From Syntrophobacterales bacterium (GTDB taxonomy: Bacteria; Desulfobacterota; Syntrophobacteria; Syntrophobacterales; Thermodesulforhabdaceae), in NCBI GenBank assembly GCA_026417655.1, contig JAOACS010000021.1, positions 1 to 64,000 of the forward strand: a DNA stretch of 64,000 bases, in the 5' to 3' direction. The notes below the pieces were generated by a model. The model saw nothing but the letters and a program-made list of their open reading frames with translations, was not told the origin of the DNA and ran no database searches. The position numbers and the translations under genes are program-made. Positions 1 to 64,000 of this stretch are shown one piece after another. How positions within the stretch are numbered: position 1 is the stretch's first letter; each line of letters starts with the position of its first letter.

Positions 1-23
1 TCGGAGATGTGTATAAGAGACAG
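1..23. other. Residual Nextera transposon adapter (non-genomic)
   Basis: The first 23 bases are TCGG followed by the 19-base Tn5 mosaic end used in Nextera libraries (AGATGTGTATAAGAGACAG). With its TCGG prefix it matches the 3' end of the read-2 Nextera adapter. The coding frame of the first gene runs into it, so the real gene continues beyond this point in the genome. This is an assembly or trimming artefact, not biology. Genomic sequence starts at base 24. Confidence 0.97.
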
Positions 24-1979
24 ATTAAACATCTGGCGATAGAGCGTATCAATTAATTGAGAATAGGAAAGATGTCCATACTCGCTTTGAAACTCTTGGG
101 AATTTCCAAAGGCATCGATGAGGCTTCTTAAGTCTCCATTGCTTCTTCTCAATCGCTCAGCCCAGTAATCAAGTCCCCCCGGATCCGCCCATCTTCCATA
201 ATAGGCTACATAAGCCTGCTGTATGCGAACCATATAGGGATCTGTAACCGGTTCATTAGTGTATTCGTAAGCCCCTAGATCAACCCCATTCCCTGTAGGT
301 CTTGGAACTCCAAGGACGTCATACGAAGGAACAAGCCCACTTAAACTCCCTACCGGAAGTCCCCTATCGATGGCAGGACTCGCTGACGTTAGATGACCAT
401 CGAAGTTATCTAGGTCTGGTTGTGCAAGCCTCGGATCCTGAATTATATCGTGGGTACCAAACCGAAATCCCGATATATTCTTTACTCCAAAGACGTTATT
501 GTAATCTTCCTGTACAAAGTTTTCAGGATCCCATATGTAGGCACTTCTTTCAAAGGGCTGGAGGAAATCAGTATTTCCAAGGAATATATTATTATACATC
601 ATTACGCCTTCTCTACCACTACACTGGGAAAATTCTCGATCACATTCAACCGAAACGATCACGTCACCCTCACCCGCTAAGGTTGAATTCACTATATAGG
701 AGGAGTCACCATTTTGGAGAGATATAGCTATCGGGCTACCTAATGCTCTACAGTGATCCCCAGAATCTCGAGGTCCCATAAGGGAGAATCCCCGTCGGAA
801 GAAGTAGCCACAATTTCCCACTACAACCGAATTAACAATCAGGGAATTACTTCCAACCTTTAGTTGATTTCCCGCATTTCCGTAGAAAAAACTATCTCTG
901 ATTTCAGCCCGAGCCTCTCCATGGGTATTTCTGCCAAGATAGAGCAGATCTAATCCATCGGAAGTATTATAGCGAAATGTTACATGGTCAAATATCCAAC
1001 TTCCACCAGTTGCCGCTGTCCCAAGTCCATCGCCATATCCTCCGGCGGATTGGGCCCAGCAATGTGAAAAGGATTCGTTGGGTAACTCAACACATCCATT
1101 CCATTCCACAATAACACGGCGAAACACTATGGAGCCGCTATTACTACTAGAAACCCCCAGGGCTCCTACATCCCCATCCCATCCTGCCCAAGCATTTCCA
1201 GCAACTCTGACGTCTTCTATTAGCCAGTCGCTGATACCACCCGCAAGAATCCCCTTATCCCCGAGACCATGGATATTTAGGTTCTTAAGGGTGACATGGG
1301 AAGAACTATGGGCTGTAATCCCTACAGCAGCCCATTCTCCATAGGGATAACGATCATATTGGCAGGGAACAGTAGGATGGGCATATCCACAGGTGGCTCG
1401 ATCGGTAATTTCCAAACACTGAATCTCGGCATGGCTAGTCCCTCTAAGATCGACAACAGTCGTAGCCCTTTGGGTACCCCATAGGGTTGGTGGTGAAGAA
1501 CACCCTTGATCCCAATCTTTTCCTAGAATTCTTGTTGGTTGATTTGGACTGCCTGAAGGCAGAGGAGGCAAATGACATTCGTAGGCCCCTTCAGCTTCGC
1601 ACCAGGTTGGACCTGTATTGGGAGCTCCATAGCCCATCATATAGGTTCCTGGCCCTATAATAAGAGTATCCCCTCCCCTAAGCTTCCATTGTCCATTTGA
1701 GTCGAGGGCGAAAAAGGGGTGAGACCAGGCACAGGCTCTATTATTTCCTGAACCTGGATAAGGTGCATCGGCCGTTCCGGTGCACTGCGTCGCTGTTCCC
1801 CCATCCGTTCTTACATAATAGGTCGCTGAAAAGCTATAATGGCAGACGAACAGACTAAAGATTAGAATGAACCATAGAGGTCGAGAAAGTTTCGGGAGAC
1901 CTCTTTTTGAGACTATGTTTTGAAGGACCCCACAGGGAGGTCTTTGTAATACTATAGTAAGTAATCTCTTTCCAATCAT
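24..1979 (-). CDS. Secreted parallel beta-helix protein with DUF4214 domain, 3' end missing
   Basis: The reverse strand is open from an ATG at 1979 to the adapter junction, 652 codons with no stop, so the C terminus is lost. A basic stretch of about 35 residues precedes a hydrophobic segment (LWFILIFSLF, about residues 38-50) that looks like a signal peptide or membrane anchor. The mature part starts YYVRTDGG and is rich in Asn, Gly, Ser and Cys, typical of right-handed beta-helix surface proteins (recurrent motifs such as IVNSVVVGNC and MYNNIFLGN). The last 75 or so residues (YVAYYGRWADPGGLDYW and SQEFQSEYG) match DUF4214, found in large secreted or glycan-associated proteins. The ribosome site GGGAGG lies just upstream. 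Substrate and function are unknown. A type I secretion system lies 25 kb away and could be the exporter, but this is inference. Confidence 0.85.
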
Positions 1980-2024
1980 TGTGGGACCTCCCTATGATAG
2001 TATTTGCCAGCAAGGCACCCACAA
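1977..2024 (-). promoter_or_regulatory. Structured leader over the start of the beta-helix gene
   Basis: Read on the minus strand, TGTGGG and CCCACA pair around a segment that holds an inner hairpin (TGCC, loop TTGCT, GGCA) and the GGGAGG ribosome binding site. The closing strand abuts the ATG. The arrangement could mask translation initiation, but no known riboswitch family is recognised. It may be a chance structure. Confidence 0.25.
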
Positions 2025-2103
2025 AAAACTTTTTAACATTTCTAAATTATTTCCTAATTATGATAATCTTCCCTCAAAAAGGCAATTTTCTATTAGAAAT
2101 AGG

Positions 2104-2613
2104 TCACTGAGTATTATTTAAAAAACTGGAGTGGATCTTAGATATCCTTTCTATGATATAGCTTGTTGAAAATCCTTTAGTTAGCGGAACCGTAACAACT
2201 CTACCTCCGTAGCTTTCCACAAAATCCCTTCCCACTATGGCACTTAAGGCCCAATCACCTCCCTTTACCAACACATCGGGCTTTATCCTACTAATGAGGC
2301 GAAAAGGTGTTGGGTCACTGAATATTGTTACCACATCAACACAGTGAAGTCCTGCTACTAACTCTGCTCGGGCAAGTTCTGGTATAATAGGTCGAAGGCT
2401 GCCCTTAATCTCTCTTACCGATGAGTCCGAATTTATAGCCACCACCAAAATATCTCCCATTCCCTTTGCTTCCTCTAGATACCTAAGATGTCCAAGGTGC
2501 AAAATGTCGAAACAGCCATTGGTAAATACAATCTTTAGGCTGTGAGCTCGTAGATCCTTACAAAGTGTAATGAGATCCTCTTCTTCGAAGATCTTTTCTC
2601 TAGCCTTTACCAT
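2104..2613 (-). CDS. rfaE2: D-glycero-beta-D-manno-heptose 1-phosphate adenylyltransferase
   Basis: A 169-residue nucleotidyltransferase matching the C-terminal half of HldE (RfaE domain II). It transfers AMP to heptose-1-phosphate to make ADP-heptose for the lipopolysaccharide inner core, in the cytoplasm. The cytidylyltransferase-like signature is clear: FTNGCFDILHLGHLRYL (HxGH), followed by VAINSD and later DVLVKGGDW. The stand-alone form is usual where the kinase half is a separate gene; no hldE kinase is in this window. The start at 2613 was chosen because AAGGAA precedes it; a further upstream ATG lies deep inside the neighbouring gene. It overlaps the upstream hypothetical gene by 14 bases, so the two are probably translationally coupled. 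The presence of this enzyme supports a Gram-negative LPS-bearing cell. Confidence 0.93.
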   Translation of the reverse strand: MVKAREKIFEEEDLITLCKDLRAHSLKIVFTNGCFDILHLGHLRYLEEAKGMGDILVVAINSDSSVREIKGSLRPIIPELARAELVAGLHCVDVVTIFSDPTPFRLISRIKPDVLVKGGDWALSAIVGRDFVESYGGRVVTVPLTKGFSTSYIIERISKIHSSFLNNTQ

Positions 2614-3094
2614 AGGGTTCCTTGTTTTTAAATTCCTTAAGCTTTTCTGCAATCCGTTTTTTAACTATCTCAATTTCCTGCTCACCCATACCCCGTCTCA
2701 AAACCAGATGATCGCTTTCTAACTCTTCAATAAGCCCTTCCTGAAACATCTTTACCCAGAAAAAAAGGCTTTCTATAATTGAATATTCAGAACAAAGGAT
2801 CTCTCCTGGATCTTGTACAACAATTTTACCCTTGAAGATCTCTTTAAGCTCCTGAAGAGCCTTACGTCCTGTGCCTCGCTTCTTTGGACCTAGGACCTCT
2901 AGATAGTATATTGTTAAATTCCTTCCCCCTTCCTGATTCAACTCTATACTTGCTATGCCGTGATAGACCCAAGGTTTTTCAAAGGCTACAATCTCCATAG
3001 ATCCAAAGCCCTTAAGGATCGTAAGTAACTCTTTATAGGAATAGTTCCCGTAGGCAGACCTCCAAATAAGACCTTTCCATTCAATCTCGGCCAA
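2600..3094 (-). CDS. Hypothetical protein, 164 aa
   Basis: I do not recognise a family. The start is a TTG, supported by an AGGAG site seven bases upstream; the nearby ATG is in another frame and runs into a stop at once. The protein has no signal peptide or membrane segment. It ends in a charged, probably helical tail (EQEIEIVKKRIAEKLKEF). A central stretch (LTIYYLEVLGPKKRGTGRKA) has a Gly/Arg-rich turn reminiscent of an acyl-CoA or nucleotide binding loop of GNAT proteins, but I do not claim that fold. It lies 30 bases downstream of the Sec-candidate ORF and overlaps rfaE2, so it is part of a trmL-to-rfaE2 operon. Confidence 0.7.
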   Translation of the reverse strand: MAEIEWKGLIWRSAYGNYSYKELLTILKGFGSMEIVAFEKPWVYHGIASIELNQEGGRNLTIYYLEVLGPKKRGTGRKALQELKEIFKGKIVVQDPGEILCSEYSIIESLFFWVKMFQEGLIEELESDHLVLRRGMGEQEIEIVKKRIAEKLKEFKNKEPYGKG

Positions 3095-3124
3095 TCTTCA
3101 TCTCCTCTCGCCAAATGCTATGGA

Positions 3125-3421
3125 TTAACTCATACGGCAGCTACCACCCCTTTTGATCCGTAATCTTCCCGTGCCAGCGACACTAAGGTTTTTCTTAGCT
3201 TCTTCAACAGCCTTTTTTAAAGATTCTCGCCATTGATATACATCCTCTGATAAAATTTGAACCGAAGTCAATGGGGGTTGCTTCTTAGAGCAATCCTTGC
3301 TCTCGAAAATAACAACTCAGTAACCATTCCTTTTTTTGATAACTACAGTGTAGAAACCATACTCCTTAAGCTCAGGACATGCCTGCTCTAACTTTTCCAT
3401 CATACCGTTTTCTTCCTTCAT
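3125..3421 (-). CDS. Candidate selenoprotein, 98 aa, in-frame TGA at codon 35
   Basis: An ATG at 3421, preceded by AGGAAA, opens a frame that runs to TAA at 3125 and is interrupted only by TGA at 3319-3317. Codons on both sides look protein-like: FYTVVIKKRNGY before the TGA, VVIFESKDCSKK after it, then an amphipathic stretch ending in a basic tail. Thirteen bases after the TGA is a perfect 7-bp hairpin of the bacterial SECIS type. Residue 35 falls in a predicted beta hairpin with a Cys seven residues later. I recognise no family. The alternatives are a nonsense mutation of a TGG (Trp) codon or a decayed gene. It sits in a tight operon, 35 bases after trmL and 30 before the next gene, with its own ribosome site, which favours a living gene. 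Confidence 0.55.
3287..3303 (-). promoter_or_regulatory. Candidate bacterial SECIS hairpin after TGA at 3317-3319
   Basis: On the minus strand AGAGCAA, loop GGA and TTGCTCT form a perfect 7-bp stem beginning 13 nt after the in-frame TGA. Drawn as a 5-bp stem (AGAGC/GCTCT), it has a 7-base apical loop AAGGATT with GG at the third and fourth positions. This is close to the selD element in this window (4-bp stem, loop CTGGAGT) and the fdhA element (5-bp stem, loop TGGTCTG). Known E. coli SECIS elements have a hairpin about 11 nt from the UGA with a GGUCU loop that SelB binds. Confidence 0.5.
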
Positions 3422-3456
3422 GGAAATTTCCTACTGTTTCGTCAGAATATTAAAAA

Positions 3457-3945
3457 CTAGTAGGCCTTAGCCCTTAATTGTCCTATCTGTCTAAGGGCCT
3501 CAAACAGGGCTATCCCAACTGCCGTAGATAAATTGAGGCTCCTCACCTTAGATCTATCAATAGGAATGTAGGCAACAGTATAGTTTCCTGAGAAAATGAG
3601 TTCCCCCGGAAGTCCTTGAGTTTCCGAACCAAATACTAGACAGTCACCAGGTTTATAAGAGATTTCATCGTAATATACGGTTCCCCTAGTGGAATACAGG
3701 ATACATCGCGAAGGGTTTATGGTTTCCAAAAACTCCTCAAAGGACCTATGGACATGAAGCTCCACATGGGGCCAGTAGTCTAGGCCTGCTCGTTTAAGAT
3801 GGCGATCAGAAAGCTGAAATCCCAAAGGCTCTATTAAATGTAAGGGAATGTGGGTTGCGGCACATGTTCTTGCTATGTTTCCAGTATTTTGGGGAATCTC
3901 GGGCTGATAAAGAACAACTCTTAGCTGCCTATTTTGACTGCCCAT
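3457..3945 (-). CDS. trmL: tRNA (cytidine/uridine-34-2'-O)-methyltransferase TrmL-like
   Basis: A SPOUT-class methyltransferase of 162 residues that uses S-adenosylmethionine to 2'-O-methylate the wobble base of certain leucine tRNAs. Family motifs are visible in order: VVLYQPEIPQNTGNIARTC at the N terminus, LVFGSETQGLP in the middle, and the C-terminal knot segment RSLNLSTAVGIALFEALRQ. Length agrees with the family (about 155-165). The start at 3945 was chosen because GTAGAAGGT precedes it and the conserved region follows directly; a longer ORF begins 18 codons upstream without support. It is the upstream gene of the short Sec-candidate ORF. Confidence 0.92.
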   Translation of the reverse strand: MGSQNRQLRVVLYQPEIPQNTGNIARTCAATHIPLHLIEPLGFQLSDRHLKRAGLDYWPHVELHVHRSFEEFLETINPSRCILYSTRGTVYYDEISYKPGDCLVFGSETQGLPGELIFSGNYTVAYIPIDRSKVRSLNLSTAVGIALFEALRQIGQLRAKAY

Positions 3946-4029
3946 ACCTTCTACTTCCTGTAGAGGTCCTTTGTTGATATCTCGAACTGAGAGTAACACA
4001 CTACAGGAGTTTTACACAAGCCTTCTCTG

Positions 4030-4638
4030 TCAGATCAAGAGTCGAAGGATAAATTCCCCCGACTCTTGAATCGTTTTATATGGAAAAAAGGGTTCCCTCA
4101 TATAGGCCAAAAGGGCTCCAAGACTAAAAGCAAGACCTATACTCAATTCCGCTGCCTTCGAAAAGGTAATTCCAGCTAAAGCCGATAAACCCTTCCCCAA
4201 ACTGAAGGGAGGTATTGGGATAACAAGATTTGCCGCCGCAACATAGCAATTTATAGTTATGGCAAGCCTAAATACTGTTGAGGGTAAGATAGTCGTATAC
4301 AAGGTGGCTATAATACCTGCGAGAGCAAGATTTCCTATTGGTGCTGCCAGGCAGTAGATAAACCTATACAATCTATTATCCCCCAAGGGATCCCCCGAAG
4401 ATATTCTGTATTGTTTTGCCCATCCCCAACCTGTTATTAAAAAGAGAGGGATAGCAAGAGGATCGATAAACTGAAAAGGATGTGGAACTGGCTCTTTCTT
4501 CATCTTGTCTGGAGGAACCAAAATCATCAGAGAGAAGTATTGAGCAATTCCTTGAACTCCTGAAGCGAGAGCCACCGACACTGCCCAGGCTATCCATAAC
4601 TCGACAGAGGATGAAATCCTCGTCACAATCCAGTCCAT
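4030..4638 (-). CDS. Site-2-protease-like (M50) membrane protein lacking catalytic residues
   Basis: A 202-residue multispanning membrane protein. The HPFQFIDPLAIPLFLI and GWGWAKQ segments and the later NLVIPIPPF segment follow the order and spacing of FtsH-type M50 rhomboid-like zinc proteases (normally HEYAH, then HPxxHIDP, GWAKP, then NLLPIPPLDG). The zinc motif HExxH is absent: the equivalent first segment reads SGVQGIAQ. The second motif has PIPPFSLGK in place of PLDGG. The protein therefore probably cannot cleave peptides and may be a pseudoprotease. Start ATG at 4638 has AGGAAAGG just before it. It follows the resolvase-like gene by 16 bases and probably shares its transcript. Confidence 0.7.
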   Translation of the reverse strand: MDWIVTRISSSVELWIAWAVSVALASGVQGIAQYFSLMILVPPDKMKKEPVPHPFQFIDPLAIPLFLITGWGWAKQYRISSGDPLGDNRLYRFIYCLAAPIGNLALAGIIATLYTTILPSTVFRLAITINCYVAAANLVIPIPPFSLGKGLSALAGITFSKAAELSIGLAFSLGALLAYMREPFFPYKTIQESGEFILRLLI

Positions 4639-4654
4639 CAACCTTTCCTAATAC

Positions 4655-4981
4655 TCATTGTACCGTTAGAAGTTCTACACCTTCAGCACCCAGCTCAAAA
4701 AGAATCCCCTCGATCTCATCTTTTGTGCTTCCAAGTCTGTCAAGGCTGTAAACTACAAGTCGTTTTACTTTGTGGCGTTCAATATCCATAAAAAGGTCTC
4801 TTCTGCTTTTGTAAAATTGCACAGAATCATTTACCTCTATTCCCCATCGACTTTTCATCGCCTCAACAATCAACTCTTTTTGTCTCTGCAAGGGACCTTC
4901 GTAGGAATCTCCGTCCTCTGGTGTTAGCTCCGATTTCCTAACCATAAGATAGACCGCTGTGATCTTTTCGTCTCTACTCAT
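4655..4981 (-). CDS. Stand-alone resolvase-like (serine recombinase N-terminal) domain
   Basis: A 108-residue protein made of just a resolvase-type fold: VYLMVRKSE at the N terminus (position of the catalytic Ser region), a Gln-Arg motif (GPLQRQKELI), and the end motif LVVYSLDRLGSTKDEIEGIL that matches the DRLxR helix of serine recombinases. The normal Arg after DRLG is replaced, and no DNA-binding HTH or zinc-ribbon domain follows. No inverted repeats are visible nearby, so it does not look like an active mobile element. It may be a domesticated or regulatory derivative. Confidence 0.6.
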   Translation of the reverse strand: MSRDEKITAVYLMVRKSELTPEDGDSYEGPLQRQKELIVEAMKSRWGIEVNDSVQFYKSRRDLFMDIERHKVKRLVVYSLDRLGSTKDEIEGILFELGAEGVELLTVQ

Positions 4982-5113
4982 TTCACCTACTCCCTTCGAT
5001 TATAGCCCTTCCTCCGTTTAAGGTTCCTTCGTTGCCCTTTTTGCAACAAACCCTTATTATAATGAATGAACAAACGATTCTGGACAAGATATTTCTTCTC
5101 AGGAGGTATTGGA

Positions 5114-6268
5114 ATGAGAAGTTCTCAACTTTCTTTTGAACAGGGACCTATTCGTCCTCCGAGCGAAGCAGCAAGTTTATTGTTAAGATTTACGAGAAAT
5201 TGTCCGTGGAACAAATGCACCTTCTGCCCAGTGTATAAAAATTCTACCTTCAGTAGGCGCTCTCTTGAGGAGATAAAGAAAGATATAGATAGGGTAGTCC
5301 ATATCATCGAAGACATCAAAGGCATTTCGTGGTCACTTGGTGAAGGTGGAAAAATCACATCCTCCGTACTTCAGGAAGTAATGATGCGATCAAGGGTTCC
5401 ACAGGCTTACTATAACGTTGCCCAATGGTTATTTTTCGGTACTGGCCAAGTGTTTATTCAAGATGCCAATAGCCTTATTATGCCCTCGGCTGAGTTGGCC
5501 GAAGCTATAGCCTATCTTCGAACTAAGATCCCCGGTGTAAAGAGAGTAACCTCCTATGGAAGAAGTAGCACCATTTCAAGAAAATCCTTGGAAGAATTGA
5601 TAATGCTTAGAGAAGCAGGTCTTGATAGGATTCATATAGGTATGGAAAGTGGAAGTGACAGGGTTCTCAAATATGTCCGTAAAGGTGCTACGGCTCGTCA
5701 ACATATTGAAGCTGGCCATAAGGTCAAGGCTGCAGGCATAACCCTTTCTGAATACATTATGCCTGGCTTAGGTGGAAAGGCGTGGTCGGAAGAACATGCT
5801 CTTGAAACGGCTCGAGTTCTTACAGACATTGATCCTGACTTTATAAGACTTAGAACCCTCATGGTTCCACCCTTTGGATCCCTATGGGAGGATGTTCTCT
5901 CTGGACGATTTGTTCCTCTTACGGACGATGAGACTGTAAAGGAAATTCGACTAATGATAGAATCCCTAGGGGATATCCATAGCACTCTTACATCCGATCA
6001 CATAAGAAATCTTCTTGAGGATGTAAATGGAAAGTTTCCTGAAGACAGAAAGAAAATGCTTACGGTGATTGATGAATATCTGAGCCTTCCTCCGGAAGAC
6101 AAAATTCTTTTTAGACTTGGAAGACGTGGGGGAGCATTGAGATCCGTAAGAGAAATTCAAAATCCCATGATCAGGTTACGTTTGGAAAAGGCCAAAAGGG
6201 ATCTCGAGAGGGAACTTGGGCAGGATGTTGAATCCATCATTGGAGAGCTTGCTGCTCAGTATATTTAG
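5114..6268 (+). CDS. Radical SAM protein (Elp3/MiaB-like fold, COG1032 type)
   Basis: A 384-residue radical SAM enzyme. The cluster-binding segment is NCPWNKCTFCPVYK, the variant spacing CxxxxCxxC seen in an uncharacterised radical SAM group. It is followed by typical TIM-barrel elements: a glycine-rich SAM strand (SLEELIMLREAGLDRIHIGMESG), a second (ITLSEYIMPGLGGK) and a C-terminal region of charged helices. The substrate is unknown. Start at 5114 was chosen because of a strong AGGAGG eight bases upstream; an in-frame ATG at 5066 has none. The gene is monocistronic on the plus strand and faces the HdrC-like gene. Confidence 0.85.
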   Translation: MRSSQLSFEQGPIRPPSEAASLLLRFTRNCPWNKCTFCPVYKNSTFSRRSLEEIKKDIDRVVHIIEDIKGISWSLGEGGKITSSVLQEVMMRSRVPQAYYNVAQWLFFGTGQVFIQDANSLIMPSAELAEAIAYLRTKIPGVKRVTSYGRSSTISRKSLEELIMLREAGLDRIHIGMESGSDRVLKYVRKGATARQHIEAGHKVKAAGITLSEYIMPGLGGKAWSEEHALETARVLTDIDPDFIRLRTLMVPPFGSLWEDVLSGRFVPLTDDETVKEIRLMIESLGDIHSTLTSDHIRNLLEDVNGKFPEDRKKMLTVIDEYLSLPPEDKILFRLGRRGGALRSVREIQNPMIRLRLEKAKRDLERELGQDVESIIGELAAQYI

Positions 6269-6322
6269 AAAGGCTAGATTGGAGAGGATTAGAGGTCTTA
6301 GGGATTTTCCTCTCTAAGCACC

Positions 6323-7180
6323 TTAGGATGGATTACTACTACCACCTTCTTTTAATGCGATTTTTATGTTCTCGTGGTATATCTTGTATAGTTCTAAGTC
6401 CATGGTTTTCCATAGATTGAGAGACTCCTTCCCAATAACACCGTTCGATACGGCCAATTCTCTCAAAATTCTTAATATCCATGCTCCTCTTACGCCTTGA
6501 GGACACACACTGATGCAACGTCCACAGTCTATACATAGCCATATTCCAGGCTCAACAGTGGCTTCCCCTACCATTCCCCATTTTGCCATTCTAAAAATCT
6601 TCATAGGACTAAACACTGTGCTACCTGTTGAGGCTGGACAAGCATTAGTGCATGATCCACAGGAGATGCATCTTCTTATATTCGTAGAAAACTCAAAGTA
6701 TTTCATAAACTTTTGTTCTAACCTTAGTCTATTATGAGGTACCCTTGTCAGCAGACCATCCCCTTCCATCTCCTTAGGATCCCAGCCATCAGCTTCCTTC
6801 CAAGCTTCAAGGGGGGTAAGACCTGAAGATTTTTTCAAATCTTTTTTAAAGAGACCTCTTAAAATAAGACATCTTGCCTTTTGGAGTTTTTGATGCATCC
6901 TATAGGAAATAAAAAGGAAGTTACGTAGTCTTTCAGGTTCACTCCTCGAGGCCATATCCTGAAGTTTCGAGATCACTTCAAAGGGCTTTACACCCATAGG
7001 ACATACGGCACTGCACCTTCCACACTTTACACAGTACCAGATTTCGGGATATCCGGAGGCCTCGGCAGAAAGACCAAGAACATAGGCTCTAACAATCCTT
7101 CTAGGAAACAATTGATTGCTACGCCTATTTATAGGACATTCATTGTCACAACTTCCACAGGTGTAACATAGGTTTGCCAT
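6323..7180 (-). CDS. Tandem HdrC-like 4Fe-4S protein
   Basis: A 285-residue cytoplasmic ferredoxin-like protein with two copies of the HdrC-type double-cluster module. The first has CYTCGSCDNECP and CVKCGRCSAVCP (about residues 5-65), the second has CISCGSCTNACP and CIDCGRCISVCP (about residues 168-228), so four [4Fe-4S] clusters are expected. Between them is a stretch of about 100 residues rich in basic residues. No signal peptide or membrane helix. Such proteins are electron-transfer partners of Hdr, Qmo or membrane reductases; no partner gene is next to it. AAAAAGGGGAGAGG lies just before the ATG. Confidence 0.85.
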   Translation of the reverse strand: MANLCYTCGSCDNECPINRRSNQLFPRRIVRAYVLGLSAEASGYPEIWYCVKCGRCSAVCPMGVKPFEVISKLQDMASRSEPERLRNFLFISYRMHQKLQKARCLILRGLFKKDLKKSSGLTPLEAWKEADGWDPKEMEGDGLLTRVPHNRLRLEQKFMKYFEFSTNIRRCISCGSCTNACPASTGSTVFSPMKIFRMAKWGMVGEATVEPGIWLCIDCGRCISVCPQGVRGAWILRILRELAVSNGVIGKESLNLWKTMDLELYKIYHENIKIALKEGGSSNPS

Positions 7181-7312
7181 TTTCCCTCTCCCCTTTTTCC
7201 TATAAGGTCTTTCCAGCGACCACCCTTTTAAAGGATAAGGAAGATACCTTTGAGGAAGGTTTTGGTAAGTCTTTTAAAGACCTCTGCTATTTAAAGAATT
7301 ACAGGTTAAGGG

Positions 7313-7406
7313 TGGCGGAGAGAGTGGGATTCGAACCCACGGTCCCGCTTTGGGCGGGACACTCGCTTAGCAGGCGAGCGCCTTCGACCTACTCGGCCAT
7401 CTCTCC
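7313..7406 (-). tRNA. tRNA-Ser (anticodon GCT)
   Basis: The minus strand folds as a class II tRNA: acceptor stem GGAGAGA/TCTCTCC, D arm with GCCGAGTAGGTCGAAGGC, anticodon stem CTCGC/GCGAG around the loop CTGCTAA (anticodon GCT), a long variable arm GTCCCGCCCAAAGCGGGAC, and the T arm with GGTTCGAATCC. CCA is encoded at 7315-7313 after the discriminator G. The long variable arm and the GCT anticodon both identify serine (AGC/AGU codons). Confidence 0.97.
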
Positions 7407-7484
7407 ATTCTCCTTCAAGTAAAGTAGTCCTTACCACACAAAACCAAATCTCGTCAAGGATCTAAAATGCTTAGATTATGAAAC

Positions 7485-8213
7485 CTATCCTCGACGTTTT
7501 GGGCGTCTTGGAGCTGGTAAATCAACCTTGAAGATCAGGGCAGCCAAAGAGACTATAAGCCCAAGCATCCCAAATATACTCAGAAACTTAATATTATACA
7601 TCCCAATGGGTAAACTTATACCCAAGACATCCCATCCTCCAGCTCTGGAGAGGTATTCCCTTGCCACCTCAGGCTCTCCCTGAGCCAAGAAGATCTCCCC
7701 CATGAGACGATAGGCCTGAAGAGAGATCCTATCATTGTGGTTTTCTCTGAGAAGTAATCTAAGATCCTTCAATGCATCGTCGTAATTTTTAAGCTTAGCA
7801 TGGGTAATGGCCCGATCCAAAAGTAACTCCCTATTTTGTCCATAGCTTTCGATAGCTTTAGAGAGGTCTTCCTGGGCTTCCCTATACCTTTTTAAGGCTA
7901 TGAACACCTTGGCCCTCATTGCTAGCACTTCACTTCCATTAAGGCCCCTTTCGATACATACTGTAAGATCCTCTAAAGCCTCTTCGTATTTTCTTTGATA
8001 GTAAAGGATAAAGGCTCTATCTCTCCTAGCATCGAGTAAGCCTTTATCCATATCAATGGCCTCGTTATAGATGGCAAGTTTTTTGAACATAAAGGATTCC
8101 TCTTTTGCTCGCTCATAGATTTCTTGTGCACTAGCAGAACACAATCCATCGGATGCTAGGCCACAAAAGGCTAGGATTATCAAAAGCGCTACCGGAAGTA
8201 TTTTCCTGGTCAT
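7485..8213 (-). CDS. Secreted or membrane-anchored TPR protein
   Basis: A 242-residue protein with an N-terminal signal peptide (ILPVALLIILAFCGLASDGLCS, positions about 4-26, with a possible lipobox-like LCS), then three or more tetratricopeptide-like helix pairs: IYNEAIDMDKGLLDARRDR, KYEEALEDLTVCIERG and RYREAQEDLSKAIESYG are clear repeat units. A C-terminal hydrophobic segment (FLSIFGMLGLIVSLAALIF) precedes a basic tail, so it is probably anchored in the inner membrane with the TPRs in the periplasm. TPRs mediate protein interactions; a partner cannot be named. Monocistronic, just downstream (on the minus strand) of the 8.2-8.4 kb intergenic region. Confidence 0.8.
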   Translation of the reverse strand: MTRKILPVALLIILAFCGLASDGLCSASAQEIYERAKEESFMFKKLAIYNEAIDMDKGLLDARRDRAFILYYQRKYEEALEDLTVCIERGLNGSEVLAMRAKVFIALKRYREAQEDLSKAIESYGQNRELLLDRAITHAKLKNYDDALKDLRLLLRENHNDRISLQAYRLMGEIFLAQGEPEVAREYLSRAGGWDVLGISLPIGMYNIKFLSIFGMLGLIVSLAALIFKVDLPAPRRPKRRG

Positions 8214-8343
8214 TGTCTAATTACCCCTCCTGTTATCTTAGCTTTACAAAGCCAACCTATTTCTTCATTTTTAATCGGTTTTCAAGTATAAAATAATTAT
8301 AGAAATCACAAAAGTTACTTGGCCCAGTTTTTATGGTTGAAGA

Positions 8344-8372
8344 TTGAAGAAATTTCGCTTAGTTTTTATAAT
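8344..8372 (+). promoter_or_regulatory. Sigma-70-type promoter for the thioesterase gene
   Basis: TTGAAG (8344-8349) and a perfect TATAAT (8367-8372) are separated by exactly 17 bases, followed by the AAAGGAGG ribosome site and ATG at 8447. This gives a leader of about 70 nt. It lies in a 233-base AT-rich intergenic region between divergent genes; the remainder shows no further motif. Confidence 0.6.
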
Positions 8373-8446
8373 GTTTTATTGGTCATATTGGTGAGCCAGA
8401 GATTCCTTCCATCTAAAAGCACTAACCCTCAAAAAAAGGAGGCAAT

Positions 8447-8857
8447 ATGGCTCTTCCATCTTTAAAAGAGGGTTTAACTCATGAAGTATCGTTAAAAACC
8501 TCGCAGGAACATTCAGCACAAAAATTTTTCCATCAAGTGCCAAATGTCTTTGCCACACCATTTCTAGGTGGACTTATGGAGCAGGCCTGTGCAGAACTCA
8601 TCCATCCACATCTTGAAGAGGGTGAACAATCCGTTGGTGCGACAATGGAACTTAAGCATTTAGCCCCTACGCCCCTTGGCATGACTGTAACTGCAAGGGC
8701 CACTCTAAAGGAAATCAAGGGCAAACAGCTTATTTTCCATGTTGAAGCCTTCGACGAGATCGAAAAAATCGGGGAAGGGATTCATCATCGCTTCATAATC
8801 AACGCAGAAAAATTCAATCAGCGTGTTACTCAAAAGGCTCAATCCAAGACCAGCTAA
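8447..8857 (+). CDS. FlK/PaaI-like hotdog acyl-CoA thioesterase
   Basis: A 136-residue hotdog-fold thioesterase of the fluoroacetyl-CoA thioesterase (FlK) type. The triad-like residues are in place: Thr in VFATPFLGGLMEQA, Glu five residues into LMEQA, and His in MELKHLAPTP. The rest, SVGATMELKH and IGEGIHHRF, matches the central strands and closing helix. It hydrolyses a small acyl-CoA thioester; the substrate is unknown. A near-consensus promoter, strong ribosome site and a perfect terminator bracket it, so it is a single-gene unit. The downstream ADP-forming acyl-CoA synthetase could share acyl-CoA intermediates, but is transcribed separately. Confidence 0.85.
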   Translation: MALPSLKEGLTHEVSLKTSQEHSAQKFFHQVPNVFATPFLGGLMEQACAELIHPHLEEGEQSVGATMELKHLAPTPLGMTVTARATLKEIKGKQLIFHVEAFDEIEKIGEGIHHRFIINAEKFNQRVTQKAQSKTS

Positions 8858-8880
8858 TAAGTTCATTTTCAAACCAACAT

Positions 8881-8914
8881 GCCATTCTGAGAATATAATT
8901 ATTCTCAGAATGGC
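8881..8914 (+). terminator. Rho-independent terminator after the thioesterase
   Basis: A perfect 15-bp inverted repeat (GCCATTCTGAGAATA, loop TAAT, its complement) sits 24 bases after the stop and is followed by TCTTTAAAA. The U-tract is short, but the stem is long and exact, and no gene reads through it from the other strand. Confidence 0.8.
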
Positions 8915-8985
8915 TCTTTAAAAACACACAGAGGATTCAAGTTTATTCCAAGTCGAACAACCCTAATTTTTGGAGGAGGGGAAAG

Positions 8986-11013
8986 ATGTCCGATGCTTTA
9001 AATGCACTTTTTCAACCCAGAAGTGTGGCTATAATAGGAGCCTCTGATAATCCAGCTAAACTGGGACACACTATTTTGAAAAACATCATAGATAGTGGTT
9101 TTCAAGGAGCGGTTTATCCCATAAACCCAAAGGCTGTTGAAATCTTGAACCTGCCCTGTTTCAAAAATATTACCGATGTTCCTGACACTATTGACATGGT
9201 TGTAGTTGTCGTACCAGCTTCGGCGGTACCTCAGGTCATTAAAGAATGTGGAGAAAAGCGGGTCAAAGCAGCAGTGATCATATCCGGAGGCTTCGCTGAG
9301 GCAGGTCCTCAGGGTGAAAAATTACAGAAGGAGATTGTAGAGATCGCAAAGCAAAATGACGTTAGAATTCTTGGCCCCAATTGTCAGGGCATAAACCTAC
9401 CCTATCATCCCCTTTGTGCTTCATGGCCGCTTCTTACTACGAGAGGTAGGGTAGCCGTTATAAGCCAAAGTGGAACGGTAGGGGCTGCCATGATGGACTG
9501 GTTTTCTCAGGAAAACCTTGGAGTGTCAGCCTTTATAAGTTTGGGGAATCGCTGTGATGTAGATGAGACGGATCTTGTCTCCTATTTCAACAATGACGAA
9601 AAAACCTCTGTCATAGCTCTCTATATAGAAGGACTTAAGAATCCTCAGGCCTTTACCCAGGCTTTAGAAAACCTTCAAAAACCCGTAGTGCTTTTGAAAT
9701 CAGGTCGGACGCCGAAGGGGATTAAAGCTGCTGAATCACACACTAGATCCCTTGCAGGCGATGATGCCCTCTACAACGCCCTATGTAGGAAATACAAAAT
9801 ATATAGAGCCGATACTATAGAAGAGTTTTACGACCTCGCTAAGGCATTTGCATACCTTCCTTTACCACAGGGGAACAGAATCTTTTTCGTTACCACATCA
9901 GGGGGAGCTGGAATACTTGCTACCGACCAGGCCGAGAGAGAAGGTCTCGATGTAGCTCCACTTCCCGAGGACCTTGCAGCCGAACTTCGACCTCTTATTC
10001 CTGCTCATGCCATTTGCTCGAACCCCCTCGATCTAACAGGCGACGCCACAGCGACTATGTTCGGAGAAGTCATAAGACGGGTCAGGACATTCTATGATAT
10101 TGTGGGCGTGATTTTCGGTGATCCCGTCCAGGGAGCATCTGAAGTGGTAACACCTTCTAGTAATGAGCTGGTAATATTTCTTGGTGGAGCTGACGTAGAA
10201 CAGGTAGAAAAGCAGAAAATGCATAAATTGGGCATACCCGTATTTCCAACCCCGGAACGAGGAGTTCACGCTATAGCCCAACTTATACCTCCAAGCCAAA
10301 AAGGTAAAAAGGAGCAACCCTCTCTTATGCCAAAGATTGATACCATTCCTGAAAATACGGAACTTCTCACCCCATCTCAAGCTCTAGAATTTCTCAAAAA
10401 TGCTGGCTTCCCCTGTCTTCACTTTCATCATGCCGAAAGCGCTGGCAAAGCTGTCCATACTGCCCATCTCATGGGCTTCCCCGTCGCCGTCAAACTGGAC
10501 TCTTCTTTAGTTGCCCATAAAACCGATGTAGGGGGCGTCATCCTAAATATTCAGTCGGCCAATGGTGTTAGACGAGCCTTCGAACAAATAAGAGAAAGAT
10601 TTTCCCGGGTCTTTCCATCTATTGCCTTTCCTGGAGTTGTTATTATGCCTATGGCTGAACCTGGTCAAGAATTCATCATGGGAGTTCATAGAACTCAGGA
10701 TTTTGGGACAGTACTGCTATTTGGACTAGGAGGACTTTATGTCGAGCTATTCCAAGACGTTTCTATAAGACTCCTTCCAGTAACAGATAGGGATATTGAA
10801 GACATGATAAACGAGACGAAGGCTTCAGCCTTCTTCAGAGGTGTGAGGAATCGAGAACCTCTCGATAAATCAGCTATAATGAGAGGTCTTAAGGCCCTTG
10901 CAAAACTTATGGACGAACATCCCGAGATTGTCACGATAGATATTAATCCCCTTATAGTCTATTCCGAAGGTTATGCCATTGTTGACGCAAGAATCATTAA
11001 GAAGAAACAGTAA
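8986..11013 (+). CDS. ADP-forming acyl/acetyl-CoA synthetase, fused alpha-beta
   Basis: A 675-residue NDP-forming acyl-CoA synthetase with both halves in one chain. The N-terminal half has a CoA-binding Rossmann domain (VAIIGASDNPAKLGHTIL) and succinyl-CoA-ligase-type flavodoxin domains; the phosphorylated His is visible in AAESHTRSLAG. The C-terminal half is an ATP-grasp domain (GFPVAVKLDSSLVAHKTDVGGV through IVTIDINPLIV). It converts acyl-CoA, ADP and phosphate to acid, CoA and ATP, conserving energy by substrate-level phosphorylation in anaerobes. Family length is about 680-710. GGAGGAGGGG precedes the ATG. The last 17 bases overlap the convergent aldolase gene. Confidence 0.92.
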   Translation: MSDALNALFQPRSVAIIGASDNPAKLGHTILKNIIDSGFQGAVYPINPKAVEILNLPCFKNITDVPDTIDMVVVVVPASAVPQVIKECGEKRVKAAVIISGGFAEAGPQGEKLQKEIVEIAKQNDVRILGPNCQGINLPYHPLCASWPLLTTRGRVAVISQSGTVGAAMMDWFSQENLGVSAFISLGNRCDVDETDLVSYFNNDEKTSVIALYIEGLKNPQAFTQALENLQKPVVLLKSGRTPKGIKAAESHTRSLAGDDALYNALCRKYKIYRADTIEEFYDLAKAFAYLPLPQGNRIFFVTTSGGAGILATDQAEREGLDVAPLPEDLAAELRPLIPAHAICSNPLDLTGDATATMFGEVIRRVRTFYDIVGVIFGDPVQGASEVVTPSSNELVIFLGGADVEQVEKQKMHKLGIPVFPTPERGVHAIAQLIPPSQKGKKEQPSLMPKIDTIPENTELLTPSQALEFLKNAGFPCLHFHHAESAGKAVHTAHLMGFPVAVKLDSSLVAHKTDVGGVILNIQSANGVRRAFEQIRERFSRVFPSIAFPGVVIMPMAEPGQEFIMGVHRTQDFGTVLLFGLGGLYVELFQDVSIRLLPVTDRDIEDMINETKASAFFRGVRNREPLDKSAIMRGLKALAKLMDEHPEIVTIDINPLIVYSEGYAIVDARIIKKKQ

Positions 11014-11659
11014 TTTGAAAGACTTGAGCAAGTCGAGCTAGTTCCAAGGTTGAAAGGGGCGGAGGAATTCTTCCTCCCGAAAGGAGAATTGAAAGGGCGA
11101 AAATTAAAGCCGCCTGCTCGAGCTTTTCAAGCATAAAGAAGGCCTTTTCTAGATCGGAGGCTAGAGTTAAGGAGCCGTGTCGCTCCAAAATTATGGCATT
11201 ATGATTGGAGATGAAGGGTTTTACAGCTTCAGGAAGTTCTTCAGTTGACGGAGTAGCGTAGGGTGCAACGGGAACAGGGCCCAGGGAGACCCATAGTTCA
11301 GGAAGGATAGCTGAATCAAAGGGAAGTTTTGCCAAAGTAATAGCTGTAATTATCGGAGGGTGGGCATGTAGAACCGCTCCTATATCTTCCCTCAAAGAAT
11401 AGGCGAGTAAATGTAGTCGTATTTCAGAGGAAGGTTTTTTACTTCCTTCAAGCACTCGACCCTCTCCGTCAACCACTATAAGGGAGTCTTCCGACATAAA
11501 ACCTTTGCAAAGGCCAGAAGGTGTCACAATGAAACGATCCCTATCGAGTTTACAGCTCATATTTCCATCGGTTGCGCTTATAAGTCCTCTTTCATATAGA
11601 CGCCGGCCGATATCTACCATAAGACGTCTAGCTTCAGACTCATCTGGAAACCTTTCCAT
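10997..11659 (-). CDS. Class II aldolase (fuculose-1-phosphate aldolase type)
   Basis: A 220-residue zinc-dependent aldolase/adducin family enzyme. Metal ligands are visible in order: Glu in the KKPSSEIRLHL segment (about residue 70), the HAHPP pair (about 90), and the third His in NAIILERHGSLTLA (about 150). The family includes FucA, AraD and MtnB; the sequence does not settle which. Start at 11659 follows AAGGGG; a GTG five codons upstream is less likely. It converges on and overlaps the acyl-CoA synthetase by 17 bases. The same family acts in salvage of 5'-deoxyribose products in many anaerobes. Confidence 0.85.
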   Translation of the reverse strand: MERFPDESEARRLMVDIGRRLYERGLISATDGNMSCKLDRDRFIVTPSGLCKGFMSEDSLIVVDGEGRVLEGSKKPSSEIRLHLLAYSLREDIGAVLHAHPPIITAITLAKLPFDSAILPELWVSLGPVPVAPYATPSTEELPEAVKPFISNHNAIILERHGSLTLASDLEKAFFMLEKLEQAALIFALSILLSGGRIPPPLSTLELARLAQVFQITVSS

Positions 11660-11783
11660 ACAACCCCTTATCACCTTTTGAATTTACAATGTATCAGGTT
11701 TTTTGTAGCATGACCATGGAGTAAAAGTAAAATCCATTATGACATTCTCGGAGGCTTCTGTCTTAGAAAGAAGGGTTATCAAA

Positions 11784-14471
11784 ATGGAATGGTATAGACT
11801 GAGTCCTGAAGAAATCTATCGAAATCTTCAAACCAGTGAGAAGGGATTAAAAGAAGAAGAGGCTCTAAAGAGACTAGAAAAATACGGTTTAAATAAGCTT
11901 GTCGATGAGGAGGAAATAAGTCGGCTTCGCATATTTTTACACCAATTTACAAGCCCCCTCATTTACATACTCATCATCGCTGGGGTTATCACTATAGCAC
12001 TTAGAGAGTTCATAGACGCAGGGGTTATATTTGCCGTTATAACTCTAAACGCTATTGTGGGATACCTTCAGGAGTATAAGGCGGAAAAGAGCGTAAAGGC
12101 CCTAAAGAAACTGGTTGTATCGAGAGCTCGAGTAATAAGGGATGGTGTGGAAAAAGAGATCAAAGCAGAAGAGCTGGTTCCTGGAGATGTAGTTATTCTT
12201 GCCTCGGGGATGAGGGTTCCTGCCGACATTCGATTAATCCAAACGGTGGAATTGAAAGTCGATGAAGCAATGCTCACCGGGGAATCCTTCCCAGTAGAAA
12301 AACATGCTTGGGAACTGGAAGAGGGGAACCTTACTCCTGGTGATCAGAGGAATATGGCCTTTATGGGAACTATTGTTATAGGTGGTCGCGCCAAGGGTGT
12401 TGTAGTATCAACCGGATCTCACACAGTCCTTGGCTCTATCGCTCGTGACATTCAAGAAGCGGCAACAGTAAAGGCACCCCTTCAAGAAAAAATAGATCGC
12501 TTTGCTAAAAACATAGGCTTCCTTGTCCTTGGAGCTTCTACACTGCTTTTTGTTATTGGGATTCTTATTGGTGAAAATGTAAAAGATATGTTTATGACAG
12601 CCGTTGCAGCAGCCGTTGCGGCTATACCCGAAGGGTTCCCAATTGTGATAACCATCGCTATGGCCGTCGGTGTATCGCGAATGGCAAAACATAACGCCAT
12701 AATTAGAAAACTTCACGCTGTAGAAACCTTGGGAAGCACAACAGTAATAGGATCCGATAAAACGGGAACCCTCACGAAAAATGAGATGACAGTGAGAAAG
12801 CTTTACGATGGGAAACATATATATAATGTTGAAGGAAGCGGATACACACCTATAGGCAATATAACGATGAACGGCTCTCCCGTTAGCATCCCACCCGGTA
12901 GCGCTTTGGAATGGCTACTTCGAATAGGGCTACTTTGCAATGAATCCCGGCTGATACTAGAGAACGGAAATCCAACCCTGGAAGGAGATCCCACAGAGGT
13001 AGCACTGATCGTCTCAGCCATTAAAGGGGGGTTTAATCCTGAAAGGGAGATTCAATTATCGCCTTCCATTTCAATAATCCCCTTTGAATCCGAAAGAGCC
13101 TATATGGCTTCCCTTCATTATTCTCAAGATGGGAAGAGATATATCTTTGTAAAGGGTGCCCCCGAACAGGTTCTTAGAATGTGTCGAATATCCTTTTCAG
13201 GAGAACCAATCAATGATGAAAAAGTCCTGAATATAGCTGAGGGCTTCGCAAAGGAGGGGATGCGAGTCCTAGCCTTTGCCTTCAAGGAAGTTCACCACGA
13301 TTTTAAAGAGTTTTCCTGTAAGGACGTTGAATGGTGTGATGAGACAGAAAATCTTACCTTTGTGGGCCTTCAGGCGATGATTGATCCACCACGTCCAGAA
13401 GCGATTGAAGCGATTTCCCATTGCAAAAGCGCAGGGATAAGAGTCATCATGATCACAGGAGATCACGCCGTAACAGCTCGTGCTATCGCAAAAGAATTGG
13501 GTATAGCAGATGAGGATTCCCCCGTCCTTACCGGTCGTGATTTGGAGGCTATGGACGATAGAAAGCTTTTCAAAATGGTACCAAGCGTTTCGGTCTATGC
13601 TCGAGTTTCCCCCCAACATAAATTAAGGATTGTTCAGCAGCTCAAAGAGCATGGTGAGATAGTTGCAGTCACTGGAGATGGAGTAAATGACGCTCCAGCT
13701 CTTAAGGCTGCCCACATTGGCGTTGCAATGGGTAAGGGGGGCACCGATGTAGCCAGGGAAGCAGCCGATATGGTACTTACTGACGATAATTTCGCTAGTA
13801 TCTTTCATGCTGTCCGTGAAGGAAGAATTGTCTTTGACAATATAAGAAAGGTTACTTTCTTCTTGATTCCAACAGGAGTAGCGGCCATTATATCTATTGC
13901 TATTTCGGTCGCTATGGGAATCCCAATTCCCTATTTTCCTGCTCAGCTTCTTTGGATAAATCTTGTTACAAATGGCCTTCAGGACGTAGCTCTCGCCTTT
14001 GAACCTGGTGAACGGGATATTCTCAATCGTCCACCGAGAAAGCCGGGAGAAGGGATAATGTCCCGTCTTCTAATTGAAAGGACCATTCTTGTAGGATGTG
14101 TCATTTCAATGGGCATTGTTATAACCTTCATGATGTCCCTCTCTTCTGGAGATTCCCTAACGAAGGCTCGAACTATTGCCATGACTACCATGGTGTTCTT
14201 CCAATTCTTCCAAGCCTGGAATTCCCGTTCCGAATACGAGTCTATCTTTGCCATAAACCCCTTGAGTAATCCCTTTCTATTCTATAGCATGATCGCTGCA
14301 CTTGCCGCTCAAATAGCCGTTATCTACGCTGCCCCCCTTAGATGGGTTTTTCGAACGGAACCTCTTTCTTTTAATGAATGGCTGCCTATACTAGCGATAT
14401 CTTCAACTGTGATCATAGTTGTAGAGATAGACAAGTGGATTAGGAAAAGACATAGGGCACTGAAAGCTTAA
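11784..14471 (+). CDS. P-type cation-transporting ATPase (P2 type)
   Basis: An 895-residue P2-type ATPase of the inner membrane that couples ATP hydrolysis to cation transport. Motifs in order: actuator TGES (about residue 168), IPEGFP in M4, phosphorylation site DKTGTLT, KGAPEQ in the nucleotide domain, MITGDHAVTA, and VTGDGVNDAPALKAAHIGVAMG. M6 reads NLVTNGLQDVALAFEPG, where the Ca2+ pumps have NLVTDG, so one acidic ion ligand is replaced by Asn and the ion cannot be assigned with confidence. Start at 11784 has AGAAGG upstream; an in-frame ATG at 11739 lacks one. Probably co-transcribed with the aminotransferase 20 bases downstream. Confidence 0.9.
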   Translation: MEWYRLSPEEIYRNLQTSEKGLKEEEALKRLEKYGLNKLVDEEEISRLRIFLHQFTSPLIYILIIAGVITIALREFIDAGVIFAVITLNAIVGYLQEYKAEKSVKALKKLVVSRARVIRDGVEKEIKAEELVPGDVVILASGMRVPADIRLIQTVELKVDEAMLTGESFPVEKHAWELEEGNLTPGDQRNMAFMGTIVIGGRAKGVVVSTGSHTVLGSIARDIQEAATVKAPLQEKIDRFAKNIGFLVLGASTLLFVIGILIGENVKDMFMTAVAAAVAAIPEGFPIVITIAMAVGVSRMAKHNAIIRKLHAVETLGSTTVIGSDKTGTLTKNEMTVRKLYDGKHIYNVEGSGYTPIGNITMNGSPVSIPPGSALEWLLRIGLLCNESRLILENGNPTLEGDPTEVALIVSAIKGGFNPEREIQLSPSISIIPFESERAYMASLHYSQDGKRYIFVKGAPEQVLRMCRISFSGEPINDEKVLNIAEGFAKEGMRVLAFAFKEVHHDFKEFSCKDVEWCDETENLTFVGLQAMIDPPRPEAIEAISHCKSAGIRVIMITGDHAVTARAIAKELGIADEDSPVLTGRDLEAMDDRKLFKMVPSVSVYARVSPQHKLRIVQQLKEHGEIVAVTGDGVNDAPALKAAHIGVAMGKGGTDVAREAADMVLTDDNFASIFHAVREGRIVFDNIRKVTFFLIPTGVAAIISIAISVAMGIPIPYFPAQLLWINLVTNGLQDVALAFEPGERDILNRPPRKPGEGIMSRLLIERTILVGCVISMGIVITFMMSLSSGDSLTKARTIAMTTMVFFQFFQAWNSRSEYESIFAINPLSNPFLFYSMIAALAAQIAVIYAAPLRWVFRTEPLSFNEWLPILAISSTVIIVVEIDKWIRKRHRALKA

Positions 14472-14491
14472 TTTCGAAAAAGAGGTAAAAA

Positions 14492-15841
14492 GTGAAATCT
14501 GGACTTGTTGAACATTATGTTCTGTGCAGAGACCTAAGAAAGATCTGTACGATAGGGGACCGGGCCGAAGGGGTATATATATGGGACAAGGAGGGGAAAC
14601 GGTACCTAGACGGTTCTGGAGGGGCCTGCGTTGTAAGCATTGGTCATAGTGTTCCTGAGATTATTGATGTTATGACAGCTCAGGCTCGGCGAGTCTCCTT
14701 CGTCCATGGAAGTCAATTTCTAAATGAGGGAGCAATGGAATGTGCTGAACGGTTGGTGAGGTTGGCTCCCGATCCATCGCTTAATAGAGTTTATTTCGTC
14801 TCTGGTGGTTCAGAAGCGGTAGAGACCGCAATAAAGATTGTGAGACAGTATTGGTGTAGTGTAGGAAAACCTGAAAGATATAAGATAATCGGAAGATGGC
14901 TAAGCTTTCATGGAAACACGCTTGGGGCTCTATCAATAGGTGGTCATGTAGCAAGACGGCGATTTTATCTACCTTTATTCTCCCATATGCCCCATATATC
15001 ACCTTGCTATTGTTACCATTGTCCCCTAAGTCTTAACTTAGACACATGTAATTTATCCTGCGCTGATGAACTGGAACGAACCATACTCTACGAAGGACCA
15101 GAAAGTGTAGCTGCATTCATTGCAGAACCCGTAGTTGGAGCAACCGCTGGAGCGGTAGTTCCCAAAGAGGGTTATTGGCGGAAAATTCGTGAAATCTGTG
15201 ACCGCTACGATGTTATACTAATTGCTGACGAAGTTATGACAGGGATAGGAAGGACAGGGAGGAGTTTTGCCCTCGATCATTGGAATGTTATTCCCGATAT
15301 AATAGTGGTGGCGAAGGGTCTTAGCTCTGGATATACCCCTCTTGGAGCCGTTATCGTAAAAGATCGGATTTGGAGTGCTATAGGAAATGGTTTGGGTATC
15401 TTTGTTCACGGTCATACCTATGGCCAGAATCCTTTATCCACTGCAATAGGAGCAGCGGTTTTAAGATACATAGAAGATCACGGTCTGGTAAAAAGGGCTC
15501 ACCTTCTTGGCAACTATCTTCTAACCTGCTTAGAAAACTTACGTGAATTTAGAATAGTTGGAGACACAAGAGGAATTGGGCTCTTTGCAGGTATTGAATT
15601 TGTTAAAGATAAAGAAACAAAGGAGTCCTTTGATCCTCAGAGAAAGATAGCTACAAGGATAGCTCAGGAGGCTTTTCGAAGAGGTCTAATAACCTATCCG
15701 GGATCTGGTGGTGTTAACGGATCAAAGGGTGATCACATATTGCTAGCTCCGCCCTTTATAATAGAAAGAGATCAAATTGATGAAATAGTTGATATACTCA
15801 CAGAGGCTATCAGGGTGGTTGAGTCGGAAGAGTTGGTATGA
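14492..15841 (+). CDS. Class III PLP-dependent aminotransferase
   Basis: A 449-residue fold-type I transaminase. The PLP lysine is in VVAKGLSSGYTPLGA, preceded by the LIADEVMTGIGRTG segment that binds the cofactor ring; VYFVSGGSEAVETAIK and FHGNTLGALSIGG are also typical. These enzymes transfer an omega-amino group from compounds such as ornithine, GABA, diamines or beta-alanine to a keto acid. A short Cys-rich insertion (CYCYHCPLSLNLDTCNLSC, about residues 171-189) is typical of a subset of this family. GTG start with AAGAGG upstream. It follows the ATPase closely; the substrate cannot be named. Confidence 0.88.
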   Translation: MKSGLVEHYVLCRDLRKICTIGDRAEGVYIWDKEGKRYLDGSGGACVVSIGHSVPEIIDVMTAQARRVSFVHGSQFLNEGAMECAERLVRLAPDPSLNRVYFVSGGSEAVETAIKIVRQYWCSVGKPERYKIIGRWLSFHGNTLGALSIGGHVARRRFYLPLFSHMPHISPCYCYHCPLSLNLDTCNLSCADELERTILYEGPESVAAFIAEPVVGATAGAVVPKEGYWRKIREICDRYDVILIADEVMTGIGRTGRSFALDHWNVIPDIIVVAKGLSSGYTPLGAVIVKDRIWSAIGNGLGIFVHGHTYGQNPLSTAIGAAVLRYIEDHGLVKRAHLLGNYLLTCLENLREFRIVGDTRGIGLFAGIEFVKDKETKESFDPQRKIATRIAQEAFRRGLITYPGSGGVNGSKGDHILLAPPFIIERDQIDEIVDILTEAIRVVESEELV

Positions 15842-15947
15842 TGTTCGAAAGTAATCAAAGGGCATAACAGTAAAATGGAGTAGCTGCCCTAAAAGGGACA
15901 CATTTTTGTTATTTTAACACCAAACAGCAAGAATAGGAGGGAGATTT

Positions 15948-16943
15948 ATGAGAAAGTCTGGAATCTTTTTGATTGTAACCCTTGTTATTTCGGCATTTAT
16001 CGTTGGAGGGATCGCCGTCGTAGGAGAGGCGACGAAGGGAAAATTTATAACTATTGGAACCGGGGGTATTACGGGAGTGTATTATCCTACTGGTGGTGCC
16101 ATTTGTCAGATGCTAAACAAGAAAAAGGATACTTACGGCATTCGGTGCACTGTTGAGTCTACGGGAGGATCGGTTTTTAACATTAACGCTGTTATCTCTG
16201 GAGATATGGATTTTGGAATAGCCCAATCGGACATTCAATTCAAGGCCTATCAAGGTATAGGTGAATGGAAAGAAAAGGGATCACAGCAGGATCTTCGCTC
16301 TGTCTTTAGTCTTCACACTGAGGCAGTAACCCTTGTCGCAGCAGAGGATGCAGGGATTAAATCTATAACGGATCTTAAGGGTAAAAAAGTAAACATTGGA
16401 AATCCCGGCTCCGGCCAACTTCAAAACTGTATGGATATCCTCCCCCTATTTGGCATTGATATCGAAAAGGATATAAAGGCAGAGCAGGCAAAGGCGGCAG
16501 AGGGACCAAGTCTTCTTCAGGATGGTCGCATTGACGCCTTCTTCTACACCGTAGGACACCCAAACGGAGCAATAAAGGAGGCTACCGCCGGTGCTAGGAA
16601 AGCCCGAATAGTTCCAATCTCAGGGGAAATGGCTAATGCTGTTATTAAAAAATATCCCTACTATGTAAAGACCGTTATCCCCATGAGCCACTACCCGAGC
16701 GCTGTAAATAAGGAAGATGTGGAAACTCTAGGAGTAAAGGCTACTCTAATCACCTCAGCCAAAGTTCCCGACGACGTAGTCTACGCCATTGTAAAGGAGG
16801 TTTTTGATAATCTCGAGGATTTCAAAACCCTTCATCCAGCCTATGCTGAACTCTCTAGGGAAAAGATGCTTCAGGGACTTTCCGCTCCAATTCATCCCGG
16901 AGCTCTTAAATACTTCAAAGAAAAAGGTTTAATAAAGGAATAG
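15948..16943 (+). CDS. TAXI-type TRAP transporter solute-binding protein
   Basis: A 331-residue periplasmic binding protein with a signal peptide (IFLIVTLVISAFIVGGIAVVGEA). The mature protein starts TKGKFITIGTGGITGVYYPTGGAICQ, the classic TAXI signature, followed by DFGIAQSD and the conserved DILPLFGI region. Such proteins deliver dicarboxylates or amino acids to a fused TRAP permease. No TRAP membrane gene is in the window, so this is an orphan receptor. AGGAGGGAG ribosome site before the ATG. Its own transcription unit, ending at a GC-rich hairpin. Confidence 0.92.
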   Translation: MRKSGIFLIVTLVISAFIVGGIAVVGEATKGKFITIGTGGITGVYYPTGGAICQMLNKKKDTYGIRCTVESTGGSVFNINAVISGDMDFGIAQSDIQFKAYQGIGEWKEKGSQQDLRSVFSLHTEAVTLVAAEDAGIKSITDLKGKKVNIGNPGSGQLQNCMDILPLFGIDIEKDIKAEQAKAAEGPSLLQDGRIDAFFYTVGHPNGAIKEATAGARKARIVPISGEMANAVIKKYPYYVKTVIPMSHYPSAVNKEDVETLGVKATLITSAKVPDDVVYAIVKEVFDNLEDFKTLHPAYAELSREKMLQGLSAPIHPGALKYFKEKGLIKE

Positions 16944-16951
16944 TCTTCCTT

Positions 16952-16973
16952 GGGGCAGGATTCCCCCTGCCCC
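16952..16973. terminator. GC-rich hairpin between convergent genes
   Basis: GGGGCAGG and CCTGCCCC pair perfectly with a 6-base loop between the TAXI gene and the convergent glycosyltransferase. Neither side has a run of T, so it is a weak or factor-dependent terminator candidate. Confidence 0.45.
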
Positions 16974-16977
16974 GTCG

Positions 16978-18120
16978 TTATAGATCTTTAAGAACCTTTT
17001 CCGCTCTTACCTTCCAAGAGAAGTGTTTAATAAGTGTTTCTCGAGCCCTCTTACCCATTTGGATACCAACGTCGGGATAGTCCCTAAGAAACGCTAGGGC
17101 ATCCCTCCAGGCATAGGGGTTTTCGTGGGGTAACAGAAAACCGGTTACTCCCTCTTCCAGGACCTCCTTAACACTTTCAAGGTTCGAGGCAAGGATTGGA
17201 ACCCCCGCCGCCATGTATTCAAATAGCTTTAACGGTGAGACATACCATCCTTCGTCAATATTTCCGGCTACATTCGAAACGAGAGGTTGAGTCGGCATAA
17301 GAGCTACATCGAAGAAGGAAGAAAGATACCCAGTAAGAGCATGTGGCACGTATCCGTGAAAATATATATTAGGCCGAGACAACCTTCTTTCCCAGAAGGC
17401 TATCTCTTGAGGGCTACCTCCTATGATATGGAAATCGGCCCAGGGACAAAGACTGGCTATCTTGGAAATTAATTCTATTCCCTTCCCAGGATAGAGATTC
17501 CCAATATATCCAACCCGAGGCCGACCTGAACCATTATTTAAGGTGGCCTTAAACCTAGAAAGCCTCTCCTCGAAACCTTTAGGGATGGAGGATAGGGCTA
17601 GACTATCTGGATCTCCTCCATCGTGGGCAACACATAGTTTTTTAGATACGGAAACTCCTAATAGCTTCCTTAGATAACGTGCTAGACCCTCACTTATTGC
17701 CACAATACGCTTAAGATTTCTCATCCTAGAAATGCTTCTAAGAAGCACCCTTTTCAAAGGAGTCCTAGGGGGAGAATGAATCTCGAGGATAGTTGGAATA
17801 CCAAGGGTTGAGACTCCAAAACAGGCTTCAAGAGAACGACCATAGGCAATATGGGGTCTATATTTTTTGGTCTTTAGCATGCTATGGAGGATATAAAGAA
17901 AATCCCCTGGAGAATCATTAAGTGATACAACATGACTCATCCCAAACTCTTGTCTTATTCCATAGTAATCGAAGATATTAGGAATGTTACTTTCCTTAAG
18001 ATGTCCAAAAAGAAGGACATCGTGCCCTAGAGAGGCAAAGGCTTCACACATCTTCATTACATTGACGCTGTTGGCAGCAGAAGAGGGAAAGGAGAACCTA
18101 GAAAGATAGGCAATTTTCAT
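16978..18120 (-). CDS. Glycosyltransferase family 4 (GT-B fold)
   Basis: A 380-residue cytoplasmic GT-B glycosyltransferase. N-terminal motif MKIAYLSRFSFPSSAANSVNVMKMCEAF (start of a GT4 acceptor domain) and the C-terminal sugar-nucleotide domain with GYIGNLYPGKGIELI, then LKLFEYMAAGVPILASNL (the E-x7-E type donor site) and EEGVTGFLLPHENPYAW. Family length agrees. It is the first of several GT genes on this strand and probably builds a surface polysaccharide; donor and acceptor are unknown. Confidence 0.88.
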   Translation of the reverse strand: MKIAYLSRFSFPSSAANSVNVMKMCEAFASLGHDVLLFGHLKESNIPNIFDYYGIRQEFGMSHVVSLNDSPGDFLYILHSMLKTKKYRPHIAYGRSLEACFGVSTLGIPTILEIHSPPRTPLKRVLLRSISRMRNLKRIVAISEGLARYLRKLLGVSVSKKLCVAHDGGDPDSLALSSIPKGFEERLSRFKATLNNGSGRPRVGYIGNLYPGKGIELISKIASLCPWADFHIIGGSPQEIAFWERRLSRPNIYFHGYVPHALTGYLSSFFDVALMPTQPLVSNVAGNIDEGWYVSPLKLFEYMAAGVPILASNLESVKEVLEEGVTGFLLPHENPYAWRDALAFLRDYPDVGIQMGKRARETLIKHFSWKVRAEKVLKDL

Positions 18121-18222
18121 AGATTTGACCTCACCTTACTGTTGATATACTTGGTTGATTACCCCTAAATTTTACGCTATAAAGGCAAAGATACAATCTA
18201 AATTCTATTTGGAGAAGAGCCC

Positions 18223-18393
18223 ATGTATAGCGAAGACGCGATACAAATTCTAAAGGAACTTGTAGCTTTCATAGAAAATAATCACGTCTTTGATAGGATT
18301 TCTGACAGTGGCTGTGGTTATATCGATCCTCATCGTTCCGATGCATTCCAGAACATATTGGATAGAGCAAAGGCTCTCCTTGAAAAGGTCTGA
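18223..18393 (+). CDS. Small hypothetical protein, 56 aa
   Basis: ATG at 18223 preceded by GGAG at a normal distance opens a 56-codon frame (starts MYSEDAIQIL) with no Pro clusters or hydrophobic stretch, ending TGA at 18393. It contains one Cys-Gly (DSGCGYIDPHRSD). It is probably a small cytoplasmic helical protein at the head of the M23-priA unit. I do not recognise it. Confidence 0.6.
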   Translation: MYSEDAIQILKELVAFIENNHVFDRISDSGCGYIDPHRSDAFQNILDRAKALLEKV

Positions 18394-18429
18394 TCCTTTC
18401 CAATCATTCATTATAACGAGGAGATCTAA

Positions 18430-19512
18430 ATGGGAAATCTTCGCCTGGTTCGGGGTGCTATGGGGATTTTAGTTGCTATGGTCCTTAGCTCTATAAAGGC
18501 AGAAGGTATTATAAATAACTCTCCAAATCCTAAAAATCTAAAGTCCAATATAAATATCTCTTCCGAGTGGGAAGAAATGGTTTTCAAAGGAACATGTAAT
18601 CAGAGGGCTCTCCAATATTCTCCTATAAAAAACCCTCCATCTCGTAGTAAAGAGATTAACAACAAAAAATCTACCATTTCTCCCCAGTTAAAGACCATTA
18701 CTGGCTTCATAGACGATAATCTCTACAATTGCGGCATAAAAGCTGGTCTTCCCCCCTACGTTATTCTAGACCTTACTGAGATCTTCTCCTCCCATATCGA
18801 CTTTACAACCGACCTTAAAAAGGGTGATACCTTTTCGGTGCTTCTCGGGAGATCAGATCAAAACTCAAAAACTCAAAAGTGGCAAATTCTTGCAGCACGA
18901 ATAGAGCTTCAAGGAGAGGTCTATGAAGCTTTCCTATTTCAAACCAATGGCCAAAAAGGAGCCTACTACGACGACAAAGGAAGACCAATGAAGAGAGCCT
19001 TTTTGAGGGCCCCGCTACAGTATAGAAGAATCTCTTCTGTTTTTACCAAGAAAAGAGTTCACCCTATTCTCAAGATACCCAGAGCTCATTTTGGGATTGA
19101 TTATGCCGCTCCCACAGGAACTCCCGTAAGTGCCATAGGAGCAGGAAAGGTGGTTTTCGTTGGCAGGAAGGGAGGTTTTGGAAATTATGTTGAGATACGG
19201 CATAGTAATGTCTATTCCAGCTCCTACGGTCATCTGTCTAAATTTGCCAAGGGGCTTAAGGTGGGGAAACAGGTAGAACAAGGTGAGGTAATCGGCTATG
19301 TAGGAAAAACTGGCCTCGCCACAGGTCCTCACCTCGATTTCCGTTTCTACGCCAATGGTTGCCCGGTAAATTTTGTTGCCCTTTCTAACACCATCTCCTA
19401 CGATCCTATGCCCAAGAGTCTCGAAAGAAAATTTCAGACCACAGTAGAATATTACCGAACCCTTATGGGACAGAAAGAATCTAGAAAAGTCGCCAAAGTA
19501 CAAACTCAATAA
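18430..19512 (+). CDS. M23 family peptidase (LytM-like, envelope)
   Basis: A 360-residue protein with a short hydrophobic N-terminal segment (AMGILVAMVLSSI) as signal or anchor. The C-terminal domain (about residues 200-320) is an M23 beta-sheet zinc endopeptidase: HFGIDYAAPTGTPVSA (HxxxD) and GLATGPHLDFRF. The usual second motif HxH is HLD here, so Asp takes the place of the last zinc ligand; this variant occurs in other bacteria and can still bind zinc. Before it lies an OapA/PG-binding-like region. Probably cleaves peptidoglycan cross-links or, if inactive, activates an amidase. It runs into priA with one base between. Confidence 0.85.
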   Translation: MGNLRLVRGAMGILVAMVLSSIKAEGIINNSPNPKNLKSNINISSEWEEMVFKGTCNQRALQYSPIKNPPSRSKEINNKKSTISPQLKTITGFIDDNLYNCGIKAGLPPYVILDLTEIFSSHIDFTTDLKKGDTFSVLLGRSDQNSKTQKWQILAARIELQGEVYEAFLFQTNGQKGAYYDDKGRPMKRAFLRAPLQYRRISSVFTKKRVHPILKIPRAHFGIDYAAPTGTPVSAIGAGKVVFVGRKGGFGNYVEIRHSNVYSSSYGHLSKFAKGLKVGKQVEQGEVIGYVGKTGLATGPHLDFRFYANGCPVNFVALSNTISYDPMPKSLERKFQTTVEYYRTLMGQKESRKVAKVQTQ

Positions 19513-19513
19513 T

Positions 19514-21718
19514 ATGTTTTTGAATGTTCAACTTCTTGATCCCACAGGGGCAATTCTTACCTACAGGTTCGACGGAGCAGAAAGGGACAACCTCCGAGGT
19601 TGCAGAGTAATTGTCCCCGTTGGTCGACAACAAAGACTTGGTATAGTCCTTGAGGTAACCCCTCAAGAGCCACCAATATCAAATATAAAAACCGTAACCG
19701 CCCTTTTAGATTCAGAACCTATATTTTCAGAGGAACTTTTGGTTTTCTACCAAAGGGTTGCCTCCTACTATCTCTATCCCTTGGGACTAACCCTGTTACG
19801 TGCTCTTCCGGATCCTCTCAGGAATAAGCCTTCCGGAAAAGAGGTCCTTAAAAGGAGTAAGAAAATCGGTATTCTTCTTGTTCCGCCGGACTCGATACAA
19901 GATAGGGCCTTCGACGATAGAGTAAGAGAGCTCTTTATCTCTAATCCCTTAGGGGTTCCTGTGGCCAAACTAAGAGAGATGCTAAAAAAAGATTGGCATA
20001 GGTTCATAAGCAGAGCGAAGCGAAGAAAATGGCTAGAAATAATCTCTATTCCAGAGGAATCCGTAATCGAATCTCCCTTCGGGCAAGCTATGGAGGTTTC
20101 TGCGCCGATACAACTTACGGATGATCAAGCAAAAATTCTTAATGAAGCTGAGGACGCTTTAGATCAAGGGAAATTTCTACCCTACCTCCTTTATGGGGTC
20201 ACTGGGAGCGGAAAGACAGAAATTTATTTACGTCTTACTGAAAGAACCCTCGAGATGGGAAGATCTGTTATGGTTCTTGCTCCGGAGATAGCTCTTATCA
20301 CCCAACTCGAAACTATATTTAGAAAACGCTTCGGGGAAAAACTAGCTCTGTGGCATAGCGGTCTTACCTCTCAAGTTCGCATTTCCCAATGGGAGGCGAT
20401 CATTAGGGGCCAGAAAAGGATTGTTCTAGGAACCCGTTCGGCAATTTTTCTCCCCATAAAGGACTGTGGTTTGATAATCGTTGATGAAGAACATGATCCT
20501 TCCTATAAACAGGAAGACCGCATGCGTTATAATGCAAGAGACGTTGCGCTCATGAGAGCCCAGGTGTTCCAGATCCCTATAATCCTTGGTTCCGCTACTC
20601 CCTCCCTTCAATCCTACTACCAGGCTAGAAAAAAACAATATGGACTTTTTACAATAACCCAGAGAGTCCACGGTCATCCATTGCCAGAAGTAGAAGTAGT
20701 GGATATGCGTAAGGAACGATATCCAAAGATCTTTTCCCAAAGACTAAAGGAGGTTCTTCAGGAGACCTTTTACTCAGGCTTTCAATCACTGCTCTTTATT
20801 AACCGAAGAGGCTATGCGCCCTACGTGCTTTGCCGAAGATGCGGATATGTTGTCATCTGTAACAGGTGCAATATAGCTCTTACCTACCATATAGACGAAA
20901 ATAACCTAAGGTGCCACTACTGTGGGTTTTCCATGGACTCGCTCAAAATATGCCCAGGATGTGGCAAAAGTGTCCTGTTATACCTAGGGGTAGGAACTGA
21001 AAAAGTGGAGGAGGAAGTAAAAAAACTTCTCCCTCAAGCTAAGATCGCCAGAATAGATAGAGATGCCATAAAAAATATGAATACCCTCGTGACAACTCTT
21101 AACTTTATCCGTCAAGGCAAGGTGAATGTAATTATCGGAACCCAAATGATCACTAAAGGCCATGATTTCCCTTTACTTACGCTTACAGGCGTAATAAATG
21201 CCGATATAGCCTTGGCTCTTCCGGATTTTCGTTCCGGAGAGCTAACAGCTCAGCAGCTTCTTCAAGTGGCTGGAAGATCGGGAAGGAAAGAAACCATCGG
21301 AAGGGTCATCATACAAACCTATAACCCTTCTCACTACATAATTGAAGCATCTCAAAAGGGTGATTACTCGCTATTTTGCGAAAGAGAGCTGGAGTCAAGA
21401 GAAAGGCTTTTCTATCCTCCCTACTCCAAAATGGCTCGGATTATCTGTGAATCGACAGACATGGAGAGAGTCCATGAGGGAGCCCAAAAGCTCTCTGATC
21501 TACTCAAAAGTCTCGCCGAAAGATACGGCTGTATTGTGCTTGGTCCTGCTCCCACTCCCTTCTTTAAACTCAGAAACCGTTACAGGTGGCATATACTGAT
21601 AAAATCATGGCAAAGCGGGACCCTTACAGAGCTTTTAAAGACTACCTTCAAATCTATTGAAAAGCTCCGAAGAAGGATTCATATCGCTATTGATAGAGAT
21701 CCCCTTACTTGCCTTTAA
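19514..21718 (+). CDS. priA: Primosomal protein N' (replication restart helicase)
   Basis: A 734-residue superfamily 2 helicase that restarts stalled replication forks. N-terminal 3'-DNA-end binding domain; Walker A GVTGSGKTEIYL; DEEHDPSYKQ (DExH); GSATPSL; and the zinc-binding cysteine set CRRCGYVVICNRC, CHYCG, CPGCG (about residues 440-490) that is diagnostic for PriA. C-terminal motifs GTQMITKGHDFP and QVAGRSGRK follow. Length equals the family norm (about 730). Start at 19514 is one base after the M23 stop; no clear ribosome site, so translation is probably coupled. Overlaps nothing on the other strand. Confidence 0.96.
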   Translation: MFLNVQLLDPTGAILTYRFDGAERDNLRGCRVIVPVGRQQRLGIVLEVTPQEPPISNIKTVTALLDSEPIFSEELLVFYQRVASYYLYPLGLTLLRALPDPLRNKPSGKEVLKRSKKIGILLVPPDSIQDRAFDDRVRELFISNPLGVPVAKLREMLKKDWHRFISRAKRRKWLEIISIPEESVIESPFGQAMEVSAPIQLTDDQAKILNEAEDALDQGKFLPYLLYGVTGSGKTEIYLRLTERTLEMGRSVMVLAPEIALITQLETIFRKRFGEKLALWHSGLTSQVRISQWEAIIRGQKRIVLGTRSAIFLPIKDCGLIIVDEEHDPSYKQEDRMRYNARDVALMRAQVFQIPIILGSATPSLQSYYQARKKQYGLFTITQRVHGHPLPEVEVVDMRKERYPKIFSQRLKEVLQETFYSGFQSLLFINRRGYAPYVLCRRCGYVVICNRCNIALTYHIDENNLRCHYCGFSMDSLKICPGCGKSVLLYLGVGTEKVEEEVKKLLPQAKIARIDRDAIKNMNTLVTTLNFIRQGKVNVIIGTQMITKGHDFPLLTLTGVINADIALALPDFRSGELTAQQLLQVAGRSGRKETIGRVIIQTYNPSHYIIEASQKGDYSLFCERELESRERLFYPPYSKMARIICESTDMERVHEGAQKLSDLLKSLAERYGCIVLGPAPTPFFKLRNRYRWHILIKSWQSGTLTELLKTTFKSIEKLRRRIHIAIDRDPLTCL

Positions 21719-21727
21719 AAAACCCGA

Positions 21728-24115
21728 CTAAAGTAGCTCAATAATGGGACGGATGATCTTACTCCACTCGTAACGAGATAGAGCCATTTCTCTAGCAGCT
21801 CTTCCCAAGACTCTGATATCTTCGGAGCTTGATGATAGAGCCTCCAGTACCTCCGAAAGCCTATCCCTCCACTGAGATTTGTTAGATATTATAACCTCTT
21901 TCCCATCTCTAAAAGCAAGCCCCCTATTACCCGTTTCAGTTGTTATAATGGGCAACTCATAGGCAGCATACTCTAACATCTTAACATTGGTGCCTGACCC
22001 TCCTTCTACTGGATTCATGGCTATATGAGAAGCATTTAAAAGTATCGCCTTAGTCTCAGAGGATACCATTCCAAGAGGCATCACATTGAAAGGAAGGGTG
22101 GTAGGTTTTAACACATTACAGACACTTCCTATAATGATGAAAAGTACCTCAGGAAAACTTATAGCCAGGTCGCAAATCCATAGGGCAGCTTCATTATTAG
22201 GACCATGAATACTTCCCATAAAAATTGCAACAGGGCGGGAATCAATACCTAGTCTATGCCTTAGAGCATACCGCTCCGATGGTGTAAGAAGAAAGACCTC
22301 ATCACTGCTTACACCATTTGGGACCACAACCATCCGATCCCTATCAACGCCGTAGATCTCCATAAGCCTTTTGGCATCTTCATCACTACAGGGCATCACC
22401 AAAGAAGATTCGGAAAGGCAAGTGGCTTCAACTTCCCTAATAAGGCGAAGAGCCTGATCCCTTTCTTCAGAAGGCTTAAACATCCATGCTTTAAGATCGA
22501 TTTCTACATCCTGGGCATCATACCAAAGGGGTCCCTTGTAATGCTTTCTCAGAACCTTTATAAGATAGGGATGAGACAATAACACGAGGTCGCAGGAATT
22601 GGCGTAGGTTTTAAGAAGTTCCTCGAAAGATGGGGTAAGTGACCACGAGTTAATTGCGGAAACATCTTGGGCGCTCACACCGAGTGCAGAACTCCATCTT
22701 TCGTCCTCCTCAGCGTGCTCCTTAGACTTAGGCACAAGCACTTCCTTAATGGATGGAGTTATATTACGACAAACAAAGGGTGATGAATGAGAGGTAAAAC
22801 TAAGAAACGTTACCTCTCCACGACGAGATAGAGCCTTTACTATTTGAAAAAGCCTTATTTTTCCACCACTTACTGGCGGGAAAATGGAAAACTCATTAAC
22901 AACCAGAATCCGCTTATGGTCTTTCCCCCTAATAGCCCAGAACCTCTTTCCATCATGAAAATGATCGGTTATATGCTGTATAAAGCTAGTTATAAACCTT
23001 TCCCACGTGATATGGGAAACCGTCTCCTTAGCCCTTCTACCCATCTCAATAGTTTTTTCCCTGTTACCTATAAGCTGGGCCATAGCTTCAGCTATTGATT
23101 CCTCAGTTGGTTCTACAGAAAGACCGTTCTCTCCATGGGAGACTAACTCGTTAACACCTCCCGAGTCAGTGGTCGTAAGAACAGCCTTTGCTGAATGCAT
23201 GGCCTCTACGGTAATAAGACCATAATCCTCATTGTAAGGAACGAAGGGCACAAATAGAGCATTACTGTACCAGTTAATTAGTGCCCCGTCATTTAAAAAA
23301 CCGAGAAAGTGTATTCGACTATCCCCTTCGGCGATAAATCTTAGAAATTCTTCGGCACCACCGGTGCCAGCTATAAAAAAAGGAATATCAATATCGAGAC
23401 GGCGGAATGCCTTAATAAGAAGATCAATCCTTTTGAGTGCTGTAAGCCGACTCACTGTAAAAAGGTATCGATACTCTCCCTCACGGAAACCTTCTAGATC
23501 AGAGGGATGGTGAAAAATCTTTACAGATATTCCTTCAGGGAAATAACCCTCTCTGGTTGCTACAGTGCGGGAAATAGCACTATAGCTTCTTATGTAGGAG
23601 GGATGAAGGGCTATAGAGTCAAGCCATTTAATAACTACTCGGGAAAAGGGACTTGTAAGGGTGAATACTTCCTCAGGGATAGAAGTTTTCGAAGGCAAAG
23701 CGAAAAGTCTTTCAAAAAATTCTGGGAGTAACTCCTTAGAAGGAGCATATCTCCTCATAAGCCTTAACAGGGGTATTAAGTCAGGATGAGGGATGGTATC
23801 ATCCACAGGTCCTTGATAAAGCTCATAGACTCCCCTACAGGGATGTTGCATGTAAAGATGATGTTGGGGATGTGAAACCATCCATGCGGGATATTTGGTA
23901 GAGATCACCAAGTCGTAAGAGGAGACATCAAGATTTAGAAAGTTTCTATAACCCTCCATTAAACTCCAGAATTCATCGTCTCGACAAGGAATCTTTAACA
24001 GTTCGGCTATATGAGAGGTATAGGCATTGATATTTCTAACTAATCCCCAGAAGAGCTTCTCCGCTCCGCCAATAATAAAGGGAACTGGACTCGGAGCTAC
24101 AACCGCTATTCTCAT
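21728..24115 (-). CDS. Two-domain GT4 glycosyltransferase (795 aa)
   Basis: Two complete GT-B glycosyltransferases in one chain. Domain 1 (about residues 1-380) has a start motif GGAEKLFWGLV, the donor site YEDYGLITVEAMHSAKAVLTT-like region and SHGENGLSVEPTEE. Domain 2 (about 390-795) starts LVVNEFSIFPPVSGGKIRLFQIV and has VMPCSDEDAKRL, FMGSIHGPNN and GGSGTNVKMLEYAAYELPIITT. Each half has its own sugar-nucleotide loop, so it could add two sugars in sequence. It begins at 24115 with ATG overlapping the upstream methyltransferase stop by 4 bases (ATGA), indicating one operon with T1SS genes upstream. Confidence 0.85.
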   Translation of the reverse strand: MRIAVVAPSPVPFIIGGAEKLFWGLVRNINAYTSHIAELLKIPCRDDEFWSLMEGYRNFLNLDVSSYDLVISTKYPAWMVSHPQHHLYMQHPCRGVYELYQGPVDDTIPHPDLIPLLRLMRRYAPSKELLPEFFERLFALPSKTSIPEEVFTLTSPFSRVVIKWLDSIALHPSYIRSYSAISRTVATREGYFPEGISVKIFHHPSDLEGFREGEYRYLFTVSRLTALKRIDLLIKAFRRLDIDIPFFIAGTGGAEEFLRFIAEGDSRIHFLGFLNDGALINWYSNALFVPFVPYNEDYGLITVEAMHSAKAVLTTTDSGGVNELVSHGENGLSVEPTEESIAEAMAQLIGNREKTIEMGRRAKETVSHITWERFITSFIQHITDHFHDGKRFWAIRGKDHKRILVVNEFSIFPPVSGGKIRLFQIVKALSRRGEVTFLSFTSHSSPFVCRNITPSIKEVLVPKSKEHAEEDERWSSALGVSAQDVSAINSWSLTPSFEELLKTYANSCDLVLLSHPYLIKVLRKHYKGPLWYDAQDVEIDLKAWMFKPSEERDQALRLIREVEATCLSESSLVMPCSDEDAKRLMEIYGVDRDRMVVVPNGVSSDEVFLLTPSERYALRHRLGIDSRPVAIFMGSIHGPNNEAALWICDLAISFPEVLFIIIGSVCNVLKPTTLPFNVMPLGMVSSETKAILLNASHIAMNPVEGGSGTNVKMLEYAAYELPIITTETGNRGLAFRDGKEVIISNKSQWRDRLSEVLEALSSSSEDIRVLGRAAREMALSRYEWSKIIRPIIELL

Positions 24116-25641
24116 GCCAACGGCTTCCTTCCACTCCAGGCAAAATCTCTAGACACACTCAGGTAGCTATGAATACTATCAAATCTTACACTCTTTACTG
24201 GAATGAGTCGCGAACGGTTCTCATCAAAAAACCAGGCGGTTGAATTTTCAAAACCTGTTATTTCTCCCAGAAATTCCAAAGTATCGGGAAACACAGGATA
24301 GATATGGGTTGGATCCCGGTAAAAATCTCCCGCACTAACAAGAATATTACGTGGATTTGGGGTTTCGATGATAGCGATCCCTCCCGGTGCAAGGGCTCTC
24401 CATATAGATCTAAGAAAGGAAACCCATCGATTTGGAGGAATATGTTCTATAACATGGAAAGCTGTGACTGCCGAAAAGCTATTAGGATTAGATCTCTCTA
24501 AAAAAGTAAAGATATCTTCTTTGGCAAAGGGTAAGTTCTCTTCCTTTAGAAAGGAGATAGCTAAGTCGTTAGTATCCACTCCAATAGCATAAATGCCTTC
24601 TTCTTTTAGCAACCGGAGCCATTCTCCCCGTCCACATCCAAGATCAGCGACGGGAAGATCGAAAAGACAATGGGAAGAGCGAAGTAGAGAGAGATAAACC
24701 CTAACTCTTTCCTTCAGCGTGTCCGAATCACCACGGAAGTCTTCTTCAAAAAAGCCATAAGCTATAGGCGAAAGAGTATTATTTGGCTCTGTTTGCGTCT
24801 CATGTGATGGGGTCCCCATACGTTCTTCAAGAAGAAGGAGGACCCTACGTAAAGTATTGGTCCTATCAAATAACTGGCGAAATTGGGTTTTAGCTAAGTT
24901 AACATGATCCTCCAGTCTGCTAGAGAACTTTTCCTGAGTAGCCTTTAAGCCTATAAGAGTGTCAGTTATCTTTGCTAGCTCTCCCTTCAAAAATTCTGTC
25001 CGATCCTCTATAGTATTTAGGCGATATAATTGGTTTTCAATCTTTTTAATGGTTTCAAACTCCAAGCGGTGAACGTCTGACCAGCAGTGTTCAAGCCGTC
25101 TTACTATACTAGGGAAAATAGCGAGCCCATACAATAACTTAAATATACGCCCCACTACAGGTAGACGTCTTGCTCTAGATAAAAAATATAATCCCCTGAT
25201 ACCCCTAATCTTAACCCCTCGTCTCTTACCCTCTTCACTAAACCGAAGTAATCCTAACACCTCTTCACGAGTAAGATGATCCGATCGGAGTCCTTCAAGG
25301 TAGCACCTAAATCCTTCCGCATCGGGCGGTCTTCCTAAAATCAATCTGTAGGCCGCTTCTAGAAATCCTTCCAGGGAGTATTGGTTAAAATCATCCACCA
25401 AATAATAGGTTCTATTCCCATCAATCAAATTAGATAGACAAAGCTCCTCTTTTGACTTCTCACATCCCATATTTTCTTTACAACGATTGTCTTCCTCAAG
25501 GGGCAAACCACACCAATACCTCTCCTCCCTTTGAAGGCGCCTTAGAAAATCACTATGGAATCTAGCCGGATGAGCACTAGTTACCTTTCTTTCATTGCCT
25601 TCGCCACTCGATCTGTGAGAGGTTTTGTTAGGTAATTCCAT
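24112..25641 (-). CDS. DUF4214-methyltransferase fusion (509 aa)
   Basis: N-terminal half contains a DUF4214-type helical motif (LEGFLEAAYRLILGRPPDAEGFRCY) followed by RKRRGVKIRG-like basic residues. A coiled-coil linker (TIKKIENQLYRLNTIEDRTEF) separates it from a C-terminal SAM-dependent methyltransferase of the UbiG/Methyltransf_23 class (VADLGCGRGEWLRLLKEEG, then NSFSAVTAFHVIEHIPP). Proteins of this build often terminate or modify polysaccharides. The start at 25641 has GGAGAG upstream and overlaps the HlyD gene by 61 bases. The same DUF4214 motif occurs in the truncated secreted protein at the contig end, suggesting a shared glycan ligand. Confidence 0.85.
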   Translation of the reverse strand: MELPNKTSHRSSGEGNERKVTSAHPARFHSDFLRRLQREERYWCGLPLEEDNRCKENMGCEKSKEELCLSNLIDGNRTYYLVDDFNQYSLEGFLEAAYRLILGRPPDAEGFRCYLEGLRSDHLTREEVLGLLRFSEEGKRRGVKIRGIRGLYFLSRARRLPVVGRIFKLLYGLAIFPSIVRRLEHCWSDVHRLEFETIKKIENQLYRLNTIEDRTEFLKGELAKITDTLIGLKATQEKFSSRLEDHVNLAKTQFRQLFDRTNTLRRVLLLLEERMGTPSHETQTEPNNTLSPIAYGFFEEDFRGDSDTLKERVRVYLSLLRSSHCLFDLPVADLGCGRGEWLRLLKEEGIYAIGVDTNDLAISFLKEENLPFAKEDIFTFLERSNPNSFSAVTAFHVIEHIPPNRWVSFLRSIWRALAPGGIAIIETPNPRNILVSAGDFYRDPTHIYPVFPDTLEFLGEITGFENSTAWFFDENRSRLIPVKSVRFDSIHSYLSVSRDFAWSGRKPLA

Positions 25642-26999
25642 AGCGTTCTCTCTCCAGTTTTAATTATCACCTCCACTGGCATTCCTGGACGAAGCTCTTT
25701 ATTACCTAATTTCCGTAGCTCCTCAGGCGTTACTTGGACATGACACAGGTAGTAGGGAATCCCTCTAGTCTTGTCCACAAGGCGATCAGGGGAGACAAAT
25801 ATTACCTTACCCAAAAGTGTCGGAGTATTACGATCGTGGAAGGCAGTGAATCTCAAATCTGCTGAAAGACCTGGATGAACCTTATCAATCTCCTGGGGAG
25901 AAACAATCGCTTCTATTATTAAATCCGCATTCTTCGGAACGATTTCCATTATCGGCTGTCCTGGGGATATGACCCCTCCCAAAGTATGGATAGCAAGGTT
26001 CATTACTATTCCAGAAACGGGGGCCCTTATTCTGGTTCGTTCCAAAGTGTCAACCTCGGCCTGGTATTGTTTCTCAAGAGCCTCTACCTTCTTATGAACG
26101 TCACTTAGCTGGGCGTCCACGTCCTTTAGAAACTCTTCCTGGAGATTTAGTATCTTAAATTTAAGTTCTGCAATCGACCGTCTAGCACGCTCAATGTTTG
26201 CAAGTTCTTCACTTCTTGAGCCTATTAGATCGGCAAGAGCTCTTTCTAGATCAAGTAATCGATTTCTGGGATAGTATCCATCCTTTGCCAACTCCCGAAG
26301 TGAAGTCAGCTGCCCTTGAAGGATTTCGATCTGATGTTGTTTCGATTGTTGAACCTTCTCTATGCCTTTTATGTATTCCTCAAGTCCGCGAATTTGTTCT
26401 CTAAGAATGTTTGTGCTATTTTCTAAGGACTTTCTTCTGACTTTGAAGAGCTCCTGCTGGACTTTTATATATTCGGCAAGCCTTGGATCGTCCTTTGCTT
26501 GCTCTATAATGTCCTGAGGAACTTCAAACTCTTTTGCCATAATTCGTTCAGCAAAGAGCCGTGCCTCCAAGACCCTTGCTCCATAATATTCAGACTTTGT
26601 GGCTATAGCCCTTACCTTAGCCTGAGCATCATCCAATACAATAAGCACTTGACCTTCCTCAACCTCATCCCCATCCTTTACCAGGATATCCTTTACAATG
26701 CCGCCCGTAAGATGCTGGACAACCTTTCTTTGAGAAAAAACGGTGATATTTCCAGGAACAGGGACCCCCTCATCGAGAGGAGCAAAAATTGCCCATACCA
26801 TGAAGCCTCCGAAGGCTACAACCAATATCAGAAGGGCTATAACAAGAATAGTTTTCGTATTGGTCTGGAGACGGGAAGAACTCAAGGAAAGAGTGTAAGC
26901 CTTACCAGGAGAAGTTGATTTATCCTGTTCGGTAGAAGGATCCTTATCTTGCTTTTTAGGTTCGTAGGGTATTACCGTGCCACTCCCTGAAGGATTCAT
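25581..26999 (-). CDS. Type I secretion periplasmic adaptor (HlyD family)
   Basis: A 472-residue membrane fusion protein linking the ABC exporter to TolC across the periplasm. One TM helix near the N terminus (TILVIALLILVVAFGGFMVW, about residues 52-72), a lipoyl/beta-barrel pair (VVQHLTGGIVKDILVKDGDEVEEGQVLIVLDD), a long coiled coil (about 180-340) and the closing beta-barrel half (RIRAPVSGIVMNLAIHTLGGV). The start at 26999 is preceded by AGAGGAG, and lies two bases after the ABC stop. Part of a T1SS operon with the ABC upstream and TolC divergent. Confidence 0.93.
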   Translation of the reverse strand: MNPSGSGTVIPYEPKKQDKDPSTEQDKSTSPGKAYTLSLSSSRLQTNTKTILVIALLILVVAFGGFMVWAIFAPLDEGVPVPGNITVFSQRKVVQHLTGGIVKDILVKDGDEVEEGQVLIVLDDAQAKVRAIATKSEYYGARVLEARLFAERIMAKEFEVPQDIIEQAKDDPRLAEYIKVQQELFKVRRKSLENSTNILREQIRGLEEYIKGIEKVQQSKQHQIEILQGQLTSLRELAKDGYYPRNRLLDLERALADLIGSRSEELANIERARRSIAELKFKILNLQEEFLKDVDAQLSDVHKKVEALEKQYQAEVDTLERTRIRAPVSGIVMNLAIHTLGGVISPGQPIMEIVPKNADLIIEAIVSPQEIDKVHPGLSADLRFTAFHDRNTPTLLGKVIFVSPDRLVDKTRGIPYYLCHVQVTPEELRKLGNKELRPGMPVEVIIKTGERTLWNYLTKPLTDRVAKAMKER

Positions 27000-27000
27000 G

Positions 27001-28782
27001 TCATACTCCTCTGCTGACGGCTGTTGTGTTTTGGGAAGAGCTCTGGTGAGCTGGCTTTTGTTGAGGCGGTTGTTGCTGTTGGGATTGAGATACAAGAACC
27101 TTAAGCACCTGTTCTCTTGGGCCATAGAGCTGTATTACACCATTTACAAGAACCATGATCTTATCTACAACCACTAAAATTGAAGGGCGATGGCTTATAA
27201 CTATTATGGTCTTGCCAAGTTCCTTCATGGTCTTTATGGCGGTAACCAGGGCGGCATCTCCAGCTTCATCGAGATTTGAGTTTGGCTCATCCAGAACAAT
27301 AAAACTTGGCATCCCATAGATGGCTCGAGCAAGTGCCACACGCTGACGCTGTCCTCCCGATAATACGCTCCCACCTTCTCCTACCTGTGTCTCGTAACCC
27401 TGAGGAAGTTGTAAAATCATCTCATGTACCCCTGCGATCCTTGCGGCCTCTACAACCTTTTTAGAATCGACTTCCCCAAAGCGAGCTATATTTTCCGCAA
27501 TTGTTCCATCGAGAAGTTCAACGTCCTGAGGAAGGTAGCCAATGAAGGGACCGAGCTCATCTCTGTTCCAATGGTGGATATCGGCCCCATCGAGTCTCAC
27601 CGTTCCTACATAAGGTTTCCAAACCCCTACCATAGCTCTGGCAAGCGTAGACTTACCCGCCGCACTGGGGCCTATTACTGCAACAACCTCCCCAGGTTTT
27701 ACTTCAAAGGTTAGCCCCTTGAGAATCTGAGCTGTCGATCCAGGAGGAACAACAATAAGATTTGATACAACAAGATGACCCTTTGGAGGAGGAAGGGAAA
27801 AACGTGTTTGACGGGAAGGGAATGTAATAAGTAGCTCCTTTAGCCTATTGTAGGCATTTCTTGCGGAAACAAACATTTTCCAAGTTCCTATAGCGAGATC
27901 CACTGGCGAAAGGGCCCTTCCCATAAGTATCGATCCGGCTATCATCATACCGGGAGTAATCTTTCCATCTATGGCAAGTAATGCTCCAAGTCCTAATATG
28001 AGGGATTGAAAGCTTATTCTTAAGAACTTCGTTATAGAAGAGATCATCGATGCCCTTTCGCTCGCTATAGATTGAAGGGCTAACATCTGTTCCTGTTTGG
28101 GAAACCAATGGCGTTTTACATTTTCAAGCATTCCCATGGCTTCTATAGCTTCGGCATTTCTAAAGTTTGCGCTAATAAAGGAATTTGCCATGATAGCGTA
28201 TTTGTTGGCTTCGGCAATAGGTTTACGACTAGCAATTTCAGTCATAACAGCGATAATTATAAGAATTATCGCAGCAACAGAGCCAAAAATACCCATGACT
28301 GGATGTATCCAAAAGGTAACAGCAAGGTATATAAAAAGCCAAGGAGCATCGAAGAAGGCAAAGAGCCCATTACCGGTAAGAAATTGTCTGACGGTTATAA
28401 GATCACTCATAGCTTGAGAAGCATTACTTCTTGAAGTTACCAGTGCCTTTTCAAAGGAAGCCTGAAATATTCTTCCATTTAGTCTAAGATCTAAATTATT
28501 TCCTAGCCGAATCATAAGCTGAGATCTGACCCACTCTAAAAAGCCCATCACAAGATAGAGGAAAACGGCTATTATTGTGAGCATTAAAAGGGTATCGTGA
28601 TTTCGGCTCATAAGGACTCGGTCATAAATTTGAAGCATATAGATTGTGGGAACCAGGTAAAGAATGTTTATAACAAAGCTTACCACACCTATGGTTAAAA
28701 ATATATAACGAAACTCCCACAAAACCTTTGCTATTTCGTTCTCTTCCTGTTTCTTCCTAAGCCACTGTTGAGGATGCCACAT
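27001..28782 (-). CDS. Type I secretion ABC exporter (PrtD/HlyB-type)
   Basis: A 593-residue half-transporter with about six transmembrane helices (N-terminal 1-310) fused to an ABC domain: Walker A VIGPSAAGKSTLARA, signature LSGGQRQRVALARAI, Walker B FIVLDEPNSNLD, H-loop VISHRPSIL. There is no N-terminal C39 peptidase, as in PrtD and LapB-like systems that export RTX-like or other non-leader substrates. AAGGAG precedes the ATG. It forms the inner-membrane part of the T1SS with the HlyD protein. The Gln-rich tail (SQSQQQQPPQQKP) may be disordered. Substrate is unknown; the nearby DUF4214 surface proteins are candidates. Confidence 0.93.
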   Translation of the reverse strand: MWHPQQWLRKKQEENEIAKVLWEFRYIFLTIGVVSFVINILYLVPTIYMLQIYDRVLMSRNHDTLLMLTIIAVFLYLVMGFLEWVRSQLMIRLGNNLDLRLNGRIFQASFEKALVTSRSNASQAMSDLITVRQFLTGNGLFAFFDAPWLFIYLAVTFWIHPVMGIFGSVAAIILIIIAVMTEIASRKPIAEANKYAIMANSFISANFRNAEAIEAMGMLENVKRHWFPKQEQMLALQSIASERASMISSITKFLRISFQSLILGLGALLAIDGKITPGMMIAGSILMGRALSPVDLAIGTWKMFVSARNAYNRLKELLITFPSRQTRFSLPPPKGHLVVSNLIVVPPGSTAQILKGLTFEVKPGEVVAVIGPSAAGKSTLARAMVGVWKPYVGTVRLDGADIHHWNRDELGPFIGYLPQDVELLDGTIAENIARFGEVDSKKVVEAARIAGVHEMILQLPQGYETQVGEGGSVLSGGQRQRVALARAIYGMPSFIVLDEPNSNLDEAGDAALVTAIKTMKELGKTIIVISHRPSILVVVDKIMVLVNGVIQLYGPREQVLKVLVSQSQQQQPPQQKPAHQSSSQNTTAVSRGV

Positions 28783-28992
28783 ATAAACTCCTTTCCTTTT
28801 AGTTCAACCAAATCGAGATCATACAATAATCCCTTGATAAGTCAATTTTATATATTCCCCTCTCAAGCAACCAAATAACTGATTCATATCGGCCCTAAAA
28901 AATCTTGCATTTTTATCATCATGGTGATTGGATAAGCTGGTTTATATTTTTCGGAGTATATCTCCTTTGTTAATCAAACTCGTGGAAGGGGA

Positions 28993-30318
28993 ATGTCTAT
29001 GAGAGGTAGACTGTTCAGTCTCCTAGCGGTTGGTATACTTACAGTGCTTTTCGATTACTCCCAAATTCTTGCAAAAGAGGATCTTCTCAGTCTTTATCGA
29101 TCGGCTCAACTATATGATGCAACCTTCGCAGCAGCAAAGGCTGCCCACGAAGCGGATTCTACAGCGAAGGCTCAGGGTCGATCATATCTACTTCCCCAGG
29201 CAAAGATCACGTCCTCTTTCTCACACACCGATACCGATTCACCCTACTATGGTGATTATAATTCGAAAATTTATGGTATCTCCCTAGTTCAATCCATATT
29301 CGATCTCAGTCGTTTCTTTGCCTACAAACAGTCTCTAACAAGTGTTGCTATCGGCGACGCTAAGTTCGAAGCTGCAAAAAAGGAGTTGATGCAACGTGTT
29401 GCAAAGGCCTACTTCGATGTCCTAATCGCTCAAGAAAAGCTTTTCCTTGCCATTGCCGAGCTTACTACAGTAGAGGGTGAACTCTCCCAGGTCCAAAGGT
29501 TATATGCCCACGGTGAAGGAACCATAACGGACATTCATAATCTAGAGGCGAGAAAGAGTCTTGTAGAGGCGGATATAGTATCGGCAAGAAACGAATTAGC
29601 CCAGAAGAAAAGCGATCTAAGTTATATAACTGGAATCCCCGTTGAAGAAATTTTACCTCTTCGGGAAAATATACCCCTCGAAATACCCCAGCCTAATGAT
29701 CTTAAAGAGTGGATCGGTCTTGCAAAGGAAAAAAGTCCATATATCATTCTTCAGACTAAAACCTCAGAGTATCACAAACAGGAATGGAATAAACAAAGAG
29801 CCCAGTTTTTGCCAACAGCAAACCTCGTGCTTTCCAAGACTGTAAGCGAACGGGATCTAATTACCTACGAAAGAGCTTCGGAAATTCGAGTGGATACAGC
29901 ATCCCTTCAACTACAATTACCTATTTTCGAGGGAGGTTATACTATGGCAAAGACAAAGGAGTCTTTCTTCCGTTACCAACAAGCTTTGGAACAACTCAGG
30001 GCTACTGAAAGCGAGATCGCCCATAGAATCACGAATGCATATATGAACATTGTAAATGGTGTCTCCAAGATACAGGCTCTACGCCATGCCGTTAAAGCCC
30101 AAGAAATCTCTATAGAATCTACCAAAAAAGGTTATGAAGCAGGCATTAGAACTATAGCGGACATTCTTAACGCCCAAAGAGACTACTATTCAGTAAAGCG
30201 CAATTTAGCCGAAGCTAGATGTCTATACGTAATAAACATCATCGATTTGAAGGCCTATTCAGGTCTTCTCTCTGATGGTGATATAGCCTTTATAAACAGT
30301 TGGTTAGAGGACAAATAG
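28993..30318 (+). CDS. TolC-family outer membrane efflux/secretion protein
   Basis: A 441-residue outer-membrane channel protein with an N-terminal signal peptide (LFSLLAVGILTVLFDYSQILA). Two internally related halves of long alpha-helical coiled-coil runs (YFDVLIAQEKLFLAIAEL and YMNIVNGVSKIQALRHAV) separated by beta-strand segments, the TolC duplication pattern. It completes the T1SS with the divergent ABC and HlyD genes across a 210-base intergenic region. GGAAGGGG lies before the ATG. The sequence does not tell secretion from efflux; the neighbours favour secretion. Confidence 0.9.
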   Translation: MSMRGRLFSLLAVGILTVLFDYSQILAKEDLLSLYRSAQLYDATFAAAKAAHEADSTAKAQGRSYLLPQAKITSSFSHTDTDSPYYGDYNSKIYGISLVQSIFDLSRFFAYKQSLTSVAIGDAKFEAAKKELMQRVAKAYFDVLIAQEKLFLAIAELTTVEGELSQVQRLYAHGEGTITDIHNLEARKSLVEADIVSARNELAQKKSDLSYITGIPVEEILPLRENIPLEIPQPNDLKEWIGLAKEKSPYIILQTKTSEYHKQEWNKQRAQFLPTANLVLSKTVSERDLITYERASEIRVDTASLQLQLPIFEGGYTMAKTKESFFRYQQALEQLRATESEIAHRITNAYMNIVNGVSKIQALRHAVKAQEISIESTKKGYEAGIRTIADILNAQRDYYSVKRNLAEARCLYVINIIDLKAYSGLLSDGDIAFINSWLEDK

Positions 30319-30323
30319 AAGTT

Positions 30324-33300
30324 TCATAGCCTTTTAGTTCCATCCTTAGTGATAATGTAGTACCATTTATTATTGATAACAATGTCTAAAAGATTCTTAA
30401 CACTTTCTTTCCACGTAAGCCAAGGCATCCCCTCTACCTTAGGATGTAAATTCTTTTTATAAAGTGAACACCACTCTTCCAAAGATAGGGCCAAGGTCTC
30501 AGGAGAATTATTATTTGGAAAATAAAAGGCATGGTTTCCTGCAATCTCCCGAAAAATAGGAATATCTCTTGCGACAATAGGAACCCCATGCCTAGCCGCT
30601 TCTATAAGAGGGAGCCCAAATCCTTCAGCCTCCGAAGCCATAATAAGACACTTAACAGCTTTGTATACCCTACTTAGGTATTCATCGCTTATCCCACTTA
30701 GCCAGAAGAGCCGCTTCCCCAATTCTGGATGGGAACGTATGGTCCTAACTATAAGAGGAATTGTCCTCCTCATAGAATCCGGTAGTCCCTTCCAACCTTC
30801 TTTACCAACAATGACCAAATTAAAATCGAAACCCTTTTCCCATAGACTAGAAAAGGCCTTAAGAACCTGTAGGTATCCCTTTCTAGGCTCGACCGTTCCC
30901 ACCATAAGAAAGGAGAGTTTTTTGGAAAGTTCTCTTAACACAGCCGTTGCGTCCTTTGGTAAGCCCTTAGAGGGAGCAGAACTTTCAATATCAGCACCGT
31001 GGTGATTCCAGGCTATATGAAATGGACGACGCCTTAAAAAATTAACGTTTTCCCCCATCCACCTAACTAACCCTTCTAACGTACATTCCGATACACATAT
31101 GGCTCCATCTAGAGAAGCAATGATTCTTAACCAAGCTTCGAAGTCTATGTTTTCTCCCGGAGGGAAAAACTCAGGGTGTGTTACAGGTAGCAGATCATGG
31201 ACGATAAAATAGATCTTAACCCCAAGATTTCTACAACGGTCTAAAAAGCCAGCTTTACCCGCCCTTACCAAATGGTCTTTGGATATATCTAAGCCTAATA
31301 CTATGTCTCCAGGTTGTAAGTCCGCTACCTCATCCTCAAAAATTCCTTGGGGACATTCTAAAAGATTCAGTGCATACCTTCGAGCATACCTATAATGCCA
31401 CAAACCGCCTCTATTCGATAAATAAATAGGTTCCACCCTGTAACCACTAGGTGGGTTTTCTATAAGGGTTTTTAGAATAGCCCTTGCCGCTCTCTCAATA
31501 CCAGTTTTTAAGTCATTTTGAGCTGTAGCGGTAACATCCACTAACAACTGCTTAACAGTGACTCTAGGATAGATGGATAGGGCAATAGAGTTTGAGATTT
31601 CGGAAATACTATTCTCCAAAAATCCATGTTTATTATGTAAGGCAGCAATCGATCTTATCAAGCTGTGAACATGCCTTTGGGGCATGGAGTAAAAATGCTC
31701 TATAGCTTCGTAATACTTTAGAGCACACACCGATGGATTATGGTTGGTTTCAATAAAGGCTCTCGCCTTTTCTCCCAAGGAATACCTAAGTTCCACATTG
31801 TTCTTTAATGTCTCAAGGGCTTCAATAAGTTCCCGATCCTCGAACTCATCGGGGAGCATCCAAAGAGCATCCTTAGGAAGCTCTGCCATAGAACCATGAG
31901 CATTAACAATCACCGGAAGGCCGAAGCTCATACAATCCAACACTGCACCGGAAGTCTCACCACGAGAGGAGGTCCTGAGTTGAACAGCAACATCTGCACA
32001 GGCAAGGTAATTCCTAAATTCACCTGTATCAACCCACCCAGTTACCCGAATATTATTTCGACAATTGCTCCTATCTATAGATTCCTTTACCATTTTACCG
32101 TAATCGCCTCGAGCCTCTCCAACAAATATAAGATGGCATCGTTCATCTCTGGAAAGAGCTGAATTAATCCACGCATCGATCAATCGGTGATTCAATTTCG
32201 CAGGCCCTAGGATACCGAAACTACAAACGACAAAATCATCTAAGCCTATGCCCAGCAATCTCCTAATGTTTTTACGATCTATAGGAGGAGCTGGAGTCTT
32301 CAAATGGGGGATTACAACCCATTCCTTCGATGCTTCATCTCCATACCATTTCTTTGCAAGCTCCTTAGAATACTGGGAATGAACAATCATACCTAGGGCG
32401 TTCTGAATCACCCCGAAACTACAGGGGTATCTCCATAAAACACGGGATGGGTCCCTTTCGTAGAACCTCTCTTTAAGGGCTATATAACCATGGCTTTCGT
32501 AAAGAGATCTTGTCCATTGGTAAGATCTTACACCGTACTGCTCCATATAGGCCATAGCATGAGAAAGAAAGAAGTCATGGAGAACCACTACCCCAGGAAC
32601 TACCTCCAAAAGATCTATCATATACCCGTGAATAGGCGAATTCCCTACGTGGTATAACACCCTATCATAGTAGCTTACATGGGCCATAAACCATTTCAAA
32701 TCTCTTATAGGACAGTTCCTCCTTATCCACCCATCCTTTACCTCTTTCTGAGTAACTATTGCCTCTATATCGTAATATCTGGAGAGCTCAGGTAAAAGTT
32801 CGTCACTGTAATTACTTATACCACTTTTTTCGGGTGGTAGAGGTGAAAAATAGGCAAGCCTTGGTCTATCTTTTGAGCAAAAAAAAGGAGTATCCTGGTA
32901 AGAATCTTTGCTGTTAGAAAGGAGCCTCTCCCAAGTGTCAATAGCTCGCCTTGCCATCTCAGTCCATCCGTCGGAATGGCCATTGGAAGTAACATTTACA
33001 ATTTTGTTCCTAGGAATACTTAAAGACCTATTTACGCTATCCTTTATCTCTTCGGAAAACACAAATATGACCGAGGCCCTTTTCAAATACTCCTCTTCTC
33101 TTATATCAAGATCATAGACACTGACTCCGACAGGAGTTCTCTTATCAAAGACTCCTATGCTCATTACGGTCTCATCCTCAAGACTGCGGGAAAAATCCAT
33201 AATATGCACTAAGTCCGGTTCAAGACTCGCTATAAAAGCTTCACGGATATACTCAGCCACCTGCCGAAAAGACTTCTTTTCGAGAGAAGGAGTATACCAT

Positions 33301-33506
33301 ACACGAATGTTTTCTTGCGGCAGTAGATCATAAAATTCCGACCTTATAAACTCAATCGCTCCATCTAAAAGCCCATTAAGGGCAAGAACAACTTCATGGC
33401 TTCCACGATTTCTAACAATGGACTTTGCAAAGGATAAAACGTAATGCCCTATAGTCTCAAAGCGACTCTCCACCTGACAACACTGAAGATCAAGAACAAT
33501 CCGCAT
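30324..33506 (-). CDS. Large multi-domain glycosyltransferase (1060 aa)
   Basis: Two GT-B/GT4 units in one polypeptide. The first (about residues 215-620) has RPRLAYFSPLPPEKSGISNYSDELLP and SFGILGPAKLNHRLIDAW; the second (about 680-1050) has DVTATAQNDLKTGIERAARA, VGTVEPRKGYLQVLKAFSSLW and SEAEGFGLPLIEAARHGVPIV. An additional N-terminal Rossmann-like region lies before the first GT domain. Like the 795-residue protein it may add consecutive sugars or polymerise. It lies two bases after the coiled-coil protein gene, in the Wzm/Wzt operon direction. Confidence 0.82.
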   Translation of the reverse strand: MRIVLDLQCCQVESRFETIGHYVLSFAKSIVRNRGSHEVVLALNGLLDGAIEFIRSEFYDLLPQENIRVWYTPSLEKKSFRQVAEYIREAFIASLEPDLVHIMDFSRSLEDETVMSIGVFDKRTPVGVSVYDLDIREEEYLKRASVIFVFSEEIKDSVNRSLSIPRNKIVNVTSNGHSDGWTEMARRAIDTWERLLSNSKDSYQDTPFFCSKDRPRLAYFSPLPPEKSGISNYSDELLPELSRYYDIEAIVTQKEVKDGWIRRNCPIRDLKWFMAHVSYYDRVLYHVGNSPIHGYMIDLLEVVPGVVVLHDFFLSHAMAYMEQYGVRSYQWTRSLYESHGYIALKERFYERDPSRVLWRYPCSFGVIQNALGMIVHSQYSKELAKKWYGDEASKEWVVIPHLKTPAPPIDRKNIRRLLGIGLDDFVVCSFGILGPAKLNHRLIDAWINSALSRDERCHLIFVGEARGDYGKMVKESIDRSNCRNNIRVTGWVDTGEFRNYLACADVAVQLRTSSRGETSGAVLDCMSFGLPVIVNAHGSMAELPKDALWMLPDEFEDRELIEALETLKNNVELRYSLGEKARAFIETNHNPSVCALKYYEAIEHFYSMPQRHVHSLIRSIAALHNKHGFLENSISEISNSIALSIYPRVTVKQLLVDVTATAQNDLKTGIERAARAILKTLIENPPSGYRVEPIYLSNRGGLWHYRYARRYALNLLECPQGIFEDEVADLQPGDIVLGLDISKDHLVRAGKAGFLDRCRNLGVKIYFIVHDLLPVTHPEFFPPGENIDFEAWLRIIASLDGAICVSECTLEGLVRWMGENVNFLRRRPFHIAWNHHGADIESSAPSKGLPKDATAVLRELSKKLSFLMVGTVEPRKGYLQVLKAFSSLWEKGFDFNLVIVGKEGWKGLPDSMRRTIPLIVRTIRSHPELGKRLFWLSGISDEYLSRVYKAVKCLIMASEAEGFGLPLIEAARHGVPIVARDIPIFREIAGNHAFYFPNNNSPETLALSLEEWCSLYKKNLHPKVEGMPWLTWKESVKNLLDIVINNKWYYIITKDGTKRL

Positions 33507-33507
33507 C

Positions 33508-34089
33508 CTATAACCCCTCTAGTTCATCGATAGCCCTTTTTAAAGCTACATATATACGCAGAGCACGTCGATTAAGAATCGGAGCGTTACTTGGCAGACT
33601 TCCATTTAGGGCTAAGAGCTGGTTCTTTGAATCCACCAACTCTAACTTAGAATAGAACTCGTAAAATCTATGGTATAGTCTCGGAAATTTAACAAGAAAG
33701 TTGTAAATATTATTAGAAAGCCATGGGTAACGAAAAACAATTTCCCTCGCCCTTAAAGCTAAATAAGCTATCAAAGCATTTAAAATATTTCCTACAGATC
33801 GCCCTAGCAACAACGAGTTTTTTTTTACGGCCAAAAGAAGCCATCCAACTAGGCGTAAAGGGTAAGTTATTCTCCATGAATAACTTTTATACACAGCGTC
33901 TAACTGACTTCTTAGGCTGGCGATCTCTTCACTAAGGGATACTCTTAATCTCCTTTCGCTTGTCAGCTCATCTTCTAGTGCTTTACTAGATTCTATAAGT
34001 CTTTTAAGCTCATATTGTAGAAGTTCGAGTTTTTTGTTTACCTCTTCTAGCTGCTCCTTAAGCTCTTTTTCTGGCATGTTAACCATCAT
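33508..34089 (-). CDS. Coiled-coil surface-polysaccharide-cluster protein
   Basis: A 193-residue protein with an N-terminal coiled coil (KELKEQLEEVNKKLELLQYE through the SEEIASLRSQ segment, about residues 5-70), then SYSWRITYPLRL, a short motif repeatedly found in glycan-biosynthesis polypeptides just after coiled coils, and a hydrophobic segment (about 80-110). The start overlaps the Wzt stop by an ATGA-type junction. It may be a chain-length or scaffold component tethered to the membrane. No enzyme fold is recognisable. Confidence 0.6.
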   Translation of the reverse strand: MMVNMPEKELKEQLEEVNKKLELLQYELKRLIESSKALEDELTSERRLRVSLSEEIASLRSQLDAVYKSYSWRITYPLRLVGWLLLAVKKNSLLLGRSVGNILNALIAYLALRAREIVFRYPWLSNNIYNFLVKFPRLYHRFYEFYSKLELVDSKNQLLALNGSLPSNAPILNRRALRIYVALKRAIDELEGL

Positions 34090-35300
34090 ACCCACTCAAT
34101 GCTTACAGGAAGATTGCACACCCCTATTGAAAGAGGATAATTTCCTGGAACAACCTCAAAAACCACTGCCCTATCCCACCAGTCATAGTTCCCCGAAAGG
34201 TGAGAGTGGTCTTTGTGGAGAGCAACCGTCAAACTATAACTCCCCTTTCCAAGTAAGAGCTTTGGAATCCTAAAATCTACCCTGAGGTCCTCCTCCACGG
34301 GAGGGTTATTAAGAGAACAACCGTGATGGAAGGTATTAGTTCCAAATACATCATTTCCGAAAGGGTCTCTTATAAGGATTCCCACCGTTAGCTCATCGAT
34401 TGGTTCCTGAACCTTAATCGAGACCCTAATGGTTATGGGCTCTCCGCTCCTAACTGCCCTGACCGATTTGCCATCATTTAAAAGATCTACCGCCGTTACA
34501 AAGGCTTTACCGTTTCCGGAACGGGTCACTTTTCTACCTGTTTCTTCCTCCACCTGACGGATCTTTAACTCCTCCTGCTGCTTTACTATGACGGCGTTGT
34601 AGAAATCTAAAGTTGCATCGGGGGTGTCATCCTTTATGAGAAGCCCTCCATCGATAAGAAGAGCCCGGTCACAGAGTGTCTTTACCGTTGCAGGACTATG
34701 AGATACGAAAAGAAGGGTCGTTCCTTGTTGACGAAAAGAACGTATTCTATCAAAACTTTTGTGCTGAAAGTAGGCATCCCCCACAGAGAGGATTTCATCC
34801 ACTATCAACACATCTGGTCTAACCGCTGTAGCTAAAGAAAAGGCAAGGCGAACCTGCATTCCACTGGAATAGGTTCTAAGAGGTTGGTCGAAATAATCAC
34901 CAATCTCAGCAAAGTCTTCTATTTCCCTTATCTTCCTATCTAGCTCTTTTTTGGTAAGTCCCTTGAGTTGGCCGGACATATAGACATTTTGGCGTCCAGT
35001 AAAATCAGGATGAAAACCTGTTCCAAGTTCGAGAAGAGCGGAGACTCTTCCTCCCACTTCAACGTATCCTGTTGTCGGTTTCACAATCCTTGCGATAATC
35101 TTAAGAAGGGTCGACTTACCAGCTCCATTGACTCCAACAATGCCGACGGCCTCTCCCGGTTCCACATCGAAAGTCACATCCCGAAGCACCCATCTAAGAT
35201 CATGGTATAGTCCAAGATTTAGCCACTCCAGGATACGACCATATCGAGATCTATAACGCCTATAGGCCTTTCCCAGATTTTTCACCCTAATATATCCCAT
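34086..35300 (-). CDS. Wzt-type ABC transporter ATP-binding protein for polysaccharide export
   Basis: A 404-residue ATPase. Motifs: GIVGVNGAGKSTLLKI (Walker A), RTYSSGMQVRLAFSLATAV (signature), VLIVDEILSVGD (Walker B). A C-terminal domain from about residue 260 is of the Wzt carbohydrate-binding type (GSYSLTVALHKDHSHLSGNYDWWDRA is typical of its end). Such proteins read the non-reducing end of a lipid-linked polysaccharide and drive its export through the Wzm-type permease encoded immediately upstream. Forms an operon with the permease upstream and the coiled-coil and GT genes downstream. Confidence 0.93.
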   Translation of the reverse strand: MGYIRVKNLGKAYRRYRSRYGRILEWLNLGLYHDLRWVLRDVTFDVEPGEAVGIVGVNGAGKSTLLKIIARIVKPTTGYVEVGGRVSALLELGTGFHPDFTGRQNVYMSGQLKGLTKKELDRKIREIEDFAEIGDYFDQPLRTYSSGMQVRLAFSLATAVRPDVLIVDEILSVGDAYFQHKSFDRIRSFRQQGTTLLFVSHSPATVKTLCDRALLIDGGLLIKDDTPDATLDFYNAVIVKQQEELKIRQVEEETGRKVTRSGNGKAFVTAVDLLNDGKSVRAVRSGEPITIRVSIKVQEPIDELTVGILIRDPFGNDVFGTNTFHHGCSLNNPPVEEDLRVDFRIPKLLLGKGSYSLTVALHKDHSHLSGNYDWWDRAVVFEVVPGNYPLSIGVCNLPVSIEWV

Positions 35301-36080
35301 TTAGAGCTCATCCACAATTTCACCCTGAAGTTTCCAAAAGGAGAACATTCCAAGAAACATAGTAATAATAGAGAGAGTAGCAGGATAAAGCAAGGTATGC
35401 CACTTGGGAAGGGTCGATTGGACAAATATAAGATGCATCGCATCGATTATGGGCCACAAGGGATTCAGCTTAAGAAAAATGTTAGCTGATTCAGGAAGAC
35501 TTACATACACAATGGGAGTTAGCCAGAACCAAAACTGTAGAACTATAGCTACGGTTTTTTCCATATCTCGGTAAAATACGTTAATCACCCCCAGAAAGAT
35601 TCCTATCCCTATTGCAAACGCCACAAGGACAACGAGAGGGGGGATCATTCCCACTATTACCAGCCCAGGAAAGTTTTCTGTCGCAATAAGGAACAACATA
35701 AAAATTCCCATAACAATGGTAAAATCAAGAAGACTCGAAAGTATAGCCACAATGGGAAGACAGAGTTTAGGAAAGTGAATCTTTTTAAGAAGATAGGAGT
35801 TATGAACAAATATAGAAACGGATCGACTCAGGAGATCGGAAAATAGTGTCCAGACAAGTAACCCTGAGCAGAGATAAATACTGTAAGCAAACTTTGAGGA
35901 CTTTCCTGGAAGTGAGGGTTTCATAATCTCAGCAAAGATAAGAGTATATATCAAAATCATAGCTAGGGGTTGGATAATAAGCCAAAGAGCTCCTAATCTT
36001 GCATTTACAAAGCGGGATAAAAATTCCCTTTTTACACTTGAAAATATAAACCCTCTAAATGCCCAAACATCCTTAAACAT
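35301..36080 (-). CDS. Wzm-type ABC-2 permease for polysaccharide export
   Basis: A 259-residue six-helix ABC-2 permease with the family signature AIGIGIFLGVINVFYRDMEKTV (about residues 165-186) and FWFWLTPIVYV. Flips or exports O-antigen/capsule polysaccharide across the inner membrane with the Wzt ATPase that follows directly. Start at 36080 is the first ATG of the conserved region; a longer TTG-initiated reading would add a Lys/Arg/Cys-rich 29-residue extension that I regard as unlikely. A GTG a few codons upstream is also possible. Confidence 0.9.
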   Translation of the reverse strand: MFKDVWAFRGFIFSSVKREFLSRFVNARLGALWLIIQPLAMILIYTLIFAEIMKPSLPGKSSKFAYSIYLCSGLLVWTLFSDLLSRSVSIFVHNSYLLKKIHFPKLCLPIVAILSSLLDFTIVMGIFMLFLIATENFPGLVIVGMIPPLVVLVAFAIGIGIFLGVINVFYRDMEKTVAIVLQFWFWLTPIVYVSLPESANIFLKLNPLWPIIDAMHLIFVQSTLPKWHTLLYPATLSIITMFLGMFSFWKLQGEIVDEL

Positions 36081-36316
36081 TCCCCAGGAGATCACAAAAC
36101 TCCTCCTTTTCTTTTTGCAGGACTTAATTTTGTTGCACTTATGGTAAAAAAAGTCAAGACAACTCAAGCTCTCGAAAGATGTTTACAGGTCTATTAGTAA
36201 GGAACCGATCAAATATATAGAAAACAATTGGTATTTTCTATTTGACTAAATGATAATAGAGAGGGCTATCTTTGGGGGTCAGTATTAGGTTAAATGCAAT
36301 AGAGTGAGGAAGAAGG

Positions 36317-36964
36317 ATGGAATATTTCTTAGATTGTCGAGGACTTGCCTGCCCTGCCCCAGTTTTAAGAACTAAAGAGGTAATAGAGGGACAGAGGGTA
36401 ACCAAAATCACTGTCCAAGTAGATAACCCTGCTGCAAGAGACAATATCTCGAGATTCTTAAGTAGGGCAGGCTATAAGATTACCTTAACTCAGGATAAGG
36501 AGGGGGATTTCATAATTACCGGGGAGAAAGAAGTAAAGATCCTATCTTCCTTAGAGTCGCTACCATCGGAGCACTCTTCCTGCCCAACAGTAAAGGATCA
36601 AACCGAAAGGATTCTAATATTGATCGCCACTGATCGCTTGGGAAGAGAAGCCGAGCTTCCATCATCAGTCTCTAACTACTCCCTCAGCGAAGCGCTCATG
36701 AGAAACTTCATAGCCACTTTAAAGGAGATGGTGGGTTTATGGCGCATTGTGTTTCTTAACGCAGGCGTTCGGCTTACAATAGATGGTGCAGCCACTCTAC
36801 AGGCCCTTGAAGAATTAGAAAGATCTGGTGTAGGCATACTGGTGTGTGGAACCTGCCTTAATTTCTATAACCTCCTTGATAGAAAAAGGGTTGGCGAAAC
36901 AACAAATATGCTAGATATCATCACCTCAATGCAATTGGCCACTAAAGTAATTACCATAACGTGA
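36317..36964 (+). CDS. yedF: Selenium metabolism protein YedF (TusA-DsrE fusion)
   Basis: A 215-residue cytoplasmic protein. The N-terminal TusA domain has LDCRGLACPAPVLRTKE with the active CP cysteine; the C-terminal half has a DsrE/F-like fold ending VGILVCGTCLNFYNLLDRKRVGE with a conserved Cys pair. This fusion is the YedF family, which accompanies selenium utilisation and selD in many bacteria, where it is thought to handle reduced selenium or persulfide. GGAAGAAGG ribosome site before the ATG. It lies 21 bases before the Sec-containing selD, as one operon. Confidence 0.92.
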   Translation: MEYFLDCRGLACPAPVLRTKEVIEGQRVTKITVQVDNPAARDNISRFLSRAGYKITLTQDKEGDFIITGEKEVKILSSLESLPSEHSSCPTVKDQTERILILIATDRLGREAELPSSVSNYSLSEALMRNFIATLKEMVGLWRIVFLNAGVRLTIDGAATLQALEELERSGVGILVCGTCLNFYNLLDRKRVGETTNMLDIITSMQLATKVITIT

Positions 36965-36985
36965 GGCTAGGAAAGACTTAATATC

Positions 36986-38047
36986 ATGAAAAGGGATGAA
37001 GAGGAAAGAGTGATTAAGCTCGCTGAAACGGTTAGAGCGGCAGGTTGAGCTGCTAAAATCGGGCCTGGAGTGCTCACCGAACTTCTTAAAGATCTTCCTG
37101 TAGCAAGGGATGAGAGAGTTCTTGTGGGACATGAGACCTCTGATGATGCAGGGGTTTTCCTACTTAGTGAACATATAGCTTTAGTCCAGACTGTAGATTT
37201 TCTTACACCCATTGTAAATAACCCCTACGATTTTGGCCGCATCGCTGCAGCGAATGCTCTAAGTGACATTTATGCTATGGGAGCGATTCCCCTTACCGCG
37301 ATGAACATAGTCTGTTTCCCCACAAAGAAGTTGGATCTCCTTTATCTTAGGGAAATCCTTAGAGGAGGTCTTGAGAAAATACACGAAGCTGGAGCTTTTC
37401 TTATAGGTGGTCATAGCGTTGAAGATGATGAAATAAAATACGGTCTCTCTGTAACAGGTATCGCCTCTCCCCAGAGAATATTTACAAATGCGGGAGCCCG
37501 TCAAGGAGACGCTATCGTGATTACAAAGCCTCTTGGAACAGGTATTCTCGCTACAGCCCTCAAAGGAAAACTTATCTCAGATGCCGATATGGAAGAGGCG
37601 GTCGAATGGATGGCAACCCTTAACAAGACAGCTTCAGAGGTTGCAAAAAACTTCTCTGTCCACGGCTGCACCGATGTAACCGGCTTTGGTTTGCTTGGTC
37701 ATCTTCTGGAAATGGCTATTGCAAGCAAAGTAGTGATAAACCTACAAGCATCTTCAATACCCATTTTTCCAAAGGCCTACGAGTTTGCCTCCATGGGAAT
37801 TATTCCGGCAGGAAGTTATACAAATAAAAACTTTTGTTCAGACTATCTAGAGGTGGATCCCTCTATAGATCCAGTTCTTCTTGATATCCTGGCTGATACT
37901 CAAACTTCTGGTGGACTACTCATTAGTCTTCCAACCTCCGAAGCTTACAAGCTGGTAGAGGAATTAAGAGGAAGAGGACTTAGTGTAGCTTCAATCATTG
38001 GCCAGGTAGTAGAGAAAGGAAAGGGGAAAATTATTGTCACAGCCTGA
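36986..38047 (+). CDS. selD: Selenide, water dikinase, selenoprotein form (TGA = Sec21)
   Basis: SelD makes selenophosphate from selenide and ATP. From ATG at 36986 the frame reads MKRDEEERVIKLAETVRAAG, then TGA at 37046-37048, then AAKIGPGVLTELL, which is the family active site (Sec or Cys followed by AAK, Lys catalytic). Total 353 residues including Sec21, the family norm. The ordinary ORF call starts only at 37070, after the TGA, and would drop the catalytic Sec-Lys. The rest (GHETSDDAGVFLL, QTVDFLTPIVNNPYDFG, ADTQTSGGLLISLP) is canonical. A SECIS hairpin follows the TGA. The C terminus converges on and overlaps hdrA by 11 bases. Confidence 0.96.
37061..37075 (+). promoter_or_regulatory. 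bSECIS hairpin in selD
   Basis: GGGC, loop CTGGAGT and GCTC form a 4-bp stem with one G-U wobble, starting 12 nt after the in-frame TGA at 37046-37048. Spacing and 7-base GG-containing loop resemble the fdhA element. A longer alternative stem pairs TGAGC (37046-37050) with GCTCA (37072-37076). Confidence 0.55.
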
Positions 38048-41000
38048 AATCCTCCGTAAAAGCTGTGATTTTTGCAACTGTTTGTTCGTCTGTAAAGAGT
38101 TTAAGTTCTATCGCCTTACCAGGGCAGACCGCTACACAGGCACCACAACCCTGACAAACGGCAGGATCTACGAAGGCCCCCGATCGACTCTCAGTTATAG
38201 AAGGTGCACCGTAGGGGCATGTTCTGACACAAGTAAGACAACGAGCACATCTTTTTGAATTTACAACGGCAATGACTCCCCCTACTGTCATAAACTTCTG
38301 TTTTAGGAAAACCGCTACCCTCGAGGCAGCTCCTTTAGCCTGAGCTATACATTCTTCGAGAAATTTTGGGCCCTGAGCTAGTCCACATATGAAAATACCT
38401 GGAGTTGCAGTATCTATAGGCCTTAACTTCATATGGGCTTCCATTAAAAACCCATCGGAATCTAGGTTAAGCTTGAATATCTTAGAAAGTCTCCCATTTT
38501 CCTCAGGCGGAACAACTCCAGTACTTAGAACTATTAGATCGACAGGAATCCAAATGGATTTTCTAAGCACGGGATCGTCATAGCGTACCCGAAAAATATT
38601 TGATCCTCTTCTGTCCGGATCTTCTTCTACCACCTGAGGAGGTCGCCTTTCATCAAAGCGAAGAAATCTTATACCCATAGCCCTTGCCTTGGCATATAAA
38701 AGCTCCTTAACGCCAAAGGTCCGGATGTCTCTATAGAGAACAGTAATCTGAGCGTCAGGATACATCTCCTTATAGGAGATGGCGTTGGCAACAGCTGTTG
38801 TGCAACATATACGGCTGCAATATGGGTGGCTCTCATTACGGGAACCAACACACTGGATCATGACAATCCTACGAACACCTTCAAGAATCGGGTCACTCAT
38901 AGCCATAGCCTTCTGAAACTCTCTCTGAGAAAGGACTTGGGGTGCTTTGCCTCTTAAAAAGTCATCTCCCCCATACTCTTTTGCACCGGTGGCTATAATA
39001 ATTGCACCGGCTGTGAGGATCTCCTGTCCCTCATTGCCTCTTTTTTGAAGGGTTACCATAAAAGCTCCTGGCCGTCCCTCGCACTTGACTACTTCAGCCT
39101 CAGAAACTACCCGAATAGAGCTTGTGTTCATTACTTCATCTATAAGGCTCTTTACATAATTTTGAACGGAAGCTCCTGAGTGATGAATATAATGCCATTT
39201 TGAGGCATTACCGCCTAAGGCTGAAGTCTTTTCCACAATAGTTACCTGATAATCCTGCCGGGCGAGCTGAAGAGCCGAAACCATACCAGAGGGACCTCCT
39301 CCCACTACAACAACGCTTTGGCAAAGGGGGATCCTAAGTTCTTTCAACGGTTCCAAAAGTCTAGCTTTAGCTACCGCCATTCTCACAAGGTTTTTAGCCT
39401 TCTCTGTAGCCTTCCCAGGATTGTCCCTATGGACCCAAGAACATTGATCGCGAATATTAGCCATCTCAAAAAGATACTTATTTATGCCCGCCTCCCTTAT
39501 AATATTTCGAAATAAAGGTTCGTGGGTTCTAGGAGAACATGAAGCCACAACAATCCGGTTGAGATTATATTCTTCAATCATTTCTTTTATTCGCCGAGTT
39601 CCATCAGAAGCGCAGGCAAAAAGAAGATCCTCTGCCACAATAACATCGGAAAGAGTCCTAGCGTATTGAGAAAGGGTCTTAACATCTACCACACCAGCTA
39701 TGTTTGTACCACAGTGACAAACAAAAACCCCGATTCTTGGTTTATCCAACTCATCGGCCCTTACTTCAGTGGAACTAGTAAATTCCCTCTCATCTTCCCC
39801 TTCTGTCCTAGCAAATTCCTGAAGTGATGAAGCTGCGGAACACGCCTGAACAACGGAATCCGGTATATCCCTAGGTCCCTCTGCCATACCACATACCACG
39901 ACGCCCTTATGCCCTGTTTGAACGGAATCAAAGGGATCTGACTGAATAAAACCGTAACTGTCCCTCCTAAGACCTAGCCTTTCCGACAGTTCCAAGTCAG
40001 GAACGACCCCTACGGAAAGCACAACCAAGTCGAAGATTTCGGTTATAATCTTGTCCGATTCGTCAACATAAGATACCTCGATTTTACCTCCTTTAGGGAC
40101 CTCCACAATACGGGATATGCTGCTTTTTACAAACTTTACGCCGTATTGATTTTTCGCACGTTCATAATATCTTTCAAACCCTTTTCCCATAGCTCTAACA
40201 TCAATAAAAAAGATAGTTGTCTCTAGAGTGGGATCGTGATCTTTAGCAACCATTGCCTGCTTCATGGCATACATACAGCAGACGCTGGAGCAGTAGTCTC
40301 TACCTATGGAGGCATCTCTCGATCCAACACATTGAATCCAGGCTATTTTCTTTGGATGGCTCCCATCCTTAGGGCATCGAAGTTCGCCACCTGTGGGACC
40401 CGAAGCAGCAAGCATTCTCTCAAACTCAAGGCTGGTTACAACATTGGCATAGCGACCGTACCCGTATTCCTGTTTTATTGATGGATCAAAGGGCTTAAAT
40501 CCAGGGGCTAGTACCACACCAACAACGGGAAGATCTATCTCCTCCGGTCTCATTCTATGCTTTACTGCATTCACAAGACAGGCCTCTTCACATCGATAAC
40601 ATTCAGAGCAAATACCGCACTCTAGGCACCTTTGAGCCTCCTTTTGGGCCTCTTCTTCTGAAAAACCCAAAAAGACCTCTTTGAAAGAGTTTATGCGTTC
40701 TTCTAAAGGGATTTTCGAATACCCTATCCGTCTCTTACTAGGCTTTACCCGGAAAGGCTTTTCAGGCACGGGAAGAAAATAATCCCTCCCCTCGACCAGA
40801 TCCTTCCCCTGTAACAGCCCATCAATAGATATGGCAGCCTCCTTGGCTGAACCTATTGCAAGAACAACTGTTGCAGGTCCAAAAACTGCGTCCCCAGCGG
40901 CAAATATACCAGGGACAGAGGTTTCATAGGTTTTAGGATTAACCCAAATAGTGCCCCATTTATCAAGCCTTAGTCTAGTATCAGGTGGTTCAAGTTGGAG

Positions 41001-42500
41001 CATCGGAAACTCAACACGTTGTCCAACGGCGGCTATCACCGTATCTACCTCCAACTCAAAAAAACTTCCTTCAATAGGAATAGGACGTCTTCTTCCACTT
41101 TCGTCTGGGGGACCAAGCTCCATGCGAATACACTTAACTCCACAGACCCTTCCCCTTTCATCTCCTAAAATCTCTACACATCCGGTGAGATATTCAATGT
41201 GGATCCCCTCTTCCTCAACCTCTTCAAGATCTTCCCACACAACGGGCATCTCAACCCTACTTCTTCGATAAAGAATAATCACCTCCTCTACGCCTAGGCG
41301 TCGAGCGGTCATGGCAGCATCGAGAGCAACACTTCCTCCACCTATAATGGCTACCCTTTTACCGACCTCTGGCGGATTTCCACAGGAGACGGCCTTTAGG
41401 AAATGAATTCCAGCGTAAACGTTTTGAAGATTCTCTCCAGGGATGTTGAGTGGAATCGGTTTCCAGGCTCCTATTCCAATAAAGATAGCGTCAAAACCTT
41501 CCTGCCTAAGTTGGTGTAAAGTAAAATCTCTTCCCCAGGTTGTATTAGTCTTGAATACAACGCCCAGCCGCTCAACAATTTCTATTTCCCTTCTGACCAC
41601 CTCACGATCAAGCCTAAAGGGAGGAATACCGTATTGAAGAAGACCTCCAGGCTTTTCAAGGGCTTCGAAGACAACCACATCGTAACCTTCAACAGCGAGA
41701 TAGTAAGCAGCTGTAAGACCAGCAGGTCCCGCTCCAATGACAGCAACTCTTTTGCCCTTTGGGGGTTTTTTTTCCGGGATGTAGGGATCTGAAGAAAACA
41801 AGTCCAAATCTGCAACAAAACGTTTCAGTTTCTCAATGGCTACCGGATCATCCTGTCTTCCTCTATAACAGGCAGTCTCACAGGGATGAGGACATATCCG
41901 GCCACAGACTCCAGGAAAGGGATTATCTCGTTTTATAAGTTTTACGGCCTCCCTATAGAGTCCCTTCCGTATAAGGGCTATGAACCCTTCAATACTTATA
42001 CCCGATGGACAGGCAGCTTTACAGGGGGCTGTTCCTGCTTTGTCTATTGCATAGGCTGGAGGAATGGCTTGAGGGAAATGTTTATAGGTAGCTCGTCTTA
42101 TTGAAAGACCCTGGTTAAAGGTATCAGGGATTTCAATGGGGCATACCTCAGCACACTGGCCACAGGCCGTACATAGATCCTCATCGATGAAACGAGGAAG
42201 CTTTCTAATTCTCAGGATAAATTTTCCCGGTTCCCCCTTAAGATCAAGAACCTCTGATCGAGCGAAAATCTCAATATCAGGGTGGGCATTCAACTCAAGA
42301 AACTTAGGAGAAATCATACAGGTTGAACAATCGTTAGTGGGAAAGGTTTTATCCAGCTTGGCCATGTTTCCGCCAATACTTACATCCTTTTCGATCAGAT
42401 AGACGTGGAAACCACTATTTGCAAGCTCGATGCTCGCCTGTATACCAGCGATCCCCCCACCTACAACAGCTACAGCTGGTTTAGAAATTTTTCCCTTCAT
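38037..42500 (-). CDS. hdrA: Giant HdrA-like flavoprotein: HdrA, GltD insert, second HdrA
   Basis: A 1487-residue soluble electron-bifurcating-type protein. Residues 1-150 are the HdrA N terminus (VVGGGIAGIQASIELA, NDCSTCMISPKF) with a ferredoxin motif (CTACGQCAEVCP). About 155-650 is a complete GltD-like NAD(P)H/FAD module: PCKAACPSGISIEGF, CGRICPHPCETAC, IGAGPAGLTAAYY, GGGSVALDAAM and GIFAAGDAV. About 650-900 resumes the interrupted HdrA (CVGSRDASIGRDYCSSVCCMY). About 920-1487 is a second full HdrA (ASCSPRTHEPLF, VVVGGGPSGMVSA, CVGSRNESHPYCSRICCTT) ending in two 4Fe-4S motifs (CARCLTCVRTCP, CQGCGACVAVCP). The architecture implies that NAD(P)H enters by the insert; true donors and acceptors are unknown. 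GAGAGGA before the ATG. Confidence 0.95.
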   Translation of the reverse strand: MKGKISKPAVAVVGGGIAGIQASIELANSGFHVYLIEKDVSIGGNMAKLDKTFPTNDCSTCMISPKFLELNAHPDIEIFARSEVLDLKGEPGKFILRIRKLPRFIDEDLCTACGQCAEVCPIEIPDTFNQGLSIRRATYKHFPQAIPPAYAIDKAGTAPCKAACPSGISIEGFIALIRKGLYREAVKLIKRDNPFPGVCGRICPHPCETACYRGRQDDPVAIEKLKRFVADLDLFSSDPYIPEKKPPKGKRVAVIGAGPAGLTAAYYLAVEGYDVVVFEALEKPGGLLQYGIPPFRLDREVVRREIEIVERLGVVFKTNTTWGRDFTLHQLRQEGFDAIFIGIGAWKPIPLNIPGENLQNVYAGIHFLKAVSCGNPPEVGKRVAIIGGGSVALDAAMTARRLGVEEVIILYRRSRVEMPVVWEDLEEVEEEGIHIEYLTGCVEILGDERGRVCGVKCIRMELGPPDESGRRRPIPIEGSFFELEVDTVIAAVGQRVEFPMLQLEPPDTRLRLDKWGTIWVNPKTYETSVPGIFAAGDAVFGPATVVLAIGSAKEAAISIDGLLQGKDLVEGRDYFLPVPEKPFRVKPSKRRIGYSKIPLEERINSFKEVFLGFSEEEAQKEAQRCLECGICSECYRCEEACLVNAVKHRMRPEEIDLPVVGVVLAPGFKPFDPSIKQEYGYGRYANVVTSLEFERMLAASGPTGGELRCPKDGSHPKKIAWIQCVGSRDASIGRDYCSSVCCMYAMKQAMVAKDHDPTLETTIFFIDVRAMGKGFERYYERAKNQYGVKFVKSSISRIVEVPKGGKIEVSYVDESDKIITEIFDLVVLSVGVVPDLELSERLGLRRDSYGFIQSDPFDSVQTGHKGVVVCGMAEGPRDIPDSVVQACSAASSLQEFARTEGEDEREFTSSTEVRADELDKPRIGVFVCHCGTNIAGVVDVKTLSQYARTLSDVIVAEDLLFACASDGTRRIKEMIEEYNLNRIVVASCSPRTHEPLFRNIIREAGINKYLFEMANIRDQCSWVHRDNPGKATEKAKNLVRMAVAKARLLEPLKELRIPLCQSVVVVGGGPSGMVSALQLARQDYQVTIVEKTSALGGNASKWHYIHHSGASVQNYVKSLIDEVMNTSSIRVVSEAEVVKCEGRPGAFMVTLQKRGNEGQEILTAGAIIIATGAKEYGGDDFLRGKAPQVLSQREFQKAMAMSDPILEGVRRIVMIQCVGSRNESHPYCSRICCTTAVANAISYKEMYPDAQITVLYRDIRTFGVKELLYAKARAMGIRFLRFDERRPPQVVEEDPDRRGSNIFRVRYDDPVLRKSIWIPVDLIVLSTGVVPPEENGRLSKIFKLNLDSDGFLMEAHMKLRPIDTATPGIFICGLAQGPKFLEECIAQAKGAASRVAVFLKQKFMTVGGVIAVVNSKRCARCLTCVRTCPYGAPSITESRSGAFVDPAVCQGCGACVAVCPGKAIELKLFTDEQTVAKITAFTEDFRL

Positions 42501-42519
42501 AGCCTATCCTCTCTCAATA

Positions 42520-42547
42520 AAACAAAAGCGACCCGTAGCGGATCGCT
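42520..42547 (-). terminator. Terminator-like hairpin between hdrB and hdrA
   Basis: On the minus strand AGCGATCCG, loop CTA and CGGGTCGCT form an eight-pair stem with one mismatch, followed by TTTTGTTTT, 20 bases before the hdrA ATG. It has the look of an intrinsic terminator inside an operon: possibly an attenuator, or a processing or stability element that sets different hdrCB and hdrA levels. Confidence 0.5.
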
Positions 42548-42589
42548 CCCTTATATTAATCCCCCTCAAAATGTGTTAGTTGCGAAAGA

Positions 42590-43450
42590 CTATATAAGAC
42601 CACACTCTCGTAAAGTAGGTAGTGGGTCAACAACGTGTCTGGAAAGCCAGCCAATCTGGCGTTCATCACCAAAAGCAAGGTTTATCAATTCAGTGAAATA
42701 AAAGACCGGAATATGGTAACGCTCGCCAAAATATTCCGATATTTGATCCTGGTACATATCGAGATTTGCATGACACATCTGACAAGAGACCACTATACCG
42801 TTTGCTTCCTGAGCAATAGCTCGGTCGTAAAGTTTTTTTACAAGAACAAAAACCAAATCAGGACGAGCCACAACGTGGCTTGCTCCACAGCAATCAGTCT
42901 TAAAGGGCCAGTCTATAGCCGTGGCACCAAGAGTCTCCACAAGTCTATCCATCTGGGTCGGATTTTCGTGATTTTGTGCATCGGTAATTCTTGGTGGTCG
43001 ATTCACCATACAGCCATAATAGGAGACTAGTTTAAGCCCTTCTAAGGGTTTCTTTACTAAAGAAGATATGCCTTTTAACATATCCGGTGTTGTAAGGTAG
43101 GCGAGAAGATCATGGATCTTTATAGTCCCCTTGAAAGGATACTTTTTCGTAAGCTCTGGATGAGTGTTTTTAAGGAGATGCTTCTCTGTTGTCTTTAAAC
43201 GATTAAAACAGAGAGCACAGGGGACCACCACATCAAGTCCTCTTTTCTCAGCAAGTACAAGATTTCTTGCGGGAAATTCTAGAGCCAAAAATTCATCCAA
43301 ACTATGGGCTGCTGTTGCCCCACAACATATCCAATTTTCAAGTTCTATTAAATTCACACCAAGGCGTGAACAGGCAATCTCTAGAGAATCCCTATAATCT
43401 TGGGCTGTTCCTTCCAAAGAGCAGCCGGGATACAGAGTTACATCTACCAT
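42590..43450 (-). CDS. hdrB: HdrB-like subunit with two CCG domains
   Basis: A 286-residue protein with two cysteine-rich CCG domains that in methanogen HdrB hold the unusual non-cubane 4Fe-4S clusters where the disulfide is reduced. First set: YPGCSLEG, WICCGATAAH and PCALCFNRL; second set: YYGCMVNRPP, DCCGASHVVARP and CQMCHANLD. No membrane helix. It functions with the HdrC just upstream (18 bases) and the giant HdrA downstream. The natural substrate in a non-methanogen is unknown; DsrC trisulfide is one proposal in sulfate reducers. Confidence 0.94.
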   Translation of the reverse strand: MVDVTLYPGCSLEGTAQDYRDSLEIACSRLGVNLIELENWICCGATAAHSLDEFLALEFPARNLVLAEKRGLDVVVPCALCFNRLKTTEKHLLKNTHPELTKKYPFKGTIKIHDLLAYLTTPDMLKGISSLVKKPLEGLKLVSYYGCMVNRPPRITDAQNHENPTQMDRLVETLGATAIDWPFKTDCCGASHVVARPDLVFVLVKKLYDRAIAQEANGIVVSCQMCHANLDMYQDQISEYFGERYHIPVFYFTELINLAFGDERQIGWLSRHVVDPLPTLRECGLI

Positions 43451-43468
43451 AATAAGATCTCCTCAAAA

Positions 43469-44068
43469 CTAATGCGCTTCAGTTCCAACGGTATGACCAT
43501 TTATATTAACTCGTGATGGAAATAACCGCATCCTACGATTCCTTAAGAGAAATAGACCCAACTTAACATCACGCCATAATGAACCACTTTCTAGCTTTTG
43601 CTTCCAGGCACCAGATCTTAGTAGATAATCGGCAAGGATCTTCGGTTCATGAACCCTTCCATTCTTAAGCATGTTCTCGAAGAAAACCCTATGAAAGGCA
43701 TAACTCCAATTATCTTTATGACTTACTACGGCCTGTTTGTGAGCCTTCTGTTTTAAATAATCCATAACACCGGCAATATCTATACCATTTGGGCATCTAG
43801 TTGTGCAGGTTTCGCAGGAAGAACAAACCCAGATAGTTCGGCTCCTTAGGGCTTCCTCTTCTTGTCCTAATATAATAAGCCTTATAATCTGGTCAGGATA
43901 ATAATCCATAGCAAAGGTCAAAGGACATCCATTGGTGCATTTCCTACATTGAAAACAGGAAAGCACAGGATTTCCGGTTTCTCGGAAAATCTCTTCTGCT
44001 AGGGAGAAGTTAATCTCCCTTGGCACGTCCTGTATAACTTCCTGCCGTTGAACGTATTCTGCCATCAT
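43469..44068 (-). CDS. hdrC: HdrC-like 4Fe-4S subunit
   Basis: A 199-residue ferredoxin-like protein with two cluster motifs, CFQCRKCTNGCP (about residue 38) and CSSCETCTTRCP (about 81), flanking helices typical of HdrC. It passes electrons from HdrA to HdrB. Adjacent ATGs at 44068 and 44065 are both possible starts; GGAGGGAG lies just before. First gene of the hdrCBA run; it is separated from the GcvH-like gene by 133 bases, so it may also have its own promoter. Confidence 0.93.
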   Translation of the reverse strand: MMAEYVQRQEVIQDVPREINFSLAEEIFRETGNPVLSCFQCRKCTNGCPLTFAMDYYPDQIIRLIILGQEEEALRSRTIWVCSSCETCTTRCPNGIDIAGVMDYLKQKAHKQAVVSHKDNWSYAFHRVFFENMLKNGRVHEPKILADYLLRSGAWKQKLESGSLWRDVKLGLFLLRNRRMRLFPSRVNINGHTVGTEAH

Positions 44069-44201
44069 AGGAATTCTCCCTCCCTCTAGATCAGGAGACA
44101 GACCAATAAAACCTTTCCCCCTCCCGAAAATACATAGCCTATTCTGGCCAACCGTTTAAAAATTTTCAATCTAATTCGATATATTAGCATTATAGCCTTC
44201 C

Positions 44202-45098
44202 CTACTTCCTTATCAAGAACTTTTCAACCACTCTATCCCATCCAATGGATCTCATATTTCCATAAATATCCTCAGATCGTTCACCACCCGTTGCTGCTAT
44301 CGCAACTTCATAGATCTCATCAACAAGTTGATCTAACCTGGCGGCTTCCATCTTAAGCCAATTTTCCGCGTCTTCATAATGCATAAGTCTCTCCGACACT
44401 GAAGGGAGATTCTCAGGCTCTATCATAAGAAGCCATCCCTCCCCGTAGGGATCATCCTTGGCAATACCTGGATCAAAAATGACTTTGTAATTTCTGGCAA
44501 CTACCTTACCACTCACTGGGGACATTACCGGTGAAGTTTTATCACCACGGCGTAAGACCCATCCCTTCCCGGAAGCTATGACCTGTGCACCGATCTCAGG
44601 AAGAGATATTTCATCGGGAAATCCAACAAGCTTCCAGGCGAAATCATCCATTCCAACTCTCACAAACCCACCATACTCCATCCTCGCCCAGCTATGACCA
44701 GGATGGTACAAGTAGTCTACTGCCAAGTTAAAGCCAGAAATCTTCAACATCCTGATAACACCGGGAAATTCGACAAGTTGCCTTTCATAAAGCTCCTGAT
44801 CGAATTCGCATCTTGCACAGGCATAGGCATAACTACAGGCTCTCACATTCACATTGCCAGTCAACATATGACGACATTGCTTCTCGGGAAATTTGTCTAA
44901 CATTTCTTTCCGCCAACTATTAAGCCCCCCATCTTCCTTTAAAGCCCTTTGCATAGCTTTATCAAATGAACAGCTCATACAATCATAGACATTATGACAA
45001 AGTTTAAAATCCACAATGCCTGCCCGCATCCAGATGCACTGTTGCTCCTGAATACCAAACACTACCTTCTTTACTTTCCTAGTAACCCTTGTTCTCAT
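44202..45098 (-). CDS. GcvH/lipoyl-carrier-like protein with Cys-rich repeats
   Basis: A 298-residue protein. The N-terminal 110 residues hold two copies of a C..M..G....C...Y.C..C.FD repeat (QQCIWMRAGIVDFKLC with CMSCSFD, and KQCRHMLTGNVNVRAC with CARCEFD), eight Cys in all, which may bind metal or a cluster. The C-terminal half (about 130-240) is a glycine cleavage H-like barrel (YHPGHSWARME, RVGMDDFAWKLVG, SPVSGKVVARN). A Lys in GDKTSPVMSPVSG lies close to, but one residue off, the usual lipoyl-Lys position. Start 45098 has AAGGAGG. It is first behind a sigma-54 promoter and faces the kinase gene. Unlike true GcvH, no GcvP/T is nearby. Confidence 0.82.
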   Translation of the reverse strand: MRTRVTRKVKKVVFGIQEQQCIWMRAGIVDFKLCHNVYDCMSCSFDKAMQRALKEDGGLNSWRKEMLDKFPEKQCRHMLTGNVNVRACSYAYACARCEFDQELYERQLVEFPGVIRMLKISGFNLAVDYLYHPGHSWARMEYGGFVRVGMDDFAWKLVGFPDEISLPEIGAQVIASGKGWVLRRGDKTSPVMSPVSGKVVARNYKVIFDPGIAKDDPYGEGWLLMIEPENLPSVSERLMHYEDAENWLKMEAARLDQLVDEIYEVAIAATGGERSEDIYGNMRSIGWDRVVEKFLIRK

Positions 45099-45135
45099 CG
45101 GAAATCCTCCTTTCCGACTCTCCAGGGGCATTTGG

Positions 45136-45151
45136 AGCAATATATGTGCCA
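45136..45151 (-). promoter_or_regulatory. Sigma-54 (-24/-12) promoter upstream of the GcvH-like gene
   Basis: On the minus strand TGGCACATATATTGCT matches the sigma-54 consensus TGGCACG-N4-TTGC(A/T), with GG and GC separated by exactly 10 bases. The transcription start would fall near 45126, about 28 bases before the ATG at 45098. It faces away from the kinase gene, and a sigma-54 activator is encoded just beyond. Confidence 0.85.
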
Positions 45152-45226
45152 CGGGCAGAATCTCCAATTGGACTCTGATTTAAAGGCACAAAACCTATTT
45201 CAATATTGACAAAACTACTTGAAAAG

Positions 45227-45258
45227 GTGATGAATTTTTATACAAAGTGATGTAATTT
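45227..45258. repeat. Paired direct repeat, candidate activator site
   Basis: GTGATGAATTT (45227-45237) and GTGATGTAATTT (45247-45258) repeat with start points 20 bases apart, two helical turns. They lie about 100-130 bases upstream of the sigma-54 start, where enhancer-binding proteins usually bind, and just before the kinase gene. Possible sites for the neighbouring NtrC-type regulator. Confidence 0.4.
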
Positions 45259-45291
45259 GCTACAGTTTAAAACTTCTTAAGTGAGGATGAA

Positions 45292-46887
45292 ATGGGACGA
45301 ACAAAACGAAGTCGAACAAAAACAACAGAGTCCTTTGTTGCTATTCCACCCTCTTCCGAAGAAACTAAAGACAGTAACAAAAAACCTCTAAGGATAGCTA
45401 TAATTGGAGGTGGGCGCCGTTGTAGGTCCCTTCTTGAAATGATAAACGCAGAACGCTTTCCCTGGCTCAATGCTGAAATCGTTGCTGTGGTTGATCCTAA
45501 TGATCAAGCGGTAGGAATTCAACTTGCTAAAGAAAAGAACATACCTACCTTCGAGGATCCAAGGGAGCTTCAGCTTTCTAACCTGGATCTGGTGATAGAC
45601 CTTACAGGACGAGAGGAACTTTTAAAAGAATTCATGAACGAGGGGCATCCTACCGTTAAGGTTTTAGGCACAACCATATCTCGACTTTTTATAGATCTTA
45701 TCCAGCTTCAGGAAGAAAGACTTTTTAGGGAACGTCAGCTTGCCCTTATAGAAAGCATTGTAGAGACGATTTTTTCAAGCATCCGAGATCGAGTAATGAT
45801 TATGCAACCCAACATGAAAGTGCTCGATGTAAATGACGCCCTTCTAGAATGGCTTGGAATGAAGAAGGAGGATGTGATTGGAAAACCTTGCTATCAGATT
45901 ACTCACCGTTTCACTGAACCTTGCGGCAATTACGGGGTTCACTGTCCACTTAAAGAATGTATAGAAACAGGTGGAACCGGTCACGCCATCCATGAACATG
46001 TGGATCGGGACAATACCGTCCGGTACTGCGAAATAAGCACCGTTCCATTGAAAAATACCAAAGGGAAAGTTGAAGCAGTTCTCGAGATCATAAGAGATAT
46101 TACCGATGAATTAGAAAAAAAGGTGGAACAGAAAACCAGAGCCTTCAAAAAGGACTTAGCTCGATTGATCCACGAAGACAAGATGATAGCCCTTGGAAAG
46201 CTTGTTGCAAGCGCTGTTCACGAGATAAATAATCCCCTTTCTGGAATTCATGCCCTTGCAAGACTTATGAAAAACCGCCTAGAAGATCCATCACCTTTAG
46301 ATGAAAATGAACGTCAGCAGTTTTTCTATTATTTGCAGCTCATCGATCAAGAATCCGCCCGATGTAGCAGTATTGTAAGCAACCTCCTCTCTTTCGCTCG
46401 ACAGCAAAAAATAGAACGTCGACACTTTGATGTGAATGAGCTTATCCAACGCGTGATACTTTTAAGCAAACACAAAATGGATCTTCAACATATTACGGTT
46501 ATTACTGACCTTTCCGACAATCTTCCCCAAGCTTACGGAGATCCGGGGCAGATTCAACAATGCCTCATAAACCTCGTTTTTAATGCTGTAGAGGCCATGC
46601 CGGATGGGGGAACTCTCACCGTAAAAAGCTCATATGAAAGTTCTAGAAATCAAATCAGGATAGATGTAATAGATACAGGTCCAGGGATCCCCAAGGAATT
46701 GATCTCACAAATATTCGAGCCCTTCTTCTCAACTAAAGGAAAGGATAAGGGGGTTGGTTTAGGACTTTCGGTAGTCTACGGAATTATAAAGGAACATCGG
46801 GGGAGCATATATGTAGTTAGCGAACCAGGAAAGGGCTCAGATTTTATTGTAAGGCTTCCCTGTGGAGATACCCGCAACGCAATTTGA
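45292..46887 (+). CDS. Sensor histidine kinase with Rossmann-like domain and Cys-rich PAS
   Basis: A 531-residue soluble kinase (no TM segment). Residues about 32-130 form a dinucleotide-binding-like fold (LRIAIIGGGRRCRSLLEMI, VVDPNDQAVG, LDLVIDLTGR), unusual for a kinase. About 165-285 is a PAS domain with a Cys group (KPCYQITHRFTEPCGNYG, HCPLKEC) that could sense redox or bind a metal. The kinase core follows: H-box AVHEINNPLSG, N-box CLINLVFNAVEAMP, G boxes DTGPGIP and GVGLGLSVVYG. Strong GAGGATG ribosome site. It overlaps no gene and is co-transcribed with the sigma-54 activator. Signal likely cytosolic NAD(P)H or cluster redox state (inference). Confidence 0.88.
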   Translation: MGRTKRSRTKTTESFVAIPPSSEETKDSNKKPLRIAIIGGGRRCRSLLEMINAERFPWLNAEIVAVVDPNDQAVGIQLAKEKNIPTFEDPRELQLSNLDLVIDLTGREELLKEFMNEGHPTVKVLGTTISRLFIDLIQLQEERLFRERQLALIESIVETIFSSIRDRVMIMQPNMKVLDVNDALLEWLGMKKEDVIGKPCYQITHRFTEPCGNYGVHCPLKECIETGGTGHAIHEHVDRDNTVRYCEISTVPLKNTKGKVEAVLEIIRDITDELEKKVEQKTRAFKKDLARLIHEDKMIALGKLVASAVHEINNPLSGIHALARLMKNRLEDPSPLDENERQQFFYYLQLIDQESARCSSIVSNLLSFARQQKIERRHFDVNELIQRVILLSKHKMDLQHITVITDLSDNLPQAYGDPGQIQQCLINLVFNAVEAMPDGGTLTVKSSYESSRNQIRIDVIDTGPGIPKELISQIFEPFFSTKGKDKGVGLGLSVVYGIIKEHRGSIYVVSEPGKGSDFIVRLPCGDTRNAI

Positions 46888-46906
46888 CTTATGGAGATAT
46901 AGGGCT

Positions 46907-48268
46907 ATGGGACACATTCGCATACTCGTGGTTGATGATGAATTAATTGTGAGAGAGTCGCTTATAGGATGGTTAAAAAAGGGAGGCTACGACGTAGATC
47001 CAGCATCCAGTGGCATGGAAGCGTTGAAACGACTGAAAGAAAAGGAGTATGATCTAATTTTTCTCGATATAAAAATGCCTGATATGAGCGGTATTGAGGT
47101 TCTTAAAAACCTTAAAGAATCTTCTCCCAATTCTCTCGTTGTCATGATTACGGCCTATGGATCAGTTGAAACAGCAGTAGAAGCTATGAAACTTGGAGCA
47201 AGTGACTATCTTATGAAACCCTTCGAACCAGAGCACCTTGTTCTTCTGGTGGAAAAACTCCTTCAACAGAAGAAGCTCATTGAAGAAAATCTATTTCTTA
47301 AAGAACAGGTTTCCAAGCGGACTAAGTATCAGGAACTTATTGGATCAGCTTCCTGTATGCAAAAGCTTTTTGAGATCATAGAGGAGGTCGCTTCTGTCGA
47401 TTCTCCTGTGCTAATTCGGGGAGAAACTGGCACAGGGAAAGAACTCATCGCAAAGGCTATCCATGCCAAAAGTCCAAGACGTTTTGGCCCCTTTGTGGCC
47501 ATAAATTGTGGAGCCTTTCCTGAAAGCCTTCTTGAGACCGAACTTTTCGGACACGAAGTAGGAGCCTTCACTGGTGCCATTCGAGCCCGCAAGGGACGTA
47601 TAGAAATAGCCCATGGAGGAACCCTTTTTCTCGATGAGATAGGTGAAATTCCCCTAAAGATGCAGGTCGATCTTTTAAGAGTCCTTGAAGAAAAAAGGTT
47701 TCAGCGCGTAGGTGGGCGAGAGTATATACCGGTTGATTTTAGATTTATATCGGCTACCCATAAAAATCTTGAGGAAGAAATACGCCTAGGGCGTTTTCGT
47801 AAAGATTTTTATTTCAGACTAAACGTTATAGAAATTCAAGTTCCGCCCCTAAGGGAGCGAAAGGAGGACATATCACTTTTGGCTCAGCATTTTCTTCAGA
47901 AATTTCGCCGTGAAACGAATAAACCTGTAACGACCATATCGAAAGATGCTTTGAATCTTCTCTATTCCTACGATTGGCCCGGTAATGTTAGAGAACTGGA
48001 AAACGCTATCGAACGTGCCGTAGTGTTAGCCAAAAGCCGAATTTTAACAAAAGAGGACTTCTCCTTTTTGCTACGCCCTAAGTTATTGGAAAACCAGGTT
48101 GATGAGCCAAAATCCCTTGAAGAAGTGGAAAGGCGTCATATCGAAAAAATTCTTAACGAGACGGACTGGAACATTAGTAGAGCAGCAAAGATCTTAGGTT
48201 TGAACAGAACAACGCTTCACGCTAAGATTAAAAAATACGGTCTTTCACACCATCCTAGAACAAATTAG
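46907..48268 (+). CDS. NtrC-type sigma-54 activating response regulator
   Basis: A 453-residue regulator in the usual three parts. Receiver (about 1-120): ILVVDDEL with phospho-Asp in YDLIFLDIKMPDMSG, Lys in LMKPFEP. AAA+ sigma-54 domain (about 140-380): GETGTGKELIAKAIH (Walker A), GAFTGAIRA loop that touches sigma-54, GGTLFLDEIGEIP (Walker B), and WPGNVRELENAIERAVV. C-terminal Fis-type HTH (NISRAAKILGLNRTTLHAKI). Paired with the upstream kinase. It probably activates the sigma-54 promoter at 45136-45151 that faces the other way. Start at 46907 chosen over an ATG inside the kinase gene. Confidence 0.95.
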   Translation: MGHIRILVVDDELIVRESLIGWLKKGGYDVDPASSGMEALKRLKEKEYDLIFLDIKMPDMSGIEVLKNLKESSPNSLVVMITAYGSVETAVEAMKLGASDYLMKPFEPEHLVLLVEKLLQQKKLIEENLFLKEQVSKRTKYQELIGSASCMQKLFEIIEEVASVDSPVLIRGETGTGKELIAKAIHAKSPRRFGPFVAINCGAFPESLLETELFGHEVGAFTGAIRARKGRIEIAHGGTLFLDEIGEIPLKMQVDLLRVLEEKRFQRVGGREYIPVDFRFISATHKNLEEEIRLGRFRKDFYFRLNVIEIQVPPLRERKEDISLLAQHFLQKFRRETNKPVTTISKDALNLLYSYDWPGNVRELENAIERAVVLAKSRILTKEDFSFLLRPKLLENQVDEPKSLEEVERRHIEKILNETDWNISRAAKILGLNRTTLHAKIKKYGLSHHPRTN

Positions 48269-48269
48269 A

Positions 48270-48821
48270 ATGGACCAGCAAACAAATCTTCCATCAATTG
48301 GTATTGTGAGCGTTGGGAAGCTCGGAAATCTTATTCCAAGAGTGGTTGCCGCTAACATTCAGGGGATTCTTGATGTCCCGGTAAGTATAATAGGAGAGAT
48401 AGAGATTCCAGAAGAGACCTTTATTCTAGAGCGTCGACAGTATGATGCTGGGCTTATGTTAAAAATCCTCGAAGAAGTGTCGACAAACCACTTTTGTATA
48501 CTTGGGGTCACCTATGTGGATTTATGTATCCCAGTTTTTACCTATGTCTTTGGAGAAGCTCAACTGGGAGGCCGGACAGCTATTGTTTCTACTTATAGAC
48601 TTCAGAGAGGAGAGCTTGGAGAAACTATATCGGAAAGCGTCTTTTATGAACGGGTAGTTAAAGTCGCCCTCCACGAAATAGGTCATGTCTTTTCCCTATA
48701 CCATTGCGAGAATGAATATTGTCTTATGAGGTTCAGTTCAAAACTTGGCGCCCTAGATAGCCTACCAATTCTTTTCTGTGATAGATGCTTGTTTTTGCTC
48801 AAACGGCTTATAAGAAGTTAG
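48270..48821 (+). CDS. amzA: Archaemetzincin-like metalloprotease
   Basis: A 183-residue zinc protease related to archaemetzincins. The signature is LHEIGHVFSLYHCENEYCLMRF with the later FCDRC pair, fitting HExxHxxGxxHCxxxxCxM and the extra zinc Cys group. The usual Gly after HExxHxx is Ser here (HEIGHVFSLYH), otherwise the ligands stand. N terminus fits family start (IGIVSVGKL). Length near the family norm. It starts one base after the regulator stop, so it belongs to the same operon, though its substrate is unknown. Confidence 0.88.
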   Translation: MDQQTNLPSIGIVSVGKLGNLIPRVVAANIQGILDVPVSIIGEIEIPEETFILERRQYDAGLMLKILEEVSTNHFCILGVTYVDLCIPVFTYVFGEAQLGGRTAIVSTYRLQRGELGETISESVFYERVVKVALHEIGHVFSLYHCENEYCLMRFSSKLGALDSLPILFCDRCLFLLKRLIRS

Positions 48822-48831
48822 TTTAAAGGGA

Positions 48832-48861
48832 AAAAGTCCGCCTCCAAAAAGGCGGACTTTT
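48832..48861. terminator. Bidirectional terminator between amzA and nuoN
   Basis: AAAAGTCCGCCT and its complement AGGCGGACTTTT form a 12-bp stem with a six-base loop. A runs precede it and T runs follow, so it can stop both convergent transcripts. Confidence 0.85.
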
Positions 48862-48873
48862 ATAACATTTCCT

Positions 48874-50316
48874 CTACGGCAAGTAGGTCATATACTTTGT
48901 TGTAATTTCGAAGAAAAACTGGGGGAAAATACCAAGAAACAATATACCAACGGATGTAAGAACGAGAGCTGTTGTTACCGTAGCAGAACTCGTCCTTAAA
49001 GCTCCACCTGCATCGATCGGTTTTTCGAAGAACATATACACAAGGACTCTCAAATAGAAGTAGGCAGACACTGCAGAATTTAACACTGCAATAATCACTA
49101 GCCAGAGATAGCCAGCCTCCAATGCTCCCTTGAATACGTAAAATTTACCCATGAAACCTCCCGTTGGAGGAAGTCCAACCATAGAGAACATAAAAATTGT
49201 CATCATGAGCCCAAGGAAGGGATAGAGAAATCCACATCCGGAAACATGCTCCAAATCTTTACCCTTTTCCTCCAAAAGCACAAGCACAGCGAAGGCTCCT
49301 AGGTTCATTAAGGCGTAGGCGATGAGGTAAAAAACTATAGCTGCAAGCCCTGTTTTGTTAAGAGCGACAAAACCTATTAGCATATATCCGGCATGAGCGA
49401 TACTGGAGTAGGCAAGCATGCGCTTGATATTTCTTTGGGTAAGCGCTGCAATATTTCCTAAAGTCATAGTGATGATCGATATAAAGACCATAATATCGAC
49501 AAAGTTAAAGACGGCAACTTTAAGGGCAATAAGAAAGACTCTGATAAGCATAAAGAAAGAAGCTGCTTTGACCCCAGAAATCATGAAGGCTGTAACAGAA
49601 GTGGGAGCTCCTTCATAGACATCGGGAGTCCACATATGAAATGGAACCGCAGCGATTTTAAAAAGAACTCCCGCCAGGATAGCCGCTACCCCAAACAGGA
49701 AGATACCAGTCTGAATTCCACCGTGGAGGTATTTATTATAGTTTTGCACAATGAGACTGTAATTAGTCGTTCCAACTGTTCCATAAACGAAGGCTATGCC
49801 TAAGAGCATGATAGCGGTAGAAAAGGCTCCCAAAAGGAAATATTTTATTGAAGCCTCTGCCGATGCTTCATCATGCTTGAACATGCCTGCAAGGATATAG
49901 ACAGAGAGCGACATAGCCTCTACACCAAGGACCAACATGATCAGATCGTAGGATGTTGCTATAAAACTCATACCCACTATCGACAGAATAATCAGAGCAT
50001 AATACTCACCCTTATGCTTTATTTTACCCTCTATGTATGGATCAGACATAAGGGAGACAATAATACCTATACCATAGAAGATGAACCTGAATATACCCGC
50101 CAGTTCATCGTAGAGCATCATGTCGTAGAAGCCGAATCGCTTACTACCGAAGAGCAGCAAATTAAATAGTATTGCCAAAGAGAAGGCAGAAATTGATAAC
50201 ATGTTGTAATTATGGACCCCGGGTGTCCTCGAGAAGGATCCCATCAGGAGGAACAACACCGCAAAGGCTATAAGCACTAAATCAGGAGAAATGGATAAGA
50301 AGTCAAAGTTTGCCAT
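48874..50316 (-). CDS. nuoN: Complex I subunit N (proton-pumping Mrp-type)
   Basis: A 480-residue inner-membrane protein with about 14 helices. The conserved Lys/proton path residues lie in TM4-8 (LIMLVLGVEAMSLSVYILAG and AGVLFKIAAVPFHMWTPDVYEGAP). Last gene of the nuo operon, ending at a bidirectional terminator. Overlaps nuoM by one base, so coupled translation. Typical length 480. Confidence 0.96.
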   Translation of the reverse strand: MANFDFLSISPDLVLIAFAVLFLLMGSFSRTPGVHNYNMLSISAFSLAILFNLLLFGSKRFGFYDMMLYDELAGIFRFIFYGIGIIVSLMSDPYIEGKIKHKGEYYALIILSIVGMSFIATSYDLIMLVLGVEAMSLSVYILAGMFKHDEASAEASIKYFLLGAFSTAIMLLGIAFVYGTVGTTNYSLIVQNYNKYLHGGIQTGIFLFGVAAILAGVLFKIAAVPFHMWTPDVYEGAPTSVTAFMISGVKAASFFMLIRVFLIALKVAVFNFVDIMVFISIITMTLGNIAALTQRNIKRMLAYSSIAHAGYMLIGFVALNKTGLAAIVFYLIAYALMNLGAFAVLVLLEEKGKDLEHVSGCGFLYPFLGLMMTIFMFSMVGLPPTGGFMGKFYVFKGALEAGYLWLVIIAVLNSAVSAYFYLRVLVYMFFEKPIDAGGALRTSSATVTTALVLTSVGILFLGIFPQFFFEITTKYMTYLP

Positions 50317-51863
50317 TACTTACCCCCTCTTATCAACGCCAGAGGTTGAACCTTTTGTTCATACACATTTATCGCAATGCGCTTTTCATATCCCTTCAAA
50401 AATGCATCAAAAGACGTATGCATCTTTTCAAGGAAATAATTGGGGCAAACACCCATTACTACGTAAAGAAATACAATAGGTGTCATCATAAGAACTTCCC
50501 TTAGATCTAAATCCTTCATGTATTTGTTTTCTTCGTGGGTAATTGGTCCAAACATAACCCGCTTATACATCCACAAGAGATAGCAGGCAGCGAAAATCAC
50601 GCAGGTTGCAGAAAGAATAGTCCATAGAGGTTTTACTCTGAACGCACCAAGAAATACCAGAAATTCCCCGACAAAGCCATTGAGCCCCGGAAGTCCTACC
50701 GAGGATAGAACCGTTACGCTGAAGAAGGCCGCTAAGATAGGAACACTTTTAGCTATTCCACCGTAGTCAGCTATGAGACGACTATGCCTTCTCTCGTAGA
50801 GCATTCCTACTATGATAAATAGGGCTCCTGTACTAAGGCCATGTCCAAGCATTATGTACATGGCTCCCTCTAGGCCCTGGATATTCATAGCAAAAATACC
50901 GAGCATTACCGCTCCAAGGTGGCTTACTGAGGAGAAAGCTACCAGCTTTTTAACATCGGGTTGAACAATTGAGACCAATGCTCCATAGATAATGCCTATA
51001 ATCGCAAGAGCTATAATAAGGGGTGTCATAAAGTAGGCTGCATGAGGATATAAACCTATAGCAAATCTTATGAAACCGTAGGTTCCCATTTTAAGCAAAA
51101 TACCAGCAAGGATAACACTTCCCGGCGTTGGGGCCTCCACATGAGCGTCCGGTAGCCATGTATGGAATGGAAACATTGGAACCTTAATAGCAAAGGAGAG
51201 AGCAAAGGCGGAGAATAACCAAACCTGCATGCTAAACGGTGGTAACACCTGATACCACTTAAGGAGATCAAAGGTATATTCACCCGTTTGAGAAGCCACA
51301 TAGAGGTAATTGAAGATTATGGCAACTAACATCAACACACTTCCAACAAGCGTGTAGAGTACGAATTTTATAGCTGCATAGACTCTTCTAGGACCACCCC
51401 AGACACCTATTATGAAGTACATGGGAATAAGCATGAGCTCCCAAAATATGTAGAAAAGGAGTAAATCAAGAGCGCAGAAGGTTCCGAGCATACCAACTTC
51501 GAGAACAAGCATGCAAATAAGGAATTCCTTTACATATTTATCGATATAGGCCCAAGCAGAAAGGATGCAGATTGGACAAATGAAGGTGGTAAGGAGATAG
51601 AGAAACAGCGAAATACCGTCAATTCCAAGGAAATAGATAGCACCGATCGATTCGATCCATTTATAGCGCTCCACGAACTGAAAATCAGCCCGTGATGGAT
51701 CGAAATAGATCAGCAGATAAAGGGAGAGAATGAATGTTACGGTTGTAACAATGAGAGTTATAGTTTTTTGGAGCACCACATTTTCTCTGTCCACAAAAAA
51801 CAGAGCAACCACTCCAACCAATGGGAAAAAGGTGACTATGCTTAAAATTTGAATCCCTTCCAT
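50316..51863 (-). CDS. nuoM: Complex I subunit M (proton-pumping antiporter-like)
   Basis: A 515-residue membrane protein of the Mrp antiporter type. Conserved segments LLFYIFWELMLIPMYFIIG, KVPMFPFHTWLPDAHVEAPT and VKKLVAFSSVSHLGAVMLGIF carry the Glu and Lys residues of the proton channel. Follows nuoL by ten bases. Length agrees with the family (about 500-510). Confidence 0.96.
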   Translation of the reverse strand: MEGIQILSIVTFFPLVGVVALFFVDRENVVLQKTITLIVTTVTFILSLYLLIYFDPSRADFQFVERYKWIESIGAIYFLGIDGISLFLYLLTTFICPICILSAWAYIDKYVKEFLICMLVLEVGMLGTFCALDLLLFYIFWELMLIPMYFIIGVWGGPRRVYAAIKFVLYTLVGSVLMLVAIIFNYLYVASQTGEYTFDLLKWYQVLPPFSMQVWLFSAFALSFAIKVPMFPFHTWLPDAHVEAPTPGSVILAGILLKMGTYGFIRFAIGLYPHAAYFMTPLIIALAIIGIIYGALVSIVQPDVKKLVAFSSVSHLGAVMLGIFAMNIQGLEGAMYIMLGHGLSTGALFIIVGMLYERRHSRLIADYGGIAKSVPILAAFFSVTVLSSVGLPGLNGFVGEFLVFLGAFRVKPLWTILSATCVIFAACYLLWMYKRVMFGPITHEENKYMKDLDLREVLMMTPIVFLYVVMGVCPNYFLEKMHTSFDAFLKGYEKRIAINVYEQKVQPLALIRGGK

Positions 51864-51873
51864 CGCTTACCTC

Positions 51874-53943
51874 TTAAAAAAGTAGGATAAGAAGACCTAA
51901 CACAATGCCCCATACGTAATGATAGATGTAACCCGTTTGTAGCTTACTGGTTAGAATACTGGACCAGTATAAGCTTTTACCTGTACCATTTACAGCTCCA
52001 TCTATACCCTTTTCGTCAAAGGCTTTGAGACCAAAGCATGTATTCAAGGTACCTTTGACAAAGAGGAATTCGTAAAGTTCATCCACAAAGTATTTATTGT
52101 AAACCCATCTATAAATATTCCGGTAACTCTCGGCAAACTTGACCGGAATAGATGGATTCTTGACATAGCAAATATAGGCGATAGCGAACCCCGCAAAGGC
52201 CACTGCGACTGAGACGATCATTAGGGCATATTCGAGAGCGTGAGAATAATGGGGTCCTTCAATCTTATAGGCGTAACGGGTGACCGGTTCTAGAAAGTGA
52301 TGGAAGTGGTTCTTACCACCAAGAGATTCGGGAATTCCTATATAACCTCCGACTATCGAAAGGAAGGCCAAAATGTAGAGAGGAACTAGCATAACGTTAG
52401 GAGATTCGTGGATATGATGTTTGGTCTCATGATCCATCCTCTCTTCACCAAAGAAGATGAGGAATAACCATCGAAACATATAAAAGGCTGTCATCCCCGC
52501 TGTAATAACCCCTATTGCCCATAAGAACACACTACCATAGGGGCTTGAATAGGCCTGCCAAAGGATTTCATCTTTGCTGAAGAATCCCGACAGACCAGGT
52601 GCTCCTGCTATAGCGAGGGTTCCAACAAGGGATACTATAAAGGTCTTTTTTATGTGACCCTTAAGTCCTCCCATTTTCATAACATCCTGCTCTCCACCCA
52701 TAGCATGGATAACACTACCTGCGCTCAAGAATAGAAGAGCTTTGAAGAAAGCGTGGGTTACAAGGTGGAAAATACCAGCTGAAAAGGCTGCAACTCCAAC
52801 ACCTAAAAACATGTATCCTAATTGACTTATCGTAGAATAAGCTAGAATGCGTTTTATATCTCTTTGGGCAAAACCCATACTGGCCGCGAAGATCGCTGTG
52901 AGGGCACCTATCGTTGCTACAACGGCCATTGAAATGGGTGCCAAGGTATATAGGGCATTACACCTTGCAACCATGTAAACACCGGCCGTAACCATTGTAG
53001 CAGCGTGGATCAATGCAGAAACGGGGGTAGGTCCTGCCATTGCATCGGGAAGCCACACATACAGGGGTATTTGGGAGGATTTGCCCGTTGCACCAACAAA
53101 GAGAAGAAGTGTTATGGCTGTTACAGTAAATCCATTGTAAGATAACACTCTGCTCGCCGTTTCGAAAACATCCTTATAGTTTAGAGATCCAAAGGTAACG
53201 AAAATCAAAAACATCCCAAGGAGAAACCCAAAGTCCCCTATTCTATTTACTATAAAGGCCTTATTTCCAGCATAGGCATTATAGTCATCTTCAAACCAAA
53301 ATCCGATTAAAAGATAGGAGCAAAGTCCAACACCTTCCCATCCTATAAACATCATCGGGAAATTGTTGGCCATCACTAAAATTAACATAAAGAACACGAA
53401 GAGATTAAGATAGGCAAAAAACCTAGGGTAGGAAGGATCATTGTGCATATAGCCAACTGAATATACATGGATCAGGAAACCAACTCCTGTAACTACAAGA
53501 ATCATCACGGCACTTAAAGGATCTAGGAGAAATGCTATATCTAGAGAAAGATCTCCCGAGATCATCCACTTATAAAAAACGACCTCGATGAACCTTGCTT
53601 CTGGCTCTAGATGGATAAGCTTCCAGAAGGCTAGGACCGACAAAATAAAGGAGATACCTATTGATCCAACGCCTATAATACTGACCAGTTTATCACTCCA
53701 TCTATAGCCGAATATGAAAGCAAGAAAGGCTCCAAGAGCTGGCACTAACGCAAGAAGCACTATCGGAACACTTACCATCTTATACACAAGAAGTAGCATC
53801 AAACCAAAGGCAAGCCCTATCGAGGCGATTCCTATAGTATGAGATGGCTTGTCAGCCCAATTACTACGGAATACACCGTATATTCCGTTCAGAAATGCAC
53901 CAAAGGCTGGAAAAAGCGGAATTAGCACTATAAAATCAAACAT
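51874..53943 (-). CDS. nuoL: Complex I subunit L with duplicated N-terminal hairpin
   Basis: A 689-residue antiporter-like subunit, about 70 residues longer than E. coli NuoL (613). The usual sites are present: MFIGWEGVGLCSYLLIGFWF, KSSQIPLYVWLPDAMAGPTP, FAQRDIKRILAYSTISQLGYM. The extra length is mainly at the N terminus, where residues 8-57 and 63-110 are related (FPAFGAFLNGIYG with VPALGAFLAFIFG; IGIASIGLAF with IGVGSIGISF), a tandem duplication of the first TM hairpin. The long C-terminal horizontal helix region is also present. Second longest membrane gene of the operon. Confidence 0.95.
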   Translation of the reverse strand: MFDFIVLIPLFPAFGAFLNGIYGVFRSNWADKPSHTIGIASIGLAFGLMLLLVYKMVSVPIVLLALVPALGAFLAFIFGYRWSDKLVSIIGVGSIGISFILSVLAFWKLIHLEPEARFIEVVFYKWMISGDLSLDIAFLLDPLSAVMILVVTGVGFLIHVYSVGYMHNDPSYPRFFAYLNLFVFFMLILVMANNFPMMFIGWEGVGLCSYLLIGFWFEDDYNAYAGNKAFIVNRIGDFGFLLGMFLIFVTFGSLNYKDVFETASRVLSYNGFTVTAITLLLFVGATGKSSQIPLYVWLPDAMAGPTPVSALIHAATMVTAGVYMVARCNALYTLAPISMAVVATIGALTAIFAASMGFAQRDIKRILAYSTISQLGYMFLGVGVAAFSAGIFHLVTHAFFKALLFLSAGSVIHAMGGEQDVMKMGGLKGHIKKTFIVSLVGTLAIAGAPGLSGFFSKDEILWQAYSSPYGSVFLWAIGVITAGMTAFYMFRWLFLIFFGEERMDHETKHHIHESPNVMLVPLYILAFLSIVGGYIGIPESLGGKNHFHHFLEPVTRYAYKIEGPHYSHALEYALMIVSVAVAFAGFAIAYICYVKNPSIPVKFAESYRNIYRWVYNKYFVDELYEFLFVKGTLNTCFGLKAFDEKGIDGAVNGTGKSLYWSSILTSKLQTGYIYHYVWGIVLGLLILLF

Positions 53944-53955
53944 GTCACCACCTCT

Positions 53956-54261
53956 TTATCCCTTCATGGTGTTTAGGCTATCCATATCCACCGTGCCTTT
54001 AAGCCTGTATATCAAGAGAATTATAGCAAGACCTATTGCCACCTCTGCTGCAGCAAGAGCCATGATAAATAGAACGTAGAGTACACCTACCGCAGATTGA
54101 AGATAGTGAGAAAATGTAACGAAAATGAGGTTCACACCATTTAGCATCAACTCGATACTCATGAAGCATATAATGAGATTTCGCCTTATCAATAGACCCA
54201 GAGCTCCTATCCCGAAAATCAAGAGCCCTGTTAAAAGAAAGAAATTCATTTGACTTATCAT
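53956..54261 (-). CDS. nuoK: Complex I subunit K
   Basis: A 101-residue three-helix membrane subunit; TM2 SIELMLNGVNLIFVTFSHY carries the conserved Glu of the proton path, TM3 MALAAAEVAIGLAIILLIYR the second. Length and order (between J and L) are standard. Lies 12 bases upstream of nuoL. Confidence 0.96.
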   Translation of the reverse strand: MISQMNFFLLTGLLIFGIGALGLLIRRNLIICFMSIELMLNGVNLIFVTFSHYLQSAVGVLYVLFIMALAAAEVAIGLAIILLIYRLKGTVDMDSLNTMKG

Positions 54262-54288
54262 TCAAACACCCCCTTATGAACTACATAA

Positions 54289-54846
54289 TCAGTGTGTTGA
54301 ACCAATCGTCTTAACGACCACTTCCTCTTTCTGTTCTCCATTAGGGCGTTCTTTTCTACCTAAAACCACAGCCCCAATAATACCTATCAACAACACAACG
54401 GAGATCACTTCAAAGGGAAGGATATAGTTTGAAAACAGATATTTCCCCACAACCTTTGTTGAATCTAAGTCCTTGGGTACAGGTAGATCACCCTGCTGAA
54501 TCTTTATGGCCATCGAATAGCCAACTATGAGAAGTTTTAGTAAAAGCGCCACTCCAATAATCACTCCAAAAATACGTCCTCTATAATACAGCTTCTCCCG
54601 CTTCGCATATTCAATATTGAGGAGCATAATCACGAATACAAAAAGAACCATTATGGCTCCAACATAAACGATCACTTGAATCGCCGCGATAAACTCGGCA
54701 TTAAGAAGCACATAGTTACAGGCCAACATTAACATCACACCAATAAGAGAGGCCGCACTATAGACAGGGTTCTTCTGTATAATGGTCGAAATCGCGAGAA
54801 CCACCGCTAAAAAGGAAAAGGCATATCCTAGATATTCCTGGATCAT
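54289..54846 (-). CDS. nuoJ: Complex I subunit J
   Basis: A 185-residue membrane subunit with five hydrophobic helices; the VYVGAIMVLFVFVIMLLN segment is the family hallmark near the quinone chamber. Its start overlaps the nuoI stop by four bases (ATGA), so translation is coupled. Charged C-terminal tail GRKERPNGEQKEEV. Confidence 0.95.
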   Translation of the reverse strand: MIQEYLGYAFSFLAVVLAISTIIQKNPVYSAASLIGVMLMLACNYVLLNAEFIAAIQVIVYVGAIMVLFVFVIMLLNIEYAKREKLYYRGRIFGVIIGVALLLKLLIVGYSMAIKIQQGDLPVPKDLDSTKVVGKYLFSNYILPFEVISVVLLIGIIGAVVLGRKERPNGEQKEEVVVKTIGSTH

Positions 54847-55253
54847 TTTACCATCTCTCCTCTTTTAAGGAGTGCATTCTTATCCAACATAAGTTCCTCT
54901 TTAGTGTACCTCACATTCTCATATTCTTTAGTGAGATAGATAGCGTTTACGGGACAGACATCCTCGCAGAGTCCGCAGTAAATACACCTAAAACCATCTA
55001 GCTCATAGGTTATTGGATACCTTCTGCCCTCGTATTCACCTATCTCAATTCTTATTGCAAGGGCTGGACAGACAACTTCACACAACCCACAGGCAACACA
55101 TTTTATACTACCATCTGGGTTTCTGCGAATCGCCTGAAGCCCTCTGTATGCGTCGAAGGATCCAACCCGTGCTTTGGGATACTGGACTGTGATCGGCTTT
55201 GAAACAAAGTGTTTAAAGGTTACCCATAATCCTTTGAGAAGTGGTGTAATCAT
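54843..55253 (-). CDS. nuoI: Complex I subunit I (two 4Fe-4S clusters)
   Basis: A 136-residue ferredoxin-like subunit with CVACGLCEVVCPALAI and CIYCGLCEDVCPVNAI motifs (clusters N6a and N6b) that feed electrons from NuoG toward NuoB and quinone. Preceded by an N-terminal amphipathic helix (HFVSKPITVQYPKARV) typical of the family. Somewhat short compared with E. coli (180). Confidence 0.95.
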   Translation of the reverse strand: MITPLLKGLWVTFKHFVSKPITVQYPKARVGSFDAYRGLQAIRRNPDGSIKCVACGLCEVVCPALAIRIEIGEYEGRRYPITYELDGFRCIYCGLCEDVCPVNAIYLTKEYENVRYTKEELMLDKNALLKRGEMVK

Positions 55254-55269
55254 AGGCTCGCTCCCACCT

Positions 55270-56268
55270 TTATTTAACCAAAATCAACACAATAGCCGTT
55301 GCAAAGATATTGACAAACCCCAGTGGTATCATCACCTTCCAACCAAACTTCATAAGCTGGTCATACCGGAGACGAGGATATGTGGCTCTTAACCATATTA
55401 TCACATACATTAGCACGAATACCTTGAGCATGTACCATACAAAGGGAGGTAGGAAAGAGGGTCCATGCCACCCACCGAGGAATAGCACTGTTCCTATACA
55501 GGAACAAACTATTATGCTCGCATACTCAGCCATGAAGAACATCGCAAACTTCATACTACTGTAATCCGCATGAAAGCCCGCCACTAACTCGCTCTCTGCT
55601 TCAGGCAGGTCAAAGGGGGTCCTTTTAAGTTCCGCAACTGAAGCTATAAGGAAGAGGATAAAGCCTACGGGTTGATAGACTATGTACCACATATTCTTCT
55701 GTTTATCCACAATCTCAACGAGATTAAGAGACCCAGCAAGGAGTATGACACCAAAGACCGACAGGGTAAAAGCAACTTCATAGCTTATAAGCTGAGCAGC
55801 TGCTCTCACTCCACCAAGTAAAGAGTATTTATTGTTTTGTGCCCAACCACCAAAAACAATTCCATATGTGGCTATCCCACCCATAGCAAAGACATACAAT
55901 AAACCTATATTCAGTTCCGTAATACTAAGCTTAACGGGCTCCTTAAGTAACCCCCAGAGCGTAGTCTGATCTCCAAAAGGTATAACGGCAAAGATCATTA
56001 AAGTTGGGATTATACTTAAAGCAGGAGATAGGAAATAAAAGAGTTTGTCAGCTTCTTTGGTAATAATGTCCTCTTTAAAGAAGAGCTTAATACCGTCTGC
56101 TATGGGCTGGAGAATCCCGTGGGGTCCAGCAAACATAGGACCCAAACGGATTTGCATGTGCGCAAGTATCTTACGTTCTAGGAGCGTAAGATATGCTACA
56201 ACCAACATAACCAACGCAAATATTACTAGAATCTTTATCACAACAAAGACTATAGCATTAGGGCTCAT
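55270..56268 (-). CDS. nuoH: Complex I subunit H (quinone chamber)
   Basis: A 332-residue eight-helix subunit. The QIRLGPMFAGPHGILQPIADGIKLFFKED and RTPFDLPEAESELVAGFHADYSSMKFAMFFMAEYA segments hold the conserved charged residues around the quinone site. It follows the selenoprotein gene by three bases and precedes nuoI. Standard order and length. Confidence 0.96.
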   Translation of the reverse strand: MSPNAIVFVVIKILVIFALVMLVVAYLTLLERKILAHMQIRLGPMFAGPHGILQPIADGIKLFFKEDIITKEADKLFYFLSPALSIIPTLMIFAVIPFGDQTTLWGLLKEPVKLSITELNIGLLYVFAMGGIATYGIVFGGWAQNNKYSLLGGVRAAAQLISYEVAFTLSVFGVILLAGSLNLVEIVDKQKNMWYIVYQPVGFILFLIASVAELKRTPFDLPEAESELVAGFHADYSSMKFAMFFMAEYASIIVCSCIGTVLFLGGWHGPSFLPPFVWYMLKVFVLMYVIIWLRATYPRLRYDQLMKFGWKVMIPLGFVNIFATAIVLILVK

Positions 56269-56271
56269 GGT

Positions 56272-58977
56272 CTATTCCCCTTTTCCAACCTTTTCAATTC
56301 GCACAGCCGTAACCTTTAACTCTGGAATCTTTGCAACTGGATCAAGTTCCTGGCTCCCTGTAAGAACATTAACCCTCGCCTCATGGAAATGGAATGTGGA
56401 AAAGACCTCTCCTCGCTTTACCCTCTCACTCAGTTTAGCCTTCAACTCTATGCTTCCTCTCCTTCCCACAACCTTCACCATATCCTCATCGGACACACCA
56501 ATAATGTGAGCATCTATCGGATGGATCTCGAGAATTGGTTCGGGAGCTCCATAATTTAACACCTTGCACTTTCTGGTCATGGTTCCAGTATGGTAATGGT
56601 AGTAATTCCTACCTGTGACTAAAACAAAGGGATATTCCCTATCGGGTTGTTCTACAGGTGGCCTATATTCAACAGGCACCAAAAGACCCTTTCCTCTCGC
56701 TATCTTACCCACATGAAGGATTGGTGTTCCAGGATGATCTTCCGTCGGACAGGGCCACTGGATTCCAACCCTGTCAATCCGCCTATAGGTTATTCCCGCA
56801 TATTGAGGCGTAACTTTTCTGATCTCTTCAAATATCTCCTCCGCATCCCTATAGGGCATAGGATAACCTAATCTTTCTGAAAGCTCTGCAATAATCTTCC
56901 AATCGTCCTTTGTACCACCCTTGGGCTTAAGGGCTCTTCTCACCCTTTGAACCCTTCGTTCAGTGTTTGTGAAGGTCCCCTCCTTTTCGGAGAAGGCACA
57001 GGCAGGTAAAACTACATGGGCGAAGTCACAGGTTTCGGTGAAAAAGATATCCTGCACAACTAGAAGATCTAGCTTTCTCAAAGCTTCTTCCATGTGATGA
57101 AGATCTGGATCGGTTAGCACAGGATTTTCTCCCATAATGTAAAGAGCCTTAACCTTTCCCTCTATGGCCGCATGGCCCATTTCGACAACGGTAAGACCTG
57201 GCTCCGCACTGAGCTTAGCATTCCATAGCTTTTCAAATTTTCTTTTTACCTCTTCCACATCCACCCGTTGATATCCAGGATAGAAGACGGGAAGACCTCC
57301 CATGTCACAGGCCCCTTGAACATTGTTTTGGCCTCTTAATGGGTTCACACCCGTCCCAGGTTTACCAATATGGCCACAGACAAGGGCGAGATTAGAAAGA
57401 CTCTTAACATTATCGGTTCCTTTAGCGTGCTGGGTTACTCCCATGCAGTAGATAATTGAGGCTCTCTCAGCCTTAGCATACATCCTTGCGGCCGAGATAA
57501 TGTCATCCTTAGGAACTCCCGTTATCTCCTCAGCTAACTCGGGAGTATACTTTTCTACAACTTTTAAAAGCTCTTCAAAGCCTTCTGTATTCTCCTCAAC
57601 AAATTTTTTGTCATAGAGTTCTTCACGGATAATAACATTCAACATAGCGTTAAAAAGAGCTATGTCTGTCCCCGCCTTTAATGGAAGATGAAGCACCGCA
57701 TCATCAACAAGGTCGATACGCCGAGGATCGATAATAATGAGATTCGTCCCCTTCATTCGAGCAAGTTTCCTAACCTTCATACCAAAGACGGGGTGGTTTT
57801 CGGTGGTGTTACTACCAACCACCAGTATAACTTCCGCATCCTCAATATCGCCCATCGAATTGGTCATAGCACCAGAGCCAAGAGTTGTGGCCAGACCAGC
57901 CACTGTTGAGGAGTGTCAGAGACGGGCACAGTGATCGACATTGTTGGTTCCGATCACTGCCCGCATAAACTTTTGGAACACATAATTGTCTTCGTTCGTG
58001 CATCGAGCAGAACAGAGACCTGCAATAGCAGACGCACCATGCTTTTCCTTTATTTCTTTTAGCTTCTTTGCAACATAGTTAAGAGCCTCATCCCAACTAA
58101 CTTCCCGGAATGAGCCTCCCTGTCGAATAAGAGGTTTCGTAAGCCTCTTGTCGCTGTTTATAAACTCAAAACCGAAACGACCTTTAACGCAAAGCGTTCC
58201 ATAATTGGGAGGAACAGCTTCATCGGTAGTAACCTTTATGACCTGACCGCTTGCCACATTGAGTTCAATTACACATCCTACACCACAATAGGGACATACC
58301 GTCTTTGTCTTAGTCTTTTCCCAGGGTCTAGCCTTTAGAGGACTCACAGCTTCCGTAAGGGCTCCAACCGGACAGACCGAAAGACATTCTCCACAGGCTA
58401 TACACTTTTCAGGATGGGCTGGAAAGATTCTTGGAGTTCCATCTTCTTTACCTGCTTCAAGAACTCCACATCCCACCCTTTCTAAACACACATGAACGCA
58501 ACGTTGGCAAGCTACGCATCGGCTTGGAAAATAATTGATGCCAATGGTTGACCATTTCACCGGGGGCTTATGAAGCATCGGAACCCCAACTGAACCTTCC
58601 GCAATAGCCCTATCATATCCAAGCTCATACACAAGATCCTGAAGCTTACACTCCGCTGCCTTGTCACAGATAGGACAATCAAGAGGATGATCAAGAAGGA
58701 GAAGCTTTAAAATATCCCGTCTCATTTCGAGAAGCTTTTCCGTGGTGGTTCTGATGTTCATGCCATCCGTCACCACCTGCACACATGAAGGTTGAGGCTG
58801 ATCATAGCCATCAACTTCCACAATACAGAGCCTACATGCTCCAATGGGAAGAAGATCCTCAAGAAAGCATAGGGTAGGGATGTAAATCCCATTGGCCCTT
58901 GCCACCTCTAGAATCGTCTTCCCAGGCTCAGTCTGTATCTCCCTTCCATCAATCGTTACAGTTATCATAGCCGACAT
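56272..58977 (-). CDS. NuoG/FdhA selenoprotein: formate dehydrogenase catalytic subunit in the nuo operon
   Basis: A 901-residue protein that looks split into two frames only because TGA (57918-57916) encodes selenocysteine 354. The joined text is VDHCARL, Sec, HSSTVAGLATTLGSG, the exact formate dehydrogenase active site with the conserved His after Sec. N-terminal part: 2Fe-2S (C37, C48, C51, C65), HisCys3 (LLLDHPLDCPICDKAAEC), ferredoxin motifs CVACQRCVHVC and CIACGECLSVC, and the cluster before MoCo (CPYCGVGC, LCVKGRFG). The C-terminal part binds molybdopterin (VGSNTTENHP, IIDPRRID, GENPVLTDPD). NuoG of E. coli has no Mo active site. Start 58977 has AGGGGA; GTG 59016 and ATG 58968 are alternatives. 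Confidence 0.95.
57887..57903 (-). promoter_or_regulatory. bSECIS hairpin in fdhA/nuoG
   Basis: On the minus strand GTGGC, loop TGGTCTG, GCCAC form a perfect 5-bp stem, 12 nt after the TGA. The GGTCTG loop matches that of the E. coli fdhF SECIS element bound by SelB. Confidence 0.85.
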
Positions 58978-59022
58978 CCAATCCCCTGTTTTTACGTGGA
59001 TTCGCTCTTTAGACACAATATC

Positions 59023-60966
59023 CTAATAGGCAATCATTCCTATACGATAACATCTGAGGCACCTTTGTGCCTCGGTTATAGCCTCCGACGGCATATATCC
59101 CTTCTCAACCTCGTCGAAAATCCACTTCCTCACTTCCGGATCGAGCTTATGAAGTTCCTTCCTCTCCATCCCACCGGCAACTTCTACTTTTTCGTTTTTA
59201 TTGAACACCTTGATCTTTGAAAACAACCTATCAAATCTTTCTTCATCGCTCGGTCCAGGTTCAATTCCCCTAAGATACTGATCGATCCTATCAGCGGCCT
59301 TTCTTCCGTCTCCAGCAGCTCTTACAAGAACATCAGGACCCGTCACACAGTCTCCTGCAGCAAAAATTCCCTTTATTGAAGTTTCAAAGGTGTCCGGGTT
59401 GACCTCTAGCGTTTTCCACTTGGTAAGCTTCATATCACTACATCCCGCAAGAAAAGATAGATCTACTGCCTGCCCTATAGCAGGAATAAGAATATCAGTT
59501 TCCAAAATAAACTCAGATCCGGGCACTGGAACCGGTCGCCTTCTACCGCTCTGGTCAGGTTCCCCAAGTTCCATTCTTATGAGCTCTACCCCCACGACCT
59601 TACCATCCTGTTCTAGAATCCTCGTAGGATTACATAGAAAATGGAAAAGGACCCCTTCTTCCTCGGCATCATGAATCTCCTCGGGATCAGCAGGCATTTC
59701 AGCTCGAGAACGCCTGTAGACAAGATGAACATCCGTTTTACCAATCCTAAAAGAGGTTCTTACACAATCCATGGCCACATTGCCACCGCCTACAACCACA
59801 ACCCTTTTCCCTTCAGGATAAGGATCCATGCCATTGTTAATATCGTAAAGGTACCTAACTCCCGGGATGAATCCTCTATATCCCTTGTCCTCTCCTTCTA
59901 CCCCCATTTTGGCGCTTGTCTGAGCCCCAACGCCTATAAAAACAGCGTCGTAGTCTTTGTGAAGATCCATAAGCATTATATCTTTTCCAATTTCGACCCC
60001 GTATCGGATCTCCACCCCTAGGCCTTTGATAATGTCTACTTCATAACGGGTAAGGACACCTCGAGGCAATCTGTAATCAGGGATACCATAGGTAGCCATT
60101 CCACCAGGCTCTTTCGATTTTTCAAAAATAGTAACACTATAACCCTTTAAAGCCAAATAAAAAGCACAGGAAAGCCCGGCAGGCCCAGCTCCTACCACAG
60201 CGATCCGCTTCCCGATGCTAGGAGGAATCTGGGGCAAACGAGGCTTCTTTCTATGACCCATCTCAAAGTCGGCAGCAAACCTCTTCAACCATTTTATAGA
60301 TACTGAACCCTCTACAAGAGCTCTTCGGCAGTTCGATTCGCAGGGACGGACACAGACTCTACCAAGAGTTCCAGGAAGACAGGTCATCTCCCTTATGGTA
60401 GAAAGAGAGTCCTCAAATCTCACTTCCCTAATCTCTTCTATATATTTTGGTATATCAAGACTACTAGGGCAGACATTCAAACATGGAGCGGTAACAGCAT
60501 AACGATAACGTCCAGCCTGAGCCGGCTTTTTAGATGAGACCCTACCCTTTATTTCCTCCCCAAAATACTCAAGAACGTGAAGGATAGGTACCGGTGCCGT
60601 CTGTCCTATAGAACATTTAGAAGTTGACTTTATAAGGGTCGCAAGAGAGCGAAGTCCCTCAATATCATCGTTTGTGGCAACCCCTTTGGCCATTTTCTCA
60701 AGAAGAGTTCGCATAAATCTTGCTCCCTGGCCACAGGGAGTACATTTGCCGCAAGATTCATTGAGCATCGCCTCGGCATACCTCAAAGCCATATCTACAG
60801 GATCAACGGAGTCGTCGCAGATGACGATCCCATCCCATCCAAAGAAGGCTTTGATTTTTTCGCCGGGTTTAAACTCCTCTGGTAAAGCTATTGCCTTTGG
60901 ACTTTTTGGTTCTTTTTTATTTCTGTTGTCAACAACTTCTCCTTGCCATGAGCTGAAGAGTATCAT
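59023..60966 (-). CDS. NuoF iron-sulfur fragment fused to GltD-like NAD(P)H oxidoreductase
   Basis: A 647-residue protein in the nuoF position. Residues about 60-140 are only the C-terminal 4Fe-4S region of NuoF (SCGKCTPCGQ: C72, C75, C78 with C117), without the FMN/NADH-binding domain. The rest is a GltD-like flavoprotein as in glutamate synthase beta: PCLNVCPSSLDIPKY, GRVCVRPCESNCRR (two clusters), VAVVGAGPAGLSCAFYLALKG (FAD) and VVVVGGGNVAMDC (NAD(P)H), GIFAAGDCVTGPDV. The combination resembles the beta subunit of Geobacter SfrAB, a soluble NADPH oxidoreductase whose alpha subunit is NuoG-like. It most likely passes electrons between NAD(P)H and the FdhA/NuoG protein. Start at ATG 60966 after GGAAG; GTG 60975 also possible. 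Confidence 0.93.
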   Translation of the reverse strand: MILFSSWQGEVVDNRNKKEPKSPKAIALPEEFKPGEKIKAFFGWDGIVICDDSVDPVDMALRYAEAMLNESCGKCTPCGQGARFMRTLLEKMAKGVATNDDIEGLRSLATLIKSTSKCSIGQTAPVPILHVLEYFGEEIKGRVSSKKPAQAGRYRYAVTAPCLNVCPSSLDIPKYIEEIREVRFEDSLSTIREMTCLPGTLGRVCVRPCESNCRRALVEGSVSIKWLKRFAADFEMGHRKKPRLPQIPPSIGKRIAVVGAGPAGLSCAFYLALKGYSVTIFEKSKEPGGMATYGIPDYRLPRGVLTRYEVDIIKGLGVEIRYGVEIGKDIMLMDLHKDYDAVFIGVGAQTSAKMGVEGEDKGYRGFIPGVRYLYDINNGMDPYPEGKRVVVVGGGNVAMDCVRTSFRIGKTDVHLVYRRSRAEMPADPEEIHDAEEEGVLFHFLCNPTRILEQDGKVVGVELIRMELGEPDQSGRRRPVPVPGSEFILETDILIPAIGQAVDLSFLAGCSDMKLTKWKTLEVNPDTFETSIKGIFAAGDCVTGPDVLVRAAGDGRKAADRIDQYLRGIEPGPSDEERFDRLFSKIKVFNKNEKVEVAGGMERKELHKLDPEVRKWIFDEVEKGYMPSEAITEAQRCLRCYRIGMIAY

Positions 60967-61003
60967 TGCTTCCACTCACTTTATTTCTGAGGTTCAAATC
61001 ATC

Positions 61004-62191
61004 TTAGCGATCAACTTCACCCAGAACAATATCAATGCTCCCAAGTGCCGCTATAAGATCGGCAACAAGGCAGCCCTGAGTCATAAAAGGTAATGCCGAA
61101 AGGTTAACAAAACAGGAGGATTTTATCCTCATCCTATAGGGTTTAGACGAACCATCGGAGACAATGTAAAAACCAAGCTCTCCTTTAGGATTCTCTATAG
61201 AACTATAAACCTCCCCTTTAGGAACCTGGAACAATCCTGCTGCTATTTTGAAATGCTTAATCAAGGATTCAATGTTATTCATTACCTGATCTTTTGGAGG
61301 TAGAGTAATGAAGGGCACATCGGCCATAATAGGACCATCTGGAATATCCTTCATCGCCTGCTTTAAAATCCTATTCGACTGGCGCATCTCCTCAACCCGC
61401 ACCAAATAACGATCGTAGCAATCCCCTTTAGTCCCAATCGGAATATCGAACTCATAATTTTCGTAACCACAGTAAGGAGTTGCCCTTCTGAAGTCGAACT
61501 TTACTCCCGATGCCCTTAGAACAGGCCCCGTTGTTCCCCAGTTAATAGCATCTTCCGCGGAAAGGACAGCAACATCCTTTAGACGCTCAACCCATATTGG
61601 ATTCTTGGTAAGGAGGTTTTCATAGTCACGAACATAGTCATTAAAAGTGTCACAAAATACCCTAAGAGCCTCTAGAAACTGATCTGTAATGTCCCTTCTT
61701 ACGCCACCTATACATATATAGGATGGAGTAAGCCTTTGCCCTGAGATCATTTCAAACATATCGAGAATTTTTTCACGCTCCCTGAAACAATAAAAAAATA
61801 CACTCATCGCTCCTATATCGAGAGCATAGGTTCCAAGCCAAAGAAGATGAGCCGCAATTCGTTGAAGTTCCGCCATAATCACCCGAATCACCCTTGCACG
61901 TTCCGGCACCTCAATACCACAAAGCTTCTCAACAGCAAGAGCATAAGAGAGATTATTACACATAGAAGCCGTATAATCCAGACGATCCGTAAAAACTATA
62001 TTTTGAAGGTATGTTCGGTGTTCACCTAGCTTCTCAACACCTCTATGAAGATAACCAATGATAGGGATGTTCTTTTTAACAACCTCGCCTTCCAGGTGCA
62101 AAAGTAGCCTCAACACCCCATGGGTTGCCGGATGTTGAGGACCCATGTTTAAAATCATTTCTCTTCTGATCTCATTCCCTTCTATCGTCAT
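61004..62191 (-). CDS. nuoD: Complex I subunit D (49 kDa-like)
   Basis: A 395-residue peripheral subunit of the quinone-binding arm. N terminus MGPQHPATHGVLRLLLHLEGE carries the HPATHG quinone-site motif; GVRRD, YLVRVEEMRQSNRI and the C-terminal DIVLGEVDR are also family-typical. NuoC and NuoD are separate here, not fused as in E. coli. Follows nuoC by three bases. No hydrogenase Ni-binding Cys pairs, so it is a true NuoD and not a hydrogenase. Confidence 0.96.
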   Translation of the reverse strand: MTIEGNEIRREMILNMGPQHPATHGVLRLLLHLEGEVVKKNIPIIGYLHRGVEKLGEHRTYLQNIVFTDRLDYTASMCNNLSYALAVEKLCGIEVPERARVIRVIMAELQRIAAHLLWLGTYALDIGAMSVFFYCFREREKILDMFEMISGQRLTPSYICIGGVRRDITDQFLEALRVFCDTFNDYVRDYENLLTKNPIWVERLKDVAVLSAEDAINWGTTGPVLRASGVKFDFRRATPYCGYENYEFDIPIGTKGDCYDRYLVRVEEMRQSNRILKQAMKDIPDGPIMADVPFITLPPKDQVMNNIESLIKHFKIAAGLFQVPKGEVYSSIENPKGELGFYIVSDGSSKPYRMRIKSSCFVNLSALPFMTQGCLVADLIAALGSIDIVLGEVDR

Positions 62192-62194
62192 CGC

Positions 62195-62656
62195 CTATTC
62201 CTCGATTCCTTCTAATGGGAAATCTTTTCTCAAAGGATAATACTTAAAATCCTCTTCCATTAGTATCCTTCTAAGGTCAGGATGATTATAGAACGTTATC
62301 CCAAACATGTCGTAAACTTCCCTTTCGAGCCATTCCGCTCCCCGCCAAATACAGGTGACGCTTTCAACTCCACCCCCGTCATCTACAGAAACCTTTACCC
62401 TTACCCGTTGGCTGTTTTTTATGGAAAAAATATGATAGATAACATCAAAACGAGGAACCCTCTCAGGATAATCTACCGCTGTCACATCGGCAATAAGGTC
62501 AAAGGAAAAATCCAGATCGTTTTTGAGAAGTTTCATAAAATCAAGAAGCATTCCCTTTTCTACTCTCACAACGGGGCAGTCTATGCCTTCAGAAACCTCC
62601 ATTATAATAGAAGAAGCCTTCTCCTTAATCCTTTCTATAAGTTCTTGTTGAGTCAT
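62195..62656 (-). CDS. nuoC: Complex I subunit C (30 kDa-like)
   Basis: A 153-residue peripheral subunit. The VESVTCIWRGAEWLEREVYDMFGITFYNHPDLRRILM segment includes the family signature ERExyDMFGI...NHPDLRRIL. Coupled to nuoD. Confidence 0.95.
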   Translation of the reverse strand: MTQQELIERIKEKASSIIMEVSEGIDCPVVRVEKGMLLDFMKLLKNDLDFSFDLIADVTAVDYPERVPRFDVIYHIFSIKNSQRVRVKVSVDDGGGVESVTCIWRGAEWLEREVYDMFGITFYNHPDLRRILMEEDFKYYPLRKDFPLEGIEE

Positions 62657-62665
62657 GATCGATCT

Positions 62666-63148
62666 TTACCCTCTATTTTTCAACGATTCCTTGTCTATCT
62701 TATCCCTTAACATCACTATTGCCGTAAGAAGCGTCTCCGGTTTGGGCGGACAACCCGCCATGTAAACATCTACAGGGATGTATTGATCAATTCCCTGCAC
62801 CACATTATACGTTCTAAATACACCACCAGTGCATGCACAATTGCCATAGGCGATAACCCATTTAGGTTCAGGCATCTGTTCATAGAGCCGAAGAACCATA
62901 GGAAGCATCTTCTTTGTAAGAGTTCCAGGAACAATCAAAAGATCTGCTTGACGAGGCGAACCTCGATAAACCTCAGCTCCAAACCGAGCAATATCATGGC
63001 GGGCAGAAACGGTAACCATCATCTCAAGAGCACAACAGGCAAGCCCGAAAGTCATGGGCCATAGCGAATTCTTTCTTGCCCAATTGAGAACCTTATCAAG
63101 ACAGGTTGTAACTATACCAAGGTTGGCAAGGTTTTTCTCTATTCCCAT
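62666..63148 (-). CDS. nuoB: Complex I subunit B (cluster N2)
   Basis: A 160-residue peripheral subunit. It holds the four cluster N2 cysteines: [11 protein letters not shown] (two), [11 protein letters not shown] and [39 protein letters not shown] is family standard. Start 63148 (MGIEKN) is chosen; ATG 63169 gives seven more residues and also overlaps nuoA, so both are possible. Overlaps nuoA by ten bases. Confidence 0.95.
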
Positions 63149-63495
63149 TCCAGCGCCCCTTTTCCCCACACATAGGCTAAACCTAGCATGAGGATCAAAA
63201 CAAAAATTAGCATCTCTATTAAACCCAGCATCCCTAAGTTTTCATACAAAACTGCCCATGGAAACATGAAAGCGACTTCAACATCGAAGATTATAAAAAG
63301 CATTGCAATAATGTAAAACTTTACCGGAAACCGCTCCCTCGCAGTTCCTATAGGAACATTACCGCACTCATAAGGTATGAGCTTTTCCTCGGTTGGTTTC
63401 CGCTCTCCAATTAAATGAGAAAGAGCCAAGGTCACAAAGGCAAAACCAACCGATATAACCCCTAGGATTAAAACCGGCACATAGCTTTCTAACAT
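63139..63495 (-). CDS. nuoA: Complex I subunit A
   Basis: A 118-residue three-helix membrane subunit, first gene of the operon. The middle section [39 protein letters not shown] is the family hallmark (YECG...FxxxFYxxAxxFxxFDxExxxxxPW). A candidate promoter lies about 80-105 bases before the start. Confidence 0.96.
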
Positions 63496-63574
63496 AATGA
63501 CCTCGATTACTTTTTAGGGACTATTTAGACCTCTATGTGTATGCCCACAAAACGCTATTTCTCAAGCCTAACTT

Positions 63575-63601
63575 TTATTAGGATTAGCCACTTTTTGTCA
63601 A
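63575..63601 (-). promoter_or_regulatory. Candidate sigma-70 promoter for the nuo operon
   Basis: On the minus strand TTGACA (63601-63596) is followed 15 bases later by TAATAA (63580-63575), about 80 bases before the nuoA start. The -35 is perfect but the spacing is short of 17, so a one-base shift in the -10 is possible. Confidence 0.4.
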
Positions 63602-63650
63602 GCCTTAAGTGTGAAAAAAATCTCTTGCATAGAAACCAAAATTGTTCTTC

Positions 63651-63689
63651 CCTTTCCCCACCCCTCCTTCAAGGAGGAAGGGGGAAGGG
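63651..63689 (-). terminator. GC-rich hairpin after the last small gene
   Basis: A stem built of CCTTCCCCC, CCTCC, loop TTGAA, GGAGG and complementary G-rich arm follows the 99-residue gene. There is no clear T tract, so it is a possible weak terminator between that gene and nuo. Confidence 0.45.
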
Positions 63690-63697
63690 GTTAATTC

Positions 63698-63997
63698 CTA
63701 GTACTTACTTAGAAACTCTTCCATAATGTCTATGCTTTTCTTCTCAATTACCATATCAAACATCTTATCCTTTACTTCTCTTGGCAGAAGCTCGATACTC
63801 TTAGTAGTAGCTGAGTCAAACTTAGCTGTTGGGAACACTTTGAGAATCTTGTCTTTCTGAGCATCATTCGCATAAACTCGCAACACCTTCAATCCAGCAA
63901 GCATTTCTTCACACATATTCGCAAGCCCAACAGCTTTGAGCTTTTCATACCGCTCTTCGTTAATCCAGATATTAATTGGATATTTTTCCTCTGCCAT
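63698..63997 (-). CDS. Hypothetical protein, 99 aa, near window edge
   Basis: A 99-residue charged, probably helical cytoplasmic protein. No cluster motif, signal or membrane segment. The repeated IEKKSIDIMEEFLSKY and AQKDKILKVFPTAKF segments do not match a family I know. The ATG lies four bases from the window end, so a longer N terminus upstream cannot be excluded. Same strand as nuo but separated by a hairpin. Confidence 0.55.
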   Translation of the reverse strand: MAEEKYPINIWINEERYEKLKAVGLANMCEEMLAGLKVLRVYANDAQKDKILKVFPTAKFDSATTKSIELLPREVKDKMFDMVIEKKSIDIMEEFLSKY

Positions 63998-64000
63998 GTT

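Follow-up and report, generated by a model that had tools for sequence, protein, structure and literature searches.

A putative small selenoprotein family encoded beside a GNAT-fold-like protein in Syntrophobacteria

Results

Organization of the locus

The window analyzed here, a stretch of 64,000 nucleotides from a contig of a Syntrophobacterales bacterium, carries near its beginning a short minus-strand reading frame with one internal TGA, which is flanked by trmL on one side and by a gene for a GNAT-fold-like protein on the other. The features referred to below are the following:

3457 to 3999, minus strand: trmL (SpoU-family RNA methyltransferase), the upstream neighbor
3429 to 3433, minus strand: probable ribosome-binding site TAGGA (AGGA), about 8 nt before the ATG, read from the sequence
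3125 to 3421, minus strand: predicted selenoprotein gene of 98 codons, ATG at 3421-3419, TAA at 3127-3125, selenocysteine (Sec) as residue 35
3317 to 3319, minus strand: putative Sec codon TGA (read 3319-3317), TGA in 38 of 38 homologs
3287 to 3303, minus strand: putative SECIS hairpin, stem 3303-3297 with 3293-3287, loop GGA at 3296-3294
2600 to 3094, minus strand: gene of the proposed downstream partner, 164 residues, GNAT-fold-like, RGTGR motif at residues 73-77
2104 to 2652, minus strand: rfaE2-type cytidylyltransferase, found downstream in part of the selenoprotein family
37019 to 37942, plus strand: selD, with its own in-frame TGA at 37046

Translated on the minus strand from 3421 to 3125, the frame reads MKEENGMMEKLEQACPELKEYGFYTVVIKKRNGY-U-VVIFESKDCSKKQPPLTSVQ...SCRMS, with U35 as its single in-frame TGA and TAA as its end. 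It is separated by 35 nt from the end of trmL and by 30 nt from the start of the next gene. An initial annotation of this DNA had described a frame of 98 codons with the TGA as sole interruption and a ribosome-binding site of its own; both the coordinates and the AGGA upstream of the ATG are borne out, and the strand, which had not been stated, is the minus strand.

Two further minus-strand genes follow on the far side of trmL. The one next to it (4030-4641) encodes a protein of 203 residues without a Pfam match, and the other (4655-4981) a 108-residue resolvase N-terminal-domain protein lacking the rest of the recombinase; both are kept in the nearest relative, with 70% and 81% identity, respectively. 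At the start of the contig, positions 1-23 are presumably Nextera transposase adapter sequence (AGATGTGTATAAGAGACAG), so that the last residues (..LSLIHIS) of the open reading frame at 3-1979 (minus strand) would be adapter-derived rather than genomic.

Selenocysteine machinery

That the genome possesses a working Sec pathway had been claimed before and is supported here by the finding of SelB (contig C3, 6011-7909), SelA (contig C4), selD and a tRNA-Sec with the anticodon UCA (TCA in the DNA). Two further Sec sites proposed in the window were likewise recovered, namely the TGA at 37046 in selD (plus strand) and an FdhA-type site at 57918 (minus strand). Throughout the class, SelB scores above cut-off in 52 of 56 genomes. 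A second locus (G000:C1:18946-19033) lies just above the gathering threshold for tRNA-Sec, with 51.8 bits against 47, and is probably another long-armed tRNA.

Conservation of the TGA codon

With E-values up to 1 allowed, matches were obtained in 37 of 40 related genomes, and 35 of these 37 have exactly one in-frame TGA. In the class as a whole, the family occurs in 39 of 56 genomes, with the Sec codon covered in 38; in the 39th carrier (G026), which is not among the 38, the contig ends just after the Sec codon. The name Syntrophobacteria for this class is inferred from the organisms met in a motif scan: Desulfacinum infernum, D. hydrothermale, Desulfoferrobacter suflitae and Syntrophobacteraceae MAGs. 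The selenoprotein was not found in the class genome G022, where the downstream gene starts 147 bases from the contig end and the copy may just have been lost to it; in G011 and G030 neither the selenoprotein nor the downstream gene was found, and in family f6 the downstream gene is kept with the selenoprotein absent.

Codon 35 is TGA in all 38 species, which span four family-level groups, and it is never TGG, TGC or TGT. This speaks directly to a competing reading put forward in the initial annotation, a nonsense mutation that turned the TGG of a Trp codon into TGA; the gene would then be either decayed or translated by leaky decoding into a Trp protein. While a β strand would suit Trp, and low-rate decoding of TGA as Trp does exist, not a single homolog has TGG at position 35, whereas the invariant Trp64 is encoded by TGG in 38 of 38. 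Nor is there any sign of decay after the TGA in relatives: the codons ahead of the TGA have a pN/pS of 0.192, pooled over 15 species pairs, and those that follow it one of 0.214, or of 0.246 if the hairpin codons are excluded. Equal constraint on both sides implies that the part following the TGA is a working protein. Together with the conservation and compensation of the hairpin described below, this leaves the Trp reading with practically no standing. A set of homologs with Trp throughout and no hairpin, which had been named as an outcome that would refute a selenoprotein, did not emerge: wherever the alignment covers the position, it holds TGA rather than a Cys or Trp codon. Besides the start and Sec, the residues P50, L51, S53, W64, A71 and A75 are invariant.

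A selenoprotein family usually draws support from Cys homologs. No homolog with Cys, Trp or any other residue in place of Sec was detected in the class (56 genomes), in a sample of the phylum (395) or in one further class (85), and upstream of the GNAT-like genes of family f6 neither a Cys nor a degenerate form was found. For other phyla, coverage was limited to a single motif scan, with a motif that is itself bound to the SECIS. As the genomes searched belong mostly to one phylum, the description of the family as Sec-only is provisional. Candidate relatives outside the class (G112, G319 and G461) were short, some of them with stops, and were judged to be chance matches.

A conserved hairpin downstream of the TGA

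Thirteen nucleotides after the TGA, the sequence AGAGCAA-GGA-TTGCTCT can form a stem of 7 bp around a 3-nt loop, and RNA folding confirms this hairpin, which had been noted from the sequence before. Over the 42 nt from the TGA, the minimum free energy (MFE) is -9.3 kcal/mol with z = -1.24, and 24 of 200 shuffled sequences fold as well. With so unremarkable a z for the single sequence, the hairpin alone is weak evidence, and it is conservation that carries the case. In the gap-free alignment of 38 species, GG in the loop is invariant, and pairing holds in 88.9% of the cells of the six-pair stem, as against 25-43% when the stem is slid; two-sided changes occur in 16 cells versus 4.7 in shuffles. 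Adding the pair 23/27 gives 87.3% paired and 23 cells with two-sided changes. On a tree built from the neighboring genes and the rest of the selenoprotein, about three lineages replaced GC by AT at pair 18/32; at pair 22/28, AT was replaced by GC on two occasions (G018/G028; G010) and by CG on one (G029). The independent compensatory events are few, and a tree-aware sign test is unable to reach significance.

The published bSECIS model asks for a loop of 3-9 nt, G in the first two loop positions, a distance of 16-37 nt from the UGA and an MFE of -7.5 kcal/mol or below (PMC13188914), and the hairpin satisfies all four constraints. Its identification as a bacterial SECIS is, in the absence of experiment, well supported by the comparison of sequences. 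The same layout of a stop codon followed by structured RNA would also be expected for programmed stop readthrough without selenium, yielding a short product of 34 residues along with the long one. Such a mechanism, however, is at odds with the exclusive use of TGA, TAA and TAG being found at codon 35 in none of the 38 species, with the fit of the hairpin and its loop GG to the bSECIS constraints, and with the presence of SelB in these genomes; we regard it as very improbable. Thus, the invariant TGA, the covariation of the hairpin and the equal constraint on both sides of the TGA support the proposal of a new short selenoprotein made in the initial annotation. With a probability that we put at roughly 0.95-0.97, and with no experiment at hand, the 98-codon gene appears to encode a genuine small selenoprotein with Sec inserted at codon 35, where SelB and tRNA-Sec(UCA) would read the UGA as directed by the hairpin.

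RNA constraint on the protein sequence

Some of the compensatory changes are not neutral at the protein level. In pair 18/32, a silent exchange in a Glu codon (GAG to GAA) is paired with a non-silent one in which Ser45 (TCN) becomes Phe or Leu, and the changes in pair 22/28 convert Cys44 to Arg (three) or Gly (two) and alter the codon before Asp. That compensation is paid for in amino acids indicates that the RNA structure overrides the protein sequence. Codon choice within the hairpin is frozen, with AGC for Ser41 in 35 of 35 and TGC for Cys44 in 33 of 33, as opposed to the free choice for Cys15 outside the hairpin (17 TGT, 15 TGC). Judged by these patterns, the motif ESxDC(S) would be the SECIS showing through, partly or even largely, rather than a matter of protein function. 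Cys44 was considered as a resolving partner of Sec35 and found unsupported, since it is lost in five species with a changed or broken stem pair and its codon is otherwise frozen. Cys15, present in 32 of 38, is a better candidate for this role, yet not a universal one. Every family member keeps Cys15, Cys44 or both, which may be chance at these counts.

Absence from curated libraries and catalogs

In line with the initial annotation, which had not recognized the family, none of the 38 members reaches a curated cut-off in Pfam or NCBIfam, where the best E-values of 0.025 and 0.066, respectively, belong to implausible families; no selenoprotein model of NCBIfam is matched by any of them. A profile search of the PDB with the selenoprotein gave implausible matches only, and a literature search found no description of the family. 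Neither the catalog of 2026 with its 119 families and subfamilies (PMC13188914), judged by its domain and motif columns, nor the nine new deep-Sep families (PMC12013277), judged by domain or motif, contains a counterpart, although family sequences were not compared in either case. Within the libraries and catalogs checked, what is almost certainly a selenoprotein family, as inferred from sequence, would therefore be new.

With the cataloged bSECIS selenoproteins (PMC13188914) the family shares the in-frame UGA, the downstream hairpin with GG in the loop, its spacing and stability, and the Sec machinery, but it differs in that no redox motif such as CxxU or UxxC is invariant in it and no Cys homolog was detected. 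The deep-Sep hypothetical proteins DG, DW and DF of Thermodesulfobacteriota (PMC12013277), for which the NCBIfam models NF049953, NF041197 and NF049942 exist (PMC13188914), are likewise selenoproteins of small families and unknown function from sulfate-reducer lineages; in contrast to the family described here, all of them have Cys homologs.

The downstream GNAT-fold-like protein

In every locus read, the gene directly after that of the selenoprotein is the GNAT-like one; trmL lies ahead of the selenoprotein gene in nearly all. In L076, trmL was not found although upstream DNA is present; L077 and L078, also without trmL, begin at or inside the selenoprotein gene. In five genomes of one genus-level group (G016, G021, G023, G025 and G032; loci L070-L074), no stop codon separates the selenoprotein frame from the GNAT-like protein, which gives one frame of about 230 codons after the Sec codon; a separate second product from a retained downstream ATG is possible in these species. 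In others, the two frames overlap or stand close. Family f6 (L114, L116-L127) has the GNAT-like protein without the selenoprotein, often in two copies, and no trmL was found beside these genes.

The structure model of the GNAT-like protein is of high confidence (pLDDT 90.2, pTM 0.84), and its structural matches are nearly all GNAT proteins, the best being the C-terminal domain of M. tuberculosis isocitrate lyase 2 (ICL2; Z 7.6, rmsd 3.6 over 99 residues). It resembles this and the other nearest solved chains, SSAT and AAC(3), at the level of the fold, and it has an R-G-x-G-R motif, of the type of the acetyl-CoA motif RxxGxG, in which G74 and G76 are invariant. It departs from the superfamily in that neither a GNAT model nor any other family model of Pfam or NCBIfam matches it, and in that Z stays below 8. 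On the strength of the model, we refer to it as GNAT-fold-like, not as a proven acetyltransferase.

The model of the selenoprotein is of moderate confidence (pLDDT 75.6, pTM 0.60) and has an α-β-β-β-α arrangement, the second strand of which begins at Sec. No clear fold match was obtained for it, and its match lists contain no thioredoxin-type chain; weak resemblances to HPF/YfiA and to dsRBD were not used. In the alignment of 38 species, neither UxxC nor CxxU is invariant.

Discussion

What can be inferred about the role of this selenoprotein? Its constant position before the GNAT-like gene and the fusion of the two frames incline us, with some reserve, to the view that the two proteins work together, a link that rests on gene adjacency and a single fusion clade. 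The selenoprotein would then be the reactive member of the pair, in a redox or a nucleophilic capacity, and its partner would be the protein encoded just downstream, the fold of which suggests acyl-CoA binding, an activity that is itself inferred; Sec35, oxidized or reversibly modified, could control this partner or feed it. That Sec35 serves as such a switch or nucleophile is a tentative suggestion, its chemistry being inferred, and we consider it unlikely rather than likely. The most specific form of the proposal, a Sec-only family whose Sec35 acts as nucleophile or redox switch in the acyl-CoA chemistry of a sometimes-fused GNAT-fold partner, is more doubtful still and little more than speculation. 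If true, it would amount to selenium control of acyl transfer, to our knowledge a role unknown for any selenoprotein.

A true selenoprotein could also act independently of the GNAT-like protein, for example as a small peroxide or thiol reductase or as an RNA-modification helper linked to trmL, which is a near-constant neighbor as well. The occurrence of the GNAT-like protein without the selenoprotein in family f6 would agree with this, as would the view that most uncharacterized selenoproteins are redox proteins (2026 review, PMC13188914). However, fusion has occurred with the GNAT-like protein and not with trmL, and a UxxC or CxxU motif is not invariant. While an independent role is thus a serious possibility, to which we give less than even odds, we favor a joint function with the GNAT-like protein.

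Whatever its role, the family adds a selenoprotein that is missing from the curated libraries and the 2026 catalog, and it does so in cultured organisms, Desulfacinum and Desulfoferrobacter; for Syntrophobacter fumaroxidans, at least 39 selenoprotein genes have been reported. Since the genomes searched yielded no Cys form, the family may be the mark of a reaction in which sulfur is a poor substitute for selenium. Ordinary gene callers will truncate the gene at codon 35. Finally, an RNA element within the coding sequence that is able to dictate residues calls for caution in the reading of redox motifs that adjoin Sec codons.
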